The notes beneath the pieces were generated by a model that saw only the letters and a list, made by a program, of their open reading frames with translations, did no database searches and was not told the DNA's origin. Made by a program: the position numbers and the translations under genes. Below are positions 1 to 64,000 of a stretch of DNA of 64,000 nt, one piece after another (position 1 is the first letter of the stretch; each line of letters starts with the position of its first letter). The DNA is taken from contig JACPUU010000007.1 of the NCBI GenBank assembly GCA_016192075.1, forward strand, positions 62,001 to 126,000, written 5' to 3'. Origin of the DNA: Bacteroidota bacterium (GTDB taxonomy: Bacteria > Bacteroidota > Bacteroidia > Flavobacteriales_D > Crocinitomicaceae).

Positions 1-1450
1 GGTAGCCTTTTTTCTGAACGGTTGATTTGAAATTAACCGCATTTTCATACACTGAAAAACTGCCGACAATAACGTGGTATTCACAATCAGCATCCGCTGT
101 CTTTTCAGGAACAACCGGGGTATCCGGCGTTTTTTTGGAAGGGAATTTGGACGGATCTATTTTGGAAAGTGAACTGGTGCCAGCCCTTGGTTTAAAATCA
201 ACGGTAGCCGTTGTAACAACCGGTATTGTTTCTTTCTCATCATCAGCAGTTACAATGGCTGTGGAAGTTGAATGACCATCACCAGCCGGATTTTCGATCA
301 ATGCACCGGTTTGACCGGAACTGAATTTGGGCTGAAACAAGCTCAGAAAAACAGCGAGTTCATCTTCAAAAATATACGTTTCGCGGTTCATGCTTTCAGC
401 CAGGTGAAAATCTTTAAAAATTTCAATTTTTCCTTCATAGCAGGCCACCCAAACCTCTGCATCTTCCCAATTCACGGTAATTCCAATGGGGTGATGCCCC
501 GTTGCAACCACCTCCATCACCTTCATGGAATCGGTATTGATTTTGGAGAATGTATTGGCAAAATAATTCACCACGTAGAGGTAATGCTGATCGGGTGAAA
601 GCACCATGCTCCGTGGCCCTGCATTGGTGGTACACGACTGTTTCTCCCCTGATTTCAAATCGTATTTGACCAGGCAATTTCCTGAATTCAAAGAAACGTA
701 TAAAAGACTGTCATTGGCTGACAACACTACGTGACGCGGTGATTTACCAATTTGCTCAATGTAACTGACAGCATAGGTTTGCAAATCAATGCTGGCAATT
801 TTGGTAGAGCCCATTACCGTGACATACGCCACTTTTGAATCAGATGAAATGGCTACCCCGCGCGGATGTGCACCAACATCTACTTTTTTGATTTCAGTTT
901 CAGTGACCAGGTCTATAATTGAAACATCACCGCTGCTCCAGTTAGAAACAACCATCACCTGTTCATCACGGCTTATGGCCAGGTATTTGGGCACCGCACC
1001 CACCTTTATTACTTTTTCAATCTGAAAGGTGGTGGTATTGATTTTATACACAAATCCGGGATCGTATCCTTTTCCGTTACAGCCGTCACAACCCGGGTTG
1101 TCAAAGCCTTCACCAATCATGTTGTAATTGGATACCCACAGGGTTTTGCCCTTGTTTGAAAAAGCAGCCTCTACGGGTCCGCCCAGGTAGGTATCACCTG
1201 AATATTCAGCAAAACCAAAGGCTTTCAGATCAATCCGATCGGGTATTTTTGCAAGCAGATTACCGTTTTTGTCATAGATGGTAACCGTGTGGCGGTACAT
1301 CATGTTTTGCGCGGCAAATAAGCCTGTACCACTGGTGACAATGGATTTGGGAGAGATGCCATCACCAAATTCATGCTTTTTATAAATGAATTTCTGAACC
1401 TGCGGAAAGGCCGTTGCTGCTAAAAAAAAGAAACTAAAAAAAAGGCAAAT
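1..1450 (-). CDS. Secreted YVTN-type beta-propeller protein with C-terminal SPOR domain (3' end outside window)
   Basis: The reverse strand is open from about 1450 to the window edge (about 483 codons). It begins with a hydrophobic signal-like segment ending in LAATAFPQ. Repeated blades follow, with PRGVAISSDS, PRHVVLSANDS, PRSMVLSPDQ and PIGITVNWED, typical of YVTN/lactonase-like propellers. A CDGCNGKGYDPG segment lies early in the propeller. After a Pro/Thr-rich linker comes EYHVIVGSFSVYENA, the start of a SPOR (peptidoglycan-binding) domain, cut off at position 1. I infer a periplasmic or envelope protein. The start is unclear: there is no ATG. The frame opens at an ATT (1448-1450) two bases after the upstream gene's stop; a TTG at 1446-1448 would need a one-base change in the T8 run. 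It is probably co-transcribed with the SirB1-like gene. Confidence 0.75.
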   Translation of the reverse strand, partial: MCLFFSFFFLAATAFPQVQKFIYKKHEFGDGISPKSIVTSGTGLFAAQNMMYRHTVTIYDKNGNLLAKIPDRIDLKAFGFAEYSGDTYLGGPVEAAFSNKGKTLWVSNYNMIGEGFDNPGCDGCNGKGYDPGFVYKINTTTFQIEKVIKVGAVPKYLAISRDEQVMVVSNWSSGDVSIIDLVTETEIKKVDVGAHPRGVAISSDSKVAYVTVMGSTKIASIDLQTYAVSYIEQIGKSPRHVVLSANDSLLYVSLNSGNCLVKYDLKSGEKQSCTTNAGPRSMVLSPDQHYLYVVNYFANTFSKINTDSMKVMEVVATGHHPIGITVNWEDAEVWVACYEGKIEIFKDFHLAESMNRETYIFEDELAVFLSLFQPKFSSGQTGALIENPAGDGHSTSTAIVTADDEKETIPVVTTATVDFKPRAGTSSLSKIDPSKFPSKKTPDTPVVPEKTADADCEYHVIVGSFSVYENAVNFKSTVQKKGY

Positions 1451-1452
1451 GC

Positions 1453-2346
1453 TTAGCCCAGGATAGCCTGAATTTGCTTCAGATCCTGCACCTTCTGCTC
1501 TTCTCCCACTTTGGTATAAGCGTAAGCGAGATTGTTGAGCATTCGTTTGAGAATTTCTGTATTTGAACACGGTTCAAAATAATCACGGTCAAATGGCAAA
1601 TTTAAACTACGCAGGTAATTTTCGATTTCATTGTGATCAAAAATCCGCCCCCGGCTAAACGGGTTGATATAAAACAACACGTTCCGGTCGTCGTTGAAAC
1701 CTAACATTTTAAGTGTCTTAAACTCGTCTACGAAACCAAGTACAAAATGGTTCGGCAGGTTAACCCCATAAATAGGAATCTGCAGGCGCTGGGCTATCAC
1801 TGAATAAAGGATAGACAGGCTTAACGGGTTCCCCTTTTTAGACTCCAGTACGGTATTAATAAAGGAGTTCTGGGGAGCATAAAAATTATTTTTGCTTGAT
1901 TCAAACCCGCAAATGTCAAATAATACGTGGTTAAAAATCTTTACAATTTCAAATGCCGTGTTGTTCTCATTGATTTCAAGCCACACCTTTTGCTGAATTT
2001 TATCAAGCTCCTCCTCTACTTTTTTCTCATCAATTTCAGGGTAGTGCAATTTGCTCAGAATAACTGAACCCCTGAATAAGTCACGGTTTGACGAGGCTTT
2101 CCATTTAGAAAGCTCATTTTTAATTTCGTTAATACGGATTTCGTGAATAATACCACGCAGCCTATCCTGATACTCCTGCTCTTCAATGGTGCGGTGCCAG
2201 GAATCTTCGAGGGCAGGTACAACTGATTTACCAAAACCAACCAGCTTGTCTTTTACATGGCCGTAAATAGTCGGGTCAGGATCTTCCACCAACCTGATTA
2301 AGGCGGCCAGTTCTCCGGGGTTCGATGGTACAATCTGCGTTTTCAC
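1453..2346 (-). CDS. SirB1-family transglutaminase-like protein
   Basis: About 297 residues. The C-terminal half matches the SirB1/transglutaminase-like core: NSFINTVLESKKGNPLSLSI followed by YGVNLPNHFVLGF, the usual place of the degenerate Cys-His core. The N-terminal half is helical, HEAT-like. The biochemical role of this family is poorly defined. Two GTG starts exist, at 2370 and 2346; I choose 2346 because a perfect TACCTTTG -7 element (2351-2358) lies four bases before it and would sit inside the longer version. The downstream neighbour, the propeller/SPOR gene, begins almost at its stop codon. Confidence 0.75.
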   Translation of the reverse strand: MKTQIVPSNPGELAALIRLVEDPDPTIYGHVKDKLVGFGKSVVPALEDSWHRTIEEQEYQDRLRGIIHEIRINEIKNELSKWKASSNRDLFRGSVILSKLHYPEIDEKKVEEELDKIQQKVWLEINENNTAFEIVKIFNHVLFDICGFESSKNNFYAPQNSFINTVLESKKGNPLSLSILYSVIAQRLQIPIYGVNLPNHFVLGFVDEFKTLKMLGFNDDRNVLFYINPFSRGRIFDHNEIENYLRSLNLPFDRDYFEPCSNTEILKRMLNNLAYAYTKVGEEQKVQDLKQIQAILG

Positions 2347-2350
2347 CTTA

Positions 2351-2358
2351 CAAAGGTA
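2351..2358 (-). promoter_or_regulatory. -7 promoter element TACCTTTG of the SirB1-like gene
   Basis: Exact match to the Bacteroidota -7 consensus TAnnTTTG on the minus strand, four bases before the GTG at 2346. The transcript would be leaderless or nearly so. Confidence 0.5.
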
Positions 2359-2473
2359 GGGTAAGACCACAGTGCCCTGAAACAGGGAATTGAAATGTTG
2401 TTAACCCGTTGTTGTCAATTGAATTTTCTGACAAAAACGAAAAACTCCAGTCATTTCAAGCGTTTTAGCTCGA

Positions 2474-3352
2474 TTAGCGAAGTTCAGTCAACCGGTTAAG
2501 CACACACTCAATCAAATGAGCCATCTTTTGTGAATAATTTGGTTCAAAGCTATTGGTATACCGGTTTGCAAGTACCAGGCAAACCGTCACAGCCTTGTGT
2601 CCAAGGGCATCTGAAAGGGCATACAAGGCTGATGTTTCCATTTCAAGATTGGTTACCTGCACCCCGTTCCAACTAAACTGACGAATGCTGTTTTTAAAAT
2701 CAGGTAAACTAAGCGGGATACGGATAGCACGGCCCTGCGGACCATAAAATCCGTTGGCCGTAATAGTAATACCTGCAGTCATATCTGCTTTCAGCAAATC
2801 AAATAATTCATCCGATGACTTTTTAAAATACGGCGTATTCAACCGGGAATTCCATCCGGTGCGTGAGATAAATTCGGTTGCAGCATTCAGCTCATCAGCC
2901 GAATACGGTATCTCGTAAAAATTAGCAACACCGTCCAGACCAATGGCATATTTTGAAATCACATGCGCACCGGGAGGCAACAGTTCCTGCAAGGAACCAC
3001 AGGTACCAATACGTATCAGGTTGAGTGATTTTTTGGTTGTTTTTTCAGTGCGCGTTGCAAGGTCAATGTTAACCAATGCATCCAGTTCGTTGAGCACAAT
3101 GTCAATGTTATCTGTTCCTATACCAGTGGATAGTACTGTAAGTTCTCTGCCTTTATACGTACCGGTGAGCGAACAAAACTCACGGTTCTGTGCTTCAAAA
3201 CGAATGCTGTCGAAAAATGAACCAATGAATTTAACACGGTCCTGGTCACCTACCAGCAAAACAGTATCTGCAATATCACCCGGCCCTATTCCCAAATGAT
3301 AGACCTTTCCATTTTTATCAAGCGTAAGCTCAGATGCTTCGAGTTTTGCCAT
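2474..3352 (-). CDS. Nucleoside phosphorylase (uridine phosphorylase-like)
   Basis: 292 residues. Member of the PNP/UDP phosphorylase superfamily, which cleaves nucleosides with phosphate to base and ribose-1-phosphate in the cytoplasm. Visible motifs are LGIGPGDIADTVLLVGD near the N-terminus, the phosphate-binding STGIGTDN, RIGTCGSLQ, and the substrate-binding NLEMETSALYALSDALGH. The length is slightly above typical E. coli Udp (about 253), with an insertion around residues 125-185. Its start lies three bases from the bshC stop, so it is very probably the second gene of a bshC transcript. The exact nucleoside preference cannot be read from the sequence. Confidence 0.85.
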   Translation of the reverse strand: MAKLEASELTLDKNGKVYHLGIGPGDIADTVLLVGDQDRVKFIGSFFDSIRFEAQNREFCSLTGTYKGRELTVLSTGIGTDNIDIVLNELDALVNIDLATRTEKTTKKSLNLIRIGTCGSLQELLPPGAHVISKYAIGLDGVANFYEIPYSADELNAATEFISRTGWNSRLNTPYFKKSSDELFDLLKADMTAGITITANGFYGPQGRAIRIPLSLPDFKNSIRQFSWNGVQVTNLEMETSALYALSDALGHKAVTVCLVLANRYTNSFEPNYSQKMAHLIECVLNRLTELR

Positions 3353-3355
3353 AGC

Positions 3356-4945
3356 CTAAAGTATTAGCGTTCTGATTTTGGGTGCATCCTCTGACTTTAC
3401 TGTTTTCATAACCCCATCAATAAATGACGGATGGTTCAGGTAATAATTCAGAAAATTTTCATGCCTTTCCTGAAAATGCGCACCGGGAAATAATTTTTCC
3501 TGCAATTTAACGAGCCGGTTTTTGGAAGACTCATCTTTGTCTTTTTCAGTTTTGAGCAGTTTTGCTTCTATTTTTTCGAGTGCCGTAATCATGCGTGAAA
3601 ATTCTGCCTCAACCATAGATACCAGGCTTGCATCAACCTGGTTTACTTTTTCAAGCACTTTACTTTTAGCCTTAAACAAATCGGCTTCAGCATCGGTAAA
3701 TGAAATAGAATCGCCCAGTCTTTCAAGGGTCCTGTTTTTTAACAACTGATCAACCGGCTGCTGCAATTGTGGCAGGTTCAGGTTTGATTTTTCAAGATCA
3801 CCAACCTGTTTCTGATTCAGAATAAAAACAGAATCACGCACACGCAGCAATGGAAAAGACGCGTTTAGTTTTTTAAATACCTCATGCAGCTGCAGCCAGT
3901 AAGCAATTTCACCACCGCCGCCAATGTACACCAGGTTTGGGAGAATCAGTTCCTGGTAAACCGGGCGCAACAAAGCATTGGGAGAAAAAGCGGCCGGATT
4001 TTGATCAATTTGTTTTGACAGTTCGCTGGCCGTATACCTTTTTCCATCCAGTTTAAAGCAGTCATCTTCGTAAACAATACGTTCTCTTTTTCCGTTTTCA
4101 TGAATGAAAAAAAGATTGCACGTGCGCAGGTGAACCTGCAGGTGATAACCTTCATGCTCCAGTTTCTGATTAGTTTGAGTAACCGCATTAAAGGTTACCT
4201 GGTTGTTGATTTCACTTAGAAAAACCGGTTTCAGCAATTCTTTCAGGGCGCTGTCATCTCCGTCCAGAATTACCAGCCCGTATTCGCCAAAAAGATGATT
4301 GATCAGTTTGCGTGTGGCCTGGGCCAGGGTTTCTGATTCCAGGTAATATGCAGCCAGTTCTTTAATACGCTGTTTTAATTCATCATTCTGATACAGGGCA
4401 TCTATTTCTTCAAAAAAAGCTGCAAGGTCTGCGGTGTGAATTCTACCCGCCACTGAAGATTCCTGCCCGGTTTTATTCCACGTTATTTTTTTATTGAACA
4501 AATGCAGGTGATTGATTTCTTCAAAATCATGGTCTTCAGTAGCCATCCAGAAAACCGGAACAAAATGCAGCTGCGGATGAGTTTCTTCCAGATCCTTTGC
4601 AATTACCAACGCCTGGGCAATTTTATAAATTGAAAACAACGGACCGGTAAGAATGTTGAGCTGATGCCCGGTGGTGATGGTGTAGGTATTATCGTTCAAC
4701 AGTAATTGAATATTGCGGGCAGATTTTTCAGACAGCGGCAATCCGTTGTTCTGACGATTCAATGCGTCAACCAATTTTTCACGGTTAACCGGAAACCGGT
4801 TTCGGGAGTCAATTTGTTGTTTAATAGAAGCAGTACTGAAAAATTCACCGGAAAACTCACGCACACGTTCATTGCGATCAATGAGATCCTGAACAAGTTT
4901 TGAACCGAACGAAAAATCGCGGAAAGAAAAGGGAGTCTGAATCAT
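3356..4945 (-). CDS. bshC: Bacillithiol biosynthesis cysteine-adding enzyme BshC
   Basis: 529 residues, the normal length for BshC, which adds cysteine to GlcN-malate in the last step of bacillithiol synthesis. Recognisable blocks are TITTGHQLNILTGPLFSIYK, FVPVFWMATEDHDFEEINH and the region around LLRPVYQELILPNLVYIGG, all characteristic of the family (Rossmann-like core followed by a C-terminal coiled coil at about 400-480). bshA and bshB are not in this window. The start ATG at 4945 is preceded by TACTTTTG with a four-base gap. The nucleoside phosphorylase gene follows immediately. Confidence 0.93.
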   Translation of the reverse strand: MIQTPFSFRDFSFGSKLVQDLIDRNERVREFSGEFFSTASIKQQIDSRNRFPVNREKLVDALNRQNNGLPLSEKSARNIQLLLNDNTYTITTGHQLNILTGPLFSIYKIAQALVIAKDLEETHPQLHFVPVFWMATEDHDFEEINHLHLFNKKITWNKTGQESSVAGRIHTADLAAFFEEIDALYQNDELKQRIKELAAYYLESETLAQATRKLINHLFGEYGLVILDGDDSALKELLKPVFLSEINNQVTFNAVTQTNQKLEHEGYHLQVHLRTCNLFFIHENGKRERIVYEDDCFKLDGKRYTASELSKQIDQNPAAFSPNALLRPVYQELILPNLVYIGGGGEIAYWLQLHEVFKKLNASFPLLRVRDSVFILNQKQVGDLEKSNLNLPQLQQPVDQLLKNRTLERLGDSISFTDAEADLFKAKSKVLEKVNQVDASLVSMVEAEFSRMITALEKIEAKLLKTEKDKDESSKNRLVKLQEKLFPGAHFQERHENFLNYYLNHPSFIDGVMKTVKSEDAPKIRTLIL

Positions 4946-4949
4946 GCCA

Positions 4950-4957
4950 CAAAAGTA
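4950..4957 (-). promoter_or_regulatory. -7 promoter element TACTTTTG of bshC
   Basis: Exact TAnnTTTG match on the minus strand, four bases before the bshC ATG. It lies between bshC and the upstream membrane-protein gene, so bshC can be transcribed on its own, probably without a leader. Confidence 0.5.
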
Positions 4958-4979
4958 AACATTCTCAACAGACGTCCGT

Positions 4980-5402
4980 TTAGTATTCCATGTATTTCAG
5001 AAAACTTCCAAACATGAAAATAAACGTAATGCTCAATAAGCCAAAGGCAATGGTAATGGGGTTTTGCAGCCAGAAACAATACAGAATCCAAATGGCATTG
5101 GGTACAACATAAAGGGCAAATCCATTTCTGTTCTGACGTGACATTTTTATGACACCGGCAATTGGAATTATACAAAAAATCATAGCCAGCAGATAGATAA
5201 CGGCCATCAGTGCTTCATTCTCTACCTTAAACCTGAAAAATGCCAGCAGCACATTCGAATCAGTAACAACCAGGAAGAAAAAAATCATAAACAGCACACT
5301 CCAGAAACCATTGCCAAGGTACGCAAACGTAGCCAATGTTTTAAAACTGGCGGGCAGCGGTTTTACCTGTTCGTCTGATTCATCAAGCAGGTTATCTGTC
5401 AT
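4980..5402 (-). CDS. Small four-helix membrane protein, paralogue of the next gene
   Basis: 140 residues with a charged N-terminus (MTDNLLDESDEQ) and four predicted membrane segments (about 25-50, 65-85, 95-115, 118-137). It shares the pattern KTLA-FAYLGNG-W-V-F near the first helix with the protein encoded just upstream, so the two are tandem duplicates separated by 12 bases and probably co-transcribed. I do not recognise a functional family. Confidence 0.7.
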   Translation of the reverse strand: MTDNLLDESDEQVKPLPASFKTLATFAYLGNGFWSVLFMIFFFLVVTDSNVLLAFFRFKVENEALMAVIYLLAMIFCIIPIAGVIKMSRQNRNGFALYVVPNAIWILYCFWLQNPITIAFGLLSITFIFMFGSFLKYMEY

Positions 5403-5414
5403 TGTTCAAAAACC

Positions 5415-5831
5415 TTATTTGAGTGATTTAAGATTTGCACCAAACCCAACAATAAATCCAATTGAAATAACAGCCATCCCAATGTTTTCACCTTGTCCTG
5501 ATCCCAGGTTCATCAACACCCAGATTCCGTTTCCAACCAGATACAGCCAAAATCCTAATTTTTTGCCGGCGGCCATTTGAAAGGCGCCAATAATGCCCAG
5601 TGTACACATGGCTACCACCAGAAAAATGGCAATCCCGACAACCCCTATGGGAAGGCTGCCTACTCCTAAAAGACGTTCAAATTCAGAGGATGCGGCCATC
5701 ATCCAAAAAAATACCCCTAAAAAAACTACGGCCCAGAGACCATTTCCAATATAAGCCAAAATAGCCAGCGTTTTTACAGCCTGAGGCACCGCTACCGGTT
5801 TCTCATTTAACGTTTCTAATGTATCTTCCAT
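5415..5831 (-). CDS. Small four-helix membrane protein, paralogue of the previous gene
   Basis: 138 residues, same architecture as its downstream neighbour: a short acidic N-terminus followed by VKTLAILAYIGNGLWAVVF and four hydrophobic segments. Function unknown. The pair precedes bshC on the same strand, but the bshC promoter inside the gap argues against obligatory co-transcription. Confidence 0.7.
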   Translation of the reverse strand: MEDTLETLNEKPVAVPQAVKTLAILAYIGNGLWAVVFLGVFFWMMAASSEFERLLGVGSLPIGVVGIAIFLVVAMCTLGIIGAFQMAAGKKLGFWLYLVGNGIWVLMNLGSGQGENIGMAVISIGFIVGFGANLKSLK

Positions 5832-5959
5832 GTGTATGAATTTTCAACTAACATACCCATTTTATTTTTATAAACAATGATTTCTGAACGCCGTTTTAAC
5901 GAAGGCCCTCTCAATTCATCAGGCATTTTTTTGTAATCTTGCAAAAAAAAAAATCAGAC

Positions 5960-6391
5960 ATGAAAGCCATCATCACTACCAATAAAGGCGTTATGAACGT
6001 TGATCTTTACGCCAAAGAAACGCCCATTACGGTTGAAAATTTTGTAAAACTTGCCAAATCTGGATTTTACGACGGCCTTACCTGGCACCGGGTAATTCCT
6101 GACTTTGTTATTCAGGGAGGGTGCCCGAAAGGAACCGGAACCGGTGGACCGGGCTGGACCATTCCCTGCGAAGTAACAGCTGAAAAACAATACCATGACC
6201 GCGGCGTACTTTCAATGGCACACGCCGGCCGAAACACCGGTGGCTCACAATTTTTTGTGTGTCATAGCCGCAGAAATACAGCCCACCTTGACCGCAACCA
6301 TACCTGCTTTGGAATTGTTACCGAAGGACTGGAGGTAATTGATGCAATTGTACCGGGAGATAAAATTGAAAAAATCGAAATCATAGATTAA
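5960..6391 (+). CDS. Cyclophilin-type peptidyl-prolyl cis-trans isomerase
   Basis: 143 residues from the ATG at 5960 (an upstream in-frame TTG at 5939 sits inside the promoter-like region and is not favoured). It has no signal peptide, so it is a cytoplasmic cyclophilin. Family motifs are present: [31 protein letters not shown] (catalytic Arg), [10 protein letters not shown] (Gln and Phe of the active site) and LDRNHTCFG in place of the usual Trp-containing segment, as in many short bacterial cyclophilins. It is flanked by divergent and convergent genes, so it is monocistronic. TAATCTTG at 5934-5941 is a one-mismatch -7 element. Confidence 0.92.
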
Positions 6392-6402
6392 ACCTGCTTT
6401 GA

Positions 6403-6445
6403 GCGAAGTGTTCTGTTTCTGACGAAAAGGAGCACTTTGCTTTTT
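6403..6445. terminator. Probable bidirectional terminator between convergent genes
   Basis: An imperfect hairpin pairs GCGAAGTGTTCT with AGGAGCACTTTGC, followed by TTTTT on the plus strand. It lies between the cyclophilin gene and the convergent flippase gene. Confidence 0.45.
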
Positions 6446-6453
6446 ACTCAAAA

Positions 6454-7893
6454 TTACTTTTGCCTGAGCATTTCTTTCAGGTCTGAAAAGCGCAGCAAAC
6501 GAAGCATAAACGCAGCAGCAAGTCCTGCCATAAATACCAGCAGCAATGCTTTCATGCTGTCTATTTTTTGTACCTGCGTGAAATAAAATGAAGCAGTCAG
6601 AATGACACCCAGCAAAAAGAGCCCGGCAAACAGCCTGACATTAAAACGGATATTTACCAGCCTGTAAGCCAAAACAACCTGTATAACCGCCGTGACGCCC
6701 TGGGTAATCAATGTTGCCATGGCAGCACCTTCTGCTTTGTAAGCCGGTATCAGTAGCAAATTCAACAAAACATTCAGAATCAAACCGTTGAAAGCCATTG
6801 CGTTCAGCTGTTTCAACTTTCCACTAGCCGTTAAAAGCGTACCATAAATATAAGTCATGGAAACCGGAATAAAACTTAAAATTAAGTATCCGAAACTGCG
6901 GGCCGAAACATCACTGACTTCCGGATACCTTAACTCCAGCAATTCTTTCTGGAAAAAAAAGGCAGTCATACCGGCTACTATACTCATTCCCAAAAGCAGG
7001 CGCACGGCCAGGTTCACGTATAGCATCACATCACCGTTAATTTTTAATTGCCGCGCAAAAACCGGTAACAACATGCCCGCAAAAAGCAGCGCAAACATGT
7101 TCACGGCATCCAGGTAACGAAAGCCCTGTGCATAGATACCAGCCTGCACATCACCGTCCGGCAGCAACCGTTCAAGCATAACCGAATCAAGCCGGTTATA
7201 CAGCATCATCAAAAAAATCAGCAAGGCATAGGGGAATGAATTTTTAAGCAGTACCACTGAAAAATTCCGTTTAAAATTCAACTTAATGGCACCCGCTTCT
7301 TTCCGCAGCATGATGAGTGCAAACAAAGCAGTCAGTAAATACGCCAGCGTTTGGGCATAGACAAACCAGGCAATGTTAAACTCAGATCCCAGCAGGTTGG
7401 TCCACAGCATCACCGCACAAAAAACAATCAGCAGCAAACGATCCATAACCGATACAACTGCATCAGACCGAAACAGGTGCAAACCGCCAAAATTAGAACG
7501 GCAAAACTGGATAATGGCAATCAGAAACTGGTTGATCATTAAAATGGAAAGCAGGTAAACCTCGTCACCTGAATAGCCCACAAAAATTCCGGACACCAGC
7601 GTAAAAACGGCATAGAGTATAAAGAGCGAAAAACGCAGCCAGAGAATTTTACTGAAGTTTTTAGAAATCAGGTGTGGGTGCTGCGCTATGTTGCGGGTGT
7701 TGTAATTGGTAATTCCAAGGTCTAACAAAATATTCAGCAGCAGTGAAAAATTGAGCAGCGAAAAATAATTACCATAAACGGCTTCCCCTACCCGGTTTTG
7801 AACCTCGGCATCAATACCCAGAATAAAAAAGGGTTTCACCAGCAGGTTAAGCAGGAGAATCAAAAATAAACCGGATAAAAAACTGCGCTGCAT
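6454..7893 (-). CDS. Polysaccharide/lipid flippase-like membrane protein (MOP superfamily)
   Basis: About 479 residues from the ATG at 7893; the open frame extends upstream to 7950 but that part has no coding character. About 12-14 hydrophobic helices and the arrangement of oligosaccharide flippases (Wzx/polysaccharide biosynthesis family), including EAVYGNYFSLLNFSLLLNIL near the N-terminus, LGITNYNTRNIAQ, and a central RLDSVMLERLLPDGDVQAG loop. Members move lipid-linked sugars across the inner membrane. No glycan cluster surrounds it, so its substrate is unknown. Confidence 0.8.
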   Translation of the reverse strand: MQRSFLSGLFLILLLNLLVKPFFILGIDAEVQNRVGEAVYGNYFSLLNFSLLLNILLDLGITNYNTRNIAQHPHLISKNFSKILWLRFSLFILYAVFTLVSGIFVGYSGDEVYLLSILMINQFLIAIIQFCRSNFGGLHLFRSDAVVSVMDRLLLIVFCAVMLWTNLLGSEFNIAWFVYAQTLAYLLTALFALIMLRKEAGAIKLNFKRNFSVVLLKNSFPYALLIFLMMLYNRLDSVMLERLLPDGDVQAGIYAQGFRYLDAVNMFALLFAGMLLPVFARQLKINGDVMLYVNLAVRLLLGMSIVAGMTAFFFQKELLELRYPEVSDVSARSFGYLILSFIPVSMTYIYGTLLTASGKLKQLNAMAFNGLILNVLLNLLLIPAYKAEGAAMATLITQGVTAVIQVVLAYRLVNIRFNVRLFAGLFLLGVILTASFYFTQVQKIDSMKALLLVFMAGLAAAFMLRLLRFSDLKEMLRQK

Positions 7894-7949
7894 GGTTTGA
7901 TTGTCTGTAAAGAGACTGTTTAAAAATGAATACAAGTATAACAGATACA

Positions 7950-8190
7950 AGGATTCCCCGCTGATTTGCGCTGATTTAATTTCGCAACGCTTGCGCCGAA
8001 GCTTATGCTTACGCCGGAGCTCATTGCCTTCGCGCAGCCGCTTACGCAGAAGCTACAGCGTAGGCGCACGGCATAGCAAGGTCAGCATAGGCGCACAGCG
8101 TAGGAGCCAGAATACGCTGATTTGTTTTTTAAATGCTATCCCAATTCTGCGTAATCTGCGGTCCTTTTCCGCGACAATCTGCGGGAATCT
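7950..8190. repeat. Composite repeat region: 'CGCTGATT/TCTGCG' units and a GC-rich core
   Basis: The region begins and ends with many short versions of CGCTGATT, CTGCGTAATCTGCGG and CTGCGGGAATC, a family of small interspersed repeats I associate with Bacteroidota genomes. Its middle (about 7985-8105) is a GC-rich mosaic of GCTTACGC, AGCGTAGGCGCAC and GCATAGGCGCACAGCG. A related but shorter set occurs in opposite orientation at 10410-10485. Long open frames through it are judged non-coding. Confidence 0.65.
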
Positions 8191-8330
8191 TTTTGATCAA
8201 AAAATCAAATTTAAACAGTTTCTAAGACAATACGCGGAAACGGGGATTTTGTTTTGGCTGAACTCTTTTTTAGACAACAATCAGGCGTGCCTGGTTTTTC
8301 ATTAGATTTGAACTAAAACCCAAAACCAGC

Positions 8331-9596
8331 ATGGCTCATCAACCTCTTCCTGATCGCGTGGTAACCGCATCCGCCATTCACGACAACCAATCAACCAACC
8401 AATTGCTGATTGTCTTTGCCAGAATTTTTGAGCGGACCGCATATTATGGTTTCACCGGCTGTATTGCAATTTACCTGCTGAACCCACCGTTTAATTGGGA
8501 CTCCCTCAAAGCGTTGGGAATTTTTAGCATCCTGGCAACCGGTATCATGATAACAAACCTTGTGGGAGGCTTGCTTGGTGACCTGGTAACCGGAAGAAAA
8601 ACGGCGGCACTGATAGGAGCAATTTGCCAGACTTCAGGAATAATTTTGCTTTGTTTTCCGTTTGATGAAAGTATCTATATCGCAGTCGGGTTGATTATAC
8701 TTGGAACCGGATTTTTTAGTCCGAATATACTTGCCTTTTTTGCGCAATGTTATCAAACCAGCCCGGCGAAAATGGATGCAGGCTTCATGTGGCTGTCAAT
8801 TGCTGCAAATGTTGGCGCATTCCTGGGTAGTTTTTTTATTGTCTGGCTTGGTTTGGAAAATTTGACTATTGCTTTTCTTATAGCCGCAGCAGCCAACCTG
8901 GGGGCAATACTATGCATCTCTTTTCTGAAAAAAATACCGTTAAACACCTCTGGAAATAACGCAGCCGAAACACCCTCCAAATTCATATTGGTTTATGCTG
9001 TTTTAGCCATTTCTACCATTTTCTGGATGTTTTACGAACTAAGTTTTTACGAATTTCAGATAAAAGCTTCGCTGATTAAAGATCAATTTAATTCTTCCAT
9101 TTTTCATGACGATAACAGTATTGCACATACGCTCAATTCATTTTTAGTGGTTGGATCCGGAATTATTTTAGCCATTATCTGGACGTTTGTGAATTCAAAT
9201 TCATTTGTCAAATTATCACTGGGTTTATTGATTACAAGTACATGCTTCATTCTTCTTGCTTTGATTCCCGGAAATAACGCCAGCAGTTATTTCACCTTTT
9301 TTATTGCCATTTCTACCTTTCTAGCCTTGGGAGAAACATCTATATCCGTTTCTGTTCAGGGAATTATCGGGCGTTATGCTCCGGCAAAATTTCTGGCTAC
9401 ACTTTTCGGTTCTGTTTCGCTAGTACATGTAATACTGAACTATGCCATTGGCATGATTATCCCCGCTGTTTTTTACGAAACAGACAGCGGTTATCTGACC
9501 TTGATCGGCTCAGCTGTAATAACATTAATACTAAGTTTAGTTATATTTATACTTTACAGGAAATTTATAAAAGGGATTCCGGGCCCTGTCAACTAA
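8331..9596 (+). CDS. POT/PTR-type peptide transporter of the major facilitator superfamily
   Basis: 421 residues with about 12 membrane helices. The first helix carries FERTAYYGFTG, matching the ExxERxxYYG-type proton/peptide motif of POT (proton-coupled oligopeptide) transporters. SPNILAFFAQCY and DAGFMWLSIAANVGAFLG resemble the family's conserved PNxxxxxxxQY and Y-x-x-NxGA motifs. It is shorter than classic POT proteins (about 480-500 residues, 14 helices), so peptide uptake is likely but not certain. It is bounded by inverted short-repeat blocks together with the next gene. Confidence 0.75.
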   Translation: MAHQPLPDRVVTASAIHDNQSTNQLLIVFARIFERTAYYGFTGCIAIYLLNPPFNWDSLKALGIFSILATGIMITNLVGGLLGDLVTGRKTAALIGAICQTSGIILLCFPFDESIYIAVGLIILGTGFFSPNILAFFAQCYQTSPAKMDAGFMWLSIAANVGAFLGSFFIVWLGLENLTIAFLIAAAANLGAILCISFLKKIPLNTSGNNAAETPSKFILVYAVLAISTIFWMFYELSFYEFQIKASLIKDQFNSSIFHDDNSIAHTLNSFLVVGSGIILAIIWTFVNSNSFVKLSLGLLITSTCFILLALIPGNNASSYFTFFIAISTFLALGETSISVSVQGIIGRYAPAKFLATLFGSVSLVHVILNYAIGMIIPAVFYETDSGYLTLIGSAVITLILSLVIFILYRKFIKGIPGPVN

Positions 9597-9625
9597 TTAC
9601 GGAAAAGCATTAATACTTAACAATT

Positions 9626-10357
9626 ATGAAAAATACACTCTTGCTCATTCTTTTCCTGGTTTCGATATCAGGCCTCTCCCAAAACGAAGTTAAATGCGGC
9701 GATGCCATCAGCGTCAGTAAAGGAACCCTGGCCGACACTTCGTCTGTGTCACCGCGTATGAAGCTGGAGTCGGTCACATCACTGGTTGTAGGTGCAACCG
9801 GTGAACTGGCCTTATTAACCGAAGACGGTAATTTCAGAATGACCTATTCCATTGGAAAAGTAAAAGTGATTGCCGTAGAAAACCAGCAACTCACATTCCA
9901 GGTAATTGAAAAATTGGGCGTCATTACCATAAACGGTGTTGAACGCAGCAATTTTAAAACCGATGCCCTGGTACAGTTTACCGAGTATAAATACGATAAA
10001 CCGGCACTGATAGAAACCAAATGGCCTTCCGGCGCAGTTAAGGAGTCAGGTTATATGCTTTGTGATCAGAAAATGGGGGAATGGAAAGAATACCATGAAA
10101 ACGGCGCGGCCAAAACCAGTTACCGGACCGACAAAAACGGCTCAATAGAGGGTGTCTACACAGAATATCATGCCAACGGTACAAAAGCCGTTCAGGGCGA
10201 ATACCGGTATGGCAAAAAAACCGGTTTGTGGACCGAATATTATGACAACGGAGAAATCAACGCACAAGGCTATTATTACGATGGAAAAAAATCAGGAAAA
10301 TGGATTGAACACGATGCCAGCGGAAAAAAAGTAAAACGGAAATATGACGCTGGTTAA
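9626..10357 (+). CDS. Secreted MORN-repeat protein (YwqK-like)
   Basis: 243 residues. A signal peptide (MKNTLLLILFLVSISGLSQ) is followed by a domain of unknown type (about 20-130) and four to five MORN-like repeats at 135-235, each with GxWxEYxxNGxxxxxGxY spacing, for example GKKTGLWTEYYDNG and GKKSGKWIEHDASG. Such repeats fold as a beta-meander and are often exported in Bacteroidota; annotations as 'YwqK antitoxin' are by repeat similarity only. It lies 29 bases after the transporter gene and may share its transcript. Confidence 0.75.
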   Translation: MKNTLLLILFLVSISGLSQNEVKCGDAISVSKGTLADTSSVSPRMKLESVTSLVVGATGELALLTEDGNFRMTYSIGKVKVIAVENQQLTFQVIEKLGVITINGVERSNFKTDALVQFTEYKYDKPALIETKWPSGAVKESGYMLCDQKMGEWKEYHENGAAKTSYRTDKNGSIEGVYTEYHANGTKAVQGEYRYGKKTGLWTEYYDNGEINAQGYYYDGKKSGKWIEHDASGKKVKRKYDAG

Positions 10358-10409
10358 TCATTATACCCGCTGAATTACTCCCGCTAATGATCCTGAAAAA
10401 AAAAGGGAA

Positions 10410-10485
10410 TACGCAGATTTCGATTACACTAAAAAAATCTGCGCATATCAGCGAAATAAATCAGCGTTAATCAGCGGGAGAGAAA
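10410..10485. repeat. Small interspersed repeat block (TCTGCG/ATCAGCG units)
   Basis: Holds ACGCAGATTTCGATT, AATCTGCGCATATCAGCG and AATCAGCGTTAATCAGCGGG. These are reverse-complement versions of units at 7950-8190, so the transporter and MORN genes are bracketed by inverted copies. Nothing else is visible in the 290-base gap up to the beta-lactamase gene except another CCCGCAGATTG fragment near 10566. Confidence 0.6.
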
Positions 10486-10645
10486 AACAAAATTCCTTAT
10501 GGTAGAGAAGATTATTTTCACGCTACAGTTTGAATGAAATACCCCCACGAATGCAGGAATTTTTTCCCGCAGATTGTTGCACCGGTTTACCTGAACACGT
10601 ACGAAGCAATTAAATTCGATCAGTAAATGCAACCAACTGATTTTT

Positions 10646-11383
10646 ATGAAACACTTTTTTGCAGGATTTTTTTGGATGTTTAGTTGGTGGGCGGTTCATG
10701 CCCAATCCAACCCCATTTCAATTTCTCAACTGACTGAAAAAGCTTTCGTTTACACAACTTTCAACGAGTTTAACGGTACACTTTTTCCATCCAACAGCAT
10801 GTATGTGGTAACAAGCGCAGGCATTGTGCTGCTTGATACGCCCTGGGATACAACCCAGTTTCAACCACTCCTGGACAGCCTTGAAAACCGGCATCACCTA
10901 CCTGTTTTACTCTGCATTTCCACCCATTTTCATGCTGACCGTACTGCCGGGCTCGAATATTTTGCCGCTAAAGGAATTGCTACCTGGTCATCTGCCTTAA
11001 CCTATAAACTTTGTGTAGCAAACAATGAAAAAAAAGCGGAACATGTTTTTGTGAACGATACCACTTTCAGTATTGGTGAATTTACCTTTGAAACCTTTTA
11101 CCCGGGTGAAGGACATGCCCCGGACAATATCGTGATCTGGATTCCTGAATTGCAATTGCTTTACGGCGGTTGTTTTGTTAAGAGTACAGCTGTAAACGAT
11201 CTTGGAAATCTTTCACACGCTAACCCGGCGCAATGGGCCATAAGTGTTCAAAAGGTAATGACTGAATATCCTGATCCGGCATTTGTCATTCCGGGACACT
11301 ACGGCTGGTCGAAAAAAGATGCGCTGAAACACACATTGAAACTGATCAAAAAACAACAAAATCTTAGTCTTCATGGTCTCTGA
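10646..11383 (+). CDS. Subclass B1 metallo-beta-lactamase
   Basis: 245 residues. A signal peptide (cleavage probably after VHAQ, residue 20) directs it to the periplasm. All B1 active-site positions are present: H94-F-H96-A-D98 (HFHADR), H157 in GEGHAPDN, C176 in GGCFVKS, Lys179, Asn188 in LGN and H218 in PGHYGW, equivalent to standard His116, His118, Asp120, His196, Cys221, Lys224, Asn233 and His263. These bind two zinc ions and hydrolyse penicillins, cephalosporins and carbapenems in characterised relatives. The sequence resembles chromosomal Flavobacteriia B1 enzymes (BlaB/IND/MUS group) from memory. The product range is inferred. The downstream YjbR-like gene overlaps its end by 11 bases. 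Confidence 0.9.
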   Translation: MKHFFAGFFWMFSWWAVHAQSNPISISQLTEKAFVYTTFNEFNGTLFPSNSMYVVTSAGIVLLDTPWDTTQFQPLLDSLENRHHLPVLLCISTHFHADRTAGLEYFAAKGIATWSSALTYKLCVANNEKKAEHVFVNDTTFSIGEFTFETFYPGEGHAPDNIVIWIPELQLLYGGCFVKSTAVNDLGNLSHANPAQWAISVQKVMTEYPDPAFVIPGHYGWSKKDALKHTLKLIKKQQNLSLHGL

Positions 11384-11693
11384 AAAAACGTTGAAAAAAA
11401 TTGCATTGGCGTTTGATGGTACTTCAGAAGAACCGCATTTTGAGAAAACATCATTCCGCGTTAAAACGAAAATTTTTGCGTCGTATGATTCAAAAACAAA
11501 ACTGGTTTGCGTAAAGCTGAATGCAGCAGATCAGGCCAGCTTCTGTTCGTTTGACCGAACGGTTATTTACCCGGTTCCAAACAAATGGGGGCAGCAGGGA
11601 TGGACCAATATCAACCTTGAAAAAGTGCTGGAAGAAACCCTGACGGACGCTTTGCAAACAGCCTATCAGACCGTAACCGGAAAGCGGAACTAA
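11373..11693 (+). CDS. MmcQ/YjbR-family protein
   Basis: 106 residues. It has the YjbR-like pattern: a helical N-terminus, then EPHFEKTSFRVKTKIFASYD, a KLVCVKLNAADQA strand-turn, and YPVPNKWGQQGWTNINL near the end. The family has a double-wing DNA-binding-like fold with no agreed function. It overlaps the beta-lactamase gene by 11 bases, so the two are translationally linked. Whether it has anything to do with resistance is unknown. Confidence 0.85.
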   Translation: MVSEKTLKKIALAFDGTSEEPHFEKTSFRVKTKIFASYDSKTKLVCVKLNAADQASFCSFDRTVIYPVPNKWGQQGWTNINLEKVLEETLTDALQTAYQTVTGKRN

Positions 11694-11814
11694 CCCCACC
11701 CGCCCAAGCCCTTCTGTTTTCAGGTCTTTATCGATTAACGCCAGCCTTTTCATGCCGATTGGGTTGTTTATACCGGCAAGTTTTAGTACCTTAGAACTCT
11801 CAATTCTCAAAACC

Positions 11815-14800
11815 ATGAAAATTACCATTGGGCTTCTTATGCCCTTTCTGTTGGCGGGTACCGTTGCAACCAGCCAGATTCTGATCAACGAAGGATGCAA
11901 TAAAAACTATTCCATTCTGGCAGATGAAGACGGAGATTATGAAGACTGGATTGAACTTTACAACGCGGGTTCAACAACCATTGATCTGAATGGCTACTAT
12001 CTGACTGATAACCTGTCTAACCCTACTAAATGGGTACTGCCCACTTTGAATATGGCACCGGGTGATTTTGAAATCATCTATTGCAGCAGCAAAGACCGGT
12101 ATGCCAGTCCCGGCTTTACAACCGTAATCAACACCGGAACGTTCACACCAACCACCGGCTGGAATACGCATAATTTTACCACTCCCTTTTTCTGGGACGG
12201 GGTTTCAAATGTGGTCATTGACATTTGTTCATACAGCAATACCGGGTACATTACCAACTCGGTTTTCAACCAGACTTCTACGGCGTACAATTCAACAACT
12301 TTTGCTTACAATGACGGCAGCCCGGCATCTTGCTCTGCCGTAAGCGGAACAACGGTTCAGCAACGACCGAATGTGCGGCTAAACGGTATGCAGATAGGTA
12401 ACGGTACCATTCAAAATTCACCCTATGATTATCCGGCACCTTATGGAAACTGGTATTGGAGTTCGCGCACACAAATGCTTATTACTGCAGCCGAACTTAC
12501 CGCTGCCGGACTGTCAGCCGGAAATATTACTTCGCTCGCTTTTGATGTTGCATGGACAGATCCTGTGGTATATGATTACATTGAAGTGAACATGAAAGCA
12601 GTAACAGAAAATGCCATGTCTGCAACGTTTTTTCCAAACAGCGGAAACCTGAACCACACCAATTTCAACATTGATGGTGACGGTGAAACCGTTTACCTGG
12701 TAACACCTGCCATGTCTGTTATGAGCAGCCTCGATGTTCATACCGCAGGATGGGATGACAGTTACGGCTGTTTTCCAAATGGCTCAGTAACAAAAAAAAT
12801 ATTTAATATTCCAACACCCGATGCGTCAAACAACGCTTCCGCTACATACGACGGATACCTGAATCCACCTGTTTTTTCAACCGCTTCAGGTTTCTTTTCA
12901 GCACCGTTTAATGTGACCATTTCAAATCCAAATGCACTTCCATCAACTGTACGTTATACACTTGACGGAAGTGACCCTACCACCTCTTCTACCATTTACT
13001 CAGGTGGTTCTATACCCGTTACTGCAACCACTGTTTTACGCGCCAAAGCTTTTGACAGTGACAGTTTACCCAGTGCAACAACCACAGCAACGTATTATTA
13101 CGGCGTTAATCACATTACGCCCATCATATCTGTGACTACCGATAATGCCAACCTTTTTGGCGGAACCGGGATGTTTGATAACTGGTGGAACGACTGGTTA
13201 AAACCCGCTCACGTAGAATACTTTGACTCCATGCCATCACACCCGCTGGTGTTTTCACAAAATACCGGAATTATGGTGGACGGCGGTGCCGGAGGAAGCC
13301 GCTCACAACCTCAGCACTCGTTCAGAGTTGAGTGGGCCAATGGCGTTTTAGGCGGTGACCCTATTGTACATCCCATTATTCCTGACCGTGAGGGAAGAAC
13401 CGAATACAACACCTTTTACCTGCGCAACGGAAGTAACCAGTATCTGAACTTACCTTACAAAGATGCATCCCAGGTAAAAATGATGTGCCAGGAAACCAAT
13501 ACCTATTACTCAACCTGGAGACCGGTTTCTGTGTACATCAACGGAGACTATTTCGGATTGTATGAACTGCGTGAAAAATATGATCCGCAGATGTTTGAAT
13601 TCCAGGACGGCGCTACCCCTTCTACCATTGAAATGGTTGGCCTGAGTTACTGGTACGGCCTGGTATTGCATGCCACCGAAGGAAATGTAGACAATTTCTG
13701 GAACTCGTATAACTCGTTCCTGGCTATTGATCCGGCTTCTCCAACGTTCTGGGATGAAGCAGATGTTCACTTTGACATGGAGTATTATACCGACTATATT
13801 ATCAGCGAATCGTGGATGGGAAATGTCGATTGGCCTACCAACAATATTAAAATTTACCGGTCAGATTCGACTGATTATGCCTGGCGGTTCTGTACCATCG
13901 ATCTTGAACTTTCACTCCAGCCAAACGGGTGGACTGATTGTTACTACGACATGATTAATTACATGATGGGACAATCACCTTCTGTGCCTTACATCAATAT
14001 CTGGCTGCAGGGCATTCAGAATGACCAGTTCAGAAATTACTTCATCAACCGGTATGCTGATGTGATGAATACCGCTTACCTGCCTGACAAACTATTGGCG
14101 GTGGAGCAAGGTATTTTTGACCAGGTTTACATTGAAATGCAATATGAATATCAGAAATGGGGTGATCCATGGAACATTCCCGGACAAATGACTGATTTCT
14201 ATAACCGGCATTTACAATTCCAGGACGAACTGGCCTGCAGAGGCCAGCAGGTACGTGATGATATTCAAAACGGGTTTTCACTGCCACAGCAGGTTGATGT
14301 AACACTGGATGTTGTACCGGCCGGTGCGGGCAAAATCAAAATCAGCACCATTACGCCGGAAACGTATCCGTGGAACGGAATTTATTTTGACGGTGTTCCA
14401 TTACAGGTTGAAGCCATTCACAACCCGGGTTGGTTATTTGACCATTGGGGAACTGAACCGCTCATCACCAATTCACTGAATGACACCTTCCTGGATACGT
14501 TGACAAACAGTACCGCCAATTTCACCGCTTATTTTGTAGAAGATCTGAGTGCACTGAACGGAACCGATCATAGCGATTTTATGGTTTATCCATCACCGGC
14601 TCAAACTGAAATTAACCTGGTATCACGTTCAGGTTCTGCTTTCGGAAATTCGCTTTATGAAATTGTCGATATGAACGGGAATATTGTTTCACAAGGCATC
14701 CTGGATTCGGGCGCTGACCGGCAGCTAATTGCCGTAGACCAACTCACCGATGGTATTTATTTTGTGCGCCTGATCAGTGACAACCAACTGGTGAATCTAC

Positions 14801-14817
14801 GATTCGTGAAGAATTAA
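11815..14817 (+). CDS. Secreted CotH-kinase family protein with lamin-tail domain and type IX sorting domain
   Basis: 1000 residues from the ATG at 11815, which gives a clean signal peptide (MKITIGLLMPFLLAGTVATS). Domains in order: a lamin-tail domain (about 22-100, with DYEDWIELYNAG and INLNGYYLTDN-like pattern), a region with a SUN/galactose-binding-like fold of unknown type (110-330), a chitobiase C-terminal-like domain (about 350-420, YTLDGSDPTTSSTIYSG), a CotH spore-coat kinase-like domain (about 440-800, with YLRNGSNQYLNLPYKD, SVYINGDYFGLYELREKYD, and CTIDLELSL), and a C-terminal Por sorting domain (FMVYPSPAQTEINL ... GIYFVRLISDNQ). It is exported by the type IX system and probably attached to the surface. 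Ligand or substrate unknown. Confidence 0.85.
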   Translation: MKITIGLLMPFLLAGTVATSQILINEGCNKNYSILADEDGDYEDWIELYNAGSTTIDLNGYYLTDNLSNPTKWVLPTLNMAPGDFEIIYCSSKDRYASPGFTTVINTGTFTPTTGWNTHNFTTPFFWDGVSNVVIDICSYSNTGYITNSVFNQTSTAYNSTTFAYNDGSPASCSAVSGTTVQQRPNVRLNGMQIGNGTIQNSPYDYPAPYGNWYWSSRTQMLITAAELTAAGLSAGNITSLAFDVAWTDPVVYDYIEVNMKAVTENAMSATFFPNSGNLNHTNFNIDGDGETVYLVTPAMSVMSSLDVHTAGWDDSYGCFPNGSVTKKIFNIPTPDASNNASATYDGYLNPPVFSTASGFFSAPFNVTISNPNALPSTVRYTLDGSDPTTSSTIYSGGSIPVTATTVLRAKAFDSDSLPSATTTATYYYGVNHITPIISVTTDNANLFGGTGMFDNWWNDWLKPAHVEYFDSMPSHPLVFSQNTGIMVDGGAGGSRSQPQHSFRVEWANGVLGGDPIVHPIIPDREGRTEYNTFYLRNGSNQYLNLPYKDASQVKMMCQETNTYYSTWRPVSVYINGDYFGLYELREKYDPQMFEFQDGATPSTIEMVGLSYWYGLVLHATEGNVDNFWNSYNSFLAIDPASPTFWDEADVHFDMEYYTDYIISESWMGNVDWPTNNIKIYRSDSTDYAWRFCTIDLELSLQPNGWTDCYYDMINYMMGQSPSVPYINIWLQGIQNDQFRNYFINRYADVMNTAYLPDKLLAVEQGIFDQVYIEMQYEYQKWGDPWNIPGQMTDFYNRHLQFQDELACRGQQVRDDIQNGFSLPQQVDVTLDVVPAGAGKIKISTITPETYPWNGIYFDGVPLQVEAIHNPGWLFDHWGTEPLITNSLNDTFLDTLTNSTANFTAYFVEDLSALNGTDHSDFMVYPSPAQTEINLVSRSGSAFGNSLYEIVDMNGNIVSQGILDSGADRQLIAVDQLTDGIYFVRLISDNQLVNLRFVKN

Positions 14818-14963
14818 TTTCTATCCGGAACTTACCTCCCACTCAATCGGATGAGCCGGTTGTATGCGATTTCATTGCTAAACAGAGGTCTCTCAAAACC
14901 TGTCTGATGATTTGGAAATAGATGCCAGGCGTTTGGTAAAATATTAGCCTTTTTTCTCAAAAT

Positions 14964-14986
14964 AAAGTTCTTATTTAGAGAACTTT
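14964..14986. promoter_or_regulatory. Operator-like palindrome upstream of higBA copy 1
   Basis: Perfect 8-base inverted repeat AAAGTTCT-N7-AGAACTTT between where the -33 region would lie and the -7 element at 14990-14997. It is the expected position for autorepression by the HigA antitoxin. Confidence 0.55.
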
Positions 14987-14989
14987 TAC

Positions 14990-14997
14990 TATCTTTG
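14990..14997 (+). promoter_or_regulatory. -7 promoter element TATCTTTG of higBA copy 1
   Basis: Exact TAnnTTTG match four bases before the toxin ATG, implying a leaderless toxin transcript. Confidence 0.55.
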
Positions 14998-15001
14998 TTT
15001 A

Positions 15002-15298
15002 ATGAAGCGCATAATTGCACGAAGTACTTTAAGAGAATTTTGGGAAAAGTATAAGGACTCTGAGGACTATCTGAAAACTTGGTATCAAACAGCCAGGTCT
15101 GCAAATTGGAAGTCACCTAAAGACATTAAGAAGACTTATGCAAATGCGAGTATTTTGAACGACAACAGGGTTGTTTTTAATATTAAAGGAAATCACTATC
15201 GACTAATTGTCAAGTTCAATTACGAAAGGCAATGGGCTTTCATCCGGTTCATTGGAACTCATTCTGATTACGATCGAATTGATGCAGAAAAGATTTAA
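15002..15298 (+). CDS. higB: HigB-family toxin (copy 1)
   Basis: 98 residues, RelE/HigB fold mRNA interferase that cuts translated mRNA at the ribosome in characterised members. It has the family's LREFWEKY N-terminal helix, WKSPKDIKKTY, a VVFNIKGNHYRLIVKFNY strand pair and FIRFIGTHSDYDRID at the C-terminus. The toxin gene comes before the antitoxin, as is usual for higBA. A very similar toxin is encoded at 57344. Confidence 0.88.
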   Translation: MKRIIARSTLREFWEKYKDSEDYLKTWYQTARSANWKSPKDIKKTYANASILNDNRVVFNIKGNHYRLIVKFNYERQWAFIRFIGTHSDYDRIDAEKI

Positions 15299-15308
15299 AA
15301 AAGACATT

Positions 15309-15677
15309 ATGAATATTAAACCTATTAAAAACAAAAAAGATTACCAGAACGCACTAAAGCGACTTGAAGTTATTTTTGATGCTCCTCCAAATTCAGCAAA
15401 AGGTGATGAAGCTGAAATTCTTTCATTGTTGATCGAAAATTATGAAAATCAACATTATCAAATCGATGCACCTGATCCGATTGTTGCCATCAAAATCAGA
15501 ATGGAAGAGATGAATATGAAACAAAAAGACCTGATTGGAATTCTTGGAGGAAAAAGTCGGGTTTCAGAAATTTTAAACCGCAAGAAAAGACTTACTGTTG
15601 ATATGATTCGAACACTCGAAAAACACTTACAGTTATCTGCTTCAATCCTTGTTGGAAATTATAACTTACAGAAGTAA
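15309..15677 (+). CDS. higA: HigA-family antitoxin (copy 1)
   Basis: 122 residues from the ATG at 15309, 11 bases after the toxin stop; the longer frame overlapping the toxin is not favoured. The N-terminus NIKPIKNKKDYQNALKRLE and EAEILSLLIENYENQHY match the HigA N-terminal segment, and residues about 60-115 form a helix-turn-helix (MNMKQKDLIGILGGKSRVSE) that would bind the palindrome at 14964-14986. It neutralises HigB and represses the operon. Confidence 0.88.
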   Translation: MNIKPIKNKKDYQNALKRLEVIFDAPPNSAKGDEAEILSLLIENYENQHYQIDAPDPIVAIKIRMEEMNMKQKDLIGILGGKSRVSEILNRKKRLTVDMIRTLEKHLQLSASILVGNYNLQK

Positions 15678-15814
15678 TAAGCAATAGCTGACATTAAATA
15701 GCCATAGATAATAGACACCCATTACATCGTGCCAACGGCCATTGGCTACTGAAGGTCTATGACATTCCAGCATTGCAACGGTTACTTTTCTCGTAAATAA
15801 ACATACACCATTAT

Positions 15815-17059
15815 ATGCGAAAAGTATTTTCCGTTTTTTCATGCCTGATGGTGTATACCGGTTTATCTCTTGGACAGGGCAAACTCCAACACAGTGTTTA
15901 CTTTGATACAGATCAATCAGTTTTAAGGGCTGACCAGGCCCGGTTATTGAACGCCTGGTTAGATTCAGTGCTGATCAATAACATTCATTCTGTTGAGATC
16001 ACCGGCCATACGGACAGTGATGCGGATAGTTTGTATAACATCAGGCTATCAGATAATCGTTGTAAAACCGTTACGAATCAATTACTCGCGAAAGGTTTCT
16101 CACCGGATTTATTGCACGTGTCTTACCACGGTGAAAATTACCCCATTGCGGCAAACAACAACTCATCGGGAAAGCAGCAAAACAGACGGGTAGATATTGT
16201 TATTCACTATAAAGCAATCCTGGTCAGCACTGAAATCGAACCTGTTGTAATTGATACGTGTGAAGGTATCGACACCACCCTTATTTTTGAAGATGGTACC
16301 CGAATGGTATTCAATAAATGCGAATATTCCGAACTGAAAGAATGCCTGGAGATCAAATTGTGGAATGATATCCGGGAGGCTCAAAGAGATGGAGTTTCAA
16401 TGCGGGATGACGACGGAAATCAATTGGTGAGCAATGGCATGTTCAGTATTACGCTAAAGTCAAAATGCAAAAACATTGAATGTTTCAAAAACAAAGTAAA
16501 GGTTCTGATACCACTAAATCCAATTAATTATTGCGACTACTGCATGAATAACCAACGGCTTTACATCATGAATTCCGCAGGTCAGTGGGTGTTGGATGAA
16601 TCCCGGGTTCTTGAAATTGTTGAAATAGATAGCGTTAAATACATCCAGGTGGAGGTGCAATGTCCGGGTAAGGTAAATTTTGATTGTAAACTTCCGGAGG
16701 GCGTAAAACTCAAATTCAAAGTTCCCGACGATTACGTCATTCAATCATTGCAACTGGTCAATGTATGTCCACGGGCAATCATTAGTTTCAATGATAAGAG
16801 GAAACCAGATTCAAGAGTTGCAAATGTTCCTTGTTGGGATAATTGGTTAGTCTATACAACTATTTTAACACCTGCAGGAGATACAATTGTCATAGACGGT
16901 GTTCCGCTGGAAAAAGCCGGAAATAACAAGATTATTTGCTCAAAATGTGCGAAAGATAAATCTGTTAAATCGGAAAGGGTACTGGGTATTTTCCCAAGCG
17001 GAAAAAGGGCGCATTACCGAAAGTACAAACTGAGTAAAAAGTACTTGTCAGCTCTTTAG
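15815..17059 (+). CDS. OmpA-domain protein with Cys-rich C-terminal region
   Basis: 414 residues. A signal peptide (to about residue 20, LSLGQ) is followed by an OmpA-like peptidoglycan-binding domain at 25-135 (VYFDTDQSVLRADQARLL, VEITGHTDSDADSLYNIRLS, QQNRRVDIVIHY). Residues 140-414 hold more than a dozen cysteines, several in pairs such as CDYC, KCKNIEC and CSKC, and no family I recognise. OmpA domains usually sit at the C-terminus; here the domain is N-terminal. It is probably a periplasmic or outer-membrane-associated protein. The 190 bases after it hold only a weak GGGGA/TCCCC hairpin. Confidence 0.75.
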   Translation: MRKVFSVFSCLMVYTGLSLGQGKLQHSVYFDTDQSVLRADQARLLNAWLDSVLINNIHSVEITGHTDSDADSLYNIRLSDNRCKTVTNQLLAKGFSPDLLHVSYHGENYPIAANNNSSGKQQNRRVDIVIHYKAILVSTEIEPVVIDTCEGIDTTLIFEDGTRMVFNKCEYSELKECLEIKLWNDIREAQRDGVSMRDDDGNQLVSNGMFSITLKSKCKNIECFKNKVKVLIPLNPINYCDYCMNNQRLYIMNSAGQWVLDESRVLEIVEIDSVKYIQVEVQCPGKVNFDCKLPEGVKLKFKVPDDYVIQSLQLVNVCPRAIISFNDKRKPDSRVANVPCWDNWLVYTTILTPAGDTIVIDGVPLEKAGNNKIICSKCAKDKSVKSERVLGIFPSGKRAHYRKYKLSKKYLSAL

Positions 17060-17252
17060 TTTGTCTGATAATTCGCGTAGCTGATAATTCTAAATCTCAG
17101 TAAAAGCCAACACTTGCGAGGTGTTATTTAAAAAAAGTAGACGTAGTCAGGAACTACCAGTCAGGGATACTTGATATAACGTTTTGCCGGAGCAATGACC
17201 GGGGAAAACTCCCCCTCTAACACCATTTTATAAAAAATCCTATATTCGTGTT

Positions 17253-17690
17253 ATGCATTACACCCTTGAAATTGAAATCAATAAGCCGGTTCAAAAAGTA
17301 GTTGAGTTGTTTGACAACCCGGACAACCTGCCTAAATGGATGGAAGGTCTTGAAAAATTTGAAGCAATCAGTGGTACACCGGGTCAGGTTGGCGCAACAT
17401 CCAAACTCACCTTTAAAATGAAAAACAGAACCCTGGAAATGATTGAAACCATTACGGTACGCAATCTTCCGGCAGAGTTCAGCGGAACGTACGATGCAAA
17501 AGGCGTACACAACATTGTCAAAAATTACTTTACCGAACTGCCGGGGAACCGCACAAAATATACTACCTGGCAGGAATTTCAGTTCAAGGGAATAATGAAG
17601 GTATTTGCATTTTTAATGCCGGGAATGTTCAAAAAACAATCTCTGAAATACCTGAACGATTTTAAAAAATTTGCCGAATCTCAAAACTGA
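17253..17690 (+). CDS. SRPBCC-family (START-like) protein
   Basis: 145 residues. It has the polyketide-cyclase/START-like helix-grip pattern: N-terminal strand, VVELFDNPDNLPKWMEGLEK, a central KLTFKMKNRTLEMIETI hairpin and a long C-terminal amphipathic helix (FKKQSLKYLNDFKKFAESQN). Members bind hydrophobic ligands; the ligand here is unknown. A one-mismatch -7 element TATATTCG (17241-17248) lies four bases before the ATG. Confidence 0.8.
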   Translation: MHYTLEIEINKPVQKVVELFDNPDNLPKWMEGLEKFEAISGTPGQVGATSKLTFKMKNRTLEMIETITVRNLPAEFSGTYDAKGVHNIVKNYFTELPGNRTKYTTWQEFQFKGIMKVFAFLMPGMFKKQSLKYLNDFKKFAESQN

Positions 17691-17776
17691 CTTTGTACCT
17701 GATTCTGCAAAAACGATTAACGATTATATACATTCAAAAGCAAACGCAGCCCTAGTTCAAACAGTAACTGGTTATA

Positions 17777-19015
17777 GTGCAAAACACAACTGAAAATAAA
17801 ATTCCTGACTGGCTCAAAAATCTTCAGGAAAATTCATGGGAACTGGAATTACTCGTTTCCGGCGGAGCTATTTTTACGTTACTGCAGCTTTCCGATCTCT
17901 ACATTGAATGGATCAATACCCTGCTCATTACCTCCTTTATTCCTGGAATCCGGATCATTGAATTTGCCGGAATGGTTGGCATTAAAATTTTAACGATCGG
18001 ATTTATTCTGCATCTTATTCTCCGTGCATTCTGGCTGGGCCTTGTATGCATCAACTATGTTTTCCCGGGTGGAATAAACGGCAGCAGACTGAAACAACAA
18101 AAACCGTTTGCCGGTAAGCATGTAGCCGGTGATCTGAAAGACCAGATTATGCGCATTGACAGCCATTGCGGCATGCTCATGTTTACTTCTATCATATCTG
18201 CAGTTGCTATTACGGGCATATCATTCCTCTTTGCCATTCTCATTGGTACGGTCATACTTCTGGAGATTAGCACAACCGGTTCAGTGCTCGAATTTACCGG
18301 CACAGCACTGATTTTATTTTTTATACTGTACATTCTCGACCTTTTACTGATGGGTGTTTTCAGAAAAATACCACTCCTCTCTTACGTGTTTTTTCCGGTA
18401 TTCAAATTGTACGATTACCTGAGTTTCCGCTCTTATTATCAGCGGCCGCTGAACCTGTTCAGTTCAAACGTCAGGCGCCTGCGATTTTTTTCAGGTGCAC
18501 TGTTGTTTTCCCTGGTTACTATTATTTCCAGCTACATGGCACTGTACCGAACCATGCACTGGCCCAACCTGTTTGACGGAAGAGCGTATAAATGGCAACT
18601 GGCTGATGGTGATTACATGGCCTATAGCTTTTACCGTGATCAAAACAGTGAACACAACCGCAGCAGGGCCAGCATTCAATCAAAAATTGTTCAGTCCAAT
18701 TTTTTAGATGTCTTTGTTCTTTATGAACGTCGTTTTGATGACCTGATCAGCCAAACACCCACGCCTGACTCGCTCAGAACATTTGCAGACATTACCGGTA
18801 TTCAGATTGATGACAGCTGCTATCAGCAGGTAACATGGAATCCTTACTGGAATGAAGAAATCACCAATATCGGTATCAATACTGTTATTGATATCAGCCA
18901 CCTGACCAACGGTGAACACCTCCTGCGGATTTATACAGACAATACCCGTATCAATTCATCGCCAAACCAGGAATCTTTTGAAGTCCGGATTCCGTTCTGG
19001 AAAGATGTCAATTAA
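17777..19015 (+). CDS. Conserved-looking membrane protein of unknown function
   Basis: 412 residues starting at GTG. It has about six hydrophobic segments in the first 270 residues (about 27-47, 58-85, 130-165, 172-195, 235-260) and a soluble C-terminal domain of about 140 residues (from HWPNLFDGRAYKWQL) that ends with beta-rich sequence. An amphipathic N-terminus (PDWLKNLQENSWELELLVSG) precedes the first helix. I do not recognise the family. Spacing to the SRPBCC gene is 86 bases; to the beta-helix gene, 79. Confidence 0.7.
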   Translation: MQNTTENKIPDWLKNLQENSWELELLVSGGAIFTLLQLSDLYIEWINTLLITSFIPGIRIIEFAGMVGIKILTIGFILHLILRAFWLGLVCINYVFPGGINGSRLKQQKPFAGKHVAGDLKDQIMRIDSHCGMLMFTSIISAVAITGISFLFAILIGTVILLEISTTGSVLEFTGTALILFFILYILDLLLMGVFRKIPLLSYVFFPVFKLYDYLSFRSYYQRPLNLFSSNVRRLRFFSGALLFSLVTIISSYMALYRTMHWPNLFDGRAYKWQLADGDYMAYSFYRDQNSEHNRSRASIQSKIVQSNFLDVFVLYERRFDDLISQTPTPDSLRTFADITGIQIDDSCYQQVTWNPYWNEEITNIGINTVIDISHLTNGEHLLRIYTDNTRINSSPNQESFEVRIPFWKDVN

Positions 19016-19094
19016 TCATCAACCGTCAGAAACACATCTGATTAAACCTTTATCAATCAGCATAGTCTTACCCGTGTTAACCTGATTTTACGTT

Positions 19095-21302
19095 ATGAAA
19101 AAAACAATACTCCTGACATTCGCACTTGGTAGTTTGAATGTTTTTTCACAGACCAATTACTATGTTTCCTCTTCAAGCGGTAACAATGGTTATGATGGAT
19201 GGACCAGCGGTTCGGCCTGGGCAGATTTTACAAATTTTGCCGGGGTAATACTTGGTGCTGATGATACCGTCTTTATAAAGTCGGGGGATATCATTGAAGA
19301 CTCGTTGAGAATTGTTGGTACCGGAATGCCGGATCATCCGATTGTCATTACATCGTATGGCACGGGTGCAAAACCCATCATTTCCGGATCACATCAATTA
19401 ACCGGCTGGAGTGCGGGGCCTGTTCAAACCATTGCATCAGCTGATACTGTAAGATGCCTTGTTGTAAACGAAAACCAGGAATCGTATGCACGGTATCCGG
19501 ACACTGATTTTTTAATTGCTGATAACAGCACCACCACTACCGGTTTTATTGACAATGAGCTACCTGCCAGCCCTGATTACACCGGGGCCAAAGTATGCGT
19601 TCATACCTCACTCTGGACCTGGGAATCAATCACCGTTTTAAACCACAGTACAACCAGTATAACATTTGACGGTGCAACCAATGAACCAACTGTTGCGCCG
19701 GATTATGATGGCTTTGGTTATTTCTTTTTTGACCGGCCTGACCTGATTAATCTGCCCGGCGAATGGAGCTGGCAAAGCGGAACTGTTTATTATTATCCGG
19801 CAGCAGGTATTGATCCCAATACCGATGATGTGCAGGGTATCGTACTTGATTGCGGTATTCGCATACCAGGCAACACTGATTATGTGACCATTTCCAACAT
19901 TGAATTCAGAAATCAATACGAAGCCGGAATCAAAGCCAGTCATGGTGGTTCATCCGGAATCAGAATCGAAAACTGTGATTTCAAAAACGGTGTGCAGTGT
20001 GGTATTTTTCTCCGCGGATCAAGCCATGTCATTGCACAAAACAATTTTGATTATATCGACGGCCGTGCCATTTCAGGCGGCAATTGTACCAATGTTGAAA
20101 TTCACGATAATGTACTTACCCATACGGGCATGTTCCGGAATTACGGACTGCACAGTGATGACAACCTGGTTGCAATTTGTATGCAGGGCGGAAACCAGAA
20201 CTACATTCACCACAACCGGGTGGATTCCTGCGGCTATTCAGGCATTCGCTGCGATGGCACAGACGCTGTTGTTGAACGAAATGCAATCAGTCACTACATG
20301 ATGCTGTTGTCTGACGGAGGCGGTGTAAAATCATTTGGCTCACTTTCTGACAACGTCATTTACCGCAACAACATTCTTTCATACGGGTTGTTTAACCATG
20401 CGGGAACGCCAACATCCAATGAACACATTCAATCTGCCGCACTGTATTTTGATTTTGACGTACTCAATTCCACCTTTGAAAACAATGTGATCCAGGAAGG
20501 TTTTGAAACCGGTATTTTTTTGAACGGAGGCTCAAATAATTGTGTGGTGCGGAATAACGTGATCTATGGCGGTTCGCACCACATATTGCTCAACGACCGG
20601 GACAACCCTGACTCTATTTATGCTGACACCATTGAATTCAATAAATGTTTTGCGCTGGCCGATACTACGATCAATATCCGCATTAATTCAGTCAACGATT
20701 ATTATGTGGGGGTTATTGACAGCAACTGGTATTTTAACCCTTACTCCACCACCAACATTGGCAAATTAATTGGCACCATCGGCGGCGGATCAGGCATTGA
20801 ATATTCGTTTGCAGACTGGCAGAACGTTTTAGGTTTTGATGCCAATTCACACGAAAGTTTTGTATCGTGGGGGCCATCTGAAAATTATTCTGAAATTTTT
20901 GTCAATGATACCGATGTGCCGGTAACCTTTCCACTTGGGCCCAACAAATACCTTGACCTCGACAGCAATGTTATCTGCACTGAAATTACAGTTGATCCCT
21001 GGTATGCTGAAATTCTCATAAACACCGGCGAGCCTTGCGGATTAGGTATTCAGGAATCCGATGAAAATTTTGTGCACCTGTATCCAAACCCGGCAACAAC
21101 AAATGTTCAGATTCAGGCAGCCGGCAATCAAACCATTCATGCCATTGAAATTTATGCCGCGGACGGATCAGTGGTTTATTCTCAAAAGATGTTAAACCAA
21201 ACACTCATTTCTGTAGACCTGAGTAATTTTGAAAGCGGGATCTATTTTGTACAAATCACCACCGGACAAGATGTACAGACAAAACGACTGATTAAACCAT
21301 GA
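19095..21302 (+). CDS. Secreted right-handed beta-helix protein with type IX sorting domain
   Basis: 735 residues. Signal peptide MKKTILLTFALGSLNVFSQ, then YYVSSSSGNNGYDG and a parallel beta-helix (about 50-560) with repeated xVIAQNNFDYID, VEIHDNVLTHTG, NVIYRNNILSYG and CVVRNNVIYGG turns, typical of pectate-lyase-like and alginate-lyase-like polysaccharide-active proteins. A Por secretion sorting domain forms the last 75 residues (VHLYPNPATTNVQIQ ... SGIYFVQITTGQD). Substrate unknown. The following hydrolase gene overlaps its stop codon (ATGATG), so they are translationally coupled. Confidence 0.85.
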   Translation: MKKTILLTFALGSLNVFSQTNYYVSSSSGNNGYDGWTSGSAWADFTNFAGVILGADDTVFIKSGDIIEDSLRIVGTGMPDHPIVITSYGTGAKPIISGSHQLTGWSAGPVQTIASADTVRCLVVNENQESYARYPDTDFLIADNSTTTTGFIDNELPASPDYTGAKVCVHTSLWTWESITVLNHSTTSITFDGATNEPTVAPDYDGFGYFFFDRPDLINLPGEWSWQSGTVYYYPAAGIDPNTDDVQGIVLDCGIRIPGNTDYVTISNIEFRNQYEAGIKASHGGSSGIRIENCDFKNGVQCGIFLRGSSHVIAQNNFDYIDGRAISGGNCTNVEIHDNVLTHTGMFRNYGLHSDDNLVAICMQGGNQNYIHHNRVDSCGYSGIRCDGTDAVVERNAISHYMMLLSDGGGVKSFGSLSDNVIYRNNILSYGLFNHAGTPTSNEHIQSAALYFDFDVLNSTFENNVIQEGFETGIFLNGGSNNCVVRNNVIYGGSHHILLNDRDNPDSIYADTIEFNKCFALADTTINIRINSVNDYYVGVIDSNWYFNPYSTTNIGKLIGTIGGGSGIEYSFADWQNVLGFDANSHESFVSWGPSENYSEIFVNDTDVPVTFPLGPNKYLDLDSNVICTEITVDPWYAEILINTGEPCGLGIQESDENFVHLYPNPATTNVQIQAAGNQTIHAIEIYAADGSVVYSQKMLNQTLISVDLSNFESGIYFVQITTGQDVQTKRLIKP

Positions 21303-22285
21303 TGAAATTGATTTTTGGATTTGCAATGCTGCTTCCGGGCTTTCTGTTCGCTCAAAAAACAGCGCAGGATTTTGGTTACAGACATCTTCAGTTTAAATAC
21401 GATTCAGATTTGGTTGATGTGCTGATTGCATCCAAAAAAGGAGATGAAGAAAAACCCAAACCCCTGTTTCTTTTTTGCCAGGGAAGTTTACCCGTGCCGC
21501 TCATTGTCTATGACGATGCCGGTGCAGCAGGGCTTTTTCCGTTTGCCGAAGAAACACTGACAGAAAAATTTCACCTCGTTATTATCAGTAAACCGGGCAT
21601 TCCGGTAACGGCCCATGTCAATGACCTGAATCCGGATTTTACGTACGCCGGTTCTTCTGAATCTTTTCCGGAGGAATACCTTCAACGAAATTTCCTGGAT
21701 TATTATGTTGACCGGAATACGTTTATTCTTAAATCACTTCAAAAAAACAACTGGGTGAATAAACATCAGGTTGTAGTTGCCGGACACTCTGAAGGCGCCA
21801 CCATTGCAGCTAAACTGGCGCTTAAAAATAAAACGGTAACGCACCTGATTTTTGCATCAGGCAATCCAATGGGCCGCATTATGAGCATGATTGAACGTTC
21901 ACGAAAATTTGAAAATGACACAACACAACTGGCTGAATCTGATTTTGAGTACTGGGATTATTTGCTGACACAACAAAACAAGAAAGATTCTACTGACTAC
22001 TATGCACAAACCGATTATTCATTTTCACTGCCGCCGTTTGATTACCTCTCTCAGTTAAAAATTCCGGTTTTGATAGCGTACGGTTCTGTTGATTACAGTG
22101 CCCCGTTTAATGACTATTTCAGAGTATGGTGCATGCATCACCGCAAAACCAATTTTTCGTTTGCCTGCTACACCGGACTCGAACACAATTTTTTTGGAGT
22201 AGCTGAAAACGGTCAGCCGGATTATAACCAATTCAACTGGAACAAAGTTGCCGCTGACTGGAGTTCATGGCTTGAAAAAAAGTAA
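21299..22285 (+). CDS. Secreted alpha/beta hydrolase
   Basis: 328 residues with a signal peptide (MMKLIFGFAMLLPGFLFAQK). The nucleophile elbow is VAGHSEGATIAAKLA (GHSEG, Ser about 164), the acid is probably Asp in AYGSVDYSAPF, and the histidine lies in GLEHNFFG. This is the catalytic triad of prolyl-oligopeptidase-like or esterase-like hydrolases. Overlap with the beta-helix gene suggests joint work on an exported substrate, which is inference. The true start may be either of the two adjacent ATGs. The 320 bases after it contain one promoter and no gene. Confidence 0.8.
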   Translation: MMKLIFGFAMLLPGFLFAQKTAQDFGYRHLQFKYDSDLVDVLIASKKGDEEKPKPLFLFCQGSLPVPLIVYDDAGAAGLFPFAEETLTEKFHLVIISKPGIPVTAHVNDLNPDFTYAGSSESFPEEYLQRNFLDYYVDRNTFILKSLQKNNWVNKHQVVVAGHSEGATIAAKLALKNKTVTHLIFASGNPMGRIMSMIERSRKFENDTTQLAESDFEYWDYLLTQQNKKDSTDYYAQTDYSFSLPPFDYLSQLKIPVLIAYGSVDYSAPFNDYFRVWCMHHRKTNFSFACYTGLEHNFFGVAENGQPDYNQFNWNKVAADWSSWLEKK

Positions 22286-22448
22286 TGCTGTTTTCGCACC
22301 AAATCAATACGGCGATACAACCCCACCCTAATGTTAATATTATAACTAAAAAATAGTTTTAATGTTAAATCAGCACTGAAATATCCCTGTAAAACAGCGA
22401 TCTGTTCCTAAACTGCATCTATTGTTACAACTGAACTTGGCAGATTAG

Positions 22449-22456
22449 TATATTTG
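22449..22456 (+). promoter_or_regulatory. Promoter element TATATTTG upstream of the TonB-dependent receptor gene
   Basis: Exact TAnnTTTG match with TTG at 22422-22424. It would give a leader of about 145 bases before the ATG at 22606. No riboswitch-like structure was recognised in that leader. Confidence 0.4.
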
Positions 22457-22605
22457 AGCAGACCTGTCATGAAAGCGAAAAATTTCAACCGGAACTGCAA
22501 GAACCTTTTGTTGCGTTCATCGTTTAATTGTTTCTGCCATGAAGCGCTTATAATTGCATTGACCCAACCCAATAAAACTCAAAAAGACAACAGGCACTTG
22601 CTGAC

Positions 22606-24588
22606 ATGATATCCCGGTATCACCTCTTCTTTTACTTTATACTCCGGCACTGTTTTTATCTTGCCGCGCAGGATACTACAACCCAGATTTTCACCCCGCT
22701 TATCAATGAAGTTATTGGCATAAACACGTCAGACCAGACTGCGGACAAAGTAAAAATCACCAACCTCAACAGCGTTAAAATAAACGAAGCTCCAGGGTCT
22801 GTCTACGTCATTACATCTGAAGATATTCAGAAAAACGGTTACCGTGATTTAATCGATGTTTTCATGGATATTCCGGGCTTCAATATTGCATCAGACGTTC
22901 AGAACGGAACCGGAATTTCACTGCGCGGTGCCTGGGCTGCAGAAGCCAAACTGCTGGTAATGATTGACGGTTTGATTATGAATGACATGTCATACGGATC
23001 CTTTGTACTGGGCGGCCGGATTCCGCTTTTAAATGTTGACCGTATTGAAGTAATCCGCGGGGCAAGTTCCAGCATCTACGGCGGCATTGCCGGCCTGGGT
23101 GTGGTCAATATCATTACCAAGGAAGGAAATTATTCCAAAGCCAGTACCTTTCAACTGGACGCAGGTTTTTCAGGCGATGAATTTTCTGGCACACGGCTCA
23201 CCTTTTCAAATACCAGTTACCTGCTCAATGATTTTGAACTCAGTCTCTCAGGCAGTATCTATCAAGGCAACAAAAGCAACCAGCAATACACCCATCCGGA
23301 TAGCATGTATACCGACTTTTCTGACTCATCTGAAGTGGGCAATACGTATTTGCAGATGAAACTCAGACGCAAGGAATTTGAATACAAAGTGCTTTACGAT
23401 GATTACAGTTTTCAGGCCACCCATGAAGGAATTTATTCCCTGTGCCGCACCTTTATCAATGATTTCAGTTACGACAAAAAAATCGGAAAATTTCATCTTT
23501 ATTCCAGCGCAAATCTGAAAGAACAGATTCCGTGGAACACGCAATACGGTGATCCGGTAGTGTACGATATCCAAAACTTAAAAACGCGCAGAATTTCACT
23601 TTCAGTAAACATGACTTACGCGCTGAATGACCGCCTGAGCTTTCTGCTCGGCGGATCATATTACAACGACTATATGCGCTGTTACCGCCCGTTTCTGGCA
23701 CTCAACACGGGCAACACGTCTGAAAATTACAATGCTGCGGCAGGCTTTGGTGAGGTAACATTTAAAACAAAATTCTTCCACCTTTTTGCCGGCGGCAGAC
23801 TTGATTATTATGAATCCTTTAAACCCAACTTTGCTCCCCGCCTGAGTCTGACCAAAGAATTCAAATCATTCCATTACAAACTGATTTACGGGCAGTCATT
23901 TAAAATTCCAACACTGCAGAACATTAACCTGGCAATTACCAATACAGAGCCCATTAAGCCGGAACATATAAAAGACTACCAGGTAGAACTGGGTGTTAAA
24001 CTAAAAAAACACACTCTGAATCTGGGCGGATTTTATACCTCCATTGATGACATCATTGTTTATGGCTATGATCTGACAACCTTTACCGAAAGCTATGTCA
24101 ATAACGGCAACATAACACTGGGAGGCGCTGAGTTATTCACTACACACGATTTTAATAAACTAACGCTGCGCGCAGGTTACTCCTATTACGAATTACTGAA
24201 TTCAGACGGAACCGATTTTATGGCAGATACAAGTTCGCTGAAAGCCGGAACCCTGGCAATTCCAAAACATAAACTGACCACCCGTTTTAATTTTGCAATC
24301 AGTGATAAAAATCACCTCATTCTGAATTACACCTTCCAGTCTTCCAAAATTGCGGTTGAACAAACCAATGCAGCGCTTGAAGAATACAACTTCATCAAAC
24401 ATACACCAACGCACCTGCTTGATCTGACTTTTCAGTCAAATGCGTTGTTTGGTTTTATTGATGTGAACCTGGGTGTGCGCAACGTACTCAACACCTACAA
24501 CCTGTATCTGTACCCGATGAACAGCGGCTATCCGACATCAATGGGCATGGGGCGCGAATTTTTTATTTTACTAAAAGTGAATCTCTGA
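22606..24588 (+). CDS. TonB-dependent outer-membrane receptor
   Basis: 660 residues. A signal peptide (through LAAQD) is followed by the plug domain (about 60-170: EAPGSVYVITSEDIQKNGYR, IPGFNIASDV, GISLRGAWAA, VDRIEVIRGASSSIYGG, GVVNIITKEG) and a beta-barrel to the C-terminus, ending in strands with aromatic-rich LGVRNVLNTYNLY and a terminal FILLKVNL. It imports a bulky ligand with TonB energy. There is no N-terminal CarboxypepD-like domain and no SusD partner, so it is not a polysaccharide-utilisation pair; resemblance is to siderophore/colicin-type receptors. The phosphatase gene follows at once. Confidence 0.88.
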   Translation: MISRYHLFFYFILRHCFYLAAQDTTTQIFTPLINEVIGINTSDQTADKVKITNLNSVKINEAPGSVYVITSEDIQKNGYRDLIDVFMDIPGFNIASDVQNGTGISLRGAWAAEAKLLVMIDGLIMNDMSYGSFVLGGRIPLLNVDRIEVIRGASSSIYGGIAGLGVVNIITKEGNYSKASTFQLDAGFSGDEFSGTRLTFSNTSYLLNDFELSLSGSIYQGNKSNQQYTHPDSMYTDFSDSSEVGNTYLQMKLRRKEFEYKVLYDDYSFQATHEGIYSLCRTFINDFSYDKKIGKFHLYSSANLKEQIPWNTQYGDPVVYDIQNLKTRRISLSVNMTYALNDRLSFLLGGSYYNDYMRCYRPFLALNTGNTSENYNAAAGFGEVTFKTKFFHLFAGGRLDYYESFKPNFAPRLSLTKEFKSFHYKLIYGQSFKIPTLQNINLAITNTEPIKPEHIKDYQVELGVKLKKHTLNLGGFYTSIDDIIVYGYDLTTFTESYVNNGNITLGGAELFTTHDFNKLTLRAGYSYYELLNSDGTDFMADTSSLKAGTLAIPKHKLTTRFNFAISDKNHLILNYTFQSSKIAVEQTNAALEEYNFIKHTPTHLLDLTFQSNALFGFIDVNLGVRNVLNTYNLYLYPMNSGYPTSMGMGREFFILLKVNL

Positions 24589-27161
24589 TCCGGAAACTAA
24601 TTCATAGCGTTTTGTTACTGCTTATTATCCAAAACGGATATGCGCAACCTTTTGACCTCGACAATATTGTTTTTGAAAATGTCGTTTTTGAAGATGCGGG
24701 CGCCAACACCATTTACCTTGAAACCAATAAAGAAACACGCTTTAATGAGCTGATCCAGATTCTGCCGCAGCATTACCACGACAAAGCTATTTCACCGGCA
24801 GATGAAGCCGCCATGACCATTCTTTTGGCTTACAGCTATTATTACCAGGACGAATATTACGATGCACTGGTCTTCAACCGCATGGCTACAAAAGACATGG
24901 GCAAAAAAATTACCGGAAAACTTCAGCTGGCCAACAAGGTACTCACCGCTATGATCTATGAACGGTTTGGTGATCTTTTAGGGGCTGATAAAATTCTTCA
25001 GAATCTCACCACCGACCGCGACCTTCACCGGTTCCAGGTTGCTGTTTTTTCTGCCTCTCTGAACGTTAAAACACATAATTACAAAACCGCGTACAGCCAA
25101 TTTCAGCTGGCAGCCAACTACGCCGGGCAGGTATCGGTGTTTGATGAATTTAATGTGTACTACAACCTGTCAAAAACAGCTGAAGCGCAAAATAAAAAAC
25201 AGGAACAGCTCGCTTACGCTCTCATGGCTGACAGTGTGATCCATTCCGGAAAATCACCGCTGCTTTGCAAAGAACTTACCTATACCTTCAATACCAGTTC
25301 AGGTCAGAATTTCCTGGACTCCCTAAAAAAATCAGCCCGGCTGAACCTGGCTATTGCTTACCGAAAAAATGGCTACTATACCTCTGCCATTTCACTGCTT
25401 GAAGAATCTATCAGCACACAGGGCAATGCCGCTACCGCTGAACGGGCTGAACTTTTATTGAATAAAGGCACAACCTTTACACTGATGCAGAACTACGGGG
25501 ACGCTTCCCTGGCACTTGCAGAAGCATTAAAAATCTACGCTGCCCTTAACTTCAACTCAAAAGTGAGCGAGACCTATAACCTGCTGGCGAAAAATAATTT
25601 TCTGCGGGCAGATTACGGTAAAGTCATTGATCAGTGCAATGAATCAATTGAGTATGCCAAACAAAGCAATGACCTTCAGAACCTGGCTGCCGCTTACCTG
25701 ATTATGTCAGAAACCTACGCTGCCAATAACGACTTTGTCAATTCACAGAAATACTACAAACTCTACATTTCAACCAAAGAGAGCTATGAAAAGCAGGAAG
25801 AAAAAATAACCAGCGGTTTTGTAACCAAACAAAGTGAAACCAAAATTATTCTTCAAAAGGTAGAGTCCGATATCATTGAAAGTGAAATGCGTGAAATTGA
25901 ATTACTGAACGCATTAATGACAGCCAATCAGAAAGAGCAGGAAAATGTATTTCTGAAGCAGCAGAATGAATTGCGTGAAAAAGACCTGATCAATAAACAG
26001 CTGGAGAAAGAACAGATTCAGCGAAACCTGCTCATCATGCAAAGCCAGCTTGAAAATGAACAGCTGCAGCTGAAATACATCGAAGAGCAAAATGAAAAAG
26101 AACGGCAGATTGCCGAGAACAGTGAAAACAAGAAAAACCTTGAATTACTGAATACCCAAAAAGACGCCGCAGACAAACAAAACCAGCTCAACACACTGGA
26201 ACTTAAAGCTACCAAAAACCGGCAGCTGATGTTTATGGTGATTATGGGTATCATGGTTCTTTTTCTGGCCTTTACCATTTATTTTATTTTGCGGTTCAGA
26301 CGGCAAAACCGTGTCATTGAAAAAAACAACCTCATCATTCAGCAAACCAATGCAGAACTGGTTGGTACTATTGAACAGGTCAATATTCAGAAAGCGTTGA
26401 TTGAGACCAAAAACGAAGAAATCACAGACAGTATTGCCTACGCCAAACGCATTCAAAATGCCATTCTGCCAAACGACAGTTTAGTTGGACAATGCCTGGG
26501 AGAAAATTTTATTTTTTACCGGCCGAAAGATATTGTTGCCGGTGATTTTTACTGGCTTTCTCCGGAAGAAGGATCGGTTCTTTTCGCTGTAGCAGACTGC
26601 ACCGGGCACGGCGTACCGGGAGCAATGGTGAGTGTGGTTTGTCACGCTGCGCTTACCCGTTCTATCCGTGAATTTAAGCTCACACAACCAAACGAAATTC
26701 TGAACAAGGTACGTGAGCTGGTGCTGGAAACATTTGAACGAAGCGGTGAAGGTGTTAATGACGGAATGGATATTGCGCTTTGTAATTTTAATCCAAAAAG
26801 CCGGTTGTTGAAATATGCGGGAGCAAACAACGGCATCTTTATTATCCGCCAGGGATCATTGATTGAGCTGAAAGCAGACAAACAACCCATTGGTAAATTC
26901 ATCAATGCCAAACCCTTCACCCACCAGGAAATTCAACTTGAAAAAGGCGATCAGCTTTACCTGTTCTCAGACGGTTTTGCCGATCAGTTTGGCGGTGAAA
27001 AAGGTAAAAAATTTAAGAGCCAGACCTTTAAAGAAATGCTCATTCACCACCGTGATGAAGCCATGGAAAAACAGCGTTTGATTCTCGAATCAGCCTTTGA
27101 CAAGTGGCGCGGTGAATTGGAGCAGATCGATGATGTCTGTGTTATGGGAATCCGGATTTAG
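24585..27161 (+). CDS. TPR-coiled-coil-SpoIIE (PP2C-type) signalling phosphatase
   Basis: About 850-858 residues. A signal or anchor segment ends at NGYAQ. TPR-like helices cover about 60-400, a long charged coiled coil 400-535, a membrane helix about 545-565 (MFMVIMGIMVLFLAFTIYFI), a second short coiled coil 570-610, and a SpoIIE phosphatase domain to the end (YRPKDIVAGDFYW, FAVADCTGHGVPGAMVS, YLFSDGFADQFGG) with the metal-binding aspartates in place. Periplasmic sensing and cytoplasmic dephosphorylation of a partner is the likely role. The start is uncertain: TTG at 24612 gives a poor signal peptide; reading from CTG at 24585, overlapping the receptor stop, adds the basic IRKLIHSV typical of one. 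The last codons belong to a tandem repeat. Confidence 0.82.
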   Translation: MIRKLIHSVLLLLIIQNGYAQPFDLDNIVFENVVFEDAGANTIYLETNKETRFNELIQILPQHYHDKAISPADEAAMTILLAYSYYYQDEYYDALVFNRMATKDMGKKITGKLQLANKVLTAMIYERFGDLLGADKILQNLTTDRDLHRFQVAVFSASLNVKTHNYKTAYSQFQLAANYAGQVSVFDEFNVYYNLSKTAEAQNKKQEQLAYALMADSVIHSGKSPLLCKELTYTFNTSSGQNFLDSLKKSARLNLAIAYRKNGYYTSAISLLEESISTQGNAATAERAELLLNKGTTFTLMQNYGDASLALAEALKIYAALNFNSKVSETYNLLAKNNFLRADYGKVIDQCNESIEYAKQSNDLQNLAAAYLIMSETYAANNDFVNSQKYYKLYISTKESYEKQEEKITSGFVTKQSETKIILQKVESDIIESEMREIELLNALMTANQKEQENVFLKQQNELREKDLINKQLEKEQIQRNLLIMQSQLENEQLQLKYIEEQNEKERQIAENSENKKNLELLNTQKDAADKQNQLNTLELKATKNRQLMFMVIMGIMVLFLAFTIYFILRFRRQNRVIEKNNLIIQQTNAELVGTIEQVNIQKALIETKNEEITDSIAYAKRIQNAILPNDSLVGQCLGENFIFYRPKDIVAGDFYWLSPEEGSVLFAVADCTGHGVPGAMVSVVCHAALTRSIREFKLTQPNEILNKVRELVLETFERSGEGVNDGMDIALCNFNPKSRLLKYAGANNGIFIIRQGSLIELKADKQPIGKFINAKPFTHQEIQLEKGDQLYLFSDGFADQFGGEKGKKFKSQTFKEMLIHHRDEAMEKQRLILESAFDKWRGELEQIDDVCVMGIRI

Positions 27162-27702
27162 GAGTTAGCTCTTAGGTGTTAGGAGTTAGGAGTTAGTGAG
27201 GGAAGTGGCAAGAGGGTTAAGTTCCCAGAGGCTGCTTAACATTTAGTCATAAGTTTTTGTCTGTGTTATGGGAATCCGGATTTAGGAGTTAGCTCTTAGG
27301 GGTTAGGAGTTAGTGAGGGAAGTGGCAAGAGGGTTAAGTTCCCAGGGGCTGATCAACATTTAGTCATAAGTTTTTGTCTGTGTTATGGGAATCCGGATTT
27401 AGGAGTTAGCTCTTAGGGGTTAGGAGTTAGTGAGGGAAGTGGCAAGAGGGTTAAGTTCCCAGAGGCTGCTCAACATTTAGTCATAAGTTTTTGTCTGTGT
27501 TATGGGAATCCGGATTTAGGAGTTAGCTCTTAGGGGTTAGGAGTTAGTGAGAGAGGTGGCAAGAGGGTTAAGTTCCCAGAGGCTGATCAACATTTAGTCA
27601 TAAGTTTTTGTCTGTGTTATGGGAATCCGGATTTAGGAGTTAGCTCTTAGGTGTTAGGAGTTAGTGAGGGAAGTGGCAAGAGGGCTAAGTTCCCAGAGGC
27701 TG
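27135..27702 (+). repeat. 117-bp minisatellite, about 4.8 copies, overlapping the end of the phosphatase gene
   Basis: Units start at 27135, 27259, 27376, 27493 and 27610; the first is 124 bases (one extra GGAGTTA), the next three 117, the last about 93. Each begins with the same 27 bases that form the last codons and stop of the phosphatase gene, continues with heptamer-phased TTAGNNN motifs (TTAGGAG, TTAGCTC, TTAGGGG, TTAGTGA) and ends in a shared unique segment. Copies differ at only a few positions, so the amplification is recent. From 27703 to 27883 I see no gene. Confidence 0.92.
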
Positions 27703-27883
27703 TAAAAAAAGGAATGTCCGATGTTGACTTAGGAGGGTTTCTTCGCTGTGCTCAGAAAGACAAGGGCCGCAGTGTAGATCCAGGGGTGAGTTGGAGTAAA
27801 TTTCACTTTAAATTACAGATGATACTGAAAAGACGTCTCACTTCGTTTCGATATGACTTTTCCCTTTACTCTTGCCTATCCCC

Positions 27884-28867
27884 TTAATACGCCCATTTAA
27901 TATACATTCCGCCCCAGGTGAAACCTGCACCAAATGTTGTCAGAATGATATTGTCTCCTTTTTTCAGTTCATGTTCCCATTCGTACAGGCAAAGCGGTAA
28001 TGTTGCGCTGGTTGTGTTTCCGTATTTGTGAATGTTCAGCATTACTTTTTCCATGCCAATTCCCATGCGTTCGGCAGCTGCTTCAATGATGCGTTTGTTA
28101 GCCTGATGCGGTACCAGGAAAGCAACATCGTCTGCAGAAAGGTTGTTCCGAACCATCATTTCTTCAGCCACATCAGCCATTTTGGTAACGGCGATTTTAA
28201 AAACAGCCTGGCCGTCCATGTATACAAAATGTTGTTTATTCAGCACGGTATCGTATGACGCCGGATTTAAACTACCACCGGCAGGTTGATACAAGTATTT
28301 TTTTCCACTGCCGTCTACATACATCCGTGCGTCTATGATTCCGTTTTCGTCGGCAGATGGTTCCAGAAGCACGGCTCCTGCGGCATCACCAAAAAGAATC
28401 GATGTTTTACGATCGGTATAATCCACAATGCTGGACATTTTATCACTGCCAATCACCAAAACCCGTTTGTGCGTTCCTGACTCAATGAATTTTGAACCCG
28501 TTTGCAGGGCATAAATAAAACTGGAACAGGCGGCCTGCAAATCAAATCCCCAGGCATTTTTAGCGCCAATCATATCTGCAACCACGTTGGCTGTTGCCGG
28601 ATACTGGTGATCAGGCGTTACTGTGGCAACAATAATCAAATCAATCGAATCAGCTGTAATGCCCCGTTTTTCCAGAACATTTTTGGCGGCTTCTGCAGCC
28701 ATAAAGGCTGATGCTTTTGTTTTATCTTTAAGAATTCTGCGTTCGGTAATTCCACTGCGTGTGACAATCCACTCATTGGTAGTTTCTACCAGGGTCTCCA
28801 TTTCCTCATTATTCAAAACGTAGTCCGGAAGATAGGCACCTACTGCTGTAATTGCTGCTCTGTTCAT
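27884..28867 (-). CDS. fabH: Beta-ketoacyl-ACP synthase III
   Basis: 327 residues, the usual length. It condenses an acyl-CoA starter with malonyl-ACP to begin fatty-acid synthesis. The catalytic triad is visible: Cys114 in QAACSSFIYAL, His in FLVPHQANKRI and Asn in YGNTTSATLP. The N-terminal NEWIVTRSGITERR is also typical. It is transcribed alone; the usual partners rpmF and plsX are not here. TACCTTTG on the minus strand at 28904-28911 is its promoter. Confidence 0.95.
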   Translation of the reverse strand: MNRAAITAVGAYLPDYVLNNEEMETLVETTNEWIVTRSGITERRILKDKTKASAFMAAEAAKNVLEKRGITADSIDLIIVATVTPDHQYPATANVVADMIGAKNAWGFDLQAACSSFIYALQTGSKFIESGTHKRVLVIGSDKMSSIVDYTDRKTSILFGDAAGAVLLEPSADENGIIDARMYVDGSGKKYLYQPAGGSLNPASYDTVLNKQHFVYMDGQAVFKIAVTKMADVAEEMMVRNNLSADDVAFLVPHQANKRIIEAAAERMGIGMEKVMLNIHKYGNTTSATLPLCLYEWEHELKKGDNIILTTFGAGFTWGGMYIKWAY

Positions 28868-28903
28868 GGTTTGTGTTTTTAGTGCTTAAATTAAATGGTT
28901 TGG

Positions 28904-28911
28904 CAAAGGTA
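28904..28911 (-). promoter_or_regulatory. -7 promoter element TACCTTTG of fabH
   Basis: Exact TAnnTTTG match on the minus strand, about 36 bases before the fabH start. A weaker forward element TATATTTA (28999-29006) serves the divergent gene at 29035. Confidence 0.5.
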
Positions 28912-29034
28912 GGCAACCAACTGTGGCAGCAGAAACCAAATTAATTTCTTACTACGATTTTCATTGACTCAAATGATCTCTGAAATTCCTTAAATACCTA
29001 TATTTACAAAGAATACAGCTAAATTATAAATACG

Positions 29035-30585
29035 ATGTCCAAGCCAGCTTCAGAACAACTTTTCCGTTTGGTTAAGAGCATGTCAAAAAGCGAAAAGCGG
29101 CAATTTAAGCTGCTCAGCAAAAGAACATCGCCTGAAGAAACAAAGAAATTTGTCAGCCTGTTTGATGCTGTGGATTCCATGCATGAATACGATGAAACCA
29201 CGCTGCGGCGCAAAGTACCCCAGATTCCGGAGTCACAGATTCCTAACATGAAAGCGCATTTGTATGAACAGGTTTTGAGAAGTTTGCGGTTATCGTCCAC
29301 CAAAAAAAACCAGGTGCTGCAAATTATGCTTTATCTTGAAAATGCCAACCTGCTTTACAACAAATGTCTTTACCACGATGCCTTACACCTGCTGGACAAA
29401 GCCAAACTAAAAGCATTGCAGAGTGATCACAGCACCATTTTACCCGAGATTCTGGAACTTGAAAAAAATGCCTTGCGCCAGGGAATGCGGCAAAACATTG
29501 AAGCGCGGTCAGAACATATTATCAAAGAAGCACGTTCGTCGGTAAAAACCATTCAAACCATCAACGGCTTTTCAAACCTGGCCCTTAAACTCAACTCCTA
29601 TTATCAAAAGCAGGGGTTTATCCGCAGCAAGGAAGATTTGCAAAAAACCAAACGCTACCTGCAAAAAAATTTACCGGCCTACGATGAATCAAAACTCACC
29701 TTCATTGAACGCGTTCACCTCTACTATGCCCTAAGCGGCTATTACCTCTTTATTCATGATTTTGAACAGGCTTATGGCATTGCCACGCGTTGGCTGGAAC
29801 TCTTTAGTGCCTCGCCGGAAAAAAAGACCTACCAACTGGAGATGTACATCAAAGCACTGAACACTACCCTCGTTTGTCAGAATAAACTTTTTTTGTACGA
29901 TGAATTTGTCACCACCCACCGGCAGCTCATAGCCATTAAACGTAACAAGTCGGTTGTGCAGACCAAAAACATCAACCTGAACCTTTTCAAAACCATTTAC
30001 ATTCACGAAATCAACCGGCATTTTATGCTGGGCGAATTTAAAAGCGGTACACGCATTGTTGCCAAATTTCAGAATGAGCTCAATGAAATTATTCACCTGC
30101 TCGACAAACACACCATACTCATTTTATACTACAAAATTGCCTGCCTGTATTTTGGCAGCAACAGTTTTAAAATTGCCATTAAATGGCTAAATCTGATCAT
30201 TCATGAACCCGACACAACACTGCGTGAAGACTTACATGCCTTTGCGCGCATTATTCGCCTGATCTGTTATTTTGAAATGGGCGACGATGAAATGATTGAA
30301 ATGAATATCCGTGCAACATACCGCTTTCTGCTGCGCAAAAAAGAGTTTGGAAAATACGAATCACTCATTCTAAAATTCCTGCGCGACGTACAAAATGTTT
30401 ATTCCGTAAGTGAGGTTATTGGAAAGTTCAAACACCTAAAAACGCAGATGCTGAAACTGGAACGCGACACTTACGAGCGCCGTGCCTTTAACTATTTTGA
30501 TATTATTTCATACCTGGAGAGTAAGATTGAAGGCCGGAGTATTGAGTCGGTGATCAAAGAAAAATTACAATTGAGGAGAGAGTAA
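29035..30585 (+). CDS. Large helical (TPR-like) protein of unknown function
   Basis: 516 residues, no signal peptide or membrane segment, so cytoplasmic. Almost entirely alpha-helical. The N-terminal 90 residues (SEQLFRLVKSMSKSEKRQFK, KMLSKRTSPEE-like, LYEQVLRSLRL) have the look of a segment found at the start of many Bacteroidota TPR-like hypothetical proteins. Helical repeats of about 34-40 residues fill the rest. I know no function. Divergent from fabH with about 165 bases between them. Confidence 0.7.
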   Translation: MSKPASEQLFRLVKSMSKSEKRQFKLLSKRTSPEETKKFVSLFDAVDSMHEYDETTLRRKVPQIPESQIPNMKAHLYEQVLRSLRLSSTKKNQVLQIMLYLENANLLYNKCLYHDALHLLDKAKLKALQSDHSTILPEILELEKNALRQGMRQNIEARSEHIIKEARSSVKTIQTINGFSNLALKLNSYYQKQGFIRSKEDLQKTKRYLQKNLPAYDESKLTFIERVHLYYALSGYYLFIHDFEQAYGIATRWLELFSASPEKKTYQLEMYIKALNTTLVCQNKLFLYDEFVTTHRQLIAIKRNKSVVQTKNINLNLFKTIYIHEINRHFMLGEFKSGTRIVAKFQNELNEIIHLLDKHTILILYYKIACLYFGSNSFKIAIKWLNLIIHEPDTTLREDLHAFARIIRLICYFEMGDDEMIEMNIRATYRFLLRKKEFGKYESLILKFLRDVQNVYSVSEVIGKFKHLKTQMLKLERDTYERRAFNYFDIISYLESKIEGRSIESVIKEKLQLRRE

Positions 30586-30631
30586 ATTCATCTCAAAAAA
30601 ACCGTTCCCGCGCGTTGTTGGTTTTCCCCCC

Positions 30632-30655
30632 GCTCCCGTACGAATCCCTTAGCTC
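30632..30655 (-). repeat. Decayed REP-like unit, inverted orientation
   Basis: GCTCCCGTACGAATCCCTTA is a mutated version of the inverted REP unit at 30968-30993. A further fragment, TTCCCGCGCG, is at 30605-30614. Confidence 0.5.
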
Positions 30656-30733
30656 AATTGATTGAAAAATTATTTCATACATTTGATCTGGAATAAAAAG
30701 TAATATTTCAATTATTCCAATCAACTCTAAAAA

Positions 30734-30943
30734 ATGCAACCTAAAGAAATTTTTGTAACAATCTTATGCATAGGAGGCGGCATATTTGTTATACTGGCCA
30801 GTACTTATAACTGGAATTTTTTCTTTGAAAATAGAAAAGCGCGAATCTTTCTCGCTCTTTTTGGAAGAACCGGCGCACGAATATTTTACATCATTGTTGG
30901 TTTTTTTCTTTTCTTTTGCGCCTATAAGATAATTACAGGTTGA
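30734..30943 (+). CDS. Small two-helix membrane protein resembling Imm17 family
   Basis: 69 residues with two membrane segments (7-25 and 49-66) joined by a basic loop containing NWNFFFENRKARIFLALFG and RTGARIFYIIVG. The NW-FF/ARIFY pattern recalls the Imm17 (immunity protein 17) family, though this is from memory and no toxin gene is adjacent. It sits between inverted REP-like units. Codon use looks coding; the start ATG at 30734 has no clear promoter. Confidence 0.55.
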   Translation: MQPKEIFVTILCIGGGIFVILASTYNWNFFFENRKARIFLALFGRTGARIFYIIVGFFLFFCAYKIITG

Positions 30944-30967
30944 ACAGTTAAAGGAAGAACTCCCCCC

Positions 30968-30993
30968 GCTCCCGCGCGAATCCTTTCGCGTGG
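30968..30993 (-). repeat. REP-like hairpin unit, inverted orientation
   Basis: GCTCCCGCGCGAATCCTTTCGCGTGG, read on the other strand, is the same unit as at 31147 and 31241 with one loop change. Stem CGCGAA/TTCGCG with a four-base loop at 30975-30990. Confidence 0.8.
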
Positions 30994-31048
30994 CCAAATG
31001 CTCTACAGAGCAAACAAACACTTCCATTTTTTGTTCCGTAAACAGAAA

Positions 31049-31146
31049 TTAGTGTCCAGATATTTGGATTAATGCTATAGCTATACTGTTGATTACAATA
31101 GTTGAAAAAGATTGTTTCTAGTATTGTTTTAGATAGTATTGAGTTT
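31049..31146 (+). pseudogene. Decayed copy 1 of the RAYT transposase 3' end
   Basis: About 95 bases align to the last 98 bases of the transposase gene at 31881-31978 with roughly two thirds identity by eye. In the transposase frame it reads LVSRYLD-stop-CYSYTVDYNS-stop-KRLF against VFRPEDYRYSSAVDYSGEKGLL in the intact gene, so it is a dead fragment. The REP unit follows directly. Confidence 0.7.
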
Positions 31147-31188
31147 GGGTAACCACGCGAAGGGATTCGCGCGGGAACCTTTGGGATG
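31147..31188 (+). repeat. REP-like hairpin unit, direct orientation (1)
   Basis: Contains CCACGCGAAGGGATTCGCGC; stem CGCGAA (31156-31161) and TTCGCG (31166-31171) around the loop GGGA, then GGGAACC. Confidence 0.85.
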
Positions 31189-31189
31189 C

Positions 31190-31245
31190 GAGGGAACTTG
31201 GGGCTGATAGCTGGTATTATTTTGGCTAATATTTGAAGTTCTGGT
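31190..31245 (+). pseudogene. Decayed copy 2 of the RAYT transposase 3' end
   Basis: The segment ending TTTTGGCTAATATTTGAAG aligns with the last about 55 bases of the transposase gene (TTTTGGCAAGTATTTGAG at its end). It is followed by the second direct REP unit. Confidence 0.6.
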
Positions 31246-31284
31246 TTCCACGCGAAGGGATTCGCGCGGGAGCTTTCAGGATGG
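31241..31284 (+). repeat. REP-like hairpin unit, direct orientation (2)
   Basis: Same core CCACGCGAAGGGATTCGCGC as unit 1; stem 31251-31256 with 31261-31266, loop GGGA. Confidence 0.85.
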
Positions 31285-31289
31285 CTACT

Positions 31290-31372
31290 GGGACGCGCGG
31301 CAGCTGTAAAAAGGATTGTATGAAGTTGTTACCTTGCTGATTATTTGAGTTCGGGTAACCGCTTGCAGCCCA
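31290..31372 (+). pseudogene. Decayed copy 3 of the RAYT transposase 3' end with eroded REP
   Basis: GCAGCTGTAAAAAGGATTG and TGATTATTTGAGTTCGGG align with GCGGTGAAAAAGGACTG and CAAGTATTTGAGTTCG at the transposase 3' end. The REP part is eroded to GGTAACCGCTTGCAGCCC. Confidence 0.6.
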
Positions 31373-31417
31373 ATCTTCATCCGAAGAAAAAATTATTTTT
31401 TAGTTTTGTTTTGTTTT

Positions 31418-31975
31418 GTGAGCAGAAATTACAAATTTCATAATCCTACAGCGGCTTATTTTGTCAGTTTTGCGGTTGTGGACTGGCTGGATGTATTTAC
31501 CCGAAATGAATACAAGGATATTTTATTGGAGAGCCTGAGTTTCTGTCAAAAAAATAAACGCATGGAAATTTATGCCTGGTGTATTATGTCAAACCATGTT
31601 CACCTGGTATTCCAAAGTATTGACGGGCAAACACCAGACCAATTGTTGGGAGACTTTAAGCGGTTCACCAGTAATGCGGTTGTTAAAGCAATAAAAGAAA
31701 ATCCGCAGGAAAGCAGAAAAGAATTTTTACTTGACCGATTCAAAAAAGCAGCTGCTAATAGTTCCAATGTTAAACATTATCAGTTCTGGAGACACGATAA
31801 CCAGCCCATTGAATTATGGAGTAACCACGTAATTTCACAGAAAATAAGATATATTCATAATAATCCTGTTGCTGCAGGGTTAGTATTCAGACCCGAGGAT
31901 TACCGTTATAGCAGTGCCGTTGATTACAGCGGTGAAAAAGGACTGTTGGAGGGTGTTGTTTTGGCAAGTATTTGA
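31418..31975 (+). CDS. REP-associated tyrosine transposase (RAYT)
   Basis: 185 residues from the GTG at 31418, which gives the usual start (VSRNYKFHNPTAAYFVSF); the frame is open a little further upstream. Family features are the Y1-type HUH-like motif in WCIMSNHVHLVFQ, QTPDQLLGDFKRFTS, FWRHDNQPIELW and IRYIHNNPVAAGLVFRPEDY, with the catalytic tyrosine probably in the IRYIHNNP helix. RAYTs process REP palindromes as single-stranded DNA; matching REP-like hairpins lie immediately upstream. The gene looks intact. Confidence 0.88.
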   Translation: MSRNYKFHNPTAAYFVSFAVVDWLDVFTRNEYKDILLESLSFCQKNKRMEIYAWCIMSNHVHLVFQSIDGQTPDQLLGDFKRFTSNAVVKAIKENPQESRKEFLLDRFKKAAANSSNVKHYQFWRHDNQPIELWSNHVISQKIRYIHNNPVAAGLVFRPEDYRYSSAVDYSGEKGLLEGVVLASI

Positions 31976-32013
31976 GTTCGTATATAACTCTTAAGAATAA
32001 ATCCGAACAAAAA

Positions 32014-32037
32014 AAAGACTTCCATCCGGAAGTCTTT
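32014..32037. terminator. Bidirectional terminator hairpin
   Basis: AAAGACTTCC-ATCC-GGAAGTCTTT, a perfect 10-base stem with T-run on the minus strand, 18 bases past the tRNA 3' end. It also faces the transposase gene. Confidence 0.75.
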
Positions 32038-32054
32038 ATCCTAAAAAATAGTTG

Positions 32055-32128
32055 TGGCGCGGGGGAGAGTTGAACTCCCGACCTTAGGGTTATGAATCCT
32101 ACGCTCTAACCAACTGAGCTACCGCGCC
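32055..32128 (-). tRNA. tRNA-Met (anticodon CAT)
   Basis: On the minus strand a 74-base cloverleaf: acceptor GGCGCGG pairs CCGCGCC, D-arm with AGCTCAGTTGGTTAGAGC, anticodon loop TTCATAA, T-arm GGGAGTTCAACTCTCCC-like, discriminator A; CCA is not encoded. CAT could also be a lysidine-modified tRNA-Ile, but the body and absence of initiator features suggest elongator Met. Confidence 0.9.
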
Positions 32129-32174
32129 GGTCTTTTCCGTAGCAAAATAGAGCCTGCTATCGGAATTGAGGGTG

Positions 32175-32182
32175 CAAATATA
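32175..32182 (-). promoter_or_regulatory. -7 promoter element TATATTTG of the tRNA
   Basis: Exact TAnnTTTG on the minus strand, 47 bases before the tRNA 5' end. Confidence 0.55.
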
Positions 32183-32274
32183 TACTATTTTTAATAAAGT
32201 AAATCATTTTCAAAAAATCTCTGTGACCGGTCCATTGGCCTCCAGACCCGCTTTAATATCAGGCATTTCACATT

Positions 32275-32307
32275 TTTATCGACGAATTATGTAAATTCAT
32301 CGATAAA
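32275..32307. promoter_or_regulatory. Extended palindrome upstream of the START-like gene
   Basis: TTTATCGA-C-GAATT-ATGTA-AATTC-A-TCGATAAA: 8+5 paired bases with one mismatch, just upstream of a near-consensus -7 element TACATTTC (32315-32322). Placement suits an operator; the A+T-rich stem without T-run on the plus strand argues against a terminator. Confidence 0.4.
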
Positions 32308-32349
32308 ATTTTAGTACATTTCAGCCACATTATTAGAAATAAAAAGACA

Positions 32350-32742
32350 ATGTCAGAGAAAGAAAAATTTGAGATGGAATTTGAAGTGAATTCCTCGACA
32401 TCCGTACTGTTCAATATGATTAGCACACCCAGTGGTTTAAGTGAGTGGTTTGCAGATGACGTCAATATAAAAGAAGACCTTTTCACCTTTATCTGGGATG
32501 GAAGTGTTCAGCAAGCCCGTTTGGTTGGAAAGAAAAAGGGTGAATCTGTAAAATTCCAATGGCTTGAGCACCATGAAAATGGCCTTAAAACCTATTTTGA
32601 ATTTGCTATTAAGGTAGACGACCTGACCAATGATGTGGCGCTTATGATTACCGATTTTGCTGATTCAGATGAAGTAGAAGAAGCCAAAAGACTGTGGGAG
32701 AACCAGATTCACGATTTAAAAACCACAATCGGATCTTTTTAA
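32350..32742 (+). CDS. START-like domain protein
   Basis: 130 residues. The helix-grip (AHA1/START-like) fold: KFEMEFEVNSSTSVLFNMIS, GLSEWFADDVNI, FTFIWDGSVQQARLV, KFQWLEHHE, and a C-terminal helix WENQIHDLKTTIGSF. In Bacteroidota this short family is regularly encoded next to LptF/LptG, as it is here (54 bases). Its role is unknown; ligand binding is inferred from the fold. Confidence 0.85.
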   Translation: MSEKEKFEMEFEVNSSTSVLFNMISTPSGLSEWFADDVNIKEDLFTFIWDGSVQQARLVGKKKGESVKFQWLEHHENGLKTYFEFAIKVDDLTNDVALMITDFADSDEVEEAKRLWENQIHDLKTTIGSF

Positions 32743-32796
32743 GCTGCTCCGGCATATCTTTTCTCCGTTTTTTGCGTTAGGGTAAAAAAACAAATC

Positions 32797-34257
32797 TTGA
32801 AACGCGTACACCGTTTTATCATCCGCTCTTTTATAGGACCGTTTATAATAACGTTCTCCATTGCCATGTTCTTTCTGATCATGCAGTTTTTATGGAAATA
32901 TGTGGATGATTTAATGGGCAAAGGGCTTGAACTTTCCATTATCCTGGAATTGCTCTTTTACGTATCCGCCAGTTTGATTCCGCTGGCCTTACCGCTTGCG
33001 GTTCTTTTTTCATCCATCATGACGTTTGGAAACCTGGCTGAAAACAACGAGCTGACCGCACTTAAATCGGCCGGGCAATCACTGTTCAAGGTCATGCGGC
33101 CCATGCTTGTTTTTGTTATTGTGCTCAGTTTCTCTGCCTTTTATTTTACCAATTACATTCTACCAATTGCCAACCTGAAATGGCATGCCATTTATTGGGA
33201 TATCCTGGATACCAAACCGCAGTTTATGCTGCGTGAGGGCATCTTCTACAAAGAAATTGACGGATATCACATTAAAGTAGATCAGAAAAATGATGATGCA
33301 GGCACACTCACCGGTATTTTGATTTATGATTTTACCACCAGTGATGAACGCCGTATCATACGAGCCAGAGAAGGTCAGATGCTTAAATCAGATAACGACG
33401 ATTACCTGTTTCTGCAACTCAGTCAGGGGGTTATTTACGAAAAAGTAAATGCGCATAAATTTGAAAAAGTCCGCGTTGATTTTCAGAAATCGTTTTTTGA
33501 TGAAGCCGTTATCAAATTCAACATGGCGGGTTTTGACATTCAGAAATCCAACGAAGATCTTTACAAACAAGAGTATGAGATGATGAACTTTCTGCAGCTG
33601 GAATCTGCGCTTGATTCGCTGGGCAGACTCAATGATACACTGGATGAAAAATTCTCACGGAACCTGCGCAACAACCTGGTAATACTCAACACGGCCTTTG
33701 TACCGCTGCCCCACCAGCTTGATTCCGGAACGGCGCCTGTAACCGAAACAGAAACCGCCATTGATACCCTGATTTACCTGGATTCAATTCACCAGTCAGA
33801 ATACAATGCATCACTGGCAGACGCTTCCAATGAAATACGCGCCGTCAAAGATCAGCTCTATCATCAAACCCTGCTGATTGATCAGCGCCAGTTCAGCCTG
33901 AATGAATACCGGACTGCCTGGCATAAAAAGTTCACCCTTTCTTTTGCTATCCTGGTTTTGTTTTTTATTGGAGCCCCGCTGGGAGCCATTATCAAAAAGG
34001 GCGGACTTGGGGCCCCGCTGGTTTTTGCAACCATCTTTTTTATTGTTTACTACATGCTGACCATTGCCGGTGAAAACATGGTTGATTCTGAAGTCATTGT
34101 TCCGTGGAAAGGCCTTTGGCTAAGCTCGTTTATACTAACCCCGCTGGGTATTTTTCTAACCTACAAGGCCGCCAATGATTCAGCCCTGTTTGACCGTGAC
34201 GTATACAAACGCTGGTTTGGCCGTATCTTTAAACGCAGTAAATCAATGAGACTGTGA
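32797..34257 (+). CDS. LptF/LptG-family lipopolysaccharide export permease
   Basis: 486 residues, TTG start giving KRVHRFIIRSFIGPFIITF. Six membrane helices: three in the N-terminal 130 residues and three in the last 110, with a periplasmic beta-jellyroll-like domain and a Bacteroidota-type insertion (about 235-375) between them. This is the YjgP/YjgQ permease that with LptB extracts lipopolysaccharide from the inner membrane. Bacteroidota frequently carry RibB next to it; here two glycosyltransferases lie in between. Confidence 0.9.
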   Translation: MKRVHRFIIRSFIGPFIITFSIAMFFLIMQFLWKYVDDLMGKGLELSIILELLFYVSASLIPLALPLAVLFSSIMTFGNLAENNELTALKSAGQSLFKVMRPMLVFVIVLSFSAFYFTNYILPIANLKWHAIYWDILDTKPQFMLREGIFYKEIDGYHIKVDQKNDDAGTLTGILIYDFTTSDERRIIRAREGQMLKSDNDDYLFLQLSQGVIYEKVNAHKFEKVRVDFQKSFFDEAVIKFNMAGFDIQKSNEDLYKQEYEMMNFLQLESALDSLGRLNDTLDEKFSRNLRNNLVILNTAFVPLPHQLDSGTAPVTETETAIDTLIYLDSIHQSEYNASLADASNEIRAVKDQLYHQTLLIDQRQFSLNEYRTAWHKKFTLSFAILVLFFIGAPLGAIIKKGGLGAPLVFATIFFIVYYMLTIAGENMVDSEVIVPWKGLWLSSFILTPLGIFLTYKAANDSALFDRDVYKRWFGRIFKRSKSMRL

Positions 34258-34300
34258 TTGTGTGATCCACCCTAGGTGGAGAGACAGAATCACAAAGTCG

Positions 34301-34383
34301 TTCCGATGGCTATCGGAATGATCCCGACTGTAGCTTCCTCTTCGCTGTGCCATGAAGGAGAAGCGCAGCGGAATGTCGGGATC
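34301..34383. repeat. Hairpin-rich intergenic repeat
   Basis: Two nested-looking palindromes: TTCCGAT-GGCT-ATCGGAA (34301-34318) and GATCCCGAC ... GTCGGGATC (34320-34383), the latter enclosing CTTCGCTGTGCC and GGAGAAGCGCAGCGG. The block resembles mobile intergenic repeats of the kind seen again at 39467-39658. The 240 bases between the permease and glycosyltransferase genes hold no gene. Confidence 0.6.
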
Positions 34384-34496
34384 TGTGGGATCATATTCCC
34401 TGCCGCCAGCGCCGGAAAAAATAAAAAACGCTGAAATACTCCGTTGCTTGCTGCGGAGATGTTTGTTAATTATCTTTACAGCCAAGTAATTGCATT

Positions 34497-35705
34497 ATGC
34501 GCATTCTTCAGCTCTGTAATAAACCTCCCCTGCCGAAAGTGGATGGCGGCTGCATTGCCATTCACAACATTTCTGCCGGACTGCTGAACCGGAATGAAGT
34601 GCTTCACATACTGACCATTTCTACCGAAAAACACCCATTTCTGCGAGAGGCCTACCCTGCTGAGTTTCTGGAAAAAACAAAAATTGAAGGTGTCTTTATA
34701 GATACCCGGGTGAATATTATTGATGCTTTTTCAGCCCTGGTTACATCCGACTCTTATAACGTCAGCCGCTTTTTTTCGGCCGACTTTGACACGCTTCTTG
34801 AACAGCGGCTCAAAGCAAATGATTACGACATTGTACACCTGGAGAGTCTTTTTATGACACCCTACATTTCCACCATCCGCCGTAATTCAGATGCTAAAAT
34901 TGTGCTGCGCAGCCACAACCTGGAACACCTGATTTGGGAGCGTTTAGCCAACACAGCCGGAAACCAGGCAAAAAAACTCTACCTGAAACACCTGGCATCC
35001 AAATTAAAAACCTACGAAAAACGAACCCTGCATGAAGTAGATGGCATTGCCGCCATTAGTTTTGAAGATACCAACCGGTTTCACAATTTCCGCTGCACAA
35101 CACCGCTTACAACCATTCCGTTTGGTATTAACCTGGCCCGGTATCCGTTTAACCAGCCGGAGAAAAAACCGCTAACAGAATTGTTTCATTTGGGCGCCAT
35201 GAACTGGGCACCTAACCTGGAAGGAATCAACTGGCTGCTGGACGATATCTGGCCTCAAATTTCCAAACTACCGGTCCGGCTGCACCTGGCAGGACGGGAA
35301 ATGCCCGCCTCCATTCAAAAACAGGCAAATGCAAAATTACTTGTTCACGGTGATGTTGAAAATGCGGTTGCATTTATGAATCAGTTTGACATCATGCTGG
35401 TTCCGTTATTATCCGGCAGCGGCATGCGGGTAAAAATAATAGAAGGCATGGCATTGGGTAAAGTTGTAATCACAACCACAGTTGGCGCTGAGGGCATTGA
35501 TTACGTCAACGGAAAACACCTGCTGATTGCTGATACACCGCACGATTTTTATACACACCTGCATACGCTGTCATCAAACCCTGAAACCGGCGCACGCATT
35601 TCAGCCGAAGCCAGAAAACTGGTTGAAGAAAAATACGACAACGTACAAATCATTGATCAGCTTTGTGCATTTTACCAATCACTGCTTTCACCTGAGAAGT
35701 TCTGA
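34497..35705 (+). CDS. Glycosyltransferase, GT4-like (GT-B fold)
   Basis: 402 residues. N-terminal MRILQLCNKPPLPKVDGGCI with the GG loop of GT-B enzymes, a C-terminal donor-binding domain from LFHLGAMNWAPNLEGINWLL, and the motif SGSGMRVKIIEGMALGKVVI with the Glu of the EX7E-type element. It transfers a sugar in the cytoplasm, probably to a surface glycan or lipid. Only nine bases separate it from the next glycosyltransferase, so they act together. Confidence 0.85.
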   Translation: MRILQLCNKPPLPKVDGGCIAIHNISAGLLNRNEVLHILTISTEKHPFLREAYPAEFLEKTKIEGVFIDTRVNIIDAFSALVTSDSYNVSRFFSADFDTLLEQRLKANDYDIVHLESLFMTPYISTIRRNSDAKIVLRSHNLEHLIWERLANTAGNQAKKLYLKHLASKLKTYEKRTLHEVDGIAAISFEDTNRFHNFRCTTPLTTIPFGINLARYPFNQPEKKPLTELFHLGAMNWAPNLEGINWLLDDIWPQISKLPVRLHLAGREMPASIQKQANAKLLVHGDVENAVAFMNQFDIMLVPLLSGSGMRVKIIEGMALGKVVITTTVGAEGIDYVNGKHLLIADTPHDFYTHLHTLSSNPETGARISAEARKLVEEKYDNVQIIDQLCAFYQSLLSPEKF

Positions 35706-35714
35706 CCCTGAAAC

Positions 35715-36893
35715 ATGAAATTGTTTGTACTTGTATCCCGGTTTCCATATCCGCTTGAAAAAGGCGACAAGCTGAGAGCGTTTCACCAGATCAGGGAGTT
35801 ATCAGCGCAGCATGAGGTTCACCTGGCCTGCCTGTCTGATCAGCCGGTGAAAGAAGAATGGCAAAACGAAGTCAGAAAATACTGCGCATCACTGCACATT
35901 TTCAACCTGAATAAGGCCTTCATTTACCTGAATACAGCCAAACAGTTTTTTACTGAAAAACCCTACCAGGTGGGTTATTTTTACCAGGGAGCCATTCAGC
36001 GCAGAATCAACCAGCTTATTGAAAAAATTCAACCCGATCATATTTACTGCCAGCTGATTCGCACAGCCGAATATGTAAAGCACATTCAGCACATTCCAAA
36101 AACCATTGATTACATGGATGCTCTTGCCAAGGGCATGATGCGCCGGGCTGAAATTTCAGGCGGTATCCGCAAGCGGCTTTTTAAGTCCGAAGCCAAACGC
36201 CTGGGTGCTTATGAAAACCGCATTTTTGATTATTTCAATCACCACACCATTATTTCAGAACAGGACCGCAAGTTCATTCAGCATCCTTCGGCTCAGAAAA
36301 TTGTTGTTATTGAAAACGGAATCGGGGACGAATTTTTGAATTACCAATACACCGCTGAAAAAAAATACGACCTGGTTTTTGTGGGGAATCTCAATTATGC
36401 CCCCAACATAGAAGGGGCTGAATTTCTGGCAAATGAAATTGTACCCGCATTAAAAAAGCTGGGGCTGGAACCCAAAATTCTGATTTCAGGAGCCAATCCG
36501 CATGCACGGATACTAAGCCTGGCAAGCAGTCAGATTGAAGTCAGGGGCTGGGTAAAAGACATTCGTGAAAGTTACTGCAGCGGCCGTATTTTTATTGCAC
36601 CGCTGTTTATAGGCACCGGATTGCAGAATAAACTGCTGGAGGCCATGGCACTGGGATTGCCTTGTATTACCACCGGCCTGGTTAACAATGCACTGGGCGC
36701 TGCTGAAAATGAGGTTTTGCTGTTGGCAGAAAATGCCACTGAATTTGCAAAAAAAACAGCCCTGCTGCTCGCTTCTAAATCAGAATCAGAGCGGATTTCA
36801 GCGGCAGGAAAGCACTATGTAACAACCACCTTCAGCTGGAAAAAATCAGTAGAAAAGCTAAGCCTTCTGCTGGGTTCGTCACAAATTCGGTAA
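35715..36893 (+). CDS. Glycosyltransferase, GT4-like (second of pair)
   Basis: 392 residues. N-terminal MKLFVLVSRFPYPLEKGDKL, LRAFHQIRELS, the donor domain at KYDLVFVGNLNYAPNIEGAE, and GTGLQNKLLEAMALGLPCIT (Glu-containing donor motif). The N-terminus resembles the glycosyltransferases of the TIGR03087 type. Probably co-transcribed with the preceding gene. Its own TAA stop forms part of the ribBA promoter. Confidence 0.85.
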   Translation: MKLFVLVSRFPYPLEKGDKLRAFHQIRELSAQHEVHLACLSDQPVKEEWQNEVRKYCASLHIFNLNKAFIYLNTAKQFFTEKPYQVGYFYQGAIQRRINQLIEKIQPDHIYCQLIRTAEYVKHIQHIPKTIDYMDALAKGMMRRAEISGGIRKRLFKSEAKRLGAYENRIFDYFNHHTIISEQDRKFIQHPSAQKIVVIENGIGDEFLNYQYTAEKKYDLVFVGNLNYAPNIEGAEFLANEIVPALKKLGLEPKILISGANPHARILSLASSQIEVRGWVKDIRESYCSGRIFIAPLFIGTGLQNKLLEAMALGLPCITTGLVNNALGAAENEVLLLAENATEFAKKTALLLASKSESERISAAGKHYVTTTFSWKKSVEKLSLLLGSSQIR

Positions 36894-36898
36894 TTTTG
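36891..36898 (+). promoter_or_regulatory. -7 promoter element TAATTTTG of ribBA
   Basis: Exact TAnnTTTG; its first three bases are the stop codon of the glycosyltransferase gene. It would allow ribBA to be transcribed separately. Confidence 0.5.
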
Positions 36899-36917
36899 TA
36901 CCAGAATCAGAACCACC

Positions 36918-38060
36918 ATGAGTTTCAAATTACATACTATCCAGGAGGCCATTGAAGACATTCGCCAGGGAAAAATTGTCATTGTTGTTGATGACGAGGA
37001 CCGTGAGAACGAAGGCGATTTTTTGACCGCTGCGCGCAACGTAACACCGGAGGTTATCAACTTTATGGCAACCCACGGACGTGGCCTGATCTGCGCTCCG
37101 CTGATTGAAGATGAGTGTGACCGGCTGGGACTTGAACTGATGGTACAAAAAAACAGCGCTAGTTATGAAACACCGTTTACCGTTTCCATTGACCTGATTG
37201 GGCATGGCTGCACCACGGGTATTTCAGCCGCTGACCGCGCCAAAACAATTCTTGCATTGATTAATCCCGATACCAAACCCGAAGAGCTGGGTAAACCGGG
37301 CCATATTTTTCCGCTGCGGGCTAAAAAAGGCGGTGTTTTGCGTCGTGCCGGACATACCGAAGCAGCCATTGATTTGTCAAGACTGGCTGGCTTTGAACCT
37401 GCCGGTGTTATTGTTGAAATCATGAATGAAGACGGCACCATGGCGCGGTTGCCCGAACTGGTAGAAATAGCTTCAAAATTTAACCTGAAAATTGTTTCGA
37501 TTGCTGATCTTATTGCCTACCGTTTCAAACACGAATCACTCATTGAAAAAATTGTAGAGTCTGAACTGAAAACCATCTGGGGTGATTTTACCTTAATGGC
37601 TTACCGGCAAACTACTACTGACGATGAACACCTGGCTTTTGTAAAAGGTACCTGGAGTCCCGGAGAATCAGTAATGGTCAGAGTTGAATCATCTTCTTTT
37701 ACACACAACCTGCTGGACGCAATACGTTCTGACAAACAATCACACCTGAGTGCTGCATTGCAAATGATTGAAAAAGCCGGAAAGGGCGTATTGGTTTTTA
37801 TGCAGCAGGAAGAAAAACAAATCGGGCTTATTGATAAATTAAAAGCATATCACGGTGATGCGGCCAAACCCAGTGACAATAAAGATTATGGAATTGGTGC
37901 CCAGATTTTGCGCTCACTTGGCATTAAAAACCTGAAACTGATATCCAACAATCAGCACCTGAATCAATCTGTTATTAATGCATACGGATTAGAGGTTTCT
38001 GAGATTGTTCCCTTTGCCAATAAACTGGAAACAGCAGGCCTTAACATGCTCAAAAAATAG
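36918..38060 (+). CDS. ribB: RibBA-type protein: intact DHBP synthase with degenerate GTP cyclohydrolase II domain
   Basis: 380 residues. Residues 1-200 are a complete 3,4-dihydroxy-2-butanone-4-phosphate synthase ([10 protein letters not shown] at 25-34, [31 protein letters not shown]). Residues 205-380 align throughout with GTP cyclohydrolase II but the three zinc-ligand cysteines are Ser260, Ser271 and Lys273, the catalytic Tyr is Phe304 and RQEGRGIGL has become QQEEKQIGL. So RibB activity (ribulose-5-phosphate to the four-carbon riboflavin precursor) is expected and cyclohydrolase activity is not. Similar degenerate fusions (called RibBX) are known in other bacteria. No FMN riboswitch seen. 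Confidence 0.9.
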
Positions 38061-38187
38061 CACCCCCTTAGCTTCTGAACAACCATTTGCGCGGCAATAG
38101 TCGCCACTAATTCCTGAATAAAAAACGAATGGTTCTGCACGTGATTGGTTTATCTGACAACCATTGCTCCACTAATATATAGATACG

Positions 38188-39471
38188 CTAGGTTGACATG
38201 CGATCCAGCGCGCGGAAATGCGTCAAAAGTCCGACCGGTTGATCCGTGTCAGCAGATCTGTTTATAGCATTGAGCAATTCATTTGCAGAAACAACTACAG
38301 CTTCATCCGGGTACACGCGGTCACGCAAAAAATGAACCAGTTTTAAAACCCTGAACGCATCAAACCAAACATAAAACCGTTTGACAAATACTGTTTGTGA
38401 AGGAGAATTGCGGCGAATTTCGGGTAAATCGTCCGGTAATTTTTCAGCTGCCAAAAATGCAAGCAGCTGCGACCATCCGGCATCATCTGAACCTAATGGA
38501 TTCAAGTCTGTCAAAGCTGTTTGATACAATGCCGGAATTTGTGCTGCAAACTTTTTAATCAGCTTAAAAGAGTTGAAATTGTACGTGTAATAATCAGCCG
38601 TTGCTTGTGCTGCATACGTACCAATAGCTCTGCCGGTACCAAACGGAACACGGTCAGAAATACGCGGTGAAGGAATTACACAGGTTGTATTCAGTGTTGT
38701 AAAATTTCCAGGACTGATGATTTTATGCAGAAAATAAAAATCTTCTCCCGCTTTACGCTTATTCATTCCCCCCTGTTTTTGATAAGCAGATGAACGAACA
38801 GCCATACTTGACCCAATGGTATGAAAAGCATACGGCAAATTGCAATAACGCAGCACCTGATGATAATAGCGCAAATGAAGTTCGTAAAGTGTAATTCCGG
38901 TGTAAATCACCGCTGGTTCATCTCCGCTGAGCGGATGTTCAAAATAAATGGAACAACCCGGTGTTTTTGGAAACTGTTTAAAGTGCTTTTCAATTTCTGC
39001 CAGGTAATTGGTGTCACACAAACTGTCCGCATCAAAACAAACAATGATTCCATCCTGCCCGATCTGGTGAAAACGAGCCACCGCTTCGTCCATGCCAACC
39101 TTGCGGGCAAGGCCCACACCGGCATGCTTTTCAGGAAGATTGTGAACAGTCATAAACTGAAACGAAATGAATGACTCATCACTTTCTGCCAACCATTGCT
39201 GTGCATCTGAAAGCGATTTTTGATTTTGTAATTTCAGCTCTTCACGGTGATGTGCGCCGGCATTAAAAACGACAATCACTTCGACTTTCTTTTCTGTCGG
39301 CTGACAGGCAGCCAGCGATTTTAAACTTGAAAGCAAATCAGGTTCATTGAAGCAAGGAATTACAACAATGGTGCCCAGATCGGCATCTGGTGCTGCTGTT
39401 AGCTGAGGGGGGAGGAATCTGTATTTATTAAGGTAAAAATTCAACGGTTCATGTTTAAGGGTTAACGTCAT
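38188..39471 (-). CDS. Family 2 glycosyltransferase
   Basis: 427 residues. GT-A features: TIVVIPCFNEPDLLSSLKSL at the N-terminus, then VIVVFNAGAHH, and IVCFDADSLCDTNYLAEIEK holding the DxD-like metal-binding site. No membrane segments are obvious, so it is a soluble or peripheral enzyme. Acceptor unknown. Its ATG lies inside the repeat that begins at 39467, and the first 25 residues show no conserved feature, so the original start may have been replaced. Confidence 0.8.
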   Translation of the reverse strand: MTLTLKHEPLNFYLNKYRFLPPQLTAAPDADLGTIVVIPCFNEPDLLSSLKSLAACQPTEKKVEVIVVFNAGAHHREELKLQNQKSLSDAQQWLAESDESFISFQFMTVHNLPEKHAGVGLARKVGMDEAVARFHQIGQDGIIVCFDADSLCDTNYLAEIEKHFKQFPKTPGCSIYFEHPLSGDEPAVIYTGITLYELHLRYYHQVLRYCNLPYAFHTIGSSMAVRSSAYQKQGGMNKRKAGEDFYFLHKIISPGNFTTLNTTCVIPSPRISDRVPFGTGRAIGTYAAQATADYYTYNFNSFKLIKKFAAQIPALYQTALTDLNPLGSDDAGWSQLLAFLAAEKLPDDLPEIRRNSPSQTVFVKRFYVWFDAFRVLKLVHFLRDRVYPDEAVVVSANELLNAINRSADTDQPVGLLTHFRALDRMST

Positions 39472-39658
39472 CCTGAACGAAGCATAGCGTAGTGAAGGAT
39501 CTGCCCCCAGTAACGCTCAATCCTAATTGACATCTAACGTCAACCGGATGAGATCCTTCACTTCGTTCAGGATGACATGCTAACAGTGGTGCTTTTGCGC
39601 TACGCTTCGTTCAGGATGACGTGCTAACAGTGGTGCTTTTGCGTTATGCTTCGTTCAG
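39467..39658. repeat. Inverted and tandem intergenic repeat block
   Basis: GTCATCCTGAACGAAGC (39467 on) and its reverse complement CTTCGTTCAGGATGAC form large inverted arms with AGTGAAGGATCT/AGATCCTTCACT. In the right half a 44-base unit (CTTCGTTCAGGATGAC-TGCTAACAGTGGTGC-TTTTGCG) is repeated at 39561, 39605 and partly at 39649. It fills the gap between the glycosyltransferase and PdxH genes. Confidence 0.9.
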
Positions 39659-39681
39659 AAATACTGCTTTTAACAGATCCA

Positions 39682-40326
39682 TTAAGGACTAATCCGGTAA
39701 ATGCGCCAGCCGTCAGCGATTTTTTCATAGCAGAAGCGATCATGCAATCTACCCAGCCGGCCCTGCCAGAATTCAAAATAATGTGGTCGTATGAGATACC
39801 CGCCCCAGTGTGGCGGGCGCGGAACAACGCCCGGAAATTTTTCTTCAAAATACGTTACTCGTTCATCCAATGTTGCGCGATCGGGAATTTCTTTGCTTTG
39901 TTCAGATGCCCAGGCACCAATCTGGCTCATGCGCGGCCTGGATGCAAAATAATCATCTGACAAAGCCGGATCTACTTTTTCAATCATACCCTCCATACGC
40001 ACCTGCCTTTCAAGACAATCCCAGTAAAAAAGAGCAGAAACTTTTGGATTCAGATCAGTTTGTTCACCTTTGCGGCTCAGGTAATTGGTATAAAGTACAA
40101 TGCCTTCTTCAAGCAATTCACGCATGTAAACAATCCGCGACGAAGGCTGACCATCTGCTGAAACTGTACCCAATACAAACGCATGCGGATCAGCACAATT
40201 TTTCTCATGCGCATCACGATACCACTCGCTAAAAAAAAGAAAAGGATCAGGGTGTTTCACCTGATCCAGATTTCCTTTTGTAAAATCGGTCCGTTCGTTC
40301 CGGGTTTTATCTATGTGATCGCCCAT
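39682..40326 (-). CDS. pdxH: Pyridoxamine 5'-phosphate oxidase
   Basis: 214 residues, typical length. FMN-dependent oxidation of pyridoxine/pyridoxamine phosphate to pyridoxal phosphate. Motifs: DPHAFVLGTVSADGQPSSRI, VLYTNYLSRKGEQTDLNP, ALFYWDCLERQVRMEG, and the C-terminal PHYFEFWQGRLGRLHDRF. Complete. Its stop lies 24 bases from the repeat block. Confidence 0.95.
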   Translation of the reverse strand: MGDHIDKTRNERTDFTKGNLDQVKHPDPFLFFSEWYRDAHEKNCADPHAFVLGTVSADGQPSSRIVYMRELLEEGIVLYTNYLSRKGEQTDLNPKVSALFYWDCLERQVRMEGMIEKVDPALSDDYFASRPRMSQIGAWASEQSKEIPDRATLDERVTYFEEKFPGVVPRPPHWGGYLIRPHYFEFWQGRLGRLHDRFCYEKIADGWRIYRISP

Positions 40327-40362
40327 GGTTTGAATCGTCTCTCATTCCTCTCATCCCAGGAA

Positions 40363-40881
40363 TTAATTCCGGGATTTGTAAGCGACGCGGATTTTAGCCG
40401 AGTTTTTTGCTTTTGCTTTGCTTTTGGCTTTCTTTCCTTCACCTTCTTCACCTTCTTCTGCTACTGCAGGAAGAATTTCAACAATGGTGGTCAGGTTAAT
40501 AGCCGGAATTTCAAACACAGACATGAGTCCTTTCAGGCTGTCTTCCATACGCTCGTAAGCATCTTTCGCAGTTGGAGCTGAGCACATGAAGTTGTTGCTC
40601 ACTTTTTTCTCTTTTCCTGCATCGTCTTCGGTTGTATATTGAACTTTACATTTATACCAGCGGTCAGAATCATCGTAATGGAAAATGTCTGTATAATCTG
40701 TACGTGCAATAGACGTCACAATAAACTCACCCCGAATAAATTCGCCCACTTCTTCATAAATTCTTGCCTCAGCTTCTGTAAATGACCCTGCATTTACCAG
40801 GTAAGGCTCTGTAACTCGCTTTAACGTTCCGTCCTGAAACTCTTTTGTGAATTTTACTTTAACTGTATACCAAGTACTCAT
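40363..40881 (-). CDS. DUF4494 protein
   Basis: 172 residues, cytoplasmic. MSTWYTVKVKFTKEFQDGTL and LVNAGSFTEAEARIYEEVGE, WYKCKVQYTTEDD match the DUF4494 family of Bacteroidota, whose function is unknown. The tail is a short Lys/Ala-rich stretch (KKAKSKAKAKNSAKIRV). Its leader carries a hairpin (see 40883). Confidence 0.85.
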   Translation of the reverse strand: MSTWYTVKVKFTKEFQDGTLKRVTEPYLVNAGSFTEAEARIYEEVGEFIRGEFIVTSIARTDYTDIFHYDDSDRWYKCKVQYTTEDDAGKEKKVSNNFMCSAPTAKDAYERMEDSLKGLMSVFEIPAINLTTIVEILPAVAEEGEEGEGKKAKSKAKAKNSAKIRVAYKSRN

Positions 40882-40882
40882 C

Positions 40883-40909
40883 GCTTAAAAAATTTAAGCA
40901 ACAAATATA
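40883..40909 (-). promoter_or_regulatory. Promoter TATATTTG and leader hairpin of the DUF4494 gene
   Basis: On the minus strand TATATTTG (40902-40909) is an exact -7 element; between it and the ATG lies GCTTAAA-TTT-TTTAAGC, a perfect 7-base hairpin (40883-40899) ending two bases before the start codon. Confidence 0.5.
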
Positions 40910-40911
40910 CG

Positions 40912-42009
40912 TTAAAAATCATAGATTTTGCCGTTCCACCACACGGCATAAGATGAAGGGCCATACTTGAGAACAATGGTACTTCCAACCAATTTATAGT
41001 CCTCAACCCGCGTGTTTGTTACATCCACTTCTTTTCCCCTGAAAAATGCACTGACCCCCCCTAAATTGTTCTTATAGGCAACAATTCCGCCATCTGTTTG
41101 ATAATCAGTAACTACCATGTTGAAAAGTTGATAAATCTTTTCATTGTACCAGATTTTAGTAGCGCCGTAATCCTGGTAAATAACCAGGCTATCTGTTACA
41201 TCAATGGCTTTGAGGTCCAGGCCCAGATCAACCACTCTTTCTTCACGTACAACTTTATGTACATCGCCGGCATCCTGGTAATAAATAAAGTTATCACCCG
41301 CTTTGTAACGCTGCGCAAATTGCCCCTCAAGGTCAATAATATACCCATTGTCAAACGCTGAAAAGGTATTGTGCTGTGGATCATTGAATGCCACCACATC
41401 CTGTCCGGCGGCATAGGTTACCGGCAGGCGCGTATTCATCAGGTCATAAAACTGCCCGTGCCAGAATACTTTGTGATTGCCCGCATTGTCTTTATAAATA
41501 AACGTATTGGCCCCCACCTCACCTGGCAAAATGGGATAATTGCCTACAATCATAGAAAGTTCATGAATTTCATTCTGATAATAATACTTCAGGTAGCCGC
41601 CAATGACATCCTGAAATAAAACCACGCTGTCACCTGCCGCAAATGAAATGGCATTTGGACTGAGCAGGTGTACAACTCCCTGGTCAAAAGCCCTGAGAAC
41701 TGAAGCGGTGCGCACTACCAACAGGTGATCAGTATTCACCAGTTCACTGTAAGTTTGAGCTACCTGAATTTTATCACCGTTAAAAATGGCGTAAACATCG
41801 CCCTTGGAATCCACCAGGGAAACATACTTCGTAGACACTTTCACCTCTTTGGTTACCTGGTAATAGATTTGGGTAAAAATGCCGCTGTTAAACTGGTAAA
41901 GCCTGTTGTTGGCATCTGTGAAAGTGGTTATGTTCTGTCCAGAGGCCGGTAAAATAACCAGCAGGGTGAACAATACAAGGAAGGAACGTGTCATTTTTAT
42001 GGAATTCAT
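40912..42009 (-). CDS. Secreted repetitive beta-rich protein, function unknown
   Basis: About 365 residues; I take MNSIKMTRSF (42009) as start although the frame opens at 42015. A signal peptide ends about LPASGQ. The rest consists of about 45-residue beta-rich repeats with the patterns FYKDN-AGN-KVFWHGQFYDL, KIWYNEKIYQL, VSAFFRGKEVDV and AVWWNGKIYDF, each suggesting a blade or strand pair with a short F/W-x-x-G-x-x-Y/V motif; a beta-propeller is likely. No enzymatic motif seen. Confidence 0.7.
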   Translation of the reverse strand: MNSIKMTRSFLVLFTLLVILPASGQNITTFTDANNRLYQFNSGIFTQIYYQVTKEVKVSTKYVSLVDSKGDVYAIFNGDKIQVAQTYSELVNTDHLLVVRTASVLRAFDQGVVHLLSPNAISFAAGDSVVLFQDVIGGYLKYYYQNEIHELSMIVGNYPILPGEVGANTFIYKDNAGNHKVFWHGQFYDLMNTRLPVTYAAGQDVVAFNDPQHNTFSAFDNGYIIDLEGQFAQRYKAGDNFIYYQDAGDVHKVVREERVVDLGLDLKAIDVTDSLVIYQDYGATKIWYNEKIYQLFNMVVTDYQTDGGIVAYKNNLGGVSAFFRGKEVDVTNTRVEDYKLVGSTIVLKYGPSSYAVWWNGKIYDF

Positions 42010-42028
42010 GAGCAATGTATATCAAAAA

Positions 42029-42062
42029 AAATGCCACCGGTTTAAAATCCGATGGCATTTTG
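42029..42062 (-). terminator. Terminator of the subtilase gene
   Basis: Stem ATGCCA-C-CGG / CCG-A-TGGCAT (42031-42058) with a run of eight Ts on the minus strand, 17 bases after the subtilase stop. Confidence 0.8.
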
Positions 42063-42078
42063 TAATTAAAACCAGGTA

Positions 42079-43653
42079 TTACTTTTTAGCAGACATTTCC
42101 TCAGCCAGCAAAACAGCCGAATAAACGTTTGCAATACTTCCGGTGATGCATAATGCACCAAACGGAACTTCTTTGGTGTCTCCCGGCAGCGGCGTAATGC
42201 GATCACTCACATCTTGTCCGGATTGCAGGATAATGTCTTTGATTTCAAACATGGTCAGTTTTGGAAAGTATGATTTCAACAAAGCAGCAACACCAGTAAC
42301 CATTGGTGCAGCCATGGATGTTCCCTGAGACTCTTCGTATTCACTTTGCGGAACGGTTGAGTAAATTTCCAATCCCGGAGCATAAATATCTACCAGTTTA
42401 TCACTGTAATTGGAGAAAGAGGCTGCCAATGCTTTTTTGTAACGGGTTGATGCACCTACTTCAATCCAGTTGGTGAAACGGGTGCTCATTGACGGATATT
42501 GCGGCGAAGGGTAATTGTCTTCTTCTCCGATATCTTTGCCATCATTGCCTGCTGCGTGAATCAGCAACACCCCTTTTTCTTCAGCATAACGAATGGCAGC
42601 AATTACTTCGTCTTTGTAAGGTGAATACGATTTTCCGAAACTCATATTAACCACAGAGGCACCATTATCAACCGCATAACGAATAGCGTTGGCAATGTCT
42701 TTATCACGCTCATCACCGTCAGGAACGGCGCGGATTGACATAATCAGAATGTTGTCTGCTACACCGTCATTTCCAATTCCGTTTCCGCGAACAGCACCAA
42801 TAATGCCCGAACAATGTGTTCCGTGCATGGCGTCAGGTCCTTCAACGTCATTGTTTCCGTATCCTTTATCATTAAAATCAGAAGGATCGTCCCCTACAAT
42901 TTTACGCGCATTGTAATCAATGTTATAGTGGTAATCCAGCTGTGATCCAAAATAATCAAGGTATTCTTTCAATGACTCAAGTCCAAGCCCGTTTTTTTCA
43001 ATCATGATCAGGAATTCGCAATCCTGTTTCAGTTCAGGGTCTTTGGATAATTTTTTCAGATCAGCTGAGGTGTATGATCCTCCGGTTTTCTTTTTGATTT
43101 TGGTATCAGCTTCTACGGCTTTATTATACCAGTCCTGAACAAATTCAAGGGTTTTAGAAGCATCTTTGCGTTCGTTTTCAACTTTTTCACGCACTGTCTT
43201 GTACTCTTCATACGCCGTTTTTTCATCGTCTGAAAGATCGGTATAGCTTTTACCTGCAAATCGTTTTTCGTAATCAGCATACAGGCGGGTCATTTCCAAC
43301 TGTTCGTGAACAAGGTTTTCACCGTCCGGATTTCCGAGAAAATTCCAGCCGTGAACATCATCCACATACCCGTTTTTGTCGTCATCAATGTTGTTATCCG
43401 GAATTTCGTCTGTATTGGTCCAGATTTTTCCTTGCAGATCTTCGTGTTCGATATCAACCCCTGAATCAATAACAGCTACTACCACGGTAGTTGATGTTTT
43501 ACCGGCAAGCAGTTTCTCATACGCCACATCCGTGCTCATTCCAAATTTGGCGCCGTTGTACCAGTTCAGAACTTTTTTATTTACCTCCTGCCCTATTCCG
43601 GTTGTTGTCAGAAAGAAAAGGCCGGCAAGTAGAATGGTTGATATTCTTTTCAT
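42079..43653 (-). CDS. S8-family serine peptidase (subtilase) with large insertion
   Basis: 524 residues with a signal peptide (to about residue 21, TTGIGQ). Catalytic Asp63 (VVAVIDSGVDIEHED), His277 (AMHGTHCSG) and Ser446 (SQGTSMAAPM), with the oxyanion Asn in IHAAGNDG, are all present. About 215 residues lie between Asp63 and His277 (normally about 30-50); the insertion is charged and helical (about 95-270). There is no C-terminal sorting domain, so it is probably periplasmic. Divergent from the next subtilase gene. Confidence 0.9.
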   Translation of the reverse strand: MKRISTILLAGLFFLTTTGIGQEVNKKVLNWYNGAKFGMSTDVAYEKLLAGKTSTTVVVAVIDSGVDIEHEDLQGKIWTNTDEIPDNNIDDDKNGYVDDVHGWNFLGNPDGENLVHEQLEMTRLYADYEKRFAGKSYTDLSDDEKTAYEEYKTVREKVENERKDASKTLEFVQDWYNKAVEADTKIKKKTGGSYTSADLKKLSKDPELKQDCEFLIMIEKNGLGLESLKEYLDYFGSQLDYHYNIDYNARKIVGDDPSDFNDKGYGNNDVEGPDAMHGTHCSGIIGAVRGNGIGNDGVADNILIMSIRAVPDGDERDKDIANAIRYAVDNGASVVNMSFGKSYSPYKDEVIAAIRYAEEKGVLLIHAAGNDGKDIGEEDNYPSPQYPSMSTRFTNWIEVGASTRYKKALAASFSNYSDKLVDIYAPGLEIYSTVPQSEYEESQGTSMAAPMVTGVAALLKSYFPKLTMFEIKDIILQSGQDVSDRITPLPGDTKEVPFGALCITGSIANVYSAVLLAEEMSAKK

Positions 43654-43756
43654 CGTTATTTTTTTTGTAGCTGTAAAAATAGAAATTCTTTTTCATCCAA
43701 AATGCCATAAATAGCATAAATGGCAAAGATTGCGTATGACCGTACCAAAATTGATG

Positions 43757-43764
43757 TAAATTTG
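43757..43764 (+). promoter_or_regulatory. -7 promoter element TAAATTTG of the second subtilase gene
   Basis: Exact TAnnTTTG, 43 bases before the ATG, with TTG at 43730-43732. Confidence 0.4.
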
Positions 43765-43806
43765 TGTAAACCATTTTGATCGGTTATACGTCATAGATAA
43801 AAGGAA

Positions 43807-46383
43807 ATGAAAAACCGGATCGTTTTTATAGCGGGTTTTCTGTGTTTGCTTGCACAGTTTTCGTTTGGGCAAACTACACAACCGGCCACGGGCGGCGGTA
43901 TCTGGTATAACCAGTATCAAAAGCAATTTCCGCAGCAAACCACCAATTTTGCTGTTAAGGGAAATGCCGAGGCACTTCAGCGCAGCAATTATCTTTACTA
44001 CAAGTATGCTACCGATGGCTGGCATTTTATCCGCTGCACGCCCGAACAGCTCAGAACACTTATTAACCAGGGAATTATTGAGCAAATTTATTTTGAGCCC
44101 TCTTATCCCTCTTTTTTAAATGATACCATGCGGCTGACGCAGAATATTGACAGTGTGCTGACAGGTTACAGTCCGCTTCAGGTACCGTTTACCGGCAAAA
44201 ATGTAATTGTGGGGTATGTTGACAGCGGTATTGATTACACACACGGTGATTTTAAAAATGCAGACGGATCTACCCGCGTGCTCTATTATTGGGATCAGAC
44301 ATTGGGCTATGATGCGTTACTTACACCCGGTAAATATGGGTATGGCCAGGTTTGGGACAGTGCTTCTATTAACAATGGCACCTGCCTTTCCATGGACAAC
44401 AATGCGCACGGCACAACCGTAGCAGGTACGGGATCAGGCAATGGCCTGGCGAACGGATCTTTTAAGGGAGCGGCACCGGAATCAGATATTATTATGGTAG
44501 AAACTGATTTTTCTGCCGCCAACTGGACCATGACTGTGGCCGATGCCGTTGATTTTATTTTCTCCATGGCCGATACGCTTGGAAAACCGGCAGTAGTTAA
44601 TACCAGCGTGGGTGATTACCTGGGCAGCCATGACGGGCTTGACCCGGCATCACTGGTCATTGACAGCCTGCTGAATGACAAACCCGGACGTATTGTGGTT
44701 GCAGCAGCCGGAAATTCAGGCGCACAAGGTAAATACCATGTCAAGGCAAATGTGACTGCCGACACCTCATTTTGCTGGCTGATTGTAAATCCCTCTTCTG
44801 CCTTTGGAGTACCGGCTGTCTATTTTGATATGTGGGCTGATACCGCCGATTTTAACAACGTAAACTTTGCCTTTGCGGCTGACAATACAACACCCTGGGA
44901 ATTCAGGGCAAGAACCCAGTTCTACAACATTCAGTCGGTCACCAACACAACCGTTTTTGATTCGATTATGGTGGGCTCCAACAAACTGGCGCCGGTAGAA
45001 TTTACCACGCAGCTGATTGGTGGTGTCTATCACCTGGAACTGTTGATTTCGAATCCTGATTCGGCAGATTATATGTTCCGTTTTGAAACAGTTGGGGCCG
45101 GTGAGTATGATCTTTGGTCGGGTACCTTTATGGGACTGTCAACCATACGCAATACCCTGATGCCAACGGTACTTGAATTTCCCCCGGTGGCATATTACAA
45201 CTACCCCGATACGCTTTCAACAACTGTAAGTTCCTGGACCTGTTCAGAAAAAGTAGTGACTGTGGGCAATGTCAAAAATCAGAAAGATTACCTGGATGTC
45301 AATGGAAACCTGTTTACTTTCTCCGGCGGCCCGGTGGGTGAATTGAGTGCTAATTCCAGCAAAGGCCCCAACCGACTTGGTTATACCAAACCCGATGTGG
45401 TTGCAACCGGTGATGCTACGTTAAGTGCTTGTCCGGCTTGGTTACAGGCAAACCTGCTGATCTCTAATCCGGCTATGCTGGCCCAGGGAGGCCTGCATGT
45501 CAGAAACGGTGGTACATCCATGGCATCTCCCGTTATTGCAGGTATTGCAGCCCTTTATCTTGAAAAATGTCCCGATGCCACGTACCAGGATTTTATAGAC
45601 GCCCTGCACACCTACGGCTATGACGATTTATTTACCGGCACTACTCCCAACAATGCCTATGGTTATGGAAAAGTAAATGCATTTTACCTGCTGAATCAAA
45701 GCAATTTCCCGGTAACGCTGCTGGGTGATTCGGTAATCTGTTCAAATCCGGTGTTGTTTGAAACAGCTGAAAACAACTTTGTAACTTACCTGTGGCAAGA
45801 CGGTTCAACGGGCTCATCCATTATACAAGCCACGCCCGATACGGTATCGGTAGTAGTTACAAATGACATGGGTTGTAAATCGTATTCAGATTCAATGCTT
45901 GTTATTCAGGGCGCCTTACCTGATTTTCCGATTATAAATGTCATTGGCGGCGGACTCATAACCGTGGCGGCTGATTCGCTGGTATGGTTTTACGAAGGCA
46001 ATGTAATTCCCAATTCAAATTCACAATACTACAACCCTGATACCACCGGTACCTTCAGCGTTGAAGTTTTCAGCGCAGACGGCTGCTCATTTATGTCTGA
46101 TCCTGTTTTTATTGATTTGTCACAGATTCATGAATTAACGCAAAATGAGTTTGTTATTTTTCCAAACCCGTTTACCGAATCGGTTTACCTGATTAAAAAT
46201 GAATACTACGACCTGGACATTGTCATAACCGATGTGGTTGGAAACCTGGTCTACAAAAACAGCACTTCTGAAAACGACGATCTCTTTATAACCATTGACT
46301 TACCGGAGATTGCAAGCGGCACCTACCTGATGTCACTTTACTACGGGAATAATTTTAAATCGGTTAAACTGATCAAAAATTAA
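43807..46383 (+). CDS. Secreted S8-family serine peptidase with type IX sorting domain
   Basis: 858 residues. Signal peptide to FSFGQ. Catalytic Asp139 (VIVGYVDSGIDYTHGD), His201 (NNAHGTTVAG), Asn in VVAAAGNSGAQG and Ser571 (NGGTSMASPVIAG). A beta-sandwich insertion lies between about 310 and 470, and Ig/PKD-like strands at 640-770 precede the sorting domain (FVIFPNPFTESVYLIKN ... SGTYLMSLYYGN) at 775-858. It is exported to the surface or medium. It is divergent from the previous subtilase gene and may share its regulation. Confidence 0.9.
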   Translation: MKNRIVFIAGFLCLLAQFSFGQTTQPATGGGIWYNQYQKQFPQQTTNFAVKGNAEALQRSNYLYYKYATDGWHFIRCTPEQLRTLINQGIIEQIYFEPSYPSFLNDTMRLTQNIDSVLTGYSPLQVPFTGKNVIVGYVDSGIDYTHGDFKNADGSTRVLYYWDQTLGYDALLTPGKYGYGQVWDSASINNGTCLSMDNNAHGTTVAGTGSGNGLANGSFKGAAPESDIIMVETDFSAANWTMTVADAVDFIFSMADTLGKPAVVNTSVGDYLGSHDGLDPASLVIDSLLNDKPGRIVVAAAGNSGAQGKYHVKANVTADTSFCWLIVNPSSAFGVPAVYFDMWADTADFNNVNFAFAADNTTPWEFRARTQFYNIQSVTNTTVFDSIMVGSNKLAPVEFTTQLIGGVYHLELLISNPDSADYMFRFETVGAGEYDLWSGTFMGLSTIRNTLMPTVLEFPPVAYYNYPDTLSTTVSSWTCSEKVVTVGNVKNQKDYLDVNGNLFTFSGGPVGELSANSSKGPNRLGYTKPDVVATGDATLSACPAWLQANLLISNPAMLAQGGLHVRNGGTSMASPVIAGIAALYLEKCPDATYQDFIDALHTYGYDDLFTGTTPNNAYGYGKVNAFYLLNQSNFPVTLLGDSVICSNPVLFETAENNFVTYLWQDGSTGSSIIQATPDTVSVVVTNDMGCKSYSDSMLVIQGALPDFPIINVIGGGLITVAADSLVWFYEGNVIPNSNSQYYNPDTTGTFSVEVFSADGCSFMSDPVFIDLSQIHELTQNEFVIFPNPFTESVYLIKNEYYDLDIVITDVVGNLVYKNSTSENDDLFITIDLPEIASGTYLMSLYYGNNFKSVKLIKN

Positions 46384-46497
46384 CCTGGTTTTTATCAACG
46401 TATTTGAATACCTGTGAATAAGTTCAGGCTCAAAATCGTTACCTGAGGCATCTGACCTTGGAATTATTGCTAATTTTACGGCCAAAATTTTCAACGA

Positions 46498-47151
46498 ATG
46501 GATTTAAAAGGAATAATTGCCATTGCAGGCAAACCAGGATTGTATAAAGTTGCAGCACAGGGCCGGGCAAACATCATTGTTCAGTCACTCGAAAACGACA
46601 AAAAATTTCCGGCTTTTGCCAGTGACAAAATTTCTGCACTGGACGACATCAGTATTTACACCTATGAAAAAGACGTTCCGTTAGTTGAGGTGTACACCCT
46701 GCTTGCCGAGAAAGAAAACTTTGGAAAATCCATTGATCATAAAGAAGAGCCTAAAAAACTGCGTGCATACCTGGTTACCTTTTTACCGGATTACGATGCT
46801 GAGCGGGTTTATGATACCGATGTAAAAAAACTATTCCAGTGGTATAACCTGCTGGTTGAAAAAGGGCTTATTTCAAAAGAGAAAGCTGCCGAAGCAAAAA
46901 AGATTAAAGAAGAAGCAGAAGCCCGCCTGGCAGACGAACAGGCAAAAGCAGCCGAAAAACCGGTTGCAAAAAAATCAGCCCCGGCTGCTGAAAAAGCCGG
47001 TCAGGCAGAAAAAAAACCAGCCAAAGAAAAAGCAGCTGCTAAAGAGAAAAAGGCAGAGACACCTAAAGCCTCAGCAGCTAAAAAGACAACTGACAAACCT
47101 GCTAAGCCCGCCCAGACAAAAGAAGGGAAAACAACCAAAAAAGGAGCATAA
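46498..47151 (+). CDS. DUF5606 protein with Lys/Ala-rich tail
   Basis: 217 residues. N-terminal domain (1-130) matches DUF5606 (MDLKGIIAIAGKPGLYKVAA, LDDISIYTYEKDVPLVEV), a Bacteroidota family of unknown function. Residues about 133-217 are a low-complexity Lys/Ala/Pro/Glu tail (AEKKPAKEKAAAKEKKAE and similar), resembling histone-H1-like or nucleic-acid-binding tails. Cytoplasmic. A strong terminator follows. Confidence 0.8.
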   Translation: MDLKGIIAIAGKPGLYKVAAQGRANIIVQSLENDKKFPAFASDKISALDDISIYTYEKDVPLVEVYTLLAEKENFGKSIDHKEEPKKLRAYLVTFLPDYDAERVYDTDVKKLFQWYNLLVEKGLISKEKAAEAKKIKEEAEARLADEQAKAAEKPVAKKSAPAAEKAGQAEKKPAKEKAAAKEKKAETPKASAAKKTTDKPAKPAQTKEGKTTKKGA

Positions 47152-47169
47152 AATTTTCGAAAATCAAAA

Positions 47170-47201
47170 AATGCTGTCGGGTTCCGGCGGCATTTTTTTT
47201 T
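47170..47201 (+). terminator. Rho-independent terminator after the DUF5606 gene
   Basis: AATGCTGTCGG-GTT-CCGGCGGCATT forms an 11-base stem (with G-T pairs), followed by a run of Ts. The M3 peptidase ATG follows 11 bases later, so that gene uses its own promoter or read-through. Confidence 0.85.
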
Positions 47202-47212
47202 AGTATAACCGT

Positions 47213-48922
47213 ATGAATATTACACGCAAAAAACGAATTTTTCTGTCAGAGGATCTGAAAATTAATTCGTACGATGATGTCAAAGGCTATTTTGATCAGC
47301 TGCTGGCCGAACCTGTAAATACCCTGGCTGATTTTAAAACATGGCTGCTTAAATCAAGTGAACTGGAAGCTGTTCTGGAAGAAGACATGGCCTGGCGCTA
47401 CATTCGCATGACCATTGATACATCAAACAAAGACGCCTCAGCCGCGTATGAGAAGTTTGTCAATGAAATTAACCCGCCGGTTTCAGAAGCCAGCAACCTG
47501 CTCAATAAAAAACTGAGTGATTCACCCTTTAAAAATTCACTCACCGATGAAGCCGATAAAATTTACCTGAAAAAGGTAGAAAGCGCTATTGAAATTTTCA
47601 GGGAAGAAAATATTGAACTGGCATCCAAAACACAAAACCTGGCGCAGGAATACAGCGGTGTAATTGGTGCGCAGCTGATTCATTACAAAGGGCAGGACCT
47701 GACAGCACCGCAGGCTTCCAAATTTCTGCGCGACCCTGACCGCGAAGTGCGGAAAGAAGTGTACGACCTGTTATTTGAACGTAAGAACCAGGACAACGAA
47801 ATTCTCGAAGGCATTTTCGATCAGCTGATTCAGCTGCGACACCAGATGGCCCTGAATGCCGGGTTTAAAAATTTCCGCGATTATAAGTTCAAAGAAATGA
47901 ACCGCTTTGATTACACCGTTCAGGATTGCCTTGATTTTCACACCGCCATTGAGAAACACATTGTACCCATTTATAAAAAAATTCAGGAAGAAAAACTGAA
48001 AAAACTGGGCTTTGAGAAATTCAAACCCTATGATCTGAGTGCCGACCCGGATGGCAAAGCTCCTCTGAAACCATTTGAAACAGGCAATGAACTCACTGAT
48101 AAAACCATTACCCTGTTCAAAAAACTGGATCCCTATTTTGCTGACTGTATTGCAACCATGAAAGAAATGGGACACCTGGATCTTGAATCAAAAAAAGGAA
48201 AAGCACCCGGTGGCTATAATTACCCGCTGTATGAAATCGGAATTCCGTTCATTTTTATGAATGCCGCCGGTACAGACAGAGATGTTATTACCATGGTTCA
48301 CGAAGGTGGACATGCCATTCATTCATTTCTCACCAAAGATCTGGCGCTGACTGCTTACAAAAGTTTTCCAAGTGAAGTAGCTGAACTTGCCTCCATGTCC
48401 ATGGAATTGCTGAGCATGAATTACTGGGATATTTTCTACCCGGCTGCAGATGATCTTAAACGGGCCCGCAAAGAACACCTGGAATCTATTCTGATGGTAT
48501 TGCCGTGGATTGCAACCATTGATTCATTCCAGCACTGGCTGTACGAAAATCCCGCACACACCCGTGAAGATCGGAAAACAAAATGGCTTGAAATAAGCAA
48601 ACGTTTTGGCACCGGACTCACCGACTGGACAGGTTATGAAAGTGCCCGTGATTACAGCTGGCATAAACAACTTCACTTGTTTGAAGTGCCCTTCTATTAC
48701 GTTGAATACGGCTTTGCACAACTGGGCGCCTTAAGCGTTTGGAAAAATGCCCTTCAGGAAGAAAAACAAGCCATTGAAAATTACAAAAAGGGACTTGCTT
48801 TGGGTTATACCAAAGACATTAAATCCATTTACAAAGCAGCAGGTGTTTCGTTTGATTTTTCAGCGGGAAATATTAATGCATTGGCAGAGGTAACGCTGAC
48901 ATATTTGGAAAAGTTGAACTAA
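47213..48922 (+). CDS. M3-family oligoendopeptidase
   Basis: 569 residues, no signal peptide, cytoplasmic. Zinc motif H363-E-G-G-H367 in MVHEGGHAIHSF with the downstream Glu in FPSEVAELASMSMELLS. The rest follows the oligoendopeptidase F/M3 pattern (helical, closed channel), with NPAHTREDRKTKWLEISKRF near the C-terminus. It degrades short peptides. Monocistronic. Confidence 0.92.
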   Translation: MNITRKKRIFLSEDLKINSYDDVKGYFDQLLAEPVNTLADFKTWLLKSSELEAVLEEDMAWRYIRMTIDTSNKDASAAYEKFVNEINPPVSEASNLLNKKLSDSPFKNSLTDEADKIYLKKVESAIEIFREENIELASKTQNLAQEYSGVIGAQLIHYKGQDLTAPQASKFLRDPDREVRKEVYDLLFERKNQDNEILEGIFDQLIQLRHQMALNAGFKNFRDYKFKEMNRFDYTVQDCLDFHTAIEKHIVPIYKKIQEEKLKKLGFEKFKPYDLSADPDGKAPLKPFETGNELTDKTITLFKKLDPYFADCIATMKEMGHLDLESKKGKAPGGYNYPLYEIGIPFIFMNAAGTDRDVITMVHEGGHAIHSFLTKDLALTAYKSFPSEVAELASMSMELLSMNYWDIFYPAADDLKRARKEHLESILMVLPWIATIDSFQHWLYENPAHTREDRKTKWLEISKRFGTGLTDWTGYESARDYSWHKQLHLFEVPFYYVEYGFAQLGALSVWKNALQEEKQAIENYKKGLALGYTKDIKSIYKAAGVSFDFSAGNINALAEVTLTYLEKLN

Positions 48923-48996
48923 TTATGTAGCTTCTGAGGCTTACAATCTGAACGATGCCGCAAAATTACTCAGCGCGTCAGACAGCTTACTTTATT

Positions 48997-49833
48997 TTAC
49001 AAACAAAGCCTCAGCCCTATTTCAAACTGAAGCCGGTGATAAACCCGTACCGATTGCATGGTATACCAGCGCCAGTCATTTTCATAATAATCAAATGTCC
49101 GGTCATCTCTCAGTTCAAAACCAAAATACTTAATACCATTAATGGAATAGGTAGAAAACAGCGGTGCTGACATACCTACCGAAATCATCAGGTTTTCAGT
49201 AACCGGATAATTCCGGCCGATTCTTGCTTTCAGGTACGATGAACGCACATTTAATTGTTCTCCGATTACGAGGGTATCGGTTGAATTGTAGTCATAATGG
49301 GTGCTGAAAAAACCTTCTGCCACACCCCAGGTATCGCGGTCAGAGATGATAAGCGAGTTGTCTTCTTTGACACGGGTAACACCCGATGAGAATGATAACC
49401 CAATGTATTTACCCACCGGAGCCAGGCTGCCGAACCGGTAAAAATCAAACGTTAAAGAGCCTCCGTGGTAATTGGCGCTGGCGTGATCAGCAAAGTAATA
49501 CTGATTACCGGAGTATCCTCCAAACTCAACGGGTTGTTCAAAATTAAACCACTTATGACCTGAACTGAAATTAACGTGTGCAAACTGGTATCCGGCGGTA
49601 ACTTCAATATTGCGTGATAATACCCGCGAGTATGAAAGCGTGTAACTGAGGTTGGCTACCTTCATGCGGGATATAACTTCTGAACCCACAATTTTACTGG
49701 TCATGGCGTAAGACGGAACGCTGTTTACCTTAAGGGTGATGCCATTGACTGCACCTAAAAAACCAGACGTTTGTGATTTGCCGGCAACGGGCATTGCTAA
49801 AAAAGAAGCAGCAAGTATAATTCTACCAATCAT
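48997..49833 (-). CDS. Predicted outer-membrane beta-barrel protein (last gene of envelope operon)
   Basis: 278 residues. Signal peptide (MIGRIILAASFLAMPVAGKS) then alternating polar/hydrophobic strands through the end (for example YTLSYSRVLSRNIEVTAGYQ, SVRVYHRLQFEIGLRLCL) with a C-terminal aromatic/hydrophobic strand typical of barrels. No family recognised. Its ATG overlaps the stop region of the peptidase gene by one base, so it is translationally coupled. Confidence 0.7.
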   Translation of the reverse strand: MIGRIILAASFLAMPVAGKSQTSGFLGAVNGITLKVNSVPSYAMTSKIVGSEVISRMKVANLSYTLSYSRVLSRNIEVTAGYQFAHVNFSSGHKWFNFEQPVEFGGYSGNQYYFADHASANYHGGSLTFDFYRFGSLAPVGKYIGLSFSSGVTRVKEDNSLIISDRDTWGVAEGFFSTHYDYNSTDTLVIGEQLNVRSSYLKARIGRNYPVTENLMISVGMSAPLFSTYSINGIKYFGFELRDDRTFDYYENDWRWYTMQSVRVYHRLQFEIGLRLCL

Positions 49834-52070
49834 CAGTTTCGCTTTTTAGGATTAGAACTCAGCTGGTAGAGCACATCGTAAATATAGGCCTGCAGAATAC
49901 CATCAATACCTTTCAGGTTAACTTCAGACACCTGTGTAAACTCGACCTTGTCTTTTTCTGCATCAAGGCTCAGGGCCACCAGTTCAAAGTAGTTGTGAAC
50001 AATCATCAGGTCAATCAGTACAATGGGTATGGTGTAAAAAAACATGATGCCGTACCAGTGTGCAGAGGTCATTTCAGACCTTGATTTGTAAGCATAAATA
50101 CCTGAAAACAGAAAATGGGAAGTGCCGTACTTTTCCGTCAGAAAATCGACCTGGTCATGGCTTGAACTGATCATCTCAATTTCATCGTGCTCTACCACTT
50201 CAGAAATCCAGCGGATCAGCAGGCCCAGGTCATTGTATTCATCCACATCTCCCGAGGTGAGGTTTTTGGAATCAACCAGCTGCGTCTCAAGTTTCAACCC
50301 ATTGTAATCGGTTGTGTACATATCTGAAATACTGACCTTTTTATCTTCAGACTTCATGTGGTTACGCTTGTCGTTCAACCGGTAGTTTTCATAGATTGGA
50401 TCTACCACTACCAGTTTGTCAATTCCCAGGTGTTTGCTTTTGTCTACAAATACACGATCATCTTTCTCAGCCTCTGCCTTCTCAAGTTCCAACTGCTCAT
50501 CGTACGCTTTTTTGATCTGCTTTAATTCCTGCACCAGGTTGTCTTTGGCAACAATATCATGCAGGGCAAACAAATGAAAATCTTTTTCGGCAGATATACC
50601 GGTGGCACTTGAACTCAACTCATTCAGACTTTTTTTCAACCTGATTTTTTCATACTTGGAAAGGTCTGACGCATCAATTTTGCGGATTGAATCTTCAATG
50701 TCAAATTCTTTCACAGATGCTGCGGCATTCGCCAGGTGATCGTCAAGGCTCAGTTCAGAAAAATCACCGGGTTTGATGCCTGAGTTCAGGGCCAGTTCTT
50801 TTTTCATGTCTGCCAGGTACTCCTGGAATATTTTGTCAGATGGGTATTTTTTAGCCATGTCATAAACGTGGCGGAACGTAAGCACGTTGAGCTGCTGTTT
50901 GGTAATGTTTTTCAGAAACAGGTGCAGCGTATAACTTTCACCTTCCACCTTGGATGGTTTTAGTGTTACCTCACTGTACCGGTTGTGGTTCTTGTACTTG
51001 GTTAGCCCGTAAAGGCATTTAACCAATGACAGGTCGAGAAAACGGTTGTCTTTGTAATCTGTCTGCAGCAGGTATACGCTGTATAAAGCCGTTGCATATT
51101 CACGGTTTGACAAGGAAATGTTGATGCTTTCAAAACGCGTCAGTTCACGTACCTTAAAAAACTCTTCTTCTGAAATAATAAACTTTTTGGTTCCTTTAGA
51201 AGTGCCGTCTCCGAGGTAATCCATGGCGGCATCAATGCGTTTCTGAATGTTGGGGTGCGTTTGTCCGGCATCATCGTAATCAATCTCCTGTGAAACCTGG
51301 TTGATGGTATCGGGGAAAAGTGAACCGGGAACCACCATCTGCGGCGTAGAAAAAAAGCTGGTATCAAAATGAATGTCATCAAAAGGCAGATAGGTATAAT
51401 GAAGTACTTCAAAACCGGTAAAAATTTCATTTACATCGTACTCGGTTTTTAAAAACATATCGATTCCCTTTTCATCGGCCTCAAGCTCCAGTTCTTTGCT
51501 GTAATTGCTGATTTGCTCAATGCGCGACTTATAATTGGCATTGCCATATTGCCCGCGGCCTTTGTAAATTTTCTGCGATTCCATGTATTCATTGCGCACA
51601 TGTTTCTCTGCATAATGTGAAATTTCATGACATAAAATGTAGGCCAGCTGCGCTTCAGATTCAACCTGCGAAATAAGACCTGTGGTGAACAGAATGATGC
51701 CCTGATCGGTTGAATAGGCATTGGGGGTGTTACTGCGCAACAGGTAAAAACGCAGCTCTGAACGAAGTTCCTTGTTATCACGCAGCACATAATCAGCCAG
51801 CTTGTTTACATAATTTGTAACCGGATCATTAAACAAAACCTGACCGCTGAGCAGCAGCTCATCAAACAAAAACCGGGTGGACATAAAAAAATCCTTGTCC
51901 AGGTCCTTGTCGGTATTCTCTGCATGATCTGTCTCAAATTTTTTGGACGACAGGGTTGTAAAATCCTGCGGAATATGCCCCTTGCATTGCAACGAAACAA
52001 ACTGGTCAAGACTTTGCCCAAAGCCGTTTAAACCGGCTAACAGTGCTATGGATACTAAAAACTTTTTCAC
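49833..52070 (-). CDS. Secreted M48-family metalloprotease (envelope operon)
   Basis: 745 residues. Signal peptide MKKFLVSIALLAGLNGFGQ, then the M48 catalytic domain: H148-E-I-S-H152 in LCHEISHYAEKH and the third ligand Glu in ELEADEKGIDMFLK. Residues 300-640 are helical and without recognised domain (TPR-like and coiled), and a hydrophobic segment (about 668-690, WYGIMFFYTIPIVLIDLMIV) may anchor it in a membrane. Most M48 proteins of this size are shorter (about 270-500). Two bases separate it from the preceding gene. A role in processing or quality control of envelope proteins is inference. Confidence 0.82.
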   Translation of the reverse strand: MKKFLVSIALLAGLNGFGQSLDQFVSLQCKGHIPQDFTTLSSKKFETDHAENTDKDLDKDFFMSTRFLFDELLLSGQVLFNDPVTNYVNKLADYVLRDNKELRSELRFYLLRSNTPNAYSTDQGIILFTTGLISQVESEAQLAYILCHEISHYAEKHVRNEYMESQKIYKGRGQYGNANYKSRIEQISNYSKELELEADEKGIDMFLKTEYDVNEIFTGFEVLHYTYLPFDDIHFDTSFFSTPQMVVPGSLFPDTINQVSQEIDYDDAGQTHPNIQKRIDAAMDYLGDGTSKGTKKFIISEEEFFKVRELTRFESINISLSNREYATALYSVYLLQTDYKDNRFLDLSLVKCLYGLTKYKNHNRYSEVTLKPSKVEGESYTLHLFLKNITKQQLNVLTFRHVYDMAKKYPSDKIFQEYLADMKKELALNSGIKPGDFSELSLDDHLANAAASVKEFDIEDSIRKIDASDLSKYEKIRLKKSLNELSSSATGISAEKDFHLFALHDIVAKDNLVQELKQIKKAYDEQLELEKAEAEKDDRVFVDKSKHLGIDKLVVVDPIYENYRLNDKRNHMKSEDKKVSISDMYTTDYNGLKLETQLVDSKNLTSGDVDEYNDLGLLIRWISEVVEHDEIEMISSSHDQVDFLTEKYGTSHFLFSGIYAYKSRSEMTSAHWYGIMFFYTIPIVLIDLMIVHNYFELVALSLDAEKDKVEFTQVSEVNLKGIDGILQAYIYDVLYQLSSNPKKRN

Positions 52071-52072
52071 CT

Positions 52073-53707
52073 TTATTCAAATTCAATTACACCTATTTTA
52101 TCTCCTTTTGTGCTTCGTGCATACAGAAAAACAAGATCTTCACCGGCGGCATCACATACCTTTGGCACCAGCCGCAAACCTCCCTCTTCAAACTCAAAGA
52201 GTTTTTCTTTGGAAATTTCACCGTCAGCGCTCAGGGTTACTTTGGCACCAATGGTTGATCTGCTGAGTGCTTTCAATTCACTGCCAGACATGCCTTCTGT
52301 ATCAACGTAATTTATTTCACGGTCATTGTAAATAAGCTGGATGTCGTTTCCATCCGGTACCACAAAATACGAAGAATAATAACCACCATCGTTGGTACTG
52401 ACCTGTTTTTTATGAATAACCGTTTTCCAGGCCAGGTCGCCGTTTTTATCATAATTGATGGCAATGATGTCATTGTAGTAATAATAATAGGTGGTGGTTG
52501 TCTGGGTGCCGCCGTTAGCCGTGGTATAGGTATGTGTTACAACGCGTACATAATACTGTTCAGCCAGCATGAGACAGCTTCCGTCAGGTTTTGAGATCAA
52601 ATGATCAATGTAATAATTATACATCTGCGGCTCGTCTACATTTTTGCCTTTGTCCTGCTTTTTCTCCAGGTCTTCTTTTTTCTTTTCAGACCAGCTGGCA
52701 GTAATAAAATCGGTTTCAAATTCAGAAACGGTAGAACCTACTTCATTAAAATCCTTGTCCAGTTTCATAAAGAAACTGCCATTTACACCTTTTCCTTCTG
52801 TGCTGCTCAGGCCGCCAATATTCACACCACCATCTTCTGAAAAACTAAACGCCAGCATTTCTACCTGGCGGCCTTCCATTTCAGGATCGTAGGTAAATAT
52901 TTCACCACTCGCCACATCCAACACCAGCAAATGGATAGCCCCTATTTTCATACGTTCTCCGCCAAACATGCGTTTTGGAGCATCGGCATCAGTCACCAGT
53001 TCATACCCCAGCATGTAAACACCGCCGTCATCGGCTACCTTTGTCTGAATGGTTATAAAATTGGAATAAGGCATTTTAAATTTGGATTCAGCAACTACTT
53101 CACCATCACCGCCAACGAGAATTCCCTTGAGGTTGTAGTTACCGGCCTTGATGTCTTCATCGGATGTTTCTGCTGTAATGTCATTTCCAATTGCAAAACC
53201 AAACTGTCCGTTTTCAGAAATCTGAAGTGACGAAGATGTCACCGAACTCAGATAAGTACTATTGTACGGCATAAAGTTAAACGAAACCGATGCATAGTTT
53301 TCTGCAATTTTTTTAGGTGCAGAAAGCGCCAGCGAAGACGGATCAATGGTTTGCAAAAACAGGTAGGATATTTTGGTTTTTTTATTGTAAAAACTGGTCA
53401 GCAGGGTTGGTTTGTCACCCAGCATAAACTGGCCTACCAGGGCCAGTTCTTTCTCATTGTAGGTAAGTTCAGCCTCTACTGATTTTTCAAGCGTAAGCGT
53501 GTTGATTGCATATTTTTCAAGATGCCGTTTGCCTTTCAGAAAGCGCGACAGGTAAATGGATTTACCGTCATGCCCGATAATATCCGGCGAAAGTATTTTT
53601 TTAGATACCGGAAACATTTCACTCCACTTAATGTTTCCATTAAAATCAGTTTGCTGTGCAAAAGAACATGCACTTACCAAAACCAATACTGCAACAATTA
53701 TTTTCAT
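52073..53707 (-). CDS. Secreted protein of unknown function (envelope operon)
   Basis: 544 residues with a signal peptide (MKIIVAVLVLVSACSFAQ). The body is beta-rich with repeated DGGVYMLGYE, DGGVNIGGLSS and DGSCLMLAEQY blade-like segments suggesting a beta-propeller. A charged EKKKEDLEKKQDKGKN stretch and a Tyr/Thr run (TTTTYYYYYND) stand out. No family recognised. It overlaps the upstream gene by four bases. Confidence 0.72.
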   Translation of the reverse strand: MKIIVAVLVLVSACSFAQQTDFNGNIKWSEMFPVSKKILSPDIIGHDGKSIYLSRFLKGKRHLEKYAINTLTLEKSVEAELTYNEKELALVGQFMLGDKPTLLTSFYNKKTKISYLFLQTIDPSSLALSAPKKIAENYASVSFNFMPYNSTYLSSVTSSSLQISENGQFGFAIGNDITAETSDEDIKAGNYNLKGILVGGDGEVVAESKFKMPYSNFITIQTKVADDGGVYMLGYELVTDADAPKRMFGGERMKIGAIHLLVLDVASGEIFTYDPEMEGRQVEMLAFSFSEDGGVNIGGLSSTEGKGVNGSFFMKLDKDFNEVGSTVSEFETDFITASWSEKKKEDLEKKQDKGKNVDEPQMYNYYIDHLISKPDGSCLMLAEQYYVRVVTHTYTTANGGTQTTTTYYYYYNDIIAINYDKNGDLAWKTVIHKKQVSTNDGGYYSSYFVVPDGNDIQLIYNDREINYVDTEGMSGSELKALSRSTIGAKVTLSADGEISKEKLFEFEEGGLRLVPKVCDAAGEDLVFLYARSTKGDKIGVIEFE

Positions 53708-54354
53708 AAATTAAAATTATAGTTAACACCAATTCCAAAATCAAAACCATTCAAAAATGTTTTGCCTATATCCCCCACCTCACTGAAGTACATGCCGTGA
53801 TAAAACGCTTCACTGCTGGTAGAGAAGTCTTCATTCGCCGTTACCTTTTCATGCCCCATGTATACGCCCAGGTGCATGTCAAAACTCAAACCACCCGCAA
53901 CCTGATAGGCATAGCCCATTCCAAAACAGGCTTTATAGCGTTTCATATCATACATAGACTGGGCGGTATAACTCCAGTGTTTAAAGTCCAGGTAATAGAA
54001 ATAATCAAAACCTGCCAGTGATGTTTCGCGCACAAGGTGTGCACCAAGGGCGTAATAAAAACCGCCGGAAATGAGGGTATCTTTAATCGGAAGATCTTCA
54101 CGCCGCGGAAGATTCATAAAATCAGTATACGAACCCAGAGGCATAAACCCGATTCCAAGCTGTGCCCTGAAAAAATCAGCGGGTTTGAGGTTTGCATAGA
54201 GATTGATTGTACCGGAAAAATCGGTTACCAGGTCGGTACCAACTGCTACGTGTGAGTTGGATACACCGTCGTCAAAAATGTCATCCATGTCATCCTGCGC
54301 TGCTGAAGGCAGGCAATACGTTAACAGGACGACGTAAAAAAGTCGTTTTTTCAT
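53704..54354 (-). CDS. Predicted outer-membrane beta-barrel protein (first gene of envelope operon)
   Basis: 216 residues. Signal peptide MKKRLFYVVLLTYCLPSAAQ, an acidic stretch (DDMDDIFDDGVSNSH), then barrel-like strands such as AVGTDLVTDFSGTINLYANL and a final GFDFGIGVNYNFNL. It is first in the four-gene operon 54354-48997 (gaps of minus four, two and minus one bases), led by the promoter at 54390. No family recognised. Confidence 0.72.
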   Translation of the reverse strand: MKKRLFYVVLLTYCLPSAAQDDMDDIFDDGVSNSHVAVGTDLVTDFSGTINLYANLKPADFFRAQLGIGFMPLGSYTDFMNLPRREDLPIKDTLISGGFYYALGAHLVRETSLAGFDYFYYLDFKHWSYTAQSMYDMKRYKACFGMGYAYQVAGGLSFDMHLGVYMGHEKVTANEDFSTSSEAFYHGMYFSEVGDIGKTFLNGFDFGIGVNYNFNL

Positions 54355-54389
54355 AAGTGGGGGTTAAATGAAATGCGCAAATGCGCGTG

Positions 54390-54397
54390 CAAAGTTA
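54390..54397 (-). promoter_or_regulatory. -7 promoter element TAACTTTG of the envelope operon
   Basis: Exact TAnnTTTG on the minus strand, about 36 bases before the first gene of the operon. The 215 bases between here and the lpdA stop hold only the terminator and a weak open frame that I do not call. Confidence 0.5.
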
Positions 54398-54566
54398 CGC
54401 AATAATGTTTTGATACGCGCCAAATGCATTGGATTCTATCCAGCGTTCAGCCTGATGTGCAGAAATAAAACCCAACCAGAGTCTTACATCAACCCGCGTA
54501 AACGTTTTATGCCATTTTGAGGTTTGATCAAACCGGAAAGAAATTTCAGTGGTATGGGGAATAAAA

Positions 54567-54595
54567 AAATCCCGCCTCAAAAGAGCGCGGGATTT
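54567..54595 (-). terminator. Terminator of lpdA
   Basis: AAATCCCGC ... GCGGGATTT, a 9-base stem with a run of Ts on the minus strand, 17 bases after the lpdA stop. Confidence 0.85.
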
Positions 54596-54611
54596 TAGTC
54601 TTTCAGTCTGA

Positions 54612-56003
54612 CTACAAATGAATCACCTCACCGTAAGCCGCTGCGGCAGCTTCCATCACGGCCTCACTCAGTGTAGGGTGCGGGTGAACGGTTTTGATGA
54701 GTTCGTGACCGGTTGTTTCCAGTTTGCGGATTGCAACAATTTCAGCAATCATTTCAGTAACATTCATACCAATCATGTGCGCTCCCAAAAGCTCACCGTA
54801 TTTAGCATCAAAAATCAGTTTTACAAAACCGTCATTGGCACCGGCTGCGCTGGCTTTACCTGAAGCTGAGAACGGGAATTTTCCAATTTTGATTTCGTGT
54901 CCGGCATCTTTGGCAGCTTTTTCAGTCATTCCAACCGATGCAATTTCAGGTGAGCAATACGTACAACCCGGTATGTTGCCATAATCAAGCGGTTCTACGT
55001 GCAAGCCTGCAATTTTCTCCACACAAATAATTCCTTCAGCAGAAGCAACGTGCGCCAGGGCCGGCCCTTTTACAATGTCGCCAATGGCGTAATACCCCGG
55101 TATATTGGTCTGGTAAAAATCATTCACCAGTACTTTTCCTTTATCGGTTGCAATGCCTACATCTTCCAGACCAATTCCCTGGATGTTGGTTTCAATACCA
55201 ACTGCTGAAAGCACAATATCACATTCAATTTTTTCGTCTCCTTTTTTGGTTTTGACAGAAACAACGCAGCCCTTCCCTTTCGTATCGACAGATTCTACCG
55301 ATGCTTCGGTCATGATTTTTAATCCCTGTTTTTTGAATGAACGTTCCAGTTGTTTTGACACTTCTTCATCTTCTACCGGTACAATGGTTGGCATATATTC
55401 CACAATGGTTACATCTACCCCCATGGTGTTGTAGAAATAGGCAAATTCAGAACCAATGGCACCCGAACCTACCACCACCATTTTTTTAGGCAGTTCAGGC
55501 AGCACCATGGCCTCACGGTAACCAATAATTTTCTTTCCGTCCTGCGGCAGATTTGGCAATTGGCGTGAGCGTGCACCGGTAGCAACAATGACACCTTTCG
55601 CAGCACTGTATTCGGTAGTTGCTCCTTTATCATCGGTCACCGCAACTTTTTTGCCGGCCTTTACTTTACCGGTACCTTTCAGAATGTCAATTTTATTTTT
55701 CTTCATCAAAAAAGTCACCCCGTTGCTCATTTTGTCAGCAACACCACGACTGCGTTTTACAATTCCGACAAAATCAACACCGGCATCTTTTACAGTGATT
55801 CCGTAGTCAGAAGCATGTTTGATGTATTCAAACACGTTGGCACTTTTCAGCAGCGCTTTGGTAGGTATGCATCCCCAGTTGAGGCAAATACCGCCCAGTT
55901 CAGCCTTTTCAACCACTGCCACTTTCATTCCCAACTGTGACGCTCTGATAGCTGTTACATAACCACCAGGGCCACTTCCGATTACTATAATATCGTATGA
56001 CAT
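54612..56003 (-). CDS. lpdA: Dihydrolipoyl dehydrogenase
   Basis: 463 residues. FAD-binding GSGPGGYVTAIRASQLG at the N-terminus, redox-active disulfide in GGICLNWGCIPTKALL, NAD-binding GSGAIGSEFAYFY and the C-terminal HPHPTLSEAVMEA active-site His. It regenerates lipoamide in 2-oxoacid dehydrogenase complexes and glycine cleavage. Transcribed alone; no E1/E2 genes adjacent. Confidence 0.96.
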   Translation of the reverse strand: MSYDIIVIGSGPGGYVTAIRASQLGMKVAVVEKAELGGICLNWGCIPTKALLKSANVFEYIKHASDYGITVKDAGVDFVGIVKRSRGVADKMSNGVTFLMKKNKIDILKGTGKVKAGKKVAVTDDKGATTEYSAAKGVIVATGARSRQLPNLPQDGKKIIGYREAMVLPELPKKMVVVGSGAIGSEFAYFYNTMGVDVTIVEYMPTIVPVEDEEVSKQLERSFKKQGLKIMTEASVESVDTKGKGCVVSVKTKKGDEKIECDIVLSAVGIETNIQGIGLEDVGIATDKGKVLVNDFYQTNIPGYYAIGDIVKGPALAHVASAEGIICVEKIAGLHVEPLDYGNIPGCTYCSPEIASVGMTEKAAKDAGHEIKIGKFPFSASGKASAAGANDGFVKLIFDAKYGELLGAHMIGMNVTEMIAEIVAIRKLETTGHELIKTVHPHPTLSEAVMEAAAAAYGEVIHL

Positions 56004-56193
56004 AATTTGATTTTTTTTGAGGTACGAAATTAGGCAAAAGTTAGGAATTTGGCCCCTGTTCAGCGAATTCTTTGATTTTGAGCAGAAAATCAGGCAACCA
56101 CGGCGCAGCGGTTGGGTTACGGTGTATTTGTGACCGGGTGCCGGCGTTTGTTACTTGCGCTGGTGTAAAAACAGGTAAAAATTAATTCGGTTT

Positions 56194-56222
56194 TTGACGG
56201 ATTTTAAAAAAGGGTATATTTG
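56194..56222 (+). promoter_or_regulatory. Promoter of the AbiTii-like gene
   Basis: TTG (56194-56196), 18 bases, then TATATTTG (56215-56222): a complete Bacteroidota -33/-7 pair. Predicted leader about 77 bases. Confidence 0.6.
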
Positions 56223-56305
56223 AATGGGTGGGACTTTGTTTGGCTGATTATTTTTGAGTGAATCAGTGAAATGGGGGGCGGGGGTAAACGTTGTGCGTAA
56301 TTAAT

Positions 56306-57205
56306 ATGATTGACCCTATGATAAAAGATTTAATTAAACAAATTGCTTATGAGGAAATCCCTATTTCTAAAGCTTTGACTATCGCTAAAATTATAGCAAA
56401 GAAAATTGGAAATCAAGAATTTGAAAATTGGATTAAGAATGAGATCAATGGGTACGAGTCGGATGAATCCTTACCGAAGTATCGAAAACATTTCGGCACA
56501 GTTAAAGCAGAAATTATGGATCAATTCGGATATAATCAAGAGATCGTACCGATAAGCTTTAGTGGCTGGGGAGAAAACTTACAAAGGATGATCCAAATGA
56601 CGTACTTCACTCAAAGTATTTCTACTTTAGAAACTAACTTTGATCAATTGAATTCTGAAATAGGTCAATTTCAATTTCCTCCTGAACAAGTTAAAGTCTT
56701 GGAGGATGGGATGAAACTCAGAGAACAGTATGGTCGTATGATGCGATCCGCGTGGCGAGAAGTTCCAAAATTGCAGTTGAAAGTAATTATTAATCGTACT
56801 AAACAGATTTTACTTGATACACTTTTGGAGTTAGATAAACAATTCCCACTTTTGGAGAATGAATTTGTAAATAATCTCGAAAACAATCAGAAGGTTAGCA
56901 ATATTATTACAAACCACATTTATGGTGATAATAATCCGGTGAATGTTGCCTCTGGAACAAACGTTAGTCAAAAAGACATCAATTTCAATATTAATATTCA
57001 GTATTCCGAGCTAGAAAAACTTGGCGTTGAAAAGAATGAAGTTGAAGAGCTAAAGAGTATTGTAAAGGACAATGCCAACGACCGAAGCACGTTAAAAGTC
57101 AATGTCATGAAATGGTTAGGAAGGGTTTCATCATCTATTGCCGCACGTGGACTATATGAAAATATTCCAGCAATAACTGAATTTGTCACGAACATTATTC
57201 CATAA
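56306..57205 (+). CDS. AbiTii-domain protein
   Basis: 299 residues from the ATG at 56306 (a GTG at 56291 is in frame). Residues 1-130 resemble the AbiTii domain: KDLIKQIAYEEIPISKALTI, AKKIGNQEFENWIKNEINGY, LPKYRKHFGTV. Then a middle helical region and a GDNNPVNVASGT turn, followed by a helical C-terminus. AbiTii was named from an abortive-infection protein; a role in defence is plausible, but most relatives are uncharacterised. Codon and base composition are more A+T-rich than core genes of the window. Placed directly before higBA copy 2. Confidence 0.65.
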   Translation: MIDPMIKDLIKQIAYEEIPISKALTIAKIIAKKIGNQEFENWIKNEINGYESDESLPKYRKHFGTVKAEIMDQFGYNQEIVPISFSGWGENLQRMIQMTYFTQSISTLETNFDQLNSEIGQFQFPPEQVKVLEDGMKLREQYGRMMRSAWREVPKLQLKVIINRTKQILLDTLLELDKQFPLLENEFVNNLENNQKVSNIITNHIYGDNNPVNVASGTNVSQKDINFNINIQYSELEKLGVEKNEVEELKSIVKDNANDRSTLKVNVMKWLGRVSSSIAARGLYENIPAITEFVTNIIP

Positions 57206-57238
57206 AAGTGAAATGAAAATTGGAATTTCGCCTTTCCG

Positions 57239-57257
57239 TTGGGAACGCTTTTCCCAA
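57239..57257. promoter_or_regulatory. Distal operator-like palindrome of higBA copy 2
   Basis: TTGGGAA-CGCTT-TTCCCAA, a perfect 7-base inverted repeat upstream of the copy-2 promoter, sharing its half-site with the proximal palindrome. Confidence 0.5.
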
Positions 57258-57296
57258 GAAAAGATAAAAAATTTCCAAAAAATCACATAAAATCAT

Positions 57297-57311
57297 TTCC
57301 CAATTTGGGAA
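57297..57311. promoter_or_regulatory. Proximal operator-like palindrome of higBA copy 2
   Basis: TTCCCAATTTGGGAA, perfect 15-base palindrome nine bases before the -7 element. Half-sites differ from those of copy 1 (AAAGTTCT). Confidence 0.6.
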
Positions 57312-57319
57312 CTTTTTCA

Positions 57320-57327
57320 TATCTTTG
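57320..57327 (+). promoter_or_regulatory. -7 promoter element TATCTTTG of higBA copy 2
   Basis: Identical to the copy-1 element; here the start codon lies 16 bases downstream instead of four. Confidence 0.55.
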
Positions 57328-57343
57328 ACAAAAGAAACTCAGG

Positions 57344-57637
57344 TTGAGGATAATTTCGAAGAAAATATTGAGGGAGTTTTGGGATAAACATTCCGATAGC
57401 AGGCAGCAACTGAAATCCTGGTTCCAGGAAACAACTAAAGTTGAATGGAAGTCGCCCAAAGACATCAAAAAAGAATACCCAAGTGCAAGTTTCTTAGAAA
57501 ATAACCGGGTGGTTTTTAATATCAAAGGAAACAAGTATCGACTGATAGTTAGGGTAAATTATGACTATCAAATGGTTTGGATCCGGTTTATTGGAACTCA
57601 CGCCGAATATGATAAAATTGATGCTACCAGAATTTAG
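57344..57637 (+). CDS. higB: HigB-family toxin (copy 2)
   Basis: 97 residues from a TTG start. Paralogue of the toxin at 15002: shared ILREFWDK/LREFWEK, WKSPKDIKKEY, NNRVVFNIKGNKYRLIVRVNY and IRFIGTHAEYDKIDA, with roughly 60% identity by eye. Same RelE-like interferase fold and role. Confidence 0.87.
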   Translation: MRIISKKILREFWDKHSDSRQQLKSWFQETTKVEWKSPKDIKKEYPSASFLENNRVVFNIKGNKYRLIVRVNYDYQMVWIRFIGTHAEYDKIDATRI

Positions 57638-57642
57638 ATCTT

Positions 57643-58020
57643 ATGACAATTAAGCCAATTAAAACCAAAAAGGACTACCAGAACGCCTTGAATAGGCTCG
57701 AGAAAATATTTGACGCGAAAAAAGGATCACCCGAAGGCGACGAACTTGAAATATTAGGAATCCTGATTGAAAAATACGAAGACGAACATTTTCCAATTGG
57801 TTTTCCCGACCCAATCGAAGCAATTAAATTTCGCATGGAACAACTGGGATACAATCAGACCGACCTTGCTAAAGTAGTAGGACTAAAAAGCCGTGCAAGC
57901 GAAATTTTAAGTAAGAAGCGAAAATTAACGCTGGAAATGATTCGCCTGCTACATGATAATTTGAAAATTCCAACTGAAGTATTAATCCAGACTTACCAAC
58001 TGGCAAAACCCAGCCACTAA
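57643..58020 (+). CDS. higA: HigA-family antitoxin (copy 2)
   Basis: 125 residues. TIKPIKTKKDYQNALNRLEK and a C-terminal helix-turn-helix (LGYNQTDLAKVVGLKSRASE). The recognition helix differs from copy 1 (KQKDLIGILGGKSRVSE versus NQTDLAKVVGLKSRASE), in line with different operator sequences. Five bases after the toxin stop. Confidence 0.88.
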   Translation: MTIKPIKTKKDYQNALNRLEKIFDAKKGSPEGDELEILGILIEKYEDEHFPIGFPDPIEAIKFRMEQLGYNQTDLAKVVGLKSRASEILSKKRKLTLEMIRLLHDNLKIPTEVLIQTYQLAKPSH

Positions 58021-58100
58021 CATCAAATTAGCATAAGCGGCGAACGCCCGGTGCCTAGTGTCTCTGTACCCATTTACCAATCGTTATATAATTGAATCTC

Positions 58101-58418
58101 ATGGAATACGGCATCATTATACTTTTCTTTTTATTTCAAGGTATTAAAATTGTACTAAACTGGAAAGTATATAACTGCCTGCATTCGTATAACAGAGTTA
58201 AGCCTCGACCAAATTATACCGGAATGTGGATTAAGGAAGATTACAAAGGACTTCAGAAGATATTCGATTCTGATTTTATGTTTATTTATTGTAATCTGAT
58301 ACCCTTCTGGCTAAAAATTCCGAAGGACCGAATCGGTAAAGTAATGGCTTGGGCGGTTCTTGGGTTGACCATTGGTCAAATTGTGGTTCTTTATTTTGCT
58401 CCATGGAAAACCGTATAA
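58101..58418 (+). CDS. Small membrane protein, unknown
   Basis: 105 residues from the ATG at 58101. Hydrophobic segments at the N-terminus (GIIILFFLFQGIKIVL) and C-terminus (VMAWAVLGLTIGQIVVLYF) flank a basic middle part (NYTGMWIKEDYKGLQKIFD). Not recognised. The following 270 bases contain no gene I can support. Confidence 0.5.
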   Translation: MEYGIIILFFLFQGIKIVLNWKVYNCLHSYNRVKPRPNYTGMWIKEDYKGLQKIFDSDFMFIYCNLIPFWLKIPKDRIGKVMAWAVLGLTIGQIVVLYFAPWKTV

Positions 58419-58692
58419 TCTTTGTGTACAAAAGAGCGAATAGACTACATTGCCAAACACAGGCTAAAAATTAACTTCGCAGACTAGCGGGTTTTCCAAT
58501 TTCTCTGGAACACAGAAATTCCGCCAACCAAAAATTTTCAGAAAAGGCAGTTTAAAAAATTTGTTGTGCGGCTCTGTGGGTCAACATTAAGTCAGGTGTC
58601 CTGGATTTTGGCACTGTAGCTTTAAGAATGTATCTCTTAGCTACCATTGTAACTTTTGGGTGATGAAGATTGTTTTATTATAAACCCGGAAC

Positions 58693-59331
58693 ATGAGTAA
58701 ATTCTTTTTGATTTCTCTCCTTATCTTTAACCTGAATAAGATCTGCGCACAATATGATTCTATTCCAATGAGTAAAAATAAATTCCAATACGGGACCCGA
58801 TGTGGATTTTATTTCACTTCTTACCAATCCAGCCTAATTTACTCCACACAAATCACAATCACCAAAGGAATTCATGAATTCGCTATCGGTCCATCATTTG
58901 GGAAAGCTCCAAGTTTTTTTCAGCCATTTGATGCGATGAATTATAGCAAAAAGAAACGCCTTAATGGCTTTGATTTTTCATACAGGATATTGCCAAACGG
59001 TCAGGGAAAAATATTCGATTTCTACTTTCAATTTGACTATCTTCAGAAGTGGGGAAAAGGAGACGGTTATGATATAATACCCAATTATCCTAATCTATAT
59101 GATCAAACCAAAGATAATGTCAATGTTCAATCCAAGGCCTCAGTTCTTTTGTTTGAATATGGATTTGATATCAAATTTCTAAACTATTTTTATGTTGGCA
59201 CTTCTATAGGAATTGGAGGAAAATTTGAATTCAGAAAATACGAATATGAAACTCTTACTCAATACAACTATAAGGAAACGCTTGTAGAGGCAGACTTCAT
59301 TTATCGTGCAAATTTTGGTTTTAGATTCTGA
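58693..59331 (+). CDS. Predicted secreted outer-membrane beta-barrel protein
   Basis: 212 residues with a signal peptide (MSKFFLISLLIFNLNKICAQ) and amphipathic strands, for example QYGTRCGFYFTSYQSSLIYS, HEFAIGPSFGK, NYFYVGTSIGIGGKFEF, ending in ADFIYRANFGFRF. Function unknown. A+T-rich. It is flanked by short inverted repeats (58550 and 59424). The 200 bases after it hold an ATTGCC/GGCAAT hairpin near 59369 and no gene. Confidence 0.6.
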   Translation: MSKFFLISLLIFNLNKICAQYDSIPMSKNKFQYGTRCGFYFTSYQSSLIYSTQITITKGIHEFAIGPSFGKAPSFFQPFDAMNYSKKKRLNGFDFSYRILPNGQGKIFDFYFQFDYLQKWGKGDGYDIIPNYPNLYDQTKDNVNVQSKASVLLFEYGFDIKFLNYFYVGTSIGIGGKFEFRKYEYETLTQYNYKETLVEADFIYRANFGFRF

Positions 59332-59532
59332 AAGTTATACTTAACAAGTAATTTAACATCAGCTAACATTGCCAGAAAGGCAATAGCCTGACGGTTTGTT
59401 GAGCTTGGCTTTTAACAGCAAATCGCCACACAAATTTTTTAAACACATCCCTATAGCGATCGGAATTATTAAAAATATTTTGTCTGCCCTGGTAGTTCTG
59501 AAACATTCACATAACGATCCACCTAAAAAAAC

Positions 59533-59570
59533 TTGACAAATACGTATAATTTTAATATATTTGTACGTAC
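59533..59570 (+). promoter_or_regulatory. Promoter and operator of the DUF6364/PIN pair
   Basis: TTGAC at 59533-59537, then TATATTTG at 59556-59563 (spacing 20), a full -33/-7 pair. TACGTA occurs at 59541-59546 and again inside the palindrome GTACGTAC (59563-59570) next to the likely transcription start, a plausible antitoxin operator. Confidence 0.6.
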
Positions 59571-59580
59571 AACAATTTAT

Positions 59581-59829
59581 ATGGACACCAAACTGACATT
59601 AAAGCTCGACAACAACGTCATTGAACGTGCAAAAATTTATGCAAAACAAAAAAACACGAGTCTTTCGCAGCTGATTGAAACTTATCTGAATTTTTTGACC
59701 AATCCCGGTAGCGAGCGTGAGGAAATTACGCCATTGGTCAAAAGCCTTTCGGGGATAATTGACCTTCCGGAAAATTTTGATTACAAAAAACAGTACAAAA
59801 GCCACATCTTAAAAAAATATTCGCAGTAA
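59581..59829 (+). CDS. DUF6364-family antitoxin
   Basis: 82 residues from the ATG at 59581. MDTKLTLKLDNNVIERAKIY is a ribbon-helix-helix DNA-binding segment, and the C-terminal tail (DLPENFDYKKQYKSHILKKY) is the toxin-wrapping part typical of the DUF6364 family, which is paired with PIN toxins. Four bases before the toxin start; the frame upstream to 59533 is promoter, not coding. Confidence 0.85.
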   Translation: MDTKLTLKLDNNVIERAKIYAKQKNTSLSQLIETYLNFLTNPGSEREEITPLVKSLSGIIDLPENFDYKKQYKSHILKKYSQ

Positions 59830-59833
59830 GTAT

Positions 59834-60247
59834 ATGGCAAAAGTATTTGTAGACACGGACGTTTGCATCGATCTTCTGTCAGGCAGGCAACCATTCAATA
59901 CCATCGCACAAAAATTATTTTCGCTTGCTGACACCGGCAAACTAAAAGTCTGTGTGTCCTCGCTGTCTTTTGCAAACATAGACTATGTTTTACGTTCGCA
60001 GTATTCAGGCAGTAATTCCAGGAAAATTATAGCAAAATTTAAAACCCTGGTGACTGTTCTGTCGGTAGACAGCAAAACAATTGACCTTGCAATCGCTTCT
60101 GATTTCTCTGACTTCGAAGATGCAATCCAATACTACGCTGCCATTGAACACGGTCTCACCGTTCTTTTGACCCGCAATATTAAAGACTACAAAAAAGCAA
60201 CCATTAAGGTAATGACCCCGGAGACTTATTTGACAAAACCTCATTGA
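59834..60247 (+). CDS. PIN-domain toxin (VapC-like ribonuclease)
   Basis: 137 residues. Acidic metal-binding residues: Asp7/Asp9 in VFVDTDVCIDLLSGR, the central Asp/Glu in DFSDFEDAIQYYAA and Asp in LLTRNIKDYKKA. PIN toxins cleave tRNA or rRNA and are neutralised by the partner antitoxin encoded immediately before. Confidence 0.88.
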   Translation: MAKVFVDTDVCIDLLSGRQPFNTIAQKLFSLADTGKLKVCVSSLSFANIDYVLRSQYSGSNSRKIIAKFKTLVTVLSVDSKTIDLAIASDFSDFEDAIQYYAAIEHGLTVLLTRNIKDYKKATIKVMTPETYLTKPH

Positions 60248-60392
60248 TATTCACTTGCAGTTACAAGCAGTAGAAAGTTCCTGACGCTTGATACTTCTAT
60301 CTGAAAGCCAGCAGCAGTATTTATGTCAACAGAAACTTACTACAACATATTTTAAAGAAAGTCGTAAAAGAGTAATTAAACCCACCTACCCC

Positions 60393-60959
60393 GTGTCAAC
60401 ACAACTCTCTTTTTTACTTAAACACTTTGCCGATTTTGACGACCGTGAACTAGACGAGATAAATCGTTGCTTTAAGCCCAAAACGGTTAAAAAAAACACC
60501 CTTCTGCTTTCAGAAGGAGATGTGTGCCGCGAATTTTATTACGTTCAGAAAGGATGCCTGCGTACCTATTTCATCACCAAACAGGGGCATGAAAAAACAC
60601 GCTACGTGATGCTCGACTGTTCCATTGGAACGGCGCTGACCAGTTTCATGGCACAAAAACCATCGTTTGAAATATTAGACGCACAGGAAGATACTGAACT
60701 TCTGGCACTGAGTTATGCTGATTTTTACCGCCTTAACCGGGAGCTTTTGCATTGGAAAGAATTCTACCAGAAAATACTGGAAATGGCCTATAGCTTCCAA
60801 AACAAAATCATTGAAAACCGGGTAACGCTTACCGCAAAACAACGCTATGAACAGGTTTTGGCAAACAACCCCATGCTGATTCAACGGCTTTCCAACAAGG
60901 TTTTAGCCTCTTACCTGGATATCACACCGGAAACATTGAGTCGCCTAAAATCAAAATGA
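60393..60959 (+). CDS. Crp/Fnr-family transcriptional regulator
   Basis: 188 residues from a GTG at 60393; the open frame extends to 60288, but this start gives the normal length. A cyclic-nucleotide-binding-like jellyroll (NTLLLSEGDVCREFYYVQKG, LRTYFITKQG) is followed by a dimer helix and a compact helix-turn-helix (LSNKVLASYLDITPETLSRL). No cAMP-binding arginine or Fe-S cysteines are obvious. It does not obviously control a neighbour; the YCII gene follows by 74 bases. Confidence 0.8.
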   Translation: MSTQLSFLLKHFADFDDRELDEINRCFKPKTVKKNTLLLSEGDVCREFYYVQKGCLRTYFITKQGHEKTRYVMLDCSIGTALTSFMAQKPSFEILDAQEDTELLALSYADFYRLNRELLHWKEFYQKILEMAYSFQNKIIENRVTLTAKQRYEQVLANNPMLIQRLSNKVLASYLDITPETLSRLKSK

Positions 60960-61033
60960 CGTTTTTGATCTGGATCAATGCCAGGGTCATTTGCCTGCTT
61001 TAGCTTTGCGGCAAACATTTAATAATTCGAACG

Positions 61034-61387
61034 ATGAAAGCATTTGTATTCTTGTTCCGCATGGATATTACCACAAAGAACGCTCAGCCGTCTGCCGGAC
61101 AAATGGAAACCTATATGACGCAGTGGATGAAATGGATCCATGACATAGACCACAACGGTCAGCTGCTTGAAGGCGGAAACCATTTTTCCCGGAACGGAAG
61201 GGTGATATATTCAGACAACAAGGTCACAGAAGGGCCGTACACGTCCGCGAAAAATTCGGTTGCGGGTTACATTCTGGTCCAGGCAAAGAACCTGGATGCT
61301 GCCACCAGGCTTGCTGAAAAATGCCCGATTCTTGAAGGTCAGAATACCAGTGTGGAAATACGGGAATTGGCTACGCCGGGAGCGTAA
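61034..61387 (+). CDS. YCII-related (YciI-like) protein
   Basis: 117 residues. MKAFVFLFRMDITTKN, WIHDIDHNGQLLEGGNHF, VTEGPYTSAKNSVAGYILVQ and AATRLAEKCPIL match the dimeric alpha/beta-barrel YCII family, often found with sigma factors or regulators. The reaction is unknown. Confidence 0.85.
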   Translation: MKAFVFLFRMDITTKNAQPSAGQMETYMTQWMKWIHDIDHNGQLLEGGNHFSRNGRVIYSDNKVTEGPYTSAKNSVAGYILVQAKNLDAATRLAEKCPILEGQNTSVEIRELATPGA

Positions 61388-61400
61388 CGTACAACCTGAA

Positions 61401-61778
61401 TCAGGCGGCCTTGTACTTCTTCCGCGACTTCTGAATAACCGGCATATGTGCTATTGCCCATTCTGAAAGGCGGTGAATGTGTGGTACAAGACTTTTGCCC
61501 AGCGCCGTAATTTCATAGTCAACCCTGGGCGGAACTTGTGGATAAACGGTTCGTTTTATCAAACCGTCCGCCTCCAGTGTACGCAATGTTACCGTGAGCA
61601 TCTTCTGCGATACATCCGGCATCTGCTGATTCAATTCACTGAAACGCAGTTTTTCATATTCTCCCAGGGTCAATATAACCAGGATTGACCATTTATCGCC
61701 AAAACGGTCCAGAACTGTCCGTACAGGGCAGTTCTCCAGTTTCCCGAATTTTTTTTCCAATTTATTTTCTTTCATCAC
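61401..61778 (-). CDS. HxlR-family transcriptional regulator
   Basis: 125 residues, winged helix: CPVRTVLDRFGDKWSILVIL, FSELNQQMPDVSQKMLTVTL and YEITALGKSLVPHIHRLSEW. The N-terminal Cys (CPV) is the usual redox-sensing position of this family (as in HypR/QorR). It is divergent from the NmrA-like reductase gene, and probably controls it through the palindromes in between. Confidence 0.9.
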   Translation of the reverse strand: MMKENKLEKKFGKLENCPVRTVLDRFGDKWSILVILTLGEYEKLRFSELNQQMPDVSQKMLTVTLRTLEADGLIKRTVYPQVPPRVDYEITALGKSLVPHIHRLSEWAIAHMPVIQKSRKKYKAA

Positions 61779-61818
61779 CGGTTAATTTTACACAAGGGTT
61801 TCCTTTTGGTAAGTATCC

Positions 61819-61830
61819 CACTTTAAAGTG
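61819..61830. promoter_or_regulatory. Palindrome in the hxlR/reductase intergenic region
   Basis: CACTTTAAAGTG, perfect 12-base palindrome about 41 bases before the hxlR-like start. Confidence 0.4.
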
Positions 61831-61872
61831 CCCTCTTGTTTGGTACTATAAAGCTGTTGATCTTTGTACTCT

Positions 61873-61897
61873 CTAAAAGTAACTAAATAACTTTTAG
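61873..61897. promoter_or_regulatory. Probable HxlR operator
   Basis: CTAAAAGT-N9-ACTTTTAG, perfect 8-base inverted repeat. Position next to the GATCTTTG element (61858-61866 region) and 38 bases before the reductase ATG suits an HxlR-type operator. Confidence 0.5.
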
Positions 61898-61934
61898 TTT
61901 GCAAACTTACCTATTAATTACAAAACAAAAAAAC

Positions 61935-62819
61935 ATGAACAGAATCTTGGTAACCGGGGCAACCGGCAATTTAGGAGCGTCCGTTGTTGACTTCCTGTTA
62001 AACAAAACAAATTCCACCCTTATCAGTGCGCTGGTGCGGGACCCGCAAAACGCAAAAGCGCTTGAACTGAAAGCAAAAGGCGTTGAAACCCGCACAGGTG
62101 ATTACAACGATTTTACCTCGCTGGTAAATGCGTTTAAGGGAATTGATAAATTGTATTTTGTTTCAGGCAGTGACATTCAAAACCGGTACAAACAACACGA
62201 AAATGTGGTTAAGGCCGCTAAAGAAGCAGGCGTAAAACAGGTTGTCTACACCAGCTTTTCGCGCAAAAATGAAACGGAAACATCCCCCATAGCCATGGTG
62301 GCTGATTCGCATATCCGCACTGAAAATCTGCTGAAAGCATCAGGACTGAACTACACCATTCTGAAACACGGAATTTACATGGATATGCTGCCGCTCTTTT
62401 TAGGAGATCAGGTTGTAAAATCAGGTGTTGCCTATTTCCCTGCCGGGGATGGAAAAGTTTCATTTACGCTGCGCAATGATATGGCTGAAGCTGCCGCCGT
62501 TATTCTGACAACCGAAGGTCATGCAAATAAAATCTACGACATGACAAATACCCAAACCGTTTCATTTTCTGAAATAGCCGCTGCAATTTCCAACGCATCC
62601 GGAACTGCTGTAACGTATGTCTCACCTGCTCCGGAAGAATACATTCAAACACTTTCATCAGCCGGTGTTCCCATGGAATATGTGGGCATGTTTGCCGGAT
62701 TTGCCGAAGCCTTTAAACAAGGTGAATTTGACCAGGTCAGTGACTTTATGGAATCATTGATTGGCCGGAAACCGACCAGCGTCAGCCAGTTTCTGTCACA
62801 GGTTTACACGCGGAATTAA
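61935..62819 (+). CDS. NmrA-like NAD(P)H-binding reductase (QorB-like)
   Basis: 294 residues from the ATG at 61935. Rossmann motif NRILVTGATGNLGASVVDFL, then KGVETRTGDYND, FVSGSDIQNR, QVVYTSFSRKNET, and LKHGIYMDMLPLF, as in QorB-type quinone reductases and NmrA-like proteins. The pairing with an HxlR regulator fits quinone/electrophile detoxification (inferred from known qorR-qorB arrangements). Confidence 0.88.
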   Translation: MNRILVTGATGNLGASVVDFLLNKTNSTLISALVRDPQNAKALELKAKGVETRTGDYNDFTSLVNAFKGIDKLYFVSGSDIQNRYKQHENVVKAAKEAGVKQVVYTSFSRKNETETSPIAMVADSHIRTENLLKASGLNYTILKHGIYMDMLPLFLGDQVVKSGVAYFPAGDGKVSFTLRNDMAEAAAVILTTEGHANKIYDMTNTQTVSFSEIAAAISNASGTAVTYVSPAPEEYIQTLSSAGVPMEYVGMFAGFAEAFKQGEFDQVSDFMESLIGRKPTSVSQFLSQVYTRN

Positions 62820-62844
62820 TTACTGCAGCAAATCATTCTGCTAC

Positions 62845-62880
62845 TGCCGGAAGTTGTTATTCAGCTTCCGGCATTTTTTT
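62845..62880 (+). terminator. Terminator after the reductase gene
   Basis: TGCCGGAAG ... CTTCCGGCA with a 7-T run. Confidence 0.9.
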
Positions 62881-63011
62881 GTACAGCAAAGTAGTCACGC
62901 CATGCAAATTTCAAGCCCTGTTTGTTTTTTTATTGCGCCGCCCGTTAAGTTTTGTATCTTTAAAAATGCGTTTAAACGCCGGATAAGACAAACCCTCAAA
63001 AACCAAAATTT

Positions 63012-63425
63012 ATGAACCCCATTCTCAGAAACATTTTAGCCGTAGTACTTGGCCTGATTGTTGGCAGTACCGTAAATATGGCTATCATTATGGCCAGCAG
63101 TTCCATTATTCCACCGCCTGAAGGTGTTGATGTTACCACCATGGAAGGACTAAAAGCATCCATGCACCTGTTTGAACCCAAACATTTTCTGATGCCCTTT
63201 CTGGCGCATGCACTTGGAACGCTGATTGGCGCAATGCTGGCTGCCCTGATAGCTGCCAGTCATAAAAAGCGTTTTGCCTTTGCCATAGGAATTGTTTTCC
63301 TGGCTGGCGGAATTGCGAATGTGTTTATGCTGCCGTCACCAACCTGGTTTGCCGTTACAGATATTGCACTGGCGTATATTCCTATGGCCTGGATTGCTTC
63401 AAAACTGGTGGTAAAAAAGGGCTGA
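63012..63425 (+). CDS. Small membrane protein, unknown
   Basis: 137 residues with four membrane helices (about 8-28, 60-80, 90-108, 114-132). MNPILRNILAVVLGLIVGST starts the first; the loop PPPEGVDVTTMEGLK separates it from the rest. Such proteins are common in Bacteroidota and lack a known function. TATCTTTA (62955-62962) is a near-consensus -7 element. Confidence 0.75.
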   Translation: MNPILRNILAVVLGLIVGSTVNMAIIMASSSIIPPPEGVDVTTMEGLKASMHLFEPKHFLMPFLAHALGTLIGAMLAALIAASHKKRFAFAIGIVFLAGGIANVFMLPSPTWFAVTDIALAYIPMAWIASKLVVKKG

Positions 63426-63531
63426 TACGTTTCACCTGTCGTTGATTTTTCCGATCAGCCTGCTGGCGGATAAATCTGAATCAGCCAAACGCATTACGGG
63501 ATAAAAAAGAGAAATACCAACACCTTACATT

Positions 63532-64000
63532 TTGAAATACATCACCCGCACTGTTTGGATTTTATCTGCCGTGAGCCTGCTCACAGATACGGCCAGTGAA
63601 ATGCTGTATCCGATTATGCCCATCTATTTAAAGACAATTGGTTTTTCGGTTGTGCTGATTGGTATACTGGAAGGTGTGGCAGAAGCAACAGCAGGTCTCA
63701 GCAAAGGTTATTTCGGCAAACGTTCAGACAGTTCAGGCAGGCGGGTACCGTTTGTTCAGCTGGGATATGCATTCAGTGCCGTTTCAAAACCCCTGATGGC
63801 CATTTTTACTTTTCCGCTCTGGATCTTTTTTGCACGCACCATTGATCGTTTTGGAAAAGGAATACGGACTGGTGCCCGCGATGCTATTCTTTCGGACGAA
63901 GCAACACCTGCCACCAAAGGAAAAATATTTGGTTTTCACCGCTCCATGGATACGTTTGGTGCTGTTTTGGGACCTTCACTGGCGCTGCTCTATTTGTATT
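63532..64000 (+). CDS. Major facilitator superfamily transporter (5' part)
   Basis: The first 156 residues of a protein continuing beyond the window, from a TTG start. Hydrophobic helices and the loop motifs AGLSKGYFGKRSDSSGRRVP and DRFGKGIRTGARDAILSD identify an MFS transporter of the group with an RTGARDA loop. Substrate cannot be inferred. Confidence 0.8.
   Translation, partial: MKYITRTVWILSAVSLLTDTASEMLYPIMPIYLKTIGFSVVLIGILEGVAEATAGLSKGYFGKRSDSSGRRVPFVQLGYAFSAVSKPLMAIFTFPLWIFFARTIDRFGKGIRTGARDAILSDEATPATKGKIFGFHRSMDTFGAVLGPSLALLYLY

Follow-up and report, generated by a model that had tools for sequence, protein, structure and literature searches.

A minisatellite behind a SpoIIE-type gene probably captured one arm of a dispersed heptamer element that elsewhere flanks an S23 gene

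How does a tandem repeat come to contain the stop codon and last codons of a signalling gene together with a run of seven-base motifs? In the window, the whole stretch of 64,000 nucleotides analysed here, such an array lies at positions 27134-27702, between two convergent genes. The first (24612-27161, forward strand) encodes an 849-aa SpoIIE-family phosphatase (PF07228, E 5e-22) with a TPR-like N-terminal part, and the second (27884-28867, reverse strand) is a fabH-type gene for 3-oxoacyl-ACP synthase III. The SpoIIE/TPR protein is a member of a large paralogous family in its own genome, where it has 27 matches, many of them over its C-terminal half. TRF describes one forward-strand minisatellite with a period of 117, 4.8 head-to-tail copies, 95% matches and a score of 1019, in agreement with the roughly five near-identical 117-bp units reported in the initial annotation. 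Alignment of the units places the first at 27135-27258 and confirms that it is one heptamer longer than the others (124 versus 117 bp). Units 2, 3 and 4 (27259-27375, 27376-27492 and 27493-27609) are each 117 bp long, the fourth carrying a private AGAGAGG variant, and unit 5 (27610-27702) is truncated to 93 bp after GAGGCTG.

All five units open with the 3′ 27 bases of the SpoIIE-type gene, TAG stop included (GTCTGTGTTATGGGAATCCGGATTTAG), as had been claimed. The heptamer-phased arm follows, in unit 1 at 27154-27198 of the forward strand (GGATTTAG GAGTTAG CTCTTAG GTGTTAG GAGTTAG GAGTTAG), and the stop region ATTTAG of the gene is in step with the heptamer phase. The TTAGNNN phasing noted earlier is clear from the motif GGAGTTAGGAGTTAG, which, with up to three mismatches allowed, has 16 matches in the window, all of them inside the array, against 0.73 expected. 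No other 7/8-nt phased array is present in the window. At the unit junctions lies a 23-base linker (27236-27258, forward strand, in unit 1), missing after the last unit; it has no further copy within the window, and a search for its origin found none. A 44-bp tandem repeat of 2.2 copies (CTTCGTTCAGGATGACATGC...) at 39561-39658 of the window is akin to the CTTCGCTGTGCTCAGAAAGACAAGG sequence at about 27740 and is possibly another dispersed repeat.

Assembly is error-prone where a repeat exceeds the length of a short read, and the whole array could in principle be an artefact of this kind. The copies themselves argue otherwise. All units but one carry private substitutions (GGTG/GGGG; AGGGAAG/AGAGAGG; GAGG/GGGG; GGGTT/GGGCT in the unit alignment) and unit 1 has its private heptamer; with such differences between copies an artefact is highly improbable.

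A coding role is ruled out since no reading frame is open across 27134-27702. There is no terminator-like site between the SpoIIE-type stop and the array, and it is therefore plausible that, as predicted, the mRNA ends in the repeated units. The array might then be kept for a function, either as a 3′ UTR or as a terminator for the convergent genes, through roadblocking, RNase III cutting or the binding of a protein to RNA repeats; its position and the G-rich segments that would be repeated in the mRNA tail fit such a role. However, the missing terminator-like site, units that on neither strand fold better than shuffled sequence (z -0.9 and -0.3) and the presence of similar arrays in many unrelated intergenic places make selection for function unlikely. 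On the first two of these grounds the units were rejected as functional hairpins or terminators. The sole match to known RNA families in the window is a tRNA.

Judged as a minisatellite, the array is unremarkable, since repeats of this size are frequent here. In the 0.97 Mb of the 4.65-Mb genome from which the count was taken, TRF finds 11 arrays with a period of at least 90 and a score of at least 300, almost all of them intergenic, and the array in the window ranks third by score. Several of the genome's minisatellites have no heptamers, so duplication does not need them. Two further arrays on contig C5 resemble the one in the window in single respects: at 15888-16354 of locus L302 an array of two 233-bp units overlaps the last bases of an upstream ORF, as the window array does, and at 18372-18984 of L306 a 106/211-bp minisatellite has a unit with CATTCGTTAATC heptamers akin to those found next to an S23 gene at C15:31938.

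The rest of the genome bears on the origin of the heptamers. With the array as query, no whole-unit copy is found elsewhere in the 4.65 Mb, but ten other short stretches match segments of it, chiefly the heptamer block. The pattern TTAGNNNTTAGNNNTTAG occurs 41 times in the genome, 16 of them inside the array, and its reversed control five times. These heptamers, including the odd AGCTCTT unit, form a dispersed family (family 1) with about 18 other intergenic sites. A 32-nt arm model, with the G-rich arm AGGATTT AGCTCTT AGGATTT AGGAGTT AGTA, identifies 17 inverted pairs, and pattern matches add an eighteenth. The intact element thus has a spacer with an arm of 7-nt-phased repeats on each side, the two arms being inverted relative to each other, and in every pair the G-rich arm precedes the C-rich arm, the reverse order never being seen. 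Spacer length runs from roughly 10 bp up to roughly 650 bp, and most spacers are too short for an ORF. Some 17 copies have a spacer devoid of an S23 gene and are mostly ORF-less hairpins, while one copy encloses an S23 gene. Three paired elements were tested and fold as strong hairpins relative to shuffles (z -5.6, -6.5 and -3.3). The arm at 27154-27198 is the left, G-rich arm of family 1 and has no inverted partner nearby; arm matches at the array all lie on one strand, which makes them left arms only, and the array is not bounded by terminal inverted repeats.

These results bear on the suggestion in the initial annotation that the array grew from the 3′ end of the gene. The gene tail is indeed inside the duplicated unit. 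The heptamer block is the arm of a dispersed element, and its recurrence at about 18 other intergenic places argues that the heptamers did not grow from the gene. The strictly local version of that suggestion, in which TTTAG of the stop region slipped into heptamers and the block was then duplicated with no element involved, could appeal to the heptamer phase of the stop codon and to the frequency of minisatellites in this genome. It does not account for the same heptamers, odd AGCTCTT unit and all, at the other sites, and is quite unlikely.

The preferred reading, to which we give a probability of roughly 0.7, is that the array arose by a tandem duplication that took in, along with the SpoIIE gene end, the one arm left of a small dispersed element. 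A two-armed element would once have stood directly behind the SpoIIE-type stop codon, with ATTTAG falling in heptamer phase, and its right arm would later have been lost. Heptamer slippage or template switching may then have duplicated gene tail, arm and spacer about fivefold. On this view the mRNA would carry the array in its 3′ untranslated tail, and any influence on termination or mRNA lifetime would be secondary. Tandem duplication is also seen at other family-1 loci, one at 662 kb of C12 (162 bp x 2) and one at 15 kb of C13, where it affects the spacer (146 bp x 2.5).

The single gene-bearing copy of family 1 connects the element to a known protein family. At C5:1835-2362, between sdhB and sdhA and not inside a 23S rRNA gene, inverted family-1 arms enclose a 139-aa ORF for an S23 protein (23S_rRNA_IVP / four helix bundle protein; PF05635, E 8e-36; TIGR02436), which also weakly matches the retroelement protein Avd. 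S23 proteins may be pentamers, as the structures 2gsc and 2rld, with five chains apiece, suggest. The PF05635 profile detects four genes in the genome, none of them on C7, the contig that carries the array. Three of the four have 7-nt-phased inverted flanks, each built of a different heptamer, and the one on C8 is without clear phased arms. The heptamer family of a second S23 gene, distinct from family 1, likewise recurs without that gene, at no fewer than six places, with a clean hairpin at C16:130699-130817. The array in the window has neither an S23 gene nor an inverted arm and is therefore not itself an S23 element.

Phased flanks are a feature of S23 genes well beyond this genome. PF05635 is present in 54 of 60 genomes of the host's taxonomic family and in 90 of 118 of the phylum. 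A survey of 58 Bacteroidota S23 loci compared two adjacent and two far windows per locus (116 versus 116). The best short lag was 7 or 8 in 94 of the 116 adjacent 300-nt windows as opposed to 24 of the 116 windows at the outer ends. Strong phasing, defined as a lag 7/8 score of at least 19/28 in windows of 400-500 nt, was found in 63 of 116 windows adjacent to S23 and in 7 of 116 far windows. The repeats-per-arm measure, which has a floor of five, was not used. Among strong arms, 84 of 95 share the polarity of family 1 (G-rich if left, C-rich if right), a count in which the loci are not all independent, so that its p value serves as a rough guide. On plasmids the association is complete in the ten loci inspected, nine cyanobacterial and one from Gemmatimonadota, all of which have phased repeats on both sides of S23; the arms are inverted in nine and mixed in the tenth (L392). 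GGGAGTA arms, for example, surround S23 between the genes of two ribonucleotide reductase subunits in Nostoc edaphicum.

Phased arms are not general to small inserted genes, a possibility ruled out by two controls. HepT genes have strong phasing in 2 of 54 adjacent and 2 of 54 far windows, and 24 Y1_Tnp loci of the host's taxonomic family in 0 of 48 and 1 of 48. The second control also bears on the proposal that the hairpins are of a REP/REPIN-like kind and are mobilised by a REP-associated tyrosine transposase (RAYT). Such a gene is at hand, 4 kb from the array, at 31406-31975 of the window (NCBIfam REP_Tyr_transpos), and short palindromic intergenic repeats are the usual substrate of RAYTs. 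Yet the Y1_Tnp genes are not flanked by strongly phased repeats, the minisatellite is the sole phased array in the window, and the arms accompany S23 genes instead. This proposal is very unlikely.

The relation between arms and S23 proteins is loose. Neither the 5-mer content of the arms (Spearman 0.05, p 0.20) nor their period (p 0.73) correlates with S23 protein similarity, which counts against a given S23 protein recognising a given heptamer and suggests either a quicker turnover of arms than of the gene or the copying of arms inside each genome from a common source. When left and right flanks are aligned locally in inverted orientation, the median score is 20 as against 14 for cross-locus pairs, and one locus only exceeds the 99th percentile of the latter; the top cross-locus score, 150, is taken to come from orthologous loci.

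Genomes differ in whether a given gene junction carries such an element. The sdhB-sdhA junction is occupied by S23 in five genera with differing heptamers, and, one pair excepted, the S23 proteins found there are not mutual closest relatives; together these observations suggest that elements have inserted there more than once. In the genus of G001, five genomes have S23 between sdhB and sdhA, and the junction of G068 is empty. That of G055 has neither S23 nor obvious arms, and that of G023 retains only C-rich, right-arm-like heptamers, a one-armed relic like that inferred for the window array. Elements can also be inherited for long, as indicated by orthologous S23 proteins of 63-96% identity at another junction (L244, L246, L248 and L253). 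Mobility of the elements would account for such patterns, and neither a target-site duplication nor a transposition enzyme was identified for them. In G099 (L351, 1991-2641) S23 at the sdhB-sdhA junction is replaced, behind a heptamer arm, by two ORFs called HEPN-like and nucleotidyltransferase-like from sequence motifs by eye rather than by profile search.

Among the closest known counterparts are the intervening sequences (IVS) of 23S rRNA genes. In Coxiella burnetii, for instance, an S23 ORF lies inside terminal inverted repeats, which pair into a stem of about 28 bp; these insertions are excised by RNase III, occur sporadically and are suspected to be mobile (PMC4990558). The element at C5:1835-2362 has the same layout, an S23 ORF between inverted arms. 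In contrast to the IVS, the elements described here lie between protein genes and their arms are 7/8-nt-phased repeats, and the window array is one-armed and lacks S23. Intact elements probably behave like the IVS: they would insert at gene junctions, and in RNA the paired arms would set the insert apart, possibly as a substrate for RNase III. An S23 gene in what looks like a gene junction can also be found in a published gene table of Flavobacterium columnare, which lists a four helix bundle protein between guanylate kinase and nicotinic acid mononucleotide adenylyltransferase (PMC5524665).

Heptamer repeats have a literature of their own. Direct repeats of TAACTGA are described from Beggiatoaceae, Cyanobacteria and some Bacteroidetes (MacGregor 2015, PMC4679880); they are mainly direct there, a role in translational regulation is proposed and, in the parts consulted, no connection is made to S23 genes. 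They and the cyanobacterial STRRs resemble the present arms in being scattered, intergenic tandem heptamers with 7-nt indels and longer regions of mixed heptamers, but the arms here are inverted pairs that often flank S23, and the units are of the TTAGGAG/TTAGCTC type and not TAACTGA. Complementary heptamer-phased arms that make a stem-loop are known from the P6b region of the Nostoc tRNA-Leu intron, a stem of 7-nt repeats that shifts between motif classes (PMC4476775), although that stem lies inside a group I intron and has no link to S23. Bacterial minisatellites and VNTRs share with the window array head-to-tail, near-identical, intergenic units of about 100 bp; the unit here differs in containing a stop codon, the last codons of a gene and the arm of a dispersed element. 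No report of a link between S23 and heptamers was found in the open-access papers searched.

A broader reading, tentative and at somewhat less than even odds, is that S23 genes belong to widespread mobile cassettes that end in inverted 7/8-nt-phased arrays of fixed polarity and that, in several phyla, insert where two genes adjoin. The unexplained heptamers seen in Cyanobacteria and Bacteroidota would then be the ends and ORF-less relics of such cassettes, and the 23S rRNA IVS a special case inserted in rRNA. The element joins two puzzles that were found treated separately, the function of S23 proteins and the intergenic heptamer repeats of bacteria. If S23 genes do reside in heptamer-armed cassettes across phyla, the spread of the IVS family, its RNA processing and its function would become testable outside rRNA, and hundreds of natural insertions could be compared with empty sites.

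Several loci deserve mention for their setting or their contents. On three cyanobacterial plasmids (L390, L392 and L396) phased-arm S23 cassettes lie within runs of CRISPR-cas genes, in two taxa between cas6 and cas4 with different S23 proteins, and in a third taxon between cas10 and a cmr3-type gene. At L167 (3565-3920) heptamer arrays that are direct, not inverted, flank a ribosomal protein L32-like gene, with two other genes outside. In L097 (366-1548) inverted AATTACG-type heptamer arms about 1.1 kb apart surround a 220-aa ORF that is unrelated to S23 and has the appearance of a secreted or outer-membrane protein, from which it follows that cargo other than S23 may exist.
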